Source of the DNA: Alphaproteobacteria bacterium
GTDB lineage: Bacteria > Pseudomonadota > Alphaproteobacteria > Rs-D84
Direction of reading: 5' to 3'
Length of the DNA stretch: 11,920 bases
Assembly: GCA_017936185.1 (NCBI GenBank)
Contig: JAGBGA010000032.1
Location: 1 to 11,920, forward strand
The position numbers were made by a program, and so were the translations under genes. How positions within the stretch are numbered: position 1 is the first letter of the stretch; every line of letters starts with the position of its first letter. Shown here one piece after another: positions 1 to 11,920 of this stretch. The notes beneath the pieces are model-generated. The model ran no database searches, was not told where the DNA came from, and saw nothing but the letters and a program-made list of their open reading frames with translations.

Positions 1-51
1 CTTCGTGGTGCAGGCAGCACTGTTTTATGTTTTTTATTCTTGGGCACCGTT

Positions 52-86
52 TGTCATCCCGACGAAGGTCGCGCACCAGAATGACA
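52..86. repeat. Degenerate palindromic intergenic repeat
   Basis: An outer inverted repeat (TGTCATCC at 52-59, GAATGACA at 79-86, one mismatch) encloses an inner hairpin CGAC-GAAG-GTCG (60-71). From memory it resembles the short 'GTCATCCC...AGAATGACA' palindromic elements dispersed between genes in many proteobacteria and Rickettsiales, here with a decayed 3' inner arm. It lies downstream of the exported-protein operon that ends at 120 on the minus strand, so its hairpin could protect or end that mRNA, although no T-run follows on that strand. No second copy was seen in this window. The rest of 1-119 holds nothing I can identify. Confidence 0.45.
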
Positions 87-119
87 GGATGAAGAGTAAG
101 ATTGTTTCCTTGGGGTGGG

Positions 120-755
120 TTATTCGAAAAGGCCGGCTGTATCAAGAATGTATGTTTTTTGACCGGGGATTCTTGTGGCAGATGGGCCCAAGTGTGTGCG
201 TTCTTTTTCCACTTCCGGTGTGGTTGTTTGTGTTGGGGTGGCGGCGGTGGTTTCTGTTGCTGTCTCTGTTCCAACTTCGGCGGTTATTGTTTCGGATGCG
301 TCGCGTGTCGTTGCATCGGATGCAGGTGACGCCACATCCCCAAAAAGTTCTTCAAGGCCCGCGGTCCCAGAAATATCTGTTTTTGTTCGTTGGCCAACGG
401 TTGGCGTTTCGGATGTGGCAGAAACAGTTGTGACAGAAGGGGCGGTGGTTGTTTCTTGTTCGCGACCCAAAAAACCTTGCACAAACGCCGCGCATTTATC
501 ATGGTTTTCGCCGATACATTTAACGTCATAATTCGGACACGCACCAAGAATGCACAATGTGGTCAATTCCACACCATTTATATTGCGTTCGCCATATAAA
601 CCTTGCTTAAATTCTATGGCCCATTTTTCCTGGTCAGAAATATTATCGTTTTTTTGACCAACAACGATAATATTTTCAAAAAAACCCGAAACGTCCGCAA
701 AGGATGGGCCGGCCGACAACAATATCAAAGACGTTAATGGTATAAGTTTTTTCAT
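120..755 (-). CDS. Exported protein with Thr-rich C-terminal half, function unknown
   Basis: I do not recognise this 211-residue protein. It begins with a clear Sec signal peptide: MKK, a hydrophobic core, and a likely cleavage after AGPSFA at residue 20. Residues 21-98 form a compact segment with four cysteines (68, 73, 80, 88), enough for two disulfides in the periplasm. Residues about 101-185 are low complexity, dominated by Thr, Ala, Ser and Glu, and look disordered or surface exposed. A short motif recurs: GTAGLEELFG near 130-139 and DTAGLFE at the extreme C-terminus. The start codon overlaps the stop of the upstream gene by 4 bp (ATGA, 752-755), so the two are probably translationally coupled and act together in the cell envelope. 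The name is limited to what is visible; export is well supported, function is not. Confidence 0.7.
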   Translation of the reverse strand: MKKLIPLTSLILLSAGPSFADVSGFFENIIVVGQKNDNISDQEKWAIEFKQGLYGERNINGVELTTLCILGACPNYDVKCIGENHDKCAAFVQGFLGREQETTTAPSVTTVSATSETPTVGQRTKTDISGTAGLEELFGDVASPASDATTRDASETITAEVGTETATETTAATPTQTTTPEVEKERTHLGPSATRIPGQKTYILDTAGLFE

Positions 756-1762
756 TTAAGTGCTTCCTCGCATTCTTGGGCGACCTTTAATATACGCTTG
801 GCCGCGCCGATTTGGGTTGCGTTAAATATTGTTGATGATAAAGAAGACGCCGTTGACACGCCCGCCAAAACATTTGATGCGGTATTTAAATTTTTTTCTT
901 TGTTACCGCCCGCCGTACGCACATTGTTCGTGTTCGCAACCGCCGATGTTATCGTGCCCGCAAGTCCCGTTGCCGCACCAATGCCACTTGACACCAATGC
1001 GCCCATGCCGCGCGCGTTTATGTCCGATAACTTTACCGTTTCATATTGGCCACAGGCCGATATTATGCGTTCGGCATGTGTCGACTGTTCAACGGTTATT
1101 TGTTGTGATATTTTCGCCTGGGTCTTGGCACGTGCCAATGTGTCCAATGAAGATATACAAAGTGCAACCTGGGATTCAAGGTCGGTTTTTACACGATTTG
1201 TGCCGGCAATCGCCGCACCTGCAATATTCGTTACCGTCGTCGCCGCCATAAGCCCAGTTCGCGCATCACCCAATTTGGACGATATTTTATCAATTTCTTC
1301 TTTGACATTTGAAACATCTTGGGCGTCATGACCATTGGTCATGCTTTTCATCACAAAATCAACATACATCGGTTTAATTCGTTCCAATTCTGCAATAACA
1401 TGATTGCGCAATGTGTCTTTGTCAGACGACGATAATTCAAGACCGTCAACATCGGTAAAAACAACATTACCAACAATTGATTGATTGTTAATTTTGTCCG
1501 CAAATTCTTGGTACTTTTCGGCAACGTCTGATATTTTGTCCGCTTCTTGTTTGGCAACACCGGTAACGGTCGCACCACCACCCGCAAGGGTGCCAACCGC
1601 CGTTACCGCCGTATTGACGCCCGCCATGGTCTTGATATGTTCAAGATGTTCGGAAATGCCACCACAGTTGGTGCGCACGTCTTGTAATGCCGCGGTAAAA
1701 TCGGTTTGACCAAAGGCAATGCCATGATATAAAATTATTGATAAAATAAGCGCCTTTTGCAT
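752..1762 (-). CDS. Exported repeat protein with Gly/Ala-rich helical hairpins
   Basis: This 336-residue protein is of no family I know. A signal peptide is visible at residues 1-18 (likely cleavage AFG|QTD). The mature part carries two kinds of Gly/Ala-rich, weakly hydrophobic segment that alternate: type A starts at a Cys (C33 to about 71; C237 to about 277), and type B ends at a Cys (about 164-C202; about 293-C331). Between A1 and B1 lies a charged, coiled-coil-like stretch (about 72-163). The whole therefore looks like an internal A-B-A-B duplication, with the four cysteines at equivalent ends. The small-residue hairpins suggest helix packing or membrane contact. The start has a strong Shine-Dalgarno (TGGGGGA) 2-8 nt upstream. 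It is the first gene of a two-gene operon and overlaps the next gene by 4 bp. Function unknown. Confidence 0.72.
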   Translation of the reverse strand: MQKALILSIILYHGIAFGQTDFTAALQDVRTNCGGISEHLEHIKTMAGVNTAVTAVGTLAGGGATVTGVAKQEADKISDVAEKYQEFADKINNQSIVGNVVFTDVDGLELSSSDKDTLRNHVIAELERIKPMYVDFVMKSMTNGHDAQDVSNVKEEIDKISSKLGDARTGLMAATTVTNIAGAAIAGTNRVKTDLESQVALCISSLDTLARAKTQAKISQQITVEQSTHAERIISACGQYETVKLSDINARGMGALVSSGIGAATGLAGTITSAVANTNNVRTAGGNKEKNLNTASNVLAGVSTASSLSSTIFNATQIGAAKRILKVAQECEEALK

Positions 1763-1790
1763 AATCCCCCACCCATAAACAAGTGCTTTA

Positions 1791-1818
1791 TTATTAACAA
1801 TAATATCATATAAAAGAA
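1791..1818 (-). promoter_or_regulatory. Possible promoter of the exported-protein operon
   Basis: In the AT-rich gap 1763-1884 the minus strand reads TTCTTT (1813-1818), 16 nt, TAATAA (1791-1796), preceded by TGT, an extended -10. Transcription would start near 1784, about 20 nt before the start codon, leaving room for the TGGGGGA ribosome binding site. The gap is so AT-rich that other -10-like hexamers exist, so the position is tentative. The remainder of the gap contains a run of 12 A residues and no convincing terminator for the thioesterase gene. Confidence 0.3.
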
Positions 1819-1884
1819 TATATTTCTAATAAAAAAAAAAAATGCAAAAATAAGTATTTGTTTTTACTTTGTTTTTTGGCGCAA

Positions 1885-2613
1885 TCACACCAATTCCCAA
1901 TGACAGATTACAACCGCATGTTCGGTGTCGTTGGTGCGAATCTTGTGACGCGTGGTTAAACCATCAATCGCAACATCAATGCAAATTTCAGGGGTGTCGG
2001 GACTGATTTCTTTTTTAAAGCAAATATCAATCTTGCGCAGTTTGTGTTGCGTACGATATGCGTATCCAACACTTTCCGTTGCCCATACCGCATAAACAGC
2101 GTTATTTATATGCTGGTTCACGTCAATGTCGTCAAAGCGACATTTCATAATATGCGTCTTGTTTGTTTCAAAATCTGGGAACTTTTCAAAGGCACAGCCA
2201 TATGCACGTGTCGGCACAACAACGTCGGGGGACAGGTGATTGGCCAATGGCAATGGACGACGGCGTTCCATGTCGATTAATATCCACTGGGATGTTGCGC
2301 GCACCATTAAACGATTATCCGACCCACGAATTTCAAAGTCACGCGTTGCACGCAATGCGTCTTGGCATGATGGCCATGTGGTAAAGGTTAATTCTTCGCC
2401 TTCACGTGGTAATTCCATTATGTCAACCAAGTAATACAGAACAACCCAACCAACATTGTTTTCCAAACAATATGTGCGACCACAACCAAGAAATTCCGCA
2501 TGACGGTCCGCAATCGATTGCAATTCATTCATTAAAATTAATGGACGCACGTTGCCAAATCGGTCGCACTGATATGCTTGTAAAGTACGCGTTTCTGTCA
2601 GTTTTTCTGCCAT
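1885..2613 (-). CDS. Acyl-ACP thioesterase, FatA/FatB-like
   Basis: This 242-residue protein matches the acyl-ACP thioesterase family, which hydrolyses acyl-ACP to free fatty acid and holo-ACP in the cytosol and so ends chain elongation. It has the expected double hotdog layout: an N-terminal domain (about 5-130, with a typical N29-E30 and W56 region) and a C-terminal domain from about 150. The catalytic signature DVNQHINN is at residues 164-171, giving N166 and H168, and the downstream WATES places E180 where plant FatA/FatB have their catalytic Glu (LES). No signal peptide is present. The gene starts 26 nt after the valS stop with a purine-rich GGGGGGCAGGG ribosome site, so it is co-transcribed with valS. 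Such enzymes are more usual in plants, Firmicutes and Bacteroidetes, and I did not expect one in an alphaproteobacterium. Chain-length preference cannot be read from sequence. Confidence 0.88.
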   Translation of the reverse strand: MAEKLTETRTLQAYQCDRFGNVRPLILMNELQSIADRHAEFLGCGRTYCLENNVGWVVLYYLVDIMELPREGEELTFTTWPSCQDALRATRDFEIRGSDNRLMVRATSQWILIDMERRRPLPLANHLSPDVVVPTRAYGCAFEKFPDFETNKTHIMKCRFDDIDVNQHINNAVYAVWATESVGYAYRTQHKLRKIDICFKKEISPDTPEICIDVAIDGLTTRHKIRTNDTEHAVVICHWELV

Positions 2614-2639
2614 GTGCCCTGCCCCCCAAAAAAATTGCG

Positions 2640-5039
2640 TTATTGTTTTTGTTCGGCGACAACAAAATCCAATGCGTTACCCAATACAATTTCATTCGCG
2701 CGCGCGGCAGATTTTATCAAACCATGCAAGACATCTGGTGTCGTTGACGGAATGGTTAATGTTTCCAGTTTTGCCCCATTACCAATTTTACGTTCTGTGC
2801 GCATACCGCGAACGTTTTTCAATAATTCCAGCGCAATATCCATCGTCGATACATCGGTATCATATTCAGAATTTACGGTTGGATATTGGGTCAAGTGCAA
2901 TGTTTCGCCACCTTCGAAATCTTTATAAATTTTCTGCCACAATTCTTCGGTCAAGAATGGAATAAATGGCGCATAAAGACCGATTATCGCACGCAAGACG
3001 GTGTACAATGTCCACTGGGCCGATAATTTCGATTCCGCGCTGTATTTTTCCGGCGCCCAGAATCGGTCTTTGATGAATTCCAAATACTGGTCACAGAAAA
3101 TATCCCAAAAGAATGTATCGATTGCGGCGCGTGAATTATAGTTGTCGTATTTATCCAAATGCTTTCTGGTTTCGGCAATTGTCTTGTTTAATTCAGATAA
3201 CACCCATCTGTCTTCGATAAAGCGTTCGGATACTGGAATCGATTTCGCGGTCGCCGGTTCAAAGTCAGATAAATTCATCAAAACATATTTTGACGCATTC
3301 CATAACTTGGTCAATAATTTTGAACCACGTTTGACTTCGTCATCAGAATATCTGATGTCTGTGCCAATTGGTGCAGTGGCAATCCAATAACGCAATGCGT
3401 CAACGCCAAACTTTTCAACCGCGTCCAATGGGTCGGTGCCATTGCCTTTGGTCTTGGACATTTTTTGTCCACGTGAATCACGTATCAGACCATGAAAGTT
3501 TACCGTATGGAATGGAACATCGCCCATTACATAAATGCCCATCATTATCATACGCGCAACCCAAAAGAAAATAATATCGGCCGCAGTGTATAATAAATCC
3601 GTTGGATAATATTTCTTTAATTCAAGCGTTTGTTCCGGCCAACCCAATGTCGAAAATGGCCACAGACCAGACGAAAACCATGTGTCCAGAACGTCCGGGT
3701 CACGCGTTAACGCCTTGCCACCCGATTGCTTGATTGCGTCTTCTTCGGTTTCGGCAACGTATACATTACCATCCGCATCATACCAGGCCGGTATATGATG
3801 ACCCCACCACAATTGACGTGAAATCGTCCATGGGCGAATATTCTTCATCCACGCCATAAACAGGTTATATCTGTGTTCAGGCATAAATTTGATTTTTCCG
3901 TCTTCTACCGCCTTTATCGCAGGAATGGCCAACTTTTCTGCATCAACAAACCATTGGTCGGTTAAATATGGTTCAACTGGAACCTGGCCACGTTCAGAAT
4001 ATGGTGTTGGGATTGTTCTGTCTTCAACCTTGACCAAAAGGCCGGCCGCATCAACATCAGCCACAACCGCTTCGCGCGCCTTGTACCGGTCCAGACCGCG
4101 ATATTTTTCCGGAACAACCGGATTATCATTCATTTTTGCGTCCGGTGTTAATATGCATACCGGTGTCAAGTTGTGACGCAGGCCAACTTCCCAGTCGTCA
4201 AAATCGTGGGCCGGTGTAATTTTTACCGCACCGGTACCTTTTTCTGGGTCGGCATGTTCGTCACCAATAATTGGTATTTCAATATCTGTTAATGGAATTA
4301 TCGCACGTTTACCAATTAAGTGTTTTAACTTTTCATTTTCTGGGTGAACGGCAATCGCCTGGTCGCCAAATAATGTTTCGGGACGTGTTGTCGCGATTTC
4401 AATAACACCACCATCAACCAACGGATAGTTAAAGTAATAGAACTTGCCCTTTTCATCACGCGTTTCAACTTCCAGGTCGGAAACAGATGTCATTTGTTTT
4501 GGGCACCAGTTTACCAAACGCTTTTCACGATATATCAAACCTTCGTTATACATTTTTACAAACAATTTTGTAACCGCACGTGACAGACCGTCATCCATGG
4601 TAAAGCGTTCACGCGACCAAACCGGTGTTACACCCAAGATATGTAATTGATTCATAATCTGGCCGCCCTTGTCCGCTTTCCACTTCCAAGCACAATCCAA
4701 TTTTTCTTGTAAAGACAATGTGTGTGGATTAATGCCACGCTTGGACAAATCGCGTTCAACCAATAACTGGGTCGCAATTGATGCATGGTCGGTTCCCGGT
4801 TGCCATAAAACATCAAACCCAGACATACGTTTATAACGACACACAATATCGGTCAAGACATTGTTCATCGCATGACCCATGTGTAAAGAACCAGTGACAT
4901 TCGGTGGTGGCATCATGATGCAAAACGATGGTTTATCAGATGCAACATCGTTATTCCAAAATGTGTTTTTATCCCAGAATTCTTGGATTCTGGTTTCAAT
5001 TTCACGTGGGCTGATATTCTTGCCAAGTTCGATATTCAT
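2640..5039 (-). CDS. valS: Valine--tRNA ligase (ValRS), short C-terminus
   Basis: A class I aminoacyl-tRNA synthetase that charges tRNA-Val with valine. The HIGH motif appears as HMGH (53-56) after PPPNVTG, and the KMSKS loop as KMSKT (526-530). The CP1 editing domain, which removes mischarged threonine, spans roughly 197-345, with TTRPETLFGD (217-226) and the PAHDFDD segment (276-282). The anticodon-binding helical domain is about 600-750. PGTDHASIATQ (81-91) marks the ordinary bacterial type 1 enzyme, not the archaeal-like type 2 of Rickettsia. At 799 residues it is far shorter than E. coli ValRS (951): it ends just after the anticodon-binding region and lacks the C-terminal coiled coil that contacts the tRNA elbow. 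The start is supported by AGGA 8-11 nt upstream and a promoter 38 nt upstream. It is first in an operon with the thioesterase. Confidence 0.97.
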   Translation of the reverse strand: MNIELGKNISPREIETRIQEFWDKNTFWNNDVASDKPSFCIMMPPPNVTGSLHMGHAMNNVLTDIVCRYKRMSGFDVLWQPGTDHASIATQLLVERDLSKRGINPHTLSLQEKLDCAWKWKADKGGQIMNQLHILGVTPVWSRERFTMDDGLSRAVTKLFVKMYNEGLIYREKRLVNWCPKQMTSVSDLEVETRDEKGKFYYFNYPLVDGGVIEIATTRPETLFGDQAIAVHPENEKLKHLIGKRAIIPLTDIEIPIIGDEHADPEKGTGAVKITPAHDFDDWEVGLRHNLTPVCILTPDAKMNDNPVVPEKYRGLDRYKAREAVVADVDAAGLLVKVEDRTIPTPYSERGQVPVEPYLTDQWFVDAEKLAIPAIKAVEDGKIKFMPEHRYNLFMAWMKNIRPWTISRQLWWGHHIPAWYDADGNVYVAETEEDAIKQSGGKALTRDPDVLDTWFSSGLWPFSTLGWPEQTLELKKYYPTDLLYTAADIIFFWVARMIMMGIYVMGDVPFHTVNFHGLIRDSRGQKMSKTKGNGTDPLDAVEKFGVDALRYWIATAPIGTDIRYSDDEVKRGSKLLTKLWNASKYVLMNLSDFEPATAKSIPVSERFIEDRWVLSELNKTIAETRKHLDKYDNYNSRAAIDTFFWDIFCDQYLEFIKDRFWAPEKYSAESKLSAQWTLYTVLRAIIGLYAPFIPFLTEELWQKIYKDFEGGETLHLTQYPTVNSEYDTDVSTMDIALELLKNVRGMRTERKIGNGAKLETLTIPSTTPDVLHGLIKSAARANEIVLGNALDFVVAEQKQ

Positions 5040-5076
5040 GTCTTTATCCTGGGTTATAAAAAATAATCTGTGTAAA

Positions 5077-5104
5077 ATCGTACCAGATTAAATTCAAAAT
5101 TCAA
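5077..5104 (-). promoter_or_regulatory. Promoter of valS - thioesterase operon
   Basis: The minus strand reads TTGAAT (5099-5104), 16 nt, TACGAT (5077-5082). A start near 5070 would give a leader of about 30 nt that includes the AGGA ribosome site. The gpsA terminator at 5162-5191 lies just upstream, so valS needs its own promoter. No leader ORF with Val codons or terminator hairpin is seen between this promoter and valS. Confidence 0.5.
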
Positions 5105-5161
5105 GAAATTCGAATATTCTTTATTTTTTAATAAAAAACAATGGTGGTGTGATCTAAAAAT

Positions 5162-5191
5162 AAAAAAAACGCCCGATTGGGCGTTTTTTTT
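5162..5191. terminator. Bidirectional intrinsic terminator after gpsA
   Basis: A 6-bp stem, ACGCCC (5169-5174) with GGGCGT (5179-5184) and loop GATT, is flanked by an A-run (5162-5168) and a T-run (5185-5191), so it works as a Rho-independent terminator on either strand. In context it ends the minus-strand TPR-gpsA transcript. The gpsA stop codon (5190-5192) lies inside its flank, so the hairpin starts immediately after the coding region. Confidence 0.88.
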
Positions 5192-6053
5192 ATATATCAA
5201 GCTTTTTATGCATCATGTCAAGAACCGGTGTCGCAACACCCAAGTCACGCGCACGCGTCATAAGACCACACAAGGCAAAAATGCCTTCGACGGTGCCAGA
5301 TGGTTCTTGGCCACGCGCAATGGACATGCCACCGGAAAAATTACGACTGGTTTCACTGGTTGCGGACAAGAATAAATCACCAATCCCGCAAAGACCAAGA
5401 AATGTACGCATGTCACCACCCGCCGCAAGACCAATATCAACAACTTCGTTCCATGCGCGCGTAAACATCATTGCACGATCGTTTTCACCCATGCATGCAA
5501 CACGACAAAAACCACTGATTAACGCAACGGCATTCTTGCCAACACCGCAAACTTCGGTGCCGATAACGTCGCTGCTTTCAACCAAGAACAAGTCACTTAA
5601 TGCTTCGCGGCCAAAATCAAGCGCCTTGTCCGTACCCGCCAACGTCGACCCAGTTGGAACACCACGTGCCACTTCGGCGGCAAATTGTGGTCCAGACAAC
5701 ACACCGTATTCAACGCATTCTGGTACTTCTGCACTTAGAATTTCAGACATAAATTGACCCGATGGGCATTCGGCGCCCTTGGTACAGATTATTATCGGTT
5801 GACCATCATAGAATTCATGCGCACGACGTAACGTTTCACGAAAATATGCCGCCGGCGTCACAATCAACCATGTATCACAATCTTTTAATTCAGACATCGC
5901 CGACGTTATGCGTATACTTGATGGCATTTGCACGTCGTCAAAATGTTTGTATTCGCCATCATATGACCATAAAACAACACTTGAACCACCGCGCGATACC
6001 GCAATCGATAACGCCGTTCCCCACGCACCTGCACCAATTACACCAACTTTCAT
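5190..6053 (-). CDS. gpsA: Glycerol-3-phosphate dehydrogenase [NAD(P)+]
   Basis: Cytosolic enzyme that reduces dihydroxyacetone phosphate to sn-glycerol 3-phosphate, the backbone for phospholipid synthesis. The N-terminal Rossmann fold shows GAGAWG (7-12). The family's conserved lysines are K92 (in CTKG) and K173 (in GKNAVAL); SGPQFAAEV (120-128) and GIGDL (223-227) with TSRN (235-238) complete the signature. At 287 residues it is some 50 shorter than the E. coli enzyme (339); the shortening appears spread through the N-terminal domain and the C-terminus, and all catalytic motifs are kept. The start codon overlaps the stop of the TPR gene by 4 bp (ATGA, 6050-6053), so translation is probably coupled, and no separate promoter is evident. 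An intrinsic terminator follows the stop codon directly. Confidence 0.95.
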   Translation of the reverse strand: MKVGVIGAGAWGTALSIAVSRGGSSVVLWSYDGEYKHFDDVQMPSSIRITSAMSELKDCDTWLIVTPAAYFRETLRRAHEFYDGQPIIICTKGAECPSGQFMSEILSAEVPECVEYGVLSGPQFAAEVARGVPTGSTLAGTDKALDFGREALSDLFLVESSDVIGTEVCGVGKNAVALISGFCRVACMGENDRAMMFTRAWNEVVDIGLAAGGDMRTFLGLCGIGDLFLSATSETSRNFSGGMSIARGQEPSGTVEGIFALCGLMTRARDLGVATPVLDMMHKKLDI

Positions 6054-7666
6054 TCCATATCCTTTATTTTTCTTTCAATCAAAGGGACAACAACCAAACC
6101 ATCATCAGATAACTCAATCGCACGATTGTACGCACGACGTGCAGAATCTGCGTCGCCACGTAAATAGTACATGTCCCCAATATGTTCAAACAATGAAGAA
6201 CATGTGTCAGATACTTCCCCCACACGTTCCAATACATCAAGTGCCGCGTCAATACCTTCGCGGACAACAACAACACAACCCAACGTATCCCACGCCAATA
6301 CATCCGATGGATTTTGCGCAACCAACGACATCGCATACGAATATGCAGAATCAAGTTCGCGCTTTTGCGCGGCCCAAACTTTGGCCTGTAATGACATTAT
6401 TTCCGAATCAGAAATCAAAATGCCCGATGCATAGTCAAGATCACGCTGGGCCGCGTCAAAATCACCAAACATAAAGTATATGTGCGCACGTGACTTGGTA
6501 AAGAATGCGCGCCCTGCCCGGTCAAGTTCTTCTTGGGCCAAGGCACGATTTACAACACGTAACGCAGAACGCATATTGCCATGTTGAACATAATAACCAA
6601 TTAACTTGTTCACGCCCGGAACAAACAAAGGATGTGTATCAACAATGTCTTGCAGTTTTTCAATGTCGCCGGTCTTGTCAATAATGCGCATTGTGGCAAA
6701 TAAAGAAAATGGACTTGATGAATCAATTTCGGAAAAATAACGCGCGTAATCACCAACGTTGTTATAGAAATATTGCCCAAGATAGTAGTTTATCGCATCA
6801 TTATTATTCGCATAATCAGGTGCCGTTAACTGGGCAAAACGTAACAATAATACGGATAAATCAGAATACATCATTATCTGAGTATGTGAAACATTTTGAA
6901 TCAAACTGAACGCCAAGGCGTTTTTAAAACCACTGTATACCGACCAATCTGGAATATCTGAAAATCCAGACATAAACATGCCGCCCGGACGACGCGTGAA
7001 TTCACGATAAAGCTTGTCTGCGCGTTCGGACATGTCATGGTGCGTATAAAAAGACATCATGTACAGATAATCGTTTATATTTAAAAATTCAGGCGCAACC
7101 AATGCAAAATTTTCGGTGGCACGTTCAAATTCACCAAGTTCTGCATAAATTTGACCGCGAACAAAGGCCTTCCATGATGCGTTTGTTGGCAACGTTTCAA
7201 TAAATTTGAACGTGTTTGTGCGCCAATCGTTCGCAATCGCAGACCAAATACGCAACGGCGCCGCCAATGCAGATGTGTCGTTTTTGTGACGATTGTGCAG
7301 TTCTTTCCAATTGTCATTCTGAATCAAGTACGCGTCGTAAATCAATTGGGCCGGCATGGCCTTTTCAGACTTTAATAAATTCGCATCTGATGGCATTTTG
7401 CCCCCAAGAAATTCAGCAATCAAACGCGTGTTTTGAACAATCGGATAATCAACATCACGAACAGCACCCGCAAAATGCGCCGCAGATTCAAAGTCGTTTA
7501 CATAAATTGCATGCTGGGCCGCCAAAAATGCGCCATACTTGCTGTTTGGGAATTTGTATGGTGCGCCCTGCCCCGACGTTGAAGTGTATGACCATATCAC
7601 CCCACCCGTCACAGCAATTAACGCAAACAAACAAATTCCGATAAATAAAGTTTCAATTTTCTTCAT
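6050..7666 (-). CDS. Membrane-anchored TPR protein
   Basis: A 538-residue protein with an N-terminal signal-anchor (MKKIE then hydrophobic residues about 7-26) and a long helical body made of tetratricopeptide-like repeats, clearest near 45-75, 165-195, 360-410, 420-455 and 490-520. Alphaproteobacteria often carry such TPR proteins, thought to act as periplasmic or membrane-tethered scaffolds; no enzymatic motif is visible. The open frame extends to 7795, but that 43-residue extension has no signal features and runs into the divergent rsmG gene. The start at 7666 gives a textbook membrane anchor and lies 10 nt after a good -10 hexamer. No Shine-Dalgarno precedes it. It overlaps gpsA by 4 bp. 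The partner or pathway cannot be inferred from the sequence. Confidence 0.8.
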   Translation of the reverse strand: MKKIETLFIGICLFALIAVTGGVIWSYTSTSGQGAPYKFPNSKYGAFLAAQHAIYVNDFESAAHFAGAVRDVDYPIVQNTRLIAEFLGGKMPSDANLLKSEKAMPAQLIYDAYLIQNDNWKELHNRHKNDTSALAAPLRIWSAIANDWRTNTFKFIETLPTNASWKAFVRGQIYAELGEFERATENFALVAPEFLNINDYLYMMSFYTHHDMSERADKLYREFTRRPGGMFMSGFSDIPDWSVYSGFKNALAFSLIQNVSHTQIMMYSDLSVLLLRFAQLTAPDYANNNDAINYYLGQYFYNNVGDYARYFSEIDSSSPFSLFATMRIIDKTGDIEKLQDIVDTHPLFVPGVNKLIGYYVQHGNMRSALRVVNRALAQEELDRAGRAFFTKSRAHIYFMFGDFDAAQRDLDYASGILISDSEIMSLQAKVWAAQKRELDSAYSYAMSLVAQNPSDVLAWDTLGCVVVVREGIDAALDVLERVGEVSDTCSSLFEHIGDMYYLRGDADSARRAYNRAIELSDDGLVVVPLIERKIKDME

Positions 7667-7680
7667 GGTTATGTTACAAT
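7652..7680 (+). promoter_or_regulatory. Promoter of rsmG, extended -10
   Basis: The plus strand has TACAAT (7675-7680) preceded by TGT, a TGn extended -10, with a weak TTCAAT (7652-7657) 17 nt upstream. The rsmG ATG begins exactly 8 nt after the hexamer, where transcription would start, so the mRNA is probably leaderless. The hexamer overlaps the -10 of the opposite-strand promoter. Confidence 0.55.
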
Positions 7681-7704
7681 AGCGCTTATGAAGAATAATG
7701 TCAA
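7676..7704 (-). promoter_or_regulatory. Promoter of TPR-gpsA operon
   Basis: The minus strand has a perfect TTGACA (7699-7704), 17 nt, then TATTGT (7676-7681). The -35 lies inside rsmG codons 4-6. The TPR gene ATG follows the hexamer after 9 nt (AACATAACC), leaving a 5' leader of about 0-3 nt and no Shine-Dalgarno. It shares five base pairs with the rsmG -10 on the other strand. Confidence 0.65.
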
Positions 7705-8248
7705 ATTTGAACAATATGCACAGTTGCTGCGTGAATGGTCGGGGCGTATGAACCTGGTCGCGCCAAGCACATTGAACGATATAGAAAATCGACACTTTGC
7801 CGATTCTGCCCAGTTGGCCGACATTTTACCCAAAGGGGTGCCGGTGGTCGACCTGGGGTCGGGGGCCGGGTTTCCCGGTGTTGTTTTGGCAATACTTGGC
7901 TGGAACGTGATGTGCATCGAATCAATCGGTAAAAAAGTTGCGTTTTTGTCGGCGGTCAAAGAAAAACTTGGGTTGGATAACCTGACAATTTACCATGGTC
8001 GTGTTGAAGATTTTGTCCGGCGTTTACCGGCAAAAAACGATGATTTTGTGTTTACTGCACGCGCATTTGCATCATTGGAAAAAATTATGGACTATGTCGC
8101 ACATACAAAACGCCGGCTTTTTTTACTAAAAGGCCGGGAAATACCGGCAGAAATCAATGTCGCAAAACAAAGATATAAATTCGACTTTGATTTAACACCA
8201 TCCAAGACCGGTGATGGCTTTATAATTTCTGTGCGTTTTGACCGGTAA
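7688..8248 (+). CDS. rsmG: 16S rRNA (guanine-N7)-methyltransferase RsmG
   Basis: SAM-dependent enzyme that methylates N7 of G527 (E. coli numbering) in 16S rRNA; also called GidB. The family features are in order: an N-terminal helix YAQLLREWSGRMNLVA (10-25), RHFADSAQL (35-43), motif I VVDLGSGAGFPG (53-64), an acidic residue E78 ending strand 2 for the SAM ribose, GRVEDF (104-109) and TARAFASL (123-130). At 186 residues it is about 20 shorter than E. coli RsmG (207), mostly at the N-terminus, but no upstream in-frame start codon exists before the TPR gene. No Shine-Dalgarno precedes the ATG, and the promoter geometry suggests a leaderless mRNA. In many alphaproteobacteria it sits between mnmG and parA; here no mnmG is adjacent and a minus-strand gene separates it from parA. 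Confidence 0.95.
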   Translation: MKNNVKFEQYAQLLREWSGRMNLVAPSTLNDIENRHFADSAQLADILPKGVPVVDLGSGAGFPGVVLAILGWNVMCIESIGKKVAFLSAVKEKLGLDNLTIYHGRVEDFVRRLPAKNDDFVFTARAFASLEKIMDYVAHTKRRLFLLKGREIPAEINVAKQRYKFDFDLTPSKTGDGFIISVRFDR

Positions 8249-8261
8249 TTTCATATGAAAT
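8248..8261. other. Perfect 14-bp palindrome between convergent genes
   Basis: ATTTCATATGAAAT is perfectly self-complementary and begins at the last base of the rsmG stop codon, in the 23-bp gap before the stop of the convergent HExxH gene. Its arms TTTCA/TGAAA equal those of parS, with centre TA instead of CG, so it could be a decayed parS site (11 of 16 positions match the consensus). It might instead be a weak stop signal for one of the two genes, as an AT-rich stretch follows. Confidence 0.35.
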
Positions 8262-8271
8262 AAAGTTTATT

Positions 8272-9183
8272 TTATTGAATCTGGTGATTTTTTGAAATTT
8301 TCAAAAAAATCGCGTTTTTGCCGGTAATTTCGTTTATCAAAGAATCAACTGAATTAATTACACGCCGCTTTTGTGTATCACTTGCCACGTGCCACAAATT
8401 TACCGAACCAATCGACATCTTGAATCCCCATAACGCGTCCCATTCACCAGATTCTGGGTCAAACAAAGCGCCCAACATATTGTCACATTCAACATTCGGC
8501 ACATACTTTTTCAATGTTAAACCATCGATATTTCTGGCGATTGTTGTTTTGTATAAACCATGCCTGGTCGCGTCAAGAAAATGACACAAAGCACATTCAA
8601 GTATAATATCCGCAACACGCGAATCTTTATAGAACATAACCGTATAACGATTATACCCAAGCGCATCAATTTGTGACGCCGCAGACGCAACAAAAGATTT
8701 GGTCTTTGGGATGGATAAAACGTCGGCATTGCGGGCTTCAAGATATGTAACTATTTCATACGCAGGCGCCATTATTTCATTCATCGCCGCAACCCGCCCA
8801 CGCGTCAAAGGCGAATACATTGACACGTTTTTTGTCATGTGCGCTTTGCGTGCATGCGCCATTTCGTGCGCAAGACTTAGATAACACAGCCCATTGTTCA
8901 AATCACAATACGCAATAATATCTTTACACGTTGTTGTGGTCGAAAAATAATTAACACAAACACTGTTCTTGCGCGGATTGAACACGCCGGCCGGAACCGA
9001 ATGTTTTATTGATTCAAAATTTTCACAATTTACATTAACTGTATCAGTATAAACAAGTATATCTTGATAATGTTTTTTCCCGGTGTTTACCGGCTTTTTT
9101 GTACAAAATAACAACAGCGGAATCGAAACAGATACCCCCAGACAAATACCAACACACAAAGAACGTAATTTATTCAATGACAT
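8272..9183 (-). CDS. Membrane-anchored HExxH metallopeptidase-like protein
   Basis: A 303-residue protein with an N-terminal signal-anchor or signal peptide (hydrophobic about 8-27) and a zinc-peptidase signature: LSLAHEMAHARKAH gives H106, E107 and H110. A following helix, EIMAPAYEIVTYLEARNADV (136-155), could supply the third ligand, E136 or E149. This HExxH-plus-acidic-helix layout resembles putative alphaproteobacterial metallopeptidase families, but I cannot assign one. Cysteines 53, 76, 86, 93 and 100 cluster before the active site, consistent with a disulfide-rich exported domain. The open frame extends to a TTG at 9243, but the ATG at 9183 was chosen: it starts just before the hydrophobic segment and lies 7 nt after an extended -10, suggesting a leaderless mRNA. 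No Shine-Dalgarno is present. It lies between rsmG and parA in opposite orientation. Substrate unknown. Confidence 0.7.
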   Translation of the reverse strand: MSLNKLRSLCVGICLGVSVSIPLLLFCTKKPVNTGKKHYQDILVYTDTVNVNCENFESIKHSVPAGVFNPRKNSVCVNYFSTTTTCKDIIAYCDLNNGLCYLSLAHEMAHARKAHMTKNVSMYSPLTRGRVAAMNEIMAPAYEIVTYLEARNADVLSIPKTKSFVASAASQIDALGYNRYTVMFYKDSRVADIILECALCHFLDATRHGLYKTTIARNIDGLTLKKYVPNVECDNMLGALFDPESGEWDALWGFKMSIGSVNLWHVASDTQKRRVINSVDSLINEITGKNAIFLKISKNHQIQ

Positions 9184-9190
9184 ATACAAA

Positions 9191-9218
9191 AACATAACAC
9201 AAACAAAAACATTGTCAA
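9191..9218 (-). promoter_or_regulatory. Promoter of the HExxH protein gene
   Basis: The minus strand has a perfect TTGACA (9213-9218), 16 nt, then TATGTT (9191-9196) preceded by TGT (extended -10). The chosen ATG starts 8 nt after the hexamer, at the predicted transcription start. The -35 is 8 bp from the parS-like site, so ParB bound there or spreading could affect it. Confidence 0.6.
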
Positions 9219-9226
9219 CACAAATG

Positions 9227-9242
9227 TATTTCACATGAAACA
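9227..9242. promoter_or_regulatory. parS: parS-like centromere site
   Basis: TATTTCACATGAAACA matches the conserved bacterial parS consensus TGTTTCACGTGAAACA at 14 of 16 positions, differing at positions 2 and 9. It lies 107 bp upstream of parA, in the gap between parA and the divergent HExxH gene, where ParB-parS sites are often found. ParB would load here with CTP and spread; chromosomal parS sites usually lie near the replication origin. Confidence 0.75.
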
Positions 9243-9289
9243 AAGAATATCCAATTGTTTTTAAATGATTTTTTTATGTATGCAAATAT

Positions 9290-9316
9290 ACCACTTGACC
9301 GAATCGGGTGGTTTTT
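9290..9316 (+). terminator. Terminator-shaped hairpin upstream of parA
   Basis: ACCACTTGA (9290-9298) pairs with TCGGGTGGT (9304-9312) over nine pairs including two G-U, with loop CCGAA, followed by T residues through 9316. On the plus strand it could stop read-through from rsmG, which would otherwise run antisense through the HExxH gene into parA. It overlaps the predicted parA promoter, so it may instead be a protein-binding inverted repeat. Confidence 0.45.
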
Positions 9317-9323
9317 ATATGGT
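9295..9323 (+). promoter_or_regulatory. Promoter of parAB
   Basis: TTGACC (9295-9300), 17 nt, TATGGT (9318-9323). Transcription would start near 9330, giving a leader of about 20 nt that contains the GGAAAGGG ribosome site. The promoter is 53 bp from the parS-like site, compatible with ParB-dependent repression, although that is inferred. Confidence 0.5.
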
Positions 9324-9349
9324 ATTGTCAAAAGAATGGAAAGGGTAAA

Positions 9350-10132
9350 ATGGCACATATTATCGCATTTGCAAATCAAAAGGGCGGGGTTGGAAAAACC
9401 ACAACCGCCATTAACATTGGCGCATCGTTGGCCGCAATAAAAAAACGCGTATTGTTAATTGATTTAGACCAACAAGGTAACGCAGGAACCGGACTTGGGT
9501 TCGAACGCGCAAACCACAAACAAAGCGTTTATGGCGTTATTATGGGCACCGCCAGCGCCGCAGACAATATATTAACCACCGCGGTCGCTGGATTACACCT
9601 GTTGCCATCGACACAAACACTTGCCGGGGCGGACATTGATTTGCTTGATATGGAAAACCGCGAATTCAGACTTCGTGACGCACTGCAACCGATTGCAGAT
9701 TATTATGATTATATACTGCTGGATTGTCCGCCGGCATTGGGCTATTTAACAATTAACGCACTGACGGCGGCAGATTCGGTGATTATACCACTGCAGTGTG
9801 AATTTTTTGCGCTTGAAGGCGTACAACAATTAATGGACACGATTTCGGTTGTAAAACAAAAATGGAATCCGTCACTGGAAATACTTGGCGTATTGTTGAC
9901 CATGTACGACAAAAGATATGGAATGACACGCGCCGTAGACGACGATGTAAGAAATACTTTTGGTGACATCGTATTTAAAACCGTCGTACCGCGTAATGTG
10001 CGCGTATCCGAAGCGCCAAGCCATGGTAAACCGGCACTGTTTTATGATTTTAATTCAACCGGCGCCCAGGCATACTTGCGCGTTGCAACCGAAGTCGTAC
10101 AAAGAATTGAAGGGGGAACAGATGGCAACTAA
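9350..10132 (+). CDS. parA: Chromosome partitioning ATPase ParA
   Basis: A 260-residue ParA/Soj-type deviant Walker ATPase that binds DNA nonspecifically and drives segregation of ParB-parS complexes over the nucleoid. The deviant Walker A box KGGVGKTT is at 11-18, with signature lysines K11 and K16. The A' motif reads DLDQQGNAGTGLG (38-50) with D40; most homologues have DPQGN, so Q41 replaces a nearly invariant proline. Walker B is ILLDCPP (122-128) with D125. The open frame reaches back to a GTG at 9308, but the ATG at 9350 gives the canonical N-terminus (MAHIIAFANQKGG) and follows GGAAAGGG by four bases. The stop overlaps parB by 11 bp. No long N-terminal helix-turn-helix domain is present, consistent with a small chromosomal ParA. 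Confidence 0.96.
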   Translation: MAHIIAFANQKGGVGKTTTAINIGASLAAIKKRVLLIDLDQQGNAGTGLGFERANHKQSVYGVIMGTASAADNILTTAVAGLHLLPSTQTLAGADIDLLDMENREFRLRDALQPIADYYDYILLDCPPALGYLTINALTAADSVIIPLQCEFFALEGVQQLMDTISVVKQKWNPSLEILGVLLTMYDKRYGMTRAVDDDVRNTFGDIVFKTVVPRNVRVSEAPSHGKPALFYDFNSTGAQAYLRVATEVVQRIEGGTDGN

Positions 10133-11000
10133 ATTTGGACTTGGGCGTGGATTGGCCGATATCCAAGCCGCACGCGGCACAATACCGGATATATCACTTT
10201 TGACACCAACAGAACGTGTCGTTGTGAAACAAATCCCATTGGTGCAAATTGGCGCAAACCCAGACCAGCCACGAAAAACCTTTACGGATTCTGAACTGAG
10301 CGACCTGGCGGCGTCAATAAAAGAAAAGGGCGTGTTACAACCAATTTTACTGCGCGCGGTATCGGGAAAAACACATGCGTATGAAATTGTTGCCGGCGAA
10401 CGCAGATTTCGTGCATCTAGGATGGCGGGATTAAGCGAAATACCCGCCTTGGTAAAGAATCTTAGCAATGAAAACGCGATGGAAATCGCACTGATTGAAA
10501 ATGTTCAACGCGAAAACTTGAACCCAATCGAAGAAGCAAATGCGTATAAAAACCTGATGGAATGTTGCGATTATGAATTGCCAGATGTGGCACGATTAAT
10601 CGGAAAATCGGAAAGCTATATTCGCAATATGTTACGTTTAACGTCTTTGCCGGAATCGGTACAAAATTTGGTGAGCCAGGGCGAATTGTCTGCGTCACAC
10701 GCGCGAACAATTGCCGTCGCAGAAAACCCCGAAGAATTGGCACACACAATCATTTCAAGTAAATTGTCGGTGTCGGATACAGAAAAACTGGTAAAAAGCG
10801 CACCACGCGCAAAAAACACACGAAAACATTGCAATCGCACAATTGATGATGCGACCATTCGGGATATGGAATCGCGAATCAAAAATGCACTTGGGGTGAA
10901 TGTAAAAATTTCAGAACGTCGCGGCGGGGCAGGGCAAATAACACTAACGTTTGCGACGCGCATGCAATTGCATGATTTATTAGAAAAATTAACCAAGTAA
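10122..11000 (+). CDS. parB: Chromosome partitioning CTPase ParB
   Basis: A 292-residue ParB/Spo0J protein that binds parS, uses CTP to clamp and slide on flanking DNA, and stimulates ParA. It starts with the short conserved ParA-stimulating segment FGLGRGLADI (5-14). The CTP-binding domain follows: PDQPRKTF (47-54), GVLQPI (70-75), GERRFRA (92-98) and ENVQREN (126-132). The helix-turn-helix parS-binding region is about 152-177 (LPDVARLIGKSESYIRNMLR), and the C-terminal dimerisation domain is about 243-292. The start at 10122 is chosen because AAGGGGG precedes it and the encoded N-terminus is canonical; the open frame continues upstream only as parA in another frame. It overlaps parA by 11 bp, so translation is coupled, and a strong terminator follows. 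Confidence 0.96.
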   Translation: MATKFGLGRGLADIQAARGTIPDISLLTPTERVVVKQIPLVQIGANPDQPRKTFTDSELSDLAASIKEKGVLQPILLRAVSGKTHAYEIVAGERRFRASRMAGLSEIPALVKNLSNENAMEIALIENVQRENLNPIEEANAYKNLMECCDYELPDVARLIGKSESYIRNMLRLTSLPESVQNLVSQGELSASHARTIAVAENPEELAHTIISSKLSVSDTEKLVKSAPRAKNTRKHCNRTIDDATIRDMESRIKNALGVNVKISERRGGAGQITLTFATRMQLHDLLEKLTK

Positions 11001-11015
11001 AAAACATCAAAAAAA

Positions 11016-11038
11016 GCCGGCAAATGCCGGCAATTTTT
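11016..11038 (+). terminator. parAB terminator
   Basis: GCCGGC (11016-11021), loop AAAT, GCCGGC (11026-11031), then AATTTTT. It is preceded by seven A residues, so it could also act on the minus strand, for the small membrane-protein gene that converges on it. It lies 15 bp after the parB stop. Confidence 0.85.
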
Positions 11039-11083
11039 AACAATTTTATTATACGCAACAAAACGTTTGTTTTTTTGCATAAT

Positions 11084-11107
11084 AACACCGGTGTTACCGG
11101 TGTTTTT
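11084..11107 (+). terminator. Second hairpin with T-run between parB and the small gene
   Basis: AACACCGG (11084-11091), loop TGTTA, CCGGTGTT (11097-11104), then further T residues to 11107: an 8-bp stem ending in a T-run on the plus strand. It may back up the parAB terminator. Between the two hairpins is an AT stem, AACAAA-ACG-TTTGTT, also followed by a T-run. The stop of the convergent minus-strand gene is 11 bp away. Confidence 0.6.
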
Positions 11108-11117
11108 GTATGTTTTT

Positions 11118-11411
11118 TTATCGTCTTTTTTGTTTGGCATCGTATTCGGCCAATGCGCGCGCAGACCCCAATTTATTTAAATAATTACATGTATGTGATG
11201 GAATATCAATAAACATTGTGCCAAGGGTGTCTTTGGCATTACACTTAATCGTGTTGAAAACCGGCTTCCCTTTGGCAATGTCTTTTATTGCGTTGTTTGC
11301 ATGAAATATTGGCGCAAATGCCGCCAAGACAGTACCCGCAACCATAAAAACAGGCAAAAACGCGCACCAGCGCAAATCATACTTTAATTTAATTTTTGTT
11401 CTTGGGTCCAT
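11118..11411 (-). CDS. Small single-pass membrane protein, function unknown
   Basis: A 97-residue protein I do not recognise. A basic N-terminus (DPRTKIKLKYDLR) precedes one hydrophobic helix, about 15-36, which by the positive-inside rule puts the N-terminus in the cytoplasm and the rest in the periplasm. The exported part has two cysteines, C57 and C75, that could form a disulfide, and a basic tail (AKQKRR). The gene is supported by a good Shine-Dalgarno (AAGGA, 7 nt before the ATG) and a near-consensus promoter at 11437-11464. It stands alone, converging on parB and divergent from ileS. No function is proposed. Confidence 0.75.
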   Translation of the reverse strand: MDPRTKIKLKYDLRWCAFLPVFMVAGTVLAAFAPIFHANNAIKDIAKGKPVFNTIKCNAKDTLGTMFIDIPSHTCNYLNKLGSARALAEYDAKQKRR

Positions 11412-11436
11412 TAATACATCCTTGATATCACAACAA

Positions 11437-11464
11437 AGAATAACACAGGTTTTATTTCTGTCAA
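11437..11464 (-). promoter_or_regulatory. Promoter of the small membrane-protein gene
   Basis: The minus strand has a perfect TTGACA (11459-11464), 16 nt, then TATTCT (11437-11442) preceded by TGT (extended -10). The predicted start near 11430 leaves a leader of about 20 nt that carries the AAGGA ribosome site. The -35 and the TGTGTTAT stretch around the -10 closely match the promoter of the HExxH gene. Confidence 0.6.
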
Positions 11465-11485
11465 TTATTTTATTTATATAAAAAC

Positions 11486-11514
11486 TTGCATTTTCGGTAT
11501 TTTATGTGTAAAGT
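11486..11514 (+). promoter_or_regulatory. Promoter of the ileS leader transcript
   Basis: TTGCAT (11486-11491), 17 nt, TAAAGT (11509-11514), with TGTG just upstream of the -10. The ATG of the leader peptide begins 8 nt after the hexamer, at the predicted transcription start, the same geometry as rsmG and the HExxH gene. The hexamers themselves match consensus only moderately. Confidence 0.5.
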
Positions 11515-11521
11515 TGTTTTC

Positions 11522-11554
11522 ATGAAACAAAAAACAATAATTATTATTAGATAA
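11522..11554 (+). CDS. ileS leader peptide with four Ile codons
   Basis: The ten-codon ORF reads MKQKTIIIIR and stops at TAA. Codons 6-9 are ATA-ATT-ATT-ATT (11537-11548), four isoleucines in a row directly before an intrinsic terminator and the gene for isoleucyl-tRNA synthetase. This is the hallmark of a leader peptide for ribosome-mediated attenuation, as in the trp, his, ilv and pheST leaders of enterobacteria. No Shine-Dalgarno precedes the ATG, but the ATG lies at the predicted transcription start, so leaderless initiation is likely. When charged tRNA-Ile is scarce, the ribosome should stall at these codons. The RNA folds that follow (11555-11603) fit this model in detail. Expression is untested, and the ORF is too short for codon statistics. 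Confidence 0.75.
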   Translation: MKQKTIIIIR

Positions 11555-11603
11555 CGGTCGACTGCGCTTCTGCGGTGGCTGGGGCGCGTATGCGCCCGTT
11601 TTT
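11555..11603 (+). promoter_or_regulatory. Transcription attenuator of ileS
   Basis: Three alternative hairpins can be drawn. Protector (1:2): 11555-11566 with 11571-11581, bulge at G11560, loop CTTC, eleven pairs including G-U. Antiterminator (2:3): GCGCTTC (11564-11570) with GGGGCGC (11581-11587), seven pairs with two G-U. Terminator (3:4): GGGCGC (11582-11587) with GCGCCC (11592-11597), loop GTAT, then G and five T (11599-11603). The antiterminator uses the same bases as the other two, so they exclude each other. A ribosome stalled on the Ile codons would leave 11564-11570 free and allow read-through; one at the stop codon (11552-11554) would cover that segment and favour termination. Confidence 0.75.
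11582..11603 (+). terminator. Intrinsic terminator within the ileS leader
   Basis: A perfect 6-bp all-GC stem (GGGCGC, loop GTAT, GCGCCC) followed by GTTTTT. It is placed between the leader peptide and ileS, on the same strand, 22 nt before the ileS ATG, where a constitutive terminator would make no sense. Confidence 0.85.
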
Positions 11604-11624
11604 AATGTAAAAATGGAGTAAAAT

Positions 11625-11920
11625 ATGTCATATCCAAAAACCGATGCCAAAGTGAATTTTACAACACTTGAACAGGATGTTTTAAAATACTGGCGCGAAA
11701 ATAATACATTCCATAAATCTTTGGAACGCACAAAACAAGGCGCACCATTTTCATTCTATGATGGGCCACCCTTTGCAAATGGGTTGCCACACTGGGGGCA
11801 TTTGGGTGTGTCGGTTGTAAAAGATATGGTTGCACGTTTCCAAACAATGTCGGGACGACATGTCGTGCGCGAATTGGGGTGGGATTGCCATGGGTTGCCC
11901 GCGGAAAATTCTGTGGAAAA
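11625..11920 (+). CDS. ileS: Isoleucine--tRNA ligase, type 2 (5' part)
   Basis: Only the first 98 codons are in the window; the gene runs off the end. It charges tRNA-Ile with isoleucine. The N-terminal catalytic fold shows FSFYDGPPFANGLPHWGHL (42-60), where HWGH (56-59) is the HIGH motif, then ELGWDCHGLP near 83-92. FYDGPPFANGLPH marks the type 2 enzyme of archaea, eukaryotes and some bacteria including Rickettsia; the common bacterial type 1 has HDGPPYANG-IHIGH. Some type 2 enzymes are insensitive to mupirocin (for example MupA). The start follows GGAG (11615-11618) by six bases. Expression is likely controlled by the leader-peptide attenuator just upstream. The editing domain, KMSKS loop and anticodon domain lie beyond the window. 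Confidence 0.95.
   Translation, partial: MSYPKTDAKVNFTTLEQDVLKYWRENNTFHKSLERTKQGAPFSFYDGPPFANGLPHWGHLGVSVVKDMVARFQTMSGRHVVRELGWDCHGLPAENSVE

Follow-up and report, generated by a model that had tools for sequence, protein, structure and literature searches.

Leader-peptide attenuation upstream of aminoacyl-tRNA synthetase genes is an established regulatory arrangement, with pheST, trpS and leuS given as examples in the available text of PMC1262725, and T-boxes upstream of ileS are described for Actinobacteria in the same source. Among the Alphaproteobacteria, the cited passages on trpL of Sinorhizobium meliloti describe a leader ORF carried by a leaderless attenuator RNA, in which Trp codons precede a biosynthetic gene (PMC7298713, PMC10117765). 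A small leader ORF has also been named upstream of ileS itself, namely the leader CDS CCNA_03934 of Caulobacter crescentus, which appears as a control construct in the accessible part of PMC4117421 and is named there without sequence, Ile content or mechanism. Its existence makes the statement of an initial annotation of the locus described here, that no case had been described for ileS, too strong. Within the open-licence PMC texts retrieved, no leader-peptide attenuator of ileS was recognised, and the Caulobacter leader CDS was the nearest entry; Rfam returned no match for the locus. Here we describe a compact element upstream of ileS in a gut alphaproteobacterium that, judged by comparative sequence analysis, is very probably a ribosome-mediated transcription attenuator that would set ileS expression according to the charging of tRNA-Ile.

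The window, that is, the whole stretch of DNA analyzed (11,920 nt), belongs to an incomplete genome of 0.79 Mb in 122 contigs. The start of its ileS gene matches gut Alphaproteobacteria at no more than 87% identity at best, with some of the matching records named Candidatus Enterousia, and the host is a Candidatus Enterousia-like gut alphaproteobacterium from a group in which genomes are very small. GTDB places Enterousia in the order Rs-D84, and amino-acid biosynthesis pathways are reportedly absent from the genomes of this order; the main text of that report also describes these genomes as without standard amino-acid transporters, while its abstract is looser on import (PMC12306168, in the sections available). 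The search for ileS covered 156 genomes of the same genus, and when plasmid records were queried with the ileS start, every match (225 records) remained below 60% identity. The region upstream of valS, which lies in the same window (5020-5200, minus strand), showed no Val-rich leader ORF when inspected by eye. All of the parts named in the initial annotation could be read in the sequence at the positions it had assigned to them (Table 1), and the whole attenuator, from the leader AUG to the end of the T-run, measures 82 nt.

Table 1. Features of the predicted ileS attenuator and its surroundings in the window.
Feature	Position	Strand	Detail or basis
Weak promoter-like pair, TTGCAT (-35, 11486-11491) and TAAAGT (-10, 11509-11514), spacer 17	11486..11514	+	sequence
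Leader ORF MKQKTIIIIR, then stop	11522..11554	+	ATG AAA CAA AAA ACA ATA ATT ATT ATT AGA TAA
Four tandem Ile codons, ATA ATT ATT ATT (putative control codons)	11537..11548	+	codon conservation
Protector or pause hairpin	11555..11581	+	-11.0 kcal/mol
Antiterminator 5' strand (segment 2), GCGCTTC	11564..11570	+	helix 97.1% paired
Antiterminator 3' strand (segment 3), common to the terminator	11581..11587	+	RNAalifold consensus helix
Intrinsic terminator, GGGCGC GTAT GCGCCC, G, TTTTT	11582..11603	+	stem 11582-11597, -11.7 kcal/mol; T-run 11599-11603
Shine-Dalgarno-like GGAG of ileS	11615..11618	+	sequence
ileS, 5' part (gene leaves the window)	11625..11918	+	ATG 11625; Pfam tRNA-synt_1

The conservation of the leader ORF was examined in a locus set consisting of the best 80 of 158 named loci, 60 same-genus loci from the lower-scoring part of the list, and the window. 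A short ORF with three or more Ile codons in tandem (3-5) was present in the 230 nt before ileS in 135 of the 140 relatives (77/80 named loci and 58/60 others), compared with only 77 of 2820 shuffled controls made from all 141 upstream regions; for the window's own 230 nt, a short ORF with four tandem Ile codons arose in 7 of 2000 dinucleotide shuffles. Such an ORF was lacking in five relatives (L052, L091, L097, L128, and L146), in two of which (L052 and L091) the element is present one gene further upstream of ileS, its 5' end being removed by the contig end in L052. With six duplicates dropped, 130 distinct leaders made up the alignment A1, which by construction contains Ile-codon leaders only. 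Across 128 of these aligned leaders, 508 of the 512 codons at the four Ile positions specify Ile, the four exceptions all falling at the first of these positions, and the third base is free, with A, T and C all in use. Start codons (ATG 134, GTG 2) and stop codons (TAA 124, TGA 6, TAG 6) likewise vary among the 136 leaders in which they were counted. As judged from these codon patterns, which combine retained Ile positions with synonymous third-base changes and swaps between equivalent start or stop codons, the leader ORF is under coding constraint.

Between the leader ORF and ileS, folding and alignment point to a mutually exclusive antiterminator and intrinsic terminator. In the window, the best fold of the antiterminator region (11564-11587) reaches -13.1 kcal/mol, and the antiterminator is preferred until the terminator is nearly complete, after which the combination of protector and terminator wins. 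The antiterminator 5' strand lies mostly inside the protector loop. Positions 11564-11565 also belong to the protector stem and position 11581 belongs to both structures; the two do not form a simple 1:2 and 2:3 pair. When A1 was folded unguided by RNAalifold (130 sequences), the antiterminator helix came out as the consensus; two of its five pairs show both-sided changes, and the covariation term is small (-0.12). Taken as seven pairs, the helix has 97.1% of its cells paired versus 30-74% in slid registers. Both-sided changes were found in four cells, which are few and come from two lineages, and were matched in 0 of 500 shuffles, with the pair-type count equalled in 51 of 500. The register slid by +2 has a covariation score of 0.086 versus 0.072 for the antiterminator, yet it contains no both-sided change.

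The cores of segments 2, 3 and 4 read GCGC/GCGC/GCGC in 116 of the 128 leaders. They are altered in concert to GCAC/GTGC/GCAC in three leaders (L041, L044, and L047) that represent one clade (ileS identity 0.90-0.94 over 98 residues), and to ACGC/GCGT/ACGC in L150. Segments 3 and 4 alone are altered in L042, L073 and L117, where a G-U pair with segment 2 remains, and the other five of the 128 carry a change or gap confined to segment 4. Of the 130 distinct loci, all but L111 have an uninterrupted terminator stem of 5 or more pairs, and a T-run of at least 5 follows in all 130; loss of the Ile codons with retention of the terminator was seen in 0 of the 130 distinct leaders, a set chosen for its Ile codons. 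The protector region folds better than its shuffles (mean z -1.78; 89/128 below -1), the protector stem in a fixed register showed no covariation among the aligned leaders, and the antiterminator is the more stable of the two structures in 126 of 128. The expectation that relatives would preserve the Ile-rich ORF with compensatory changes in three stems was largely borne out: the ORF, antiterminator and terminator are conserved together with concerted changes, and for the protector stem no compensatory change could be shown.

The spacing between these parts is narrowly kept. In all 128 leaders, segment 2 follows the stop codon after a gap of 8-10 nt, and in 127 of them it lies 17-19 nt from the base at which the last Ile codon begins; two further leaders missed by the segment-2 motif, L048 (gap 11) and L060 (gap 14), were read by hand. 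This fixed distance of the stop and Ile codons from segment 2 fits a ribosome acting as a ruler. In the window, 9 nt separate the stop codon from segment 2, whose first base is the tenth after the stop; this corrects the distance of 10 nt given in the initial annotation. For a ribosome that has the stop codon in its A site, the distance from the first P-site base to the start of segment 2 is 15-17 nt. A 15-nt footprint measured from that base leaves segment 2 free, both in the window and on average; for the window, the antiterminator stays intact when the leading edge is placed at 15 and is abolished when it is placed at about 18. In this model, whether a ribosome at the stop codon masks segment 2 would be borderline, with 2-3 nt of footprint making the difference. 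When the ribosome is stalled on the last Ile codon, it is set back by 6 nt and segment 2 remains free. Such a stall has little effect on the stability of the protector (mean -9.9 to -9.1 kcal/mol), so the classical rule in which the stalled ribosome covers segment 1 is not applicable as such. Even without a ribosome, the antiterminator is already favored before the terminator is complete (mean 0.92). Most likely, the mechanism would rest on the masking of segment 2 at the stop codon and not on the covering of segment 1 during a stall.

The start of transcription is predicted at about 11520-11522. A consensus scan of the window listed the terminator, the promoter at 11486-11514 being absent from its output. 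Promoter and tRNA positions were counted in 129 distinct loci (95 + 34; L069 was too short and left out). Of the 95 loci with no tRNA 3' end next to the leader, 72 have their best promoter-like site ending 6-9 nt ahead of the leader start codon, a spacing that shuffles reach in 17.7%. A Shine-Dalgarno-like motif within 18 nt of the start was found for 13 of 130 leaders versus 126 of 130 ileS genes. Together, the promoter spacing and the scarcity of this motif indicate that translation of the leader probably begins on a 5' end that is bare or very short, as reported for S. meliloti trpL, and the leader ORF, with its predicted start, is probably leaderless or nearly so. The other 34 loci have a tRNA 3' end, identified by pattern, 9-75 nt upstream of the leader, and ARAGORN, applied to 60 named loci, types the upstream genes as tRNA-Thr (e.g., L040, L050, L057, and L058). 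Where a tRNA-Thr-type gene ends so shortly before the leader, the leader and ileS may share a transcript with the tRNA.

Taken together, the comparison shows a translated Ile-rich ORF, a fixed spacing, an antiterminator and a terminator, while leaderless initiation, masking at the stop codon, stalling and the direction of the response are steps that we infer. Transcription would begin at or beside the leader AUG, and a ribosome would load on the bare 5' end. With ample Ile-tRNA, this ribosome would reach the stop codon and bring its leading edge onto the antiterminator 5' strand, allowing the terminator to form. When Ile-tRNA is short, it would stall on the Ile codons, 6-15 nt further back, and the antiterminator, being stabler than the protector, would take segment 3 and permit read-through into ileS. 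The same parts could also be read with the opposite logic, in which a ribosome at the stop codon would cover only the protector 5' strand and free the antiterminator; finished leader translation would then lead to read-through, stalling or no translation would lead to termination, and ileS would track translation capacity. The placement of segment 2 right at the expected leading edge of a stop-codon ribosome, with its gap of 8-10 nt, agrees with this logic, as do the location of the protector 5' strand between the stop and the antiterminator and a value of about 1.0 for the antiterminator in the model with a 15-nt footprint. We nevertheless consider it unlikely, since an antiterminator favored without any ribosome makes the protector a weak gate, IleRS would be reduced just when Ile-tRNA is scarce, and there would be no reason to keep Ile codons over any slow codons.

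An additional action in trans of the attenuated RNA or leader peptide, comparable to rnTrpL/peTrpL of S. meliloti, is suggested by the resemblance in layout, a leaderless leader ORF carried by an attenuator RNA (cited passages of PMC7298713 and PMC10117765), but the codons ahead of the Ile run differ widely between leaders, and we regard this as very unlikely. Alternatively, the hairpin before ileS could terminate an upstream transcription unit, in many cases a tRNA-Thr gene, and stand behind an AT-rich ORF by coincidence. This would be in keeping with the 34 of 129 loci in which a tRNA 3' end precedes the leader, and with one same-genus locus (L128, from genome G069) in which the element is absent and an unrelated terminator-like hairpin lies between a tRNA-Thr-type gene and ileS, with no Ile leader. 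However, 95 of the 129 loci, the window included, have no such tRNA, and neither the conserved codons nor the concerted changes across segments 2-4 would be explained, making a chance arrangement of this kind extremely unlikely. T-box control of ileS is common in Firmicutes, and TGGNACC belongs to the T-box motif. If the element were a T-box that senses tRNA, possibly in shortened form, it would find precedent in the ileS T-boxes of Actinobacteria and some agreement in the 8 of 130 leaders that contain TGGNACC; the motif is missing from the other 122, the window's among them, and the translated Ile-rich ORF would be left unexplained. The Rfam T-box model gave no match in the window at the gathering score, in 11420-11700 up to E 5, or in 18 related loci up to E 1. 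T-box control was rejected on the basis of this result and the rarity of TGGNACC, as the initial annotation had already concluded, and we give it almost no credence.

The distribution of the proposed ribosome-mediated attenuator was followed using a covariance model built from A1 (R1). Within the family, R1 matches 165 of 183 genomes and reaches 11 of 13 genera; inside the genus these matches arise partly by construction, and outside it R1 matches 20 of 27 family genomes, one of which (G179) is in the training set as L089. The DNA adjacent to ileS was inspected at 141 + 26 family loci. The 18 family genomes missed by R1 comprise ten without an ileS match at E 1e-30, one (G004) in which the ileS match starts only at residue 39 and is presumably cut off, one (G167) with a diverged leader and a weak score (E 0.079), and six with an ileS gene before which no leader was found (G068, G069, G165, G171, G172, and G173). 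Second matches occurred in three genomes: in G121 (E 0.008), where neither a leader ORF nor ileS was seen, in G002, where the element lies at a contig end and adjoins a tRNA-Thr-type gene, and in G175, where it belongs to a second ileS.

Among the other families of the order, the element was found in 0 of 16 loci. Two loci of family f2 (L209 and L217) have short ORFs before ileS, MFQINQEIIFRIPVWGN and MFNQKIIYRIPCGGQ, each closed by a stop codon and containing a CCCC/GGGG-type hairpin; no terminator was seen by eye upstream of ileS in either. Across 385 class genomes and under stricter filters, R1 recovered only the window's own genome, three same-genus genomes and one weak match (G351, E 0.034). 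For a class survey, upstream DNA was taken from 90 of the 147 class genomes in which ileS was present, and 88 of these regions were usable (L253, read inside the gene, and L260, of 92 nt, were excluded); Ile-rich short ORFs before ileS were seen 3 times, where shuffles of the 90 gave an expectation of 2.9. An ileS leader of this kind shared more widely among the Alphaproteobacteria was rejected, R1 being near-absent class-wide and Ile-rich ORFs occurring at chance level. The most suggestive Ile-rich ORF before ileS in a distant alphaproteobacterium was that of L255 (MSDIRSISIIISIIIP, then a stop codon), with no clear terminator by eye.

The leader stands before two very different IleRS types, even inside single genera. 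In the ileS tree, the two IleRS types of the family form separate clades (100/100 each), and the rarer type is 43-48% identical to the genus type over the first 200 residues. Genus g6 contains the rare type in G162 and the common type in G164 and G166, and genus g13 contains the rare type in G182 and the common type in G178-G181, with the leader in all of these genomes; in genus g10, the rare type of G170 has the leader and the common type of G171-G173 is without it. At the level of single loci, the contrast of L208, L211, L214 and L215 with L179, L180, L181 and L185 likewise displays IleRS types swapping within genera behind the same leader. A GidA/MnmG-family protein (Pfam GIDA) is encoded divergently upstream of ileS in G162, G165 and G167, as well as in G571, a genome from another family that is without the leader, and the start of a similar GidA/MnmG-like protein was recognized by eye in G182 and G181. 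This shared neighbor suggests that the IleRS types were exchanged in place. A single clade of all 32 family ileS rows was not rejected (p-AU 0.066), and transfer from outside is therefore not claimed, only that genomes of a single genus carry one type or the other.

Further arrangements concern the number and position of the genes behind the leader. G175 (L177, L218/L345) carries two ileS genes on different branches of the tree, each with its own Ile leader and terminator. A GNAT acetyltransferase gene lies between leader and ileS in G180, G156 and G178 (L052/L178, L193, and L195), and G176 (L091/L190) has at this place a 190-aa P-loop-like protein, named by eye and with a Pfam match below the cut-off; with a gene between attenuator and ileS, the attenuator would control two-gene units. 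Considering that the same cassette stands before two IleRS types, doubled ileS genes and two-gene units, we lean slightly toward the view that a portable Ile-charging sensor has outlived its gene. The IleRS of a relative of the window's (L032) scores 584-686 bits against a group of solved chains that includes eukaryotic cytoplasmic IleRS and 222-300 bits against another, bacterial group of solved IleRS chains, and we take it to be IleRS2 or of the eukaryote-like type; its start was matched in only 17 of 152 class genomes (E 1e-30).

If the proposed mechanism is correct, an order reported to be without amino-acid biosynthesis (PMC12306168, in the sections available) keeps an exact single-amino-acid sensor, and this sensor is aimed at a synthetase, among the few remaining Ile-tRNA steps in these bacteria. 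Leader-peptide attenuation would be extended to ileS with dense comparative evidence, and the element would provide a very short natural attenuator for studying how ribosome position is read out, together with a natural experiment that exchanges the enzyme and retains the regulator. The kind of mechanism is already known; the host and the persistence are unusual. With the attenuators of pheST, trpS and leuS, the element has in common a leader-peptide attenuation before a synthetase gene, and it differs from them in the gene and the lineage, in a leader that is short and apparently leaderless, and in an antiterminator 5' strand placed in the protector loop. It resembles S. meliloti trpL, as the cited passages describe it, in being an alphaproteobacterial leader ORF on an attenuator RNA, but has Ile codons in place of Trp codons, a synthetase gene in place of a biosynthetic one, and a leaderless start that is only predicted. 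With CCNA_03934 of Caulobacter crescentus, it shares a small leader ORF before an alphaproteobacterial ileS. The T-boxes of Actinobacteria, as covered in the text available, are likewise RNAs upstream of ileS that sense tRNA charging, but they bind the tRNA directly, whereas the ileS leader described here would be read out by the ribosome.
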